Of a DNA stretch of 7,246 bases, positions 1 through 7,246 are shown in pieces. This DNA comes from Paracoccaceae bacterium (GTDB taxonomy: Bacteria; Pseudomonadota; Alphaproteobacteria; Rhodobacterales; Rhodobacteraceae). Below the pieces are notes generated by a model that saw nothing but the letters and a program-made list of their open reading frames with translations, did not search any database and was not told where the DNA came from. Location: assembly GCA_007131945.1 (NCBI GenBank), contig SLPP01000375.1, positions 1 to 7,246 of the forward strand. Reading direction: 5' to 3'. The translations under genes were made by a program, and so were the position numbers. Positions within the stretch are counted from its first letter, which is position 1. Every line of letters starts with the position of its first letter.

Positions 1-1617
1 AACTTCGGCCGGCTCTTCGCCATCCTCGGCCGCGAGGCCGGCAAGACGCAGCTCGACGCCGTCGGCGAATTGCGCGAGGCGGTCGATTTCCTGCGCTACT
101 ACGCCGCCCGCATCACGCCGGAAATGCGCCCGCGCGGGCGCATCACCTGCATCTCCCCCTGGAACTTCCCGCTGGCGATCTTCACCGGCCAGATCGCCGG
201 CGCGCTCGCCGCCGGCAACGCGGTGCTGGCGAAACCCGCCGAGCAGACGCCGCTGATCGCCGCCGCCGGGGTCGCGCTGATGCGCGAGGCCGGCGTGCCG
301 CCAACCGCGCTGCAGCTTCTGCCCGGCGAGGGCGGCACGGTCGGCGCGGCGCTGACCTCGGACCCGCGCATCGATGGCGTCGTCTTCACCGGCTCGACCG
401 AGACCGCGCAGGCGATCCGCCGGGCGATGGCCGAAAACCTCGATCCCGGCGCGCCGCTGGTGGCCGAGACCGGCGGGCTGAACGCGATGATCGTCGATTC
501 GACCGCGCTGCCGGAACAGGCGGTGCGCGACATCCTCGCCTCCGCCTTCCAGTCCGCGGGCCAGCGCTGCTCGGCGCTGCGCTGCCTCTACGTGCAGGAG
601 GACGTGGCCGACCACATGCAGGAGATGCTCTTCGGCGCGATGGACGAGCTGCGGCTGGGCGATCCCTGGGCGCTTTCGACCGATGTCGGGCCGGTGATCG
701 ACGCCGAGGCGCAGCGCGAGATCGCCGAGTATATCGCCGAGGCGCGCGCCGTGGGCCGGGTGCTGAAGGAACTCGCCGTGCCGAATGCCGGCCATTTCAT
801 CGCCCCCACGGTGATCCGCGTCGGCGGCATCGGGGATCTCCCGCGCGAGATCTTCGGCCCGGTCCTGCACCTCGCGCGGTTCAAGGCGAAGCATCTCGAC
901 CGGGTCATCGCCGACGTGAACGCGCGCGGCTACGGGCTGACCTTCGGGTTGCACACGCGCATCGACGACCGCGTGCAGACCGTGGTCGAGCAGGTCCGCG
1001 TCGGCAACATCTACGTCAACCGCAACCAGATCGGCGCCGTCGTCGGCAGCCAGCCCTTCGGCGGCGAGGGGCTCTCGGGCACCGGGCCGAAGGCCGGGGG
1101 ACCGGATTACGTCCCGCGCCTCGCCGCACCGAAACCCGCGTCCGGCCCGGCGGACGGGGCCGGCGCGCCGGCCGATCTGGCGGCGCTGGAACGCCGGCTT
1201 GCCGATGCCGGGCCAACCGCGGTCGTCGAGGCGCACGACCTGCCCGGGCCGACCGGCGAGTCGAACCGCCTGCGGCTGAGCCCGCGCGACCCCGTCCTCT
1301 GCCTCGGCCCCGGCGCCGAAGCCGAGGCGGCGCAGGTCGAGGCGGTGCGGATGCTGGGCGGCCGGGCGGTGGCGGCCGGCGGGTCGGTGCCGGCCGAATG
1401 GCTGGGCCGCGCGAGCGGCTTCTCGGCCGCGATCTGGTGGGGCGACGCGGCGACCGCGCGCGCCTGTGCGCAGGCGCTCGCCGGGCGCGCCGGGCCGATC
1501 CTGCCGCTGATCACGGCGATGCCGGACCGCGCGCAGGTCATGAACGAACGCCACCTCTGCGTCGACACCACCGCCTCGGGCGGCAACGCCCAGCTCCTCG
1601 CCGCGGTCTCGGCCTGA
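1..1617 (+). CDS. putA: Bifunctional proline dehydrogenase / L-glutamate-gamma-semialdehyde dehydrogenase, 3' part (5'-truncated by window)
   Basis: The frame is open from the first base to TGA at 1615-1617, giving 538 residues with no start in the window. This is the C-terminal half of PutA, which oxidises proline to glutamate; the visible part is the NAD-dependent P5C dehydrogenase half. Aldehyde dehydrogenase motifs appear in order, numbered by window codon: REAGKT near 12-17, SPWNFP with the conserved Asn at 55, Lys78 in KPAEQTP, the FTGS cofactor loop at 129-132, general-base Glu156 in ETGG, nucleophile Cys190 in SAGQRCSALR, and the QPFGGEGLSGTGPKAGGPDY block. About 170 further residues form the C-terminal domain of long PutA proteins, ending in a conserved-looking NERHLCVDTTASGGNAQLLA stretch. 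The proline dehydrogenase domain and any DNA-binding domain would lie upstream. The next gene is convergent, 27 bp away. A stand-alone ALDH is unlikely because of the C-terminal extension. Confidence 0.95.
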   Translation, partial: NFGRLFAILGREAGKTQLDAVGELREAVDFLRYYAARITPEMRPRGRITCISPWNFPLAIFTGQIAGALAAGNAVLAKPAEQTPLIAAAGVALMREAGVPPTALQLLPGEGGTVGAALTSDPRIDGVVFTGSTETAQAIRRAMAENLDPGAPLVAETGGLNAMIVDSTALPEQAVRDILASAFQSAGQRCSALRCLYVQEDVADHMQEMLFGAMDELRLGDPWALSTDVGPVIDAEAQREIAEYIAEARAVGRVLKELAVPNAGHFIAPTVIRVGGIGDLPREIFGPVLHLARFKAKHLDRVIADVNARGYGLTFGLHTRIDDRVQTVVEQVRVGNIYVNRNQIGAVVGSQPFGGEGLSGTGPKAGGPDYVPRLAAPKPASGPADGAGAPADLAALERRLADAGPTAVVEAHDLPGPTGESNRLRLSPRDPVLCLGPGAEAEAAQVEAVRMLGGRAVAAGGSVPAEWLGRASGFSAAIWWGDAATARACAQALAGRAGPILPLITAMPDRAQVMNERHLCVDTTASGGNAQLLAAVSA

Positions 1618-1644
1618 ACCGGGCCGGGACCGGCGCGGCGCGGC

Positions 1645-2433
1645 TCAGCCGAGCGCGGCGAGGGCCGCGCGCAGGGCGCGGATGAAATCCTCGCGGCCGT
1701 AAAGGTCGTTGTGTCTGGCCGGGATGGTCTCGTCGAAGACGAGCGCCGGCAGCACGGCGCGCAGGGCCTCGGTGCGGCGGGCGGGGATGATCTCGTCGCG
1801 CGCGGCGGTGATCAGCGCCACCGGCACGCGGGCGCGGGCAAGATCGGCCGCCGGCTCCATCCGGTGGCGCAACAAGAGCCGCACCGGCGCCCAGGGGTAA
1901 TGCGTCCGCGCCAGTTCGGTCAGCGAATCGAAGGCGGTGACCAGCACGACCCCGGCGACCGGCCGCTCGGCGGCGAGCCGCGCCGCCGGACCCGCGCCGA
2001 TGCTGAAACCGACGACGACCACCGGATCGGCCGCGAGATGGTCGAAGATCGCCACCGCATCCCCGGCCAGCGCCGCCGCGCTCGGCCGGCCGGTGCTGGG
2101 ACCATAGCCGCGGTAGTGGAAGGCGACGACCTCGTGGTCGGGAAAGACCTCGGCGAGGTAGCGCGCCACTGCCGCGCCGTCCCAGGCATTGCCGCCGAAG
2201 CCGAGGAGCAGCGGCGCGGCGGGATCGGGTTCCGCCGGACGCAGCCGGTGGCCGACAAGCACCACGCCGCCCGGCCGCGCCACCTCCAGCCGCTCGGCCC
2301 CCGCCGGCAGCGTCGGCGACGGCCCCATCGCCCAGCGGGGAAACAGCAGCGCCGTCTGCGCCAGCGCCATCACCGCGACCAGCGCCGCATAGATCGCCGC
2401 CGCGCCGAGTATCAGCTTTCCGATCCAGCCCAT
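1645..2433 (-). CDS. Membrane-anchored alpha/beta hydrolase
   Basis: The product has 262 residues and is a serine hydrolase-type alpha/beta fold resembling the Bem46/YqiA-like group; the substrate is unknown. One hydrophobic segment at about residues 6-31 looks like a signal anchor, placing the catalytic domain in the periplasm or facing it. The catalytic parts are visible: an oxyanion-type GFGGNAWDG loop, the nucleophile elbow G-F-S-I-G within VVVVGFSIGAGPA, an acid Asp in AARDEIIPA, and a His in IPARHNDLYG near the C-terminus. I chose ATG at 2433 because AAGGGA lies a few bases upstream and the membrane anchor starts right after it; the reading frame continues upstream but without hydrolase-like sequence. 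It is convergent with putA and divergent from the 23-residue gene. It could be a lipase, esterase or peptidase-like enzyme. Confidence 0.88.
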   Translation of the reverse strand: MGWIGKLILGAAAIYAALVAVMALAQTALLFPRWAMGPSPTLPAGAERLEVARPGGVVLVGHRLRPAEPDPAAPLLLGFGGNAWDGAAVARYLAEVFPDHEVVAFHYRGYGPSTGRPSAAALAGDAVAIFDHLAADPVVVVGFSIGAGPAARLAAERPVAGVVLVTAFDSLTELARTHYPWAPVRLLLRHRMEPAADLARARVPVALITAARDEIIPARRTEALRAVLPALVFDETIPARHNDLYGREDFIRALRAALAALG

Positions 2434-2451
2434 CGCGTCCCTTTCCCCGCC

Positions 2452-2480
2452 AGCATCGCAGCCCGCCGCCGGCGCATCAA
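2452..2480 (-). promoter_or_regulatory. Candidate promoter of the alpha/beta hydrolase gene
   Basis: Read on the minus strand, TTGATG (2480-2475) is followed after 17 bp by GATGCT (2457-2452), preceded by TGC as in an extended -10 element. A transcript would start near 2445, leaving a short leader that still contains the AAGGGA ribosome binding site. The -10 matches the consensus at only three of six positions, so this is a weak call. Confidence 0.25.
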
Positions 2481-2545
2481 GCCATGCCGCGGGGAACCGC
2501 AGCCCCGACCCGGCGTTGACCACGCAACGCGAAACGGAGGAAAAG

Positions 2546-2617
2546 ATGCGCGGTATCCTGCTTTGGGCGCTTGGCGTGCCGATCCCGGTGATCATCCTGA
2601 TCTACCTGCTGTTCTGA
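2546..2617 (+). CDS. 23-residue single-pass membrane peptide
   Basis: ATG at 2546 opens a 23-residue frame ending in TGA at 2615-2617: MRGILLWALGVPIPVIILIY followed by LLF. Nearly the whole peptide is hydrophobic, with one basic residue at the N-terminus and a central P-I-P kink, so it should form one transmembrane helix with the N-terminus probably inside. A near-perfect Shine-Dalgarno GGAGGA (2536-2541) sits 4 bases before the ATG, better than that of most genes in the window. It lies 112 bp from the divergent hydrolase start and 84 bp before suhB, with which it could share a transcript. I have an impression of similar short ILLW-GIPIP-type peptides in other Proteobacteria but cannot name a family. 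Function unknown; it may stabilise a membrane complex as many such peptides do. Confidence 0.7.
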   Translation: MRGILLWALGVPIPVIILIYLLF

Positions 2618-2701
2618 CTGCAGTTGTGACCGGGCCGCCCCGCCCCTTCCCTTCGCCCCCCGTTGCCCCTATGACGGCGCCCGCAACCACGGGAGCCGGG
2701 G

Positions 2702-3493
2702 ATGAAGGGCAGCGCCAATCTCAACCTGATGATCAAGGCCGCGCGGCGGGTCGGGCGCAGCCTGGTCAAGGATTTCCGCGAGGTCGAGAACCTGCAGGTC
2801 TCGGCCAAGGGGCCGGGCGACTTCGTCTCGAAGGCCGATCGGGAGGCCGAGCGCATCCTGCGCGAGGAGCTTCTCGGCGCGCGGCCGAACTACGGCTGGC
2901 TGGGCGAGGAGACGGGCACCACCGCCGGCGCCGATCCGACCCGGCGCTGGATCGTCGATCCGCTCGACGGGACGACGAATTTCCTGCACGGCCTGCCGCA
3001 CTGGGCGATCTCGATCGGGCTCGAGCACAAGGGCGAGATGGTGGCGGCGGTGATCTTTGATGCCGCCAAGGACGAGATGTTCGTGGCCGAGAAGGGCCTC
3101 GGCGCCTTCATGAACGACCACCGCCTGCGCGTCTCGGGCCGCTCGAAGATGATCGAGTGCATCTTCGCCACCGGCGTGCCCTTCGGCGGCCGGCCGACGC
3201 TTGCCGCCACGCTGCAGGACCTCGCGCGGCTGATGCCGGTCTGCGCCGGGGTGCGGCGCTGGGGTTCGGCGGCGCTCGATCTCGCCTATGTCGCCGCCGG
3301 GCGCTACGACGGGTTCTGGGAGCATGACCTGAACCCCTGGGACGTGGCGGCCGGCGTGCTTCTGGTGCGCGAGGCCGGCGGGCTGGTCGCCGGCGCCAGC
3401 GCCACCGACAACCCGGTCGAGAGCCCGCTGATCCTCGCCGCCAACGCGCAGGTCTTCGACCGTTTCGCCGGGATCATCCGCAACGAGGGCTGA
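2702..3493 (+). CDS. suhB: Inositol monophosphatase family protein (SuhB-like)
   Basis: The product has 263 residues, the usual family length, and belongs to the Mg2+-dependent inositol monophosphatase family that hydrolyses myo-inositol-1-phosphate and related sugar phosphates in the cytoplasm. The metal-site motifs are intact: GEE at residues 68-70, DPLDGTTNF at 86-94 with Asp86 and Asp89 as ligands, and WDVAAG at 213-218 with Asp214. The GDFVSKADREAE segment near 39-50 is also typical. GGGAG (2691-2695) is spaced 6 bases before the ATG, and the N-terminal SANLNLMIKAAR sequence matches other alphaproteobacterial SuhB proteins as I remember them, which supports this start. In E. coli SuhB also acts in rRNA transcription antitermination; whether this one does cannot be read from the sequence. 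It ends 81 bp from the convergent membrane protein gene. Confidence 0.93.
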   Translation: MKGSANLNLMIKAARRVGRSLVKDFREVENLQVSAKGPGDFVSKADREAERILREELLGARPNYGWLGEETGTTAGADPTRRWIVDPLDGTTNFLHGLPHWAISIGLEHKGEMVAAVIFDAAKDEMFVAEKGLGAFMNDHRLRVSGRSKMIECIFATGVPFGGRPTLAATLQDLARLMPVCAGVRRWGSAALDLAYVAAGRYDGFWEHDLNPWDVAAGVLLVREAGGLVAGASATDNPVESPLILAANAQVFDRFAGIIRNEG

Positions 3494-3574
3494 TCTCCGG
3501 CGGGCGCCGGGCGGCGGGCACTGCCGGCGGTCGTCGCGGCCGTTCAGTCGCGGCGGTTCACCGGGCCGGCCGGG

Positions 3575-4363
3575 TCACGCCTCCGCGACCATCGGCGGCG
3601 GGCCGGCGGCGCGGTCGTGCACTGCGGTGGCCACCGCCGCCAGTGCGAGCAGGATCACCCCATGCGCCAGCACGCCGCCTGGCAGGATCGCGATCCACCA
3701 CGGCGCGCCCAGCGCCTCCAGCGCGAAGGAGGGCAGGAAGAAGAACCCGCCGAACCCGGCCGCCGCGGCGAAGACGAAGAAGAGGCTCGCGATCGACACG
3801 CCGCGGCGCCCGCGCAGGAGCCCCCAGGCCTCGAGCGGGCTGAACCGCCCGGTCGCCGCCACCCGCGCCGCGGTGACCGCGGCGAGCGCGTACATCACCA
3901 CCGTCAGCAGCATCGCGCCGAAGATCGCCAGCACGAAGCTGAAATGCTCGGCCGAAAGATCGCTGTTGACCAGCACGAAGACATAGACCGCCGGCACCAG
4001 CGTGAAGCCGCAGGCGACGGCGATGCGCCAGACCATGTGCTTCAACTCGACCCGCGCGCCGATGGCGCCGGGATGCAGCGCGCCGAGGCAGGCGCGCAGG
4101 TTCCACGCCAGCGCCACGGCGACCGCGCCCAGGTAGACCGGCCCGATCAGCCCCGGCGCCGCCTGGCCCAGCGGCAAGGCCCAGAAGAGCGCCGCCGCCA
4201 CCGCCGGCAGGCAGGCGACCAGCGCCGCCTCGCGCCACTGCCACCGCGCGACCGCCCACCACATGCGGATGGCGGCACCGAAGATCCGCTCGAGTTCCGG
4301 ATCGTTCTTCTGCTTGATGACCCTCACCAGCCGCCCTGCCGCCAGTCCCCGCGCCGCCAGCAT
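3575..4363 (-). CDS. Polytopic membrane protein of unknown function
   Basis: The protein has 262 residues from ATG at 4363. I do not recognise its family. A charged N-terminal stretch (about residues 11-26, RLVRVIKQKNDPELER) precedes roughly six hydrophobic segments near residues 45-65, 71-90, 112-132, 142-163, 190-212 and 222-248. The intervening loops contain several Arg and Lys residues, and there is a short polar tail. No catalytic or transport motif is evident. The start is not certain: only a weak GGTGG lies upstream, the frame continues back to 4459, and a GTG a little downstream at the RLVRV stretch is another option. It lies 47 bp downstream of the monooxygenase-fold gene on the same strand, so the two are probably co-transcribed, which suggests but does not prove a functional link. 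Confidence 0.75.
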   Translation of the reverse strand: MLAARGLAAGRLVRVIKQKNDPELERIFGAAIRMWWAVARWQWREAALVACLPAVAAALFWALPLGQAAPGLIGPVYLGAVAVALAWNLRACLGALHPGAIGARVELKHMVWRIAVACGFTLVPAVYVFVLVNSDLSAEHFSFVLAIFGAMLLTVVMYALAAVTAARVAATGRFSPLEAWGLLRGRRGVSIASLFFVFAAAAGFGGFFFLPSFALEALGAPWWIAILPGGVLAHGVILLALAAVATAVHDRAAGPPPMVAEA

Positions 4364-4410
4364 ATACCACCGCAGGCCGCCCTGTCTCGCGCGGCGTGAC
4401 GCCGGCGCGC

Positions 4411-4728
4411 TCAGTAGACCGAGGTCACCTCGTAGAGCACCGGCTCGAAGCGCGAGCACATCGCCGCGATCGCCCGGTTGCGCTCGCGCATCTCGGGGGA
4501 GCGCAGCATGGCCTGGAAATCCTCGCGCCGCGTCCAGCGCGAATAGGTGGCGATGCGGGTCTGGGCGTCGTTGACATGGATCGCCGCGCCGATGAAGCCG
4601 GGCTGGTGGCGGATCACCTCGTCATAGGCCGCGGTCAGCGCCTCGAGCAGGTCGGCGCAGGTGCCGGGCGTCATCTCGAAGGTGGAAATCACCGTCTGGC
4701 CGGAAAAGTCGGGCGTGATCTCGAGCAT
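4411..4728 (-). CDS. Antibiotic biosynthesis monooxygenase (ABM) domain protein
   Basis: The product has 105 residues, the size of a single-domain dimeric alpha+beta barrel of the ABM/YgiN type. Typical features are the first strand (about residues 13-20, VISTFEMT), a helix with the LLEALTAAYDEVIRHQPGF pattern, a second strand pair around IGAAIHVN and RIATYSRW, and a helix with the W-x-x-x-E-D-F-x-A-M-L-R-S sequence found in this family. Some members oxidise quinols or polyketides without cofactors, while many others have no known reaction, so the substrate cannot be inferred. I chose ATG at 4728 because a perfect AGGAGG lies just upstream; the longer frame to 4794 starts with an Arg-rich, uncharacteristic stretch. 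It is the first gene of a likely two-gene minus-strand unit and is divergent from the thiamin region. Confidence 0.87.
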   Translation of the reverse strand: MLEITPDFSGQTVISTFEMTPGTCADLLEALTAAYDEVIRHQPGFIGAAIHVNDAQTRIATYSRWTRREDFQAMLRSPEMRERNRAIAAMCSRFEPVLYEVTSVY

Positions 4729-4801
4729 GGCTGGCCTCCTTGCTGGCCGGATACTGGGTCGAGCCATTCTGGCACGCTTTTCCCGGCGATGCATCCTCCC
4801 C

Positions 4802-4829
4802 TTGATCGCGCCGCGGCGAGGGTTAGGTT
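4802..4829 (+). promoter_or_regulatory. Candidate promoter for the first riboswitch-thiB unit
   Basis: TTGATC (4802-4807) and TAGGTT (4824-4829) are separated by 16 bp and lie just before the aptamer. The -10 match is poor (three of six), and the predicted start would fall at or just inside the 5' strand of P1, so the true promoter could lie slightly upstream between 4729 and 4830. I see no better pair there. Confidence 0.3.
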
Positions 4830-4832
4830 TGA

Positions 4833-4919
4833 GTCACCTCGGGGTGCCCGCCAGGGCTGAGACGCGATCCGCGAACCCGTCGAACCTGAACCGGTTAGGA
4901 CCGGCGGAGGGAAGGTGAC
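4833..4919 (+). ncRNA. TPP riboswitch (THI element), copy 1
   Basis: This is the thiamin pyrophosphate aptamer. The 5' strand reads CTCGGGGTGCC, followed by a P3 hairpin (GCCC 4846-4849 with GGGC 4854-4857) and the conserved CTGAGA at 4857-4862. A CGCG/CGCG P3a stem, the ACCCGT and AACCTG (4883-4888) segments, P5 (CCGG 4891-4894 with CCGG 4901-4904) and the GGCGGAGGGAAG core at 4903-4914 follow. P1 is a perfect 6-bp helix, GTCACC 4833-4838 with GGTGAC 4914-4919. Loop 5 is TTAGGA rather than the more usual TAATG-like loop, and the same variant occurs in copy 2. It controls the adjacent thiB paralogue, probably at translation, through the hairpin at 4927-4961. There is no terminator between aptamer and gene. 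Confidence 0.96.
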
Positions 4920-4926
4920 GGATGAA

Positions 4927-4961
4927 TTCCTCCATCCCCCCGCCCGTCGCAGATGGAGGAA
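4927..4961 (+). promoter_or_regulatory. SD-sequestering hairpin (riboswitch expression platform), copy 1
   Basis: TTCCTCCATC (4927-4936) is the exact reverse complement of GATGGAGGAA (4952-4961), giving a 10-bp stem with a 15-base loop that buries the ribosome binding site GGAGGA (4955-4960) of the thiB paralogue. The masking strand CCTCC (4929-4933) can instead pair with GGAGG (4906-4910) inside the aptamer core, extended by one G-U and one A-U pair to 4912/4927. TPP binding uses that core and so would free the masking strand to close the ribosome binding site. This is a classic translational OFF design, deduced from base pairing only. Confidence 0.8.
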
Positions 4962-4965
4962 GACC

Positions 4966-5958
4966 ATGAAAGCTCCGATCCTTGCTGCGGGACTGCTCTC
5001 GGCCACGGCGCTGGCCGCGGCGGCGGAAACCCGCGAACTGACGATCCATGCCTATGACAGCTTCGCCCGCAATGCCGGGCCGGGCATCGCCGAGGCATTC
5101 GCGGCCATCTGCGACTGCCGGGTGGACATCATCGGCGTCGGCTCATCGAGCGAGCTGCTCCCCGGGCTGATCGCGGCCGCGCCCGAGGATCGCCCGGATC
5201 TCGTGCTGGGTATCGACACCAGCAACCTTGCCGCGGCGCGCGCGAGCGGGCTCTTCGTCGCACACGAAGTGACGCCGCCGCCGCTCGACATGCCGGTCGA
5301 TTGGGACGACCCGCTCTTCCTGCCCTACAACTGGGGCTACTACGCCTTCATCTACGACAACGAAACCGTGGACACGCCACCCGCGAGCTTTGCCGAGCTG
5401 ATCGCTTCCGATCTGCGCGTGGTAATCCAGGATCCGCATGTCTCGACCACCGGGCTCGGCCTCTTGATGTGGGTCGAGGCCGCCTTCGGCGAGGAAGCCG
5501 GCGCGATCTGGCAGGTGCTCGCCGACCGGCCGGGCACGCAGGTCGTCCCCCGCTGGGCCGACGCCTATCACCCGGTCTTCCGCGCGGGCGAGACCGACAT
5601 GGTCCTCAGCTACGCCACCTCGCCGGCCTATCACGTCATCATGGAAGACGACGACGGCCCCCGCGCCGCCGCCTTCGACGAGGGGCACTACATCCGCATC
5701 GAGGTGGCCGGGCTTCTGGCCGGCGCGCTGGAGCCGGACCTGGCGCGCGACTTCCTCGAGTTCATGTTCACCGACGGTTTCCAGTCGGTGATCCCCACGA
5801 CGCGCTGGCTCTACCCCGTGGTGGTCCCGCAGGACGGCCTGCCCGAAGCCTTCGGCACCCTGATCGCGCCCGAAGCCGCGCTCCTCTTTCCCGCCGAGGA
5901 GGCCGAGGCCCGGCGCGAGGCGGCGCTCGGGCGCTGGCGCGCGGCCTTCGGCGAATGA
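4966..5958 (+). CDS. ThiB-family periplasmic binding protein, diverged paralogue
   Basis: The product has 330 residues. A Sec signal peptide (residues 1 to about 20, ending ALAAAA before ETRE) leads into a thiamin-binding-protein type substrate receptor for an ABC importer, acting in the periplasm. Family marks are AYDSF (29-33), CDC (49-51), LGIDT (81-85), FLPYNWGYYAFIYD (118-131), TTGLGLLMW (161-169), SYATSPAYH (215-223), FDEGHY (237-242) and IPTTRWLYP (276-284). Compared with copy 2 and with E. coli ThiB as I recall it, this protein has AG instead of WG after YDSF (Ala37), SS instead of DG at 60-61, and R280 instead of Asn before the conserved Trp281. ATG 4966 is chosen for its GGAGGA site and the signal peptide. 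It stands alone between a TPP riboswitch and a terminator. It may bind thiamin differently or bind a thiamin relative. Confidence 0.9.
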   Translation: MKAPILAAGLLSATALAAAAETRELTIHAYDSFARNAGPGIAEAFAAICDCRVDIIGVGSSSELLPGLIAAAPEDRPDLVLGIDTSNLAAARASGLFVAHEVTPPPLDMPVDWDDPLFLPYNWGYYAFIYDNETVDTPPASFAELIASDLRVVIQDPHVSTTGLGLLMWVEAAFGEEAGAIWQVLADRPGTQVVPRWADAYHPVFRAGETDMVLSYATSPAYHVIMEDDDGPRAAAFDEGHYIRIEVAGLLAGALEPDLARDFLEFMFTDGFQSVIPTTRWLYPVVVPQDGLPEAFGTLIAPEAALLFPAEEAEARREAALGRWRAAFGE

Positions 5959-5966
5959 CCGGCACC

Positions 5967-5999
5967 GGGGCGCCCGCATAGCCCGGGCGCCCCTTGTCC
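5967..5999 (+). terminator. Rho-independent-like terminator after the first thiB paralogue
   Basis: GGGGCGCCCG (5967-5976) pairs perfectly with CGGGCGCCCC (5984-5993), a 10-bp GC stem with a 7-base loop. It is followed by TTGTCC, a poor U tract of the sort often seen in high-GC alphaproteobacteria. It begins 8 bases after the stop codon. Because the stem is symmetrical and U-poor, partial read-through is possible, and it could act instead as a 3' stabilising hairpin. Confidence 0.7.
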
Positions 6000-6022
6000 G
6001 CGCCCTGCCCGCGCGTTACATC
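5994..6022 (+). promoter_or_regulatory. Candidate promoter for the second riboswitch-thiB unit
   Basis: TTGTCC (5994-5999) and TACATC (6017-6022) are 17 bp apart, each matching the sigma-70 consensus at four of six bases. The expected start, near 6029, coincides with the 5' edge of the second aptamer. The -35 box overlaps the tail of the preceding terminator, so the first unit would end where the second begins. Confidence 0.45.
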
Positions 6023-6028
6023 GAAAGA

Positions 6029-6115
6029 TACCTCGGGGTGCCCGTCACGGGCTGAGATGCGCGCTGCGCGAACCCGTTGAACCTGACCCGGTTAGGACCG
6101 GCGGAGGGAAGGTGA
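6029..6115 (+). ncRNA. TPP riboswitch (THI element), copy 2
   Basis: This copy has the same architecture as the first: CCTCGGGGTGCC, P3 (GCCCG 6040-6044 with CGGGC 6048-6052), CTGAGA (6052-6057), a GC-rich P3a stem, AACCTG (6080-6085), P5 (CCGG 6088-6091 with CCGG 6098-6101, loop TTAGGA) and GGCGGAGGGAAG at 6100-6111. P1 is weaker: TACC (6029-6032) against GGTG (6111-6114) gives four pairs, one of them G-U. P3 is one pair longer than in copy 1, and P3a has a different sequence but still pairs, which supports real aptamers in both places. GTGAC (6112-6116) could also pair with GTCAC (6044-6048) in an alternative fold. It controls the adjacent thiB. Confidence 0.96.
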
Positions 6116-6124
6116 CAGGCAAGC

Positions 6125-6158
6125 CCTCCACCCCCGAACCGCCCGTCGCAGATGGAGG
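6125..6158 (+). promoter_or_regulatory. SD-sequestering hairpin (riboswitch expression platform), copy 2
   Basis: CCTCCA (6125-6130) pairs with TGGAGG (6153-6158), covering the ribosome binding site GGAGGA (6154-6159) that precedes ATG 6166. The competing anti-sequestor is perfect: GGAGGG (6103-6108) in the aptamer core with CCCTCC (6124-6129). The sequestor stem is 6 bp here against 10 bp in copy 1, while the competing choice is the same. Confidence 0.75.
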
Positions 6159-6165
6159 AAGACCC

Positions 6166-7164
6166 ATGCGCTATCCGACACTTGCCGCGGGACTGCTGGC
6201 GGCCACCGCCCTCGCAGCCCCCCCGGCACAGGCCGATCAGCCCGAACTGATCGTCTACACCTATGACAGCTTCGTCAGCGACTGGGGCCCCGGCCCCGCC
6301 GTGACCGAGGCCTTCGAGGCGGTCTGCGACTGCCGGCTGAACCTCGTGGGCGTCGGCGACGGCGCCGCGCTCTTGGCCCGGCTGCAGCTCGAGGGCGAAC
6401 GCGCCGCGGCCGATATCGTCCTCGGCCTCGACACCAACCTGACCGCGCGGGCCGCGGCGACCGGCCTCTTCGCCCCGCACGGGGTCGAGGCCGATCTCGA
6501 CCTGCCCGTCGCCTGGGAGGACCCGCTCTTCCTGCCCTTCGACTGGGGCTGGTTCGCCTTCGTCTACGACCGCGACCGCGTGCCCGAGCCGCCGACGAAC
6601 TTCCGCGAACTGATCGACAGCGACCTCTCGATCGTCATCCAGGACCCGCGCTCCTCGACGCCGGGCCTGGGGCTGATGATGTGGGTCGAGGCGGCCCATG
6701 GCGACGCGGCCGCCGAGATCTGGCAGGGCCTCGCGCCGCGCATCCTGACCGTCACCCCGGGCTGGTCGCAGGCCTACGGGCTCTTCATCGACGGCGAGGC
6801 CGACATGGTGCTGAGCTACACCACCTCGCCCGCCTATCACCTGATCGCCGAGGGTGACGATTCGAAGGCCGCCGCGCCGTTCGACGAGGGCCACTACATG
6901 CAGATCGAGGTCGCCGGCATTCTCGCCTCCTCCGACCAGCCAGAGCTTGCCCGGCAGTTCATGGCGTTCATGGTCTCCGATGCCTTCCAGTCGATCATCC
7001 CGACCACGAACTGGATGTATCCCGCCGTCACCCCCGAAGCCGGGCTGCCCGAGGGCTTCGAGACCCTGCACCGGCCCGAGATCTCGCTGCTCTTCCCCGA
7101 CGCCGAGGCCGCCGCGATCCGCGACGCGGCGCTCGACCGCTGGCGCAACGCGCTGGCGCGGTAG
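6166..7164 (+). CDS. thiB: Thiamin-binding periplasmic protein of the thiamin ABC transporter
   Basis: The product has 332 residues including a Sec signal peptide (1 to about 23, cleavage after AQA). It is the substrate receptor that delivers thiamin and its phosphates to the ThiP-ThiQ importer. It follows E. coli ThiB (TbpA) closely along its length: YTYDSF (31-36) followed by DWGPGP with Trp40, CDC (54-56), GDG at 64-66, LGLDTN (86-91), SSTPGLGLMMW (163-173), TPGWSQAYGLF (197-207) with Trp200, SYTTSPAYH (217-225), FDEGHY and IPTTNWMYP (278-286) with Trp283. These include the aromatic positions I recall lining the thiamin site. ATG 6166 is supported by GGAGGA 6 bases upstream and by the signal peptide starting there. 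It is probably the first gene of thiBPQ, whose remainder would lie beyond the window. Confidence 0.96.
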   Translation: MRYPTLAAGLLAATALAAPPAQADQPELIVYTYDSFVSDWGPGPAVTEAFEAVCDCRLNLVGVGDGAALLARLQLEGERAAADIVLGLDTNLTARAAATGLFAPHGVEADLDLPVAWEDPLFLPFDWGWFAFVYDRDRVPEPPTNFRELIDSDLSIVIQDPRSSTPGLGLMMWVEAAHGDAAAEIWQGLAPRILTVTPGWSQAYGLFIDGEADMVLSYTTSPAYHLIAEGDDSKAAAPFDEGHYMQIEVAGILASSDQPELARQFMAFMVSDAFQSIIPTTNWMYPAVTPEAGLPEGFETLHRPEISLLFPDAEAAAIRDAALDRWRNALAR

Positions 7165-7176
7165 CGGGCGGCGGAT

Positions 7177-7246
7177 GTGACGCGGCACCCGCTCGTCGGG
7201 GCGGCCACCGCCCCCGGTCGTCCTGCCGGCGGGCCGCCGGGCCGCG
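7177..7246 (+). CDS. Possible start of the next gene (thiP candidate), truncated by window end
   Basis: GTG at 7177 begins 12 bases after the thiB stop and stays open for 23 codons to the window edge (VTRHPLVGAATAPGRPAGGP...). The position is where thiP, the permease of the thiamin importer, usually starts, and a basic tail before the first membrane helix would be acceptable. No transmembrane segment is reached, so the identity rests on gene order alone. The nearby ATG at 7175 is followed directly by TGA. Confidence 0.3.
   Translation, partial: MTRHPLVGAATAPGRPAGGPPGR

What the first reader, a model, noticed from the sequence alone, without database searches (positions are those of the whole stretch)
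4833..7164. Two consecutive TPP riboswitch-thiB transcription units
Thiamin importers normally have one binding protein at the head of thiBPQ. Here a complete riboswitch, expression platform and receptor gene are duplicated in tandem, with a strong hairpin terminator and a candidate promoter in between, so each copy looks independently expressed. The first unit has no permease or ATPase of its own, which suggests two receptors sharing one ThiPQ. The layout is seen directly; the sharing is inference.
Basis: partly seen in the sequence, partly recalled or inferred. Interest (0 to 1): 0.72.

Follow-up and report, generated by a model that had tools for sequence, protein, structure and literature searches.

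The report
Twin riboswitch-controlled thiamin receptors, one pump
This bacterium carries two clearly different vitamin-B1 receptor genes side by side, each behind its own vitamin-sensing RNA switch; both likely deliver to one shared import pump, and the first belongs to a receptor branch whose named carriers apparently all come from soda lakes.

Summary
The layout is real. Two TPP riboswitches (4830-4929, 6024-6126) each precede a thiB-family gene (4966-5958, 6166-7164). The window is a whole contig ending 82 bases after thiB2; the genome's only clear thiP, with the best thiQ, starts another contig. In the relative L074, riboswitch-thiB1-riboswitch-thiB2-thiP is continuous; in L075 thiQ follows too.

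It is not a recent duplication: ThiB1 and ThiB2 are 57% identical and lie in different clades. ThiB1 misses the ThiB equivalog cut-off and keeps 7 of 9 published thiamin contacts.

A CTTG element at fixed spacing precedes 31 of 32 thiB leaders, both of these included, which supports separate promoters. The hairpin between the units is real but has no U-tract, so 'terminator' is unproven. Both ribosome sites are predicted to be sequestered.

Two-thiB genomes are rare: 6 of 314 thiB-bearing family genomes, and none of 92 other thiB-bearing genomes in a phylum sample. They pair different receptor classes.

Best reading: two unlike receptors, each predicted to be repressed by TPP, sharing one ThiPQ. 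A new variant of a known kind; the ligand difference is untested.

The parts
4801..4828 (+). Predicted promoter of unit 1: CTTG at 4801, -10-like TTAGGT at 4823-4828
   Evidence: CTTG 37 nt before the aptamer anchor; 31 of 32 thiB leaders have it at 37-39 nt. The E. coli-type scan found no promoter
4830..4929 (+). TPP riboswitch 1 (RF00059)
   Evidence: 69.4 bits, gathering 54.3
4927..4961 (+). Predicted SD-sequestering hairpin of unit 1 (4927-4936 with 4952-4961; SD GGAGG 4955-4959)
   Evidence: 10-bp helix, reached by 0 of 500 shuffles
4966..5958 (+). thiB1, divergent thiamin-type receptor, 330 aa
   Evidence: TIGR01254 250 bits (cut-off 93); TIGR01276 236 bits (cut-off 317); PDB 2QRY E 4.5e-75
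5967..5993 (+). Hairpin between the units; terminator function unproven
   Evidence: 10-bp stem; only two T after it, terminator scan 0 found
5993..6021 (+). Predicted promoter of unit 2: CTTG at 5993, -10-like TTACAT at 6016-6021
   Evidence: CTTG 39 nt before the anchor; same element before the second riboswitch in G008, G441 and, by eye, G003, PLM2.Bin49 and CSSed165cm_253
6024..6126 (+). TPP riboswitch 2 (RF00059)
   Evidence: 80.9 bits; 84 of 103 columns identical to riboswitch 1
6125..6158 (+). Predicted SD-sequestering hairpin of unit 2 (6125-6130 with 6153-6158)
   Evidence: 6-bp helix, reached by 82 of 500 shuffles, so weak alone
6166..7164 (+). thiB2, resident (main-type) thiamin receptor, 332 aa
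   Evidence: TIGR01276 360 bits, over the cut-off 317; 2QRY E 2.5e-114

Best explanation
The locus holds two adjacent TPP-riboswitch/thiB units that encode two different thiamin-type receptors (57% identical), which likely both hand their ligand to the single ThiPQ importer, while TPP is predicted to switch off translation of each unit separately. Each unit has its own predicted promoter just before the aptamer. In low TPP both receptors would be made, and unit 2 would likely also drive thiP and thiQ. ThiB2 is the receptor type usual in the genus. ThiB1 is a divergent receptor that keeps the aromatic cage for the thiamin rings but has changed other positions (D59, G60, W34, G196, N279 in E. 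coli numbering), so it is likely tuned to another thiamin form or to harsher conditions. Shown: layout, receptor classes, conserved promoter-like element, one clear thiP, the order in relatives. Inferred: sharing of ThiPQ, separate transcription, translational control, ligand shift.
For: Two riboswitches and two thiB-family genes. One clear thiP in the genome, 316 bits, next 62 bits; thiB1-thiB2-thiP continuous in L074, thiQ too in L075. CTTG at 37-39 nt before the aptamer in 31 of 32 leaders, shuffle mean 2.9. ThiB1 is a clade of its own, support 1.00, keeps 7 of 9 published contacts and has changed D59 and G60 in 13 of 13 rows. Protein sequence is kept at 79% between genera where silent sites are about half identical, so it is under purifying selection. 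Receptors are paired in front of one thiPQ in five further genera. Translational control of the E. coli tbpA (thiB) riboswitch is shown in PMC11487190 (passages).
Against: No binding or expression data. The link from C284 to C290 is not bridged: no end overlap of 10 bases or more was found. An E. coli-type promoter scan finds no site in the window. The SD helix exceeds all shuffles in only 1 of 10 leaders tested, window unit 1; the others are reached by 39 to 426 of 500. ThiP and ThiQ of C290 are below their equivalog cut-offs (316 of 395; 223 of 245 bits).
Confidence: 0.6

Rival explanations
1. Plain redundancy: ThiB1 and ThiB2 bind the same ligand equally well and the pair only raises receptor dose.
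For: The ring-contacting residues Y27, S161, T162, W197, Y215, S218 and W280 are kept in ThiB1; both units have the same kind of switch.
Against: Not recent copies: 57% identical and separate clades; D59 and G60 changed in 13 of 13 ThiB1 rows, and G196R and N279R fixed, while main-type receptors keep D59 in 19 of 19 rows.
Confidence: 0.2
2. One transcript from the first promoter carries both receptors and thiPQ; the second riboswitch is an internal translational switch.
For: The hairpin lacks a U-tract and the terminator scan is negative; in G027, G336, G447 and G225 two receptors follow one riboswitch.
Against: The promoter-like element before the second riboswitch is at the same spacing as in single-copy leaders, in six of six examined.
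Confidence: 0.14
3. ThiB1 serves another permease, or only stores or senses its ligand.
For: Its pocket differs; the genome holds many ABC ATPases (94 matches to the ThiQ model).
Against: No second ThiP match above 63 bits; thiB1 stands directly before thiB-thiP in both ThiB1 contigs long enough to show it (L074, L075).
Confidence: 0.05
4. Assembly artefact that doubled one unit.
For: The window is one contig of a 417-contig assembly, and contig C290 does start with an inverted artefact.
Against: Same order in other public assemblies, with clearly different copies.
Confidence: 0.01

Closest known systems
ThiBPQ thiamin importer with the tbpA/thiB TPP riboswitch (E. coli)
   Same: TPP riboswitch before a ThiB receptor and one ThiPQ; translation of tbpA is switched by TPP (PMC11487190, passages)
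   Different: E. coli has one receptor and one switch at the head of thiBPQ; here two unlike receptors, each with its own switch
Tandem TPP riboswitches in one leader
   Same: Two TPP switches in a row for thiamin genes; 213 tandem representatives are reported (PMC9481103, passages; also PMC12452182, passages)
   Different: Those are described as acting together in one leader; here a whole receptor gene lies between. I could not inspect the 213 and do not know whether any has this layout
LivJ/LivK and HisJ/ArgT receptor pairs (recalled, not from a call)
   Same: Two periplasmic receptors for one ABC permease
   Different: Amino acids, not vitamin B1; no riboswitch before each receptor
Natrialba magadii ThiBPQ plus ThiB2
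   Same: An alkaliphile annotated with an extra ThiB (PMC3403918, passages)
   Different: An archaeon; by locus tag the second gene lies elsewhere in its genome; riboswitches there were not examined

Membership tests
TPP riboswitch (RF00059) | Score over Rfam's gathering threshold, full model | tested here: met
   Both: 69.4 and 80.9 bits against 54.3, positions 1-105
TPP riboswitch (RF00059) | Binds TPP and changes expression | not testable with these tools
   Needs probing and reporters
ThiB equivalog (TIGR01276) | Over the curated cut-off 317 bits | tested here: met
   ThiB2: 359.6 bits
ThiB equivalog (TIGR01276) | Over the curated cut-off 317 bits, ThiB1 | tested here: not met
   ThiB1: 236 bits; two other ThiB1 members 250 and 243; four main-type controls 343-362
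Thiamin receptor subfamily (TIGR01254) | Over the curated cut-off 93 bits | tested here: met
   ThiB1 250, ThiB2 334 bits
Thiamin receptor | Published thiamin contacts of E. coli ThiB | tested here: inconclusive
   ThiB1 keeps 7 of 9; D59 and G60 changed (residue list from PMC12400320)
ThiBPQ operon | thiP and thiQ follow thiB | tested here: inconclusive
   Contig ends at 7246; one clear thiP with the best thiQ at the start of C290, both under their equivalog cut-offs; continuous in L074 (thiP) and L075 (thiP, thiQ)
Intrinsic terminator between the units | G+C-rich hairpin followed by a U-tract | tested here: not met
   Hairpin present; two T only, scan 0 found

The most novel reading that the evidence does not exclude
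ThiB1 is a receptor for a thiamin vitamer other than plain thiamin, such as a phosphate ester or a form that arises in alkaline water, and it spread long ago among soda-lake Rhodobacteraceae as a self-contained promoter-riboswitch-receptor cassette that plugs in front of whatever thiBPQ operon is resident.
Probability: 0.2. Interest if true: 0.72.

Novelty: new variant of a known kind. Interest (0 to 1): 0.44.

Why it matters
It offers a natural set of receptor pairs (type II + main, ThiB1 + main, ThiB1 + type II) in front of one importer for vitamin B1, some with a separate TPP switch for each receptor. That makes receptor sharing and vitamer choice in B1 uptake directly testable. If ThiB1 takes an alkali-formed vitamer, it would help explain how soda-lake bacteria without a detected thiC obtain B1 in water where thiamin is unstable.

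Tried and rejected
Recent horizontal transfer of the thiB1 cassette. Proposed because ThiB1 is 79% identical between the window and PLM2.Bin49 while ThiP is 60%, ThiQ 66%, ImpA 72% and the second receptors 53%, and because nucleotide homology with PLM2.Bin49 and CSSed165cm_253 starts at 4836, inside the aptamer. But fourfold-degenerate sites are as diverged in thiB1 (52% identical) as in thiP (53%) and little less alike than in impA (58%); only thiQ is lower (36%). A recent transfer is not supported; an old one, or vertical descent with replacement of the operon, both remain. The ThiB1 tree does not decide it (the nodes that matter have support 0.27-0.73).

Assembly artefact: rejected.

Link of ThiB1 or dual receptors to thiamin auxotrophy: thiC in 0 of 6 ThiB1 genomes against 6 of 14 other genus members, p 0.11; in 1 of 11 dual-receptor or ThiB1 genomes against the same 6 of 14, p 0.09. 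G005 was not given to that search, several genomes are incomplete, and G007 and G013 have no thiB match at all. Suggestive only.

Relic of a second riboswitch in G225 and G447: none at E up to 1.

Acidic surface as a mark of ThiB1: rejected; four ThiB1 have pI 4.23-4.27 and one 4.05, six of the main and single-copy receptors 4.05-4.11.

Structure prediction was not run: the sequence match to 2QRY is clear and the tool gives no pocket coordinates.
Full report
What is there. Two TPP riboswitches, 4830-4929 and 6024-6126, are full length and over the gathering score; the assembly (92% complete) has no others. Each precedes a thiB-family gene, thiB1 (4966-5958) and thiB2 (6166-7164). The window is the whole of contig C284 and ends 82 bases after thiB2.

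Where thiP and thiQ are. The genome's only clear thiP (316 bits, next 62) and its best thiQ lie together at the start of contig C290. In the genus member G012 the order is ImpA, ABM, thiB, thiP, thiQ, AGCS; the window holds the first three and C290 the last three. No end overlap joins the two contigs, so the link in this genome is inferred. In L074 (SLKW01000189.1, matching G008:C470) riboswitch-thiB1-riboswitch-thiB2-thiP is continuous, and in L075 (REER01000073.1, PLM2.Bin49) thiQ follows too. In L076 and L078 the contig ends in or before the second receptor; L077 ends inside thiB1.

Not a recent duplicate. ThiB1 and ThiB2 are 57% identical. ThiB2 groups with the single receptors of the genus. 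ThiB1 forms its own clade (support 1.00) whose sister group is four metagenome proteins (P0011, P0020, P0042, P0060; support 1.00). In a search of 5.8 billion proteins the ThiB1 clade is ten clusters at 77-100% identity, then a drop to 58% (7998 candidates scored, the best 120 of 637 hits listed). ThiB1 is below the ThiB equivalog cut-off of 317 bits (236, 250 and 243 in three members); window ThiB2 and four main-type controls pass; two type II receptors fall just below (309, 293).

The pocket. A docking paper lists nine residues around thiamin in E. coli ThiB and says they match the literature (PMC12400320, passages); I shifted its numbers by four to match the chain. ThiB1 keeps seven: Y27, S161, T162, W197, Y215, S218 in 13 of 13 rows and W280 in the 12 rows that reach it. 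D59 is S in 9 and P in 4; G60 is S in 13. It also has W34A and G196R in 13 of 13 and N279R in 12 rows. One row is the partial protein of L077. Main-type receptors keep D59 in 19 of 19 rows. The likely reading is a thiamin-type ligand with altered recognition; untested.

Regulation. In thiB leaders from the loci held, CTTG lies 37-39 nt before the aptamer's conserved CTCGGGG in 31 of 32; mononucleotide shuffles, allowed a wider range of 30-52 nt, average 2.9 with a maximum of 8 in 200. The 32 are those of 61 anchor sites followed by a YDSF-type receptor start, so type II leaders are mostly left out, and they are not independent, coming mostly from one family. Both window units have the element (4801, 5993), as do the second riboswitches of G008 and G441 and, read by eye, those of G003, PLM2.Bin49 and CSSed165cm_253. 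A strict E. coli-type promoter scan finds no site in the window. After aptamer 1 a 10-bp helix covers the ribosome site (0 of 500 shuffles); after aptamer 2 the helix is 6 bp (82 of 500). In the other 8 leaders tested 39 to 426 of 500 shuffles do as well, so only window unit 1 stands out. The site is predicted unpaired with probability 0.06 and 0.30 in the two window leaders; in the ten leaders 0.06-0.45, except 0.74 for G441 unit 1. This is compatible with the sequestration reported for E. coli tbpA (PMC11487190, passages). The region between the units folds into a hairpin in all six two-riboswitch loci (z -1.4 to -4.0; three of the six are only about -1.4), but the window's has no U-tract.

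How common. Of 18 genus genomes 15 have a match to ThiB1 and three carry the ThiB1 clade itself (G000 100%, G008 87%, G003 81%); the others match at 51-59% through their single ThiB. The three without a match are 64-85% complete. In 394 family genomes, about one per genus, 314 have thiB and 6 have two: G000, G027, G225, G336, G441, G447. In all six the two genes are adjacent. G000 and G441 have two riboswitches, the other four one. In 397 genomes drawn across the phylum, some of them the same family genomes, 93 have thiB and only G000, included as the centre, has two.

Combinations. The tree gives three receptor classes: main, type II (first copies in G027, G225, G336, G441, G447) and ThiB1. 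G027, G336, G441 and G447 pair type II with main; G225 pairs type II with a divergent copy at the base of the type II branch; the window and G008 pair ThiB1 with main; PLM2.Bin49 and CSSed165cm_253 pair ThiB1 with a receptor in the type II branch (support 0.98; its exact place inside has 0.54). Many family genomes with one thiB have one that is clearly closer to the type II query (about 60-74% identical); I made no tree of these. Homology of the window with PLM2.Bin49 and CSSed165cm_253 begins inside the aptamer, while with G003 and G008 it goes on upstream. Silent sites do not support a recent transfer.

Habitat. The five named ThiB1-clade contigs bear isolate names CSSed (three), B1Sed10 (one) and PLM2.Bin49. 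PMC6146748 uses CSSed and B1Sed10 for soda-lake sediment sets and names Cock Soda Lake and Bitter-1 (passages); the CSSed16 sets are not in those passages. That PLM2 stands for Probe Lake is my reading; the paper on the Canadian soda lakes gives pH 10.1-10.7 but has no PLM in its text (PMC6748926, passages). PMC11092380 lists PLM2.Bin49 and CSSed165cm_253 among genomes in its section on Roseibaca, Roseinatronobacter and Natronohydrobacter (passages). The window's own habitat is unknown. Thiamin decomposes in alkaline conditions (PMC8839250, passages). thiC was found in none of 6 ThiB1 genomes and in 6 of 14 other genus members given, not a significant difference.

What is in print. Searches for TPP riboswitch with thiBPQ (11 papers), tandem with TPP riboswitch and thiB (4) and names for a second thiB (1, Natrialba magadii) showed no such layout in the listings. 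Passages of two papers on tandem riboswitches (PMC9481103; PMC12452182) treat tandem TPP switches acting on one leader. Only open-licence papers were searched.

Verdict. It is best read as two unlike receptors for one thiamin importer, with separate predicted control: a variant of a known system, of moderate interest, with a testable idea about vitamer use in alkaline lakes.

Noticed in passing
L071 (G000:C290) 1-70: The first 70 bases of the thiP contig are an exact reverse complement of bases 313-382 of the same contig, an assembly artefact at the contig end.
   Followed up: partly
L090 (G012), gap between thiB and thiP, locus 5187-6213: About 1 kb between thiB and thiP holds repeated palindromes; TTTCCCCGCGGGGAAA occurs 6 times in L090 and not in nine other loci or contigs checked, the window included.
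   Followed up: partly
window 4411-4794 (-) and L089-L100: A small ABM-domain protein stands divergently beside thiBPQ in all 12 single-thiB genus loci read and in the window; its link to thiamin is unknown.
   Followed up: no
G006:C55:236452-241326, G009:C11:152373-157231: Two TPP riboswitches face each other about 4.6 kb apart around thiC; G019:C10:99014-101948 has a similar facing pair, thiC not tested there.
   Followed up: no
L130 4504-5481 and similar genes in the family: Type II ThiB receptors lack Y27 (0 of 7 rows) and have a gap at D59-G60 (7 of 7 rows), yet in many family genomes such a gene is the only thiB; their ligand range is an open question.
   Followed up: partly
L128 4613-5551 (-): The second receptor of G225 is a long-branch ThiB (41-52% identical to every receptor compared), 213 bases after the first copy, with no riboswitch between.
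   Followed up: partly
window 1-1617 (+): C-terminal part of a PutA-like proline/glutamate-semialdehyde dehydrogenase, cut by the contig start.
   Followed up: no
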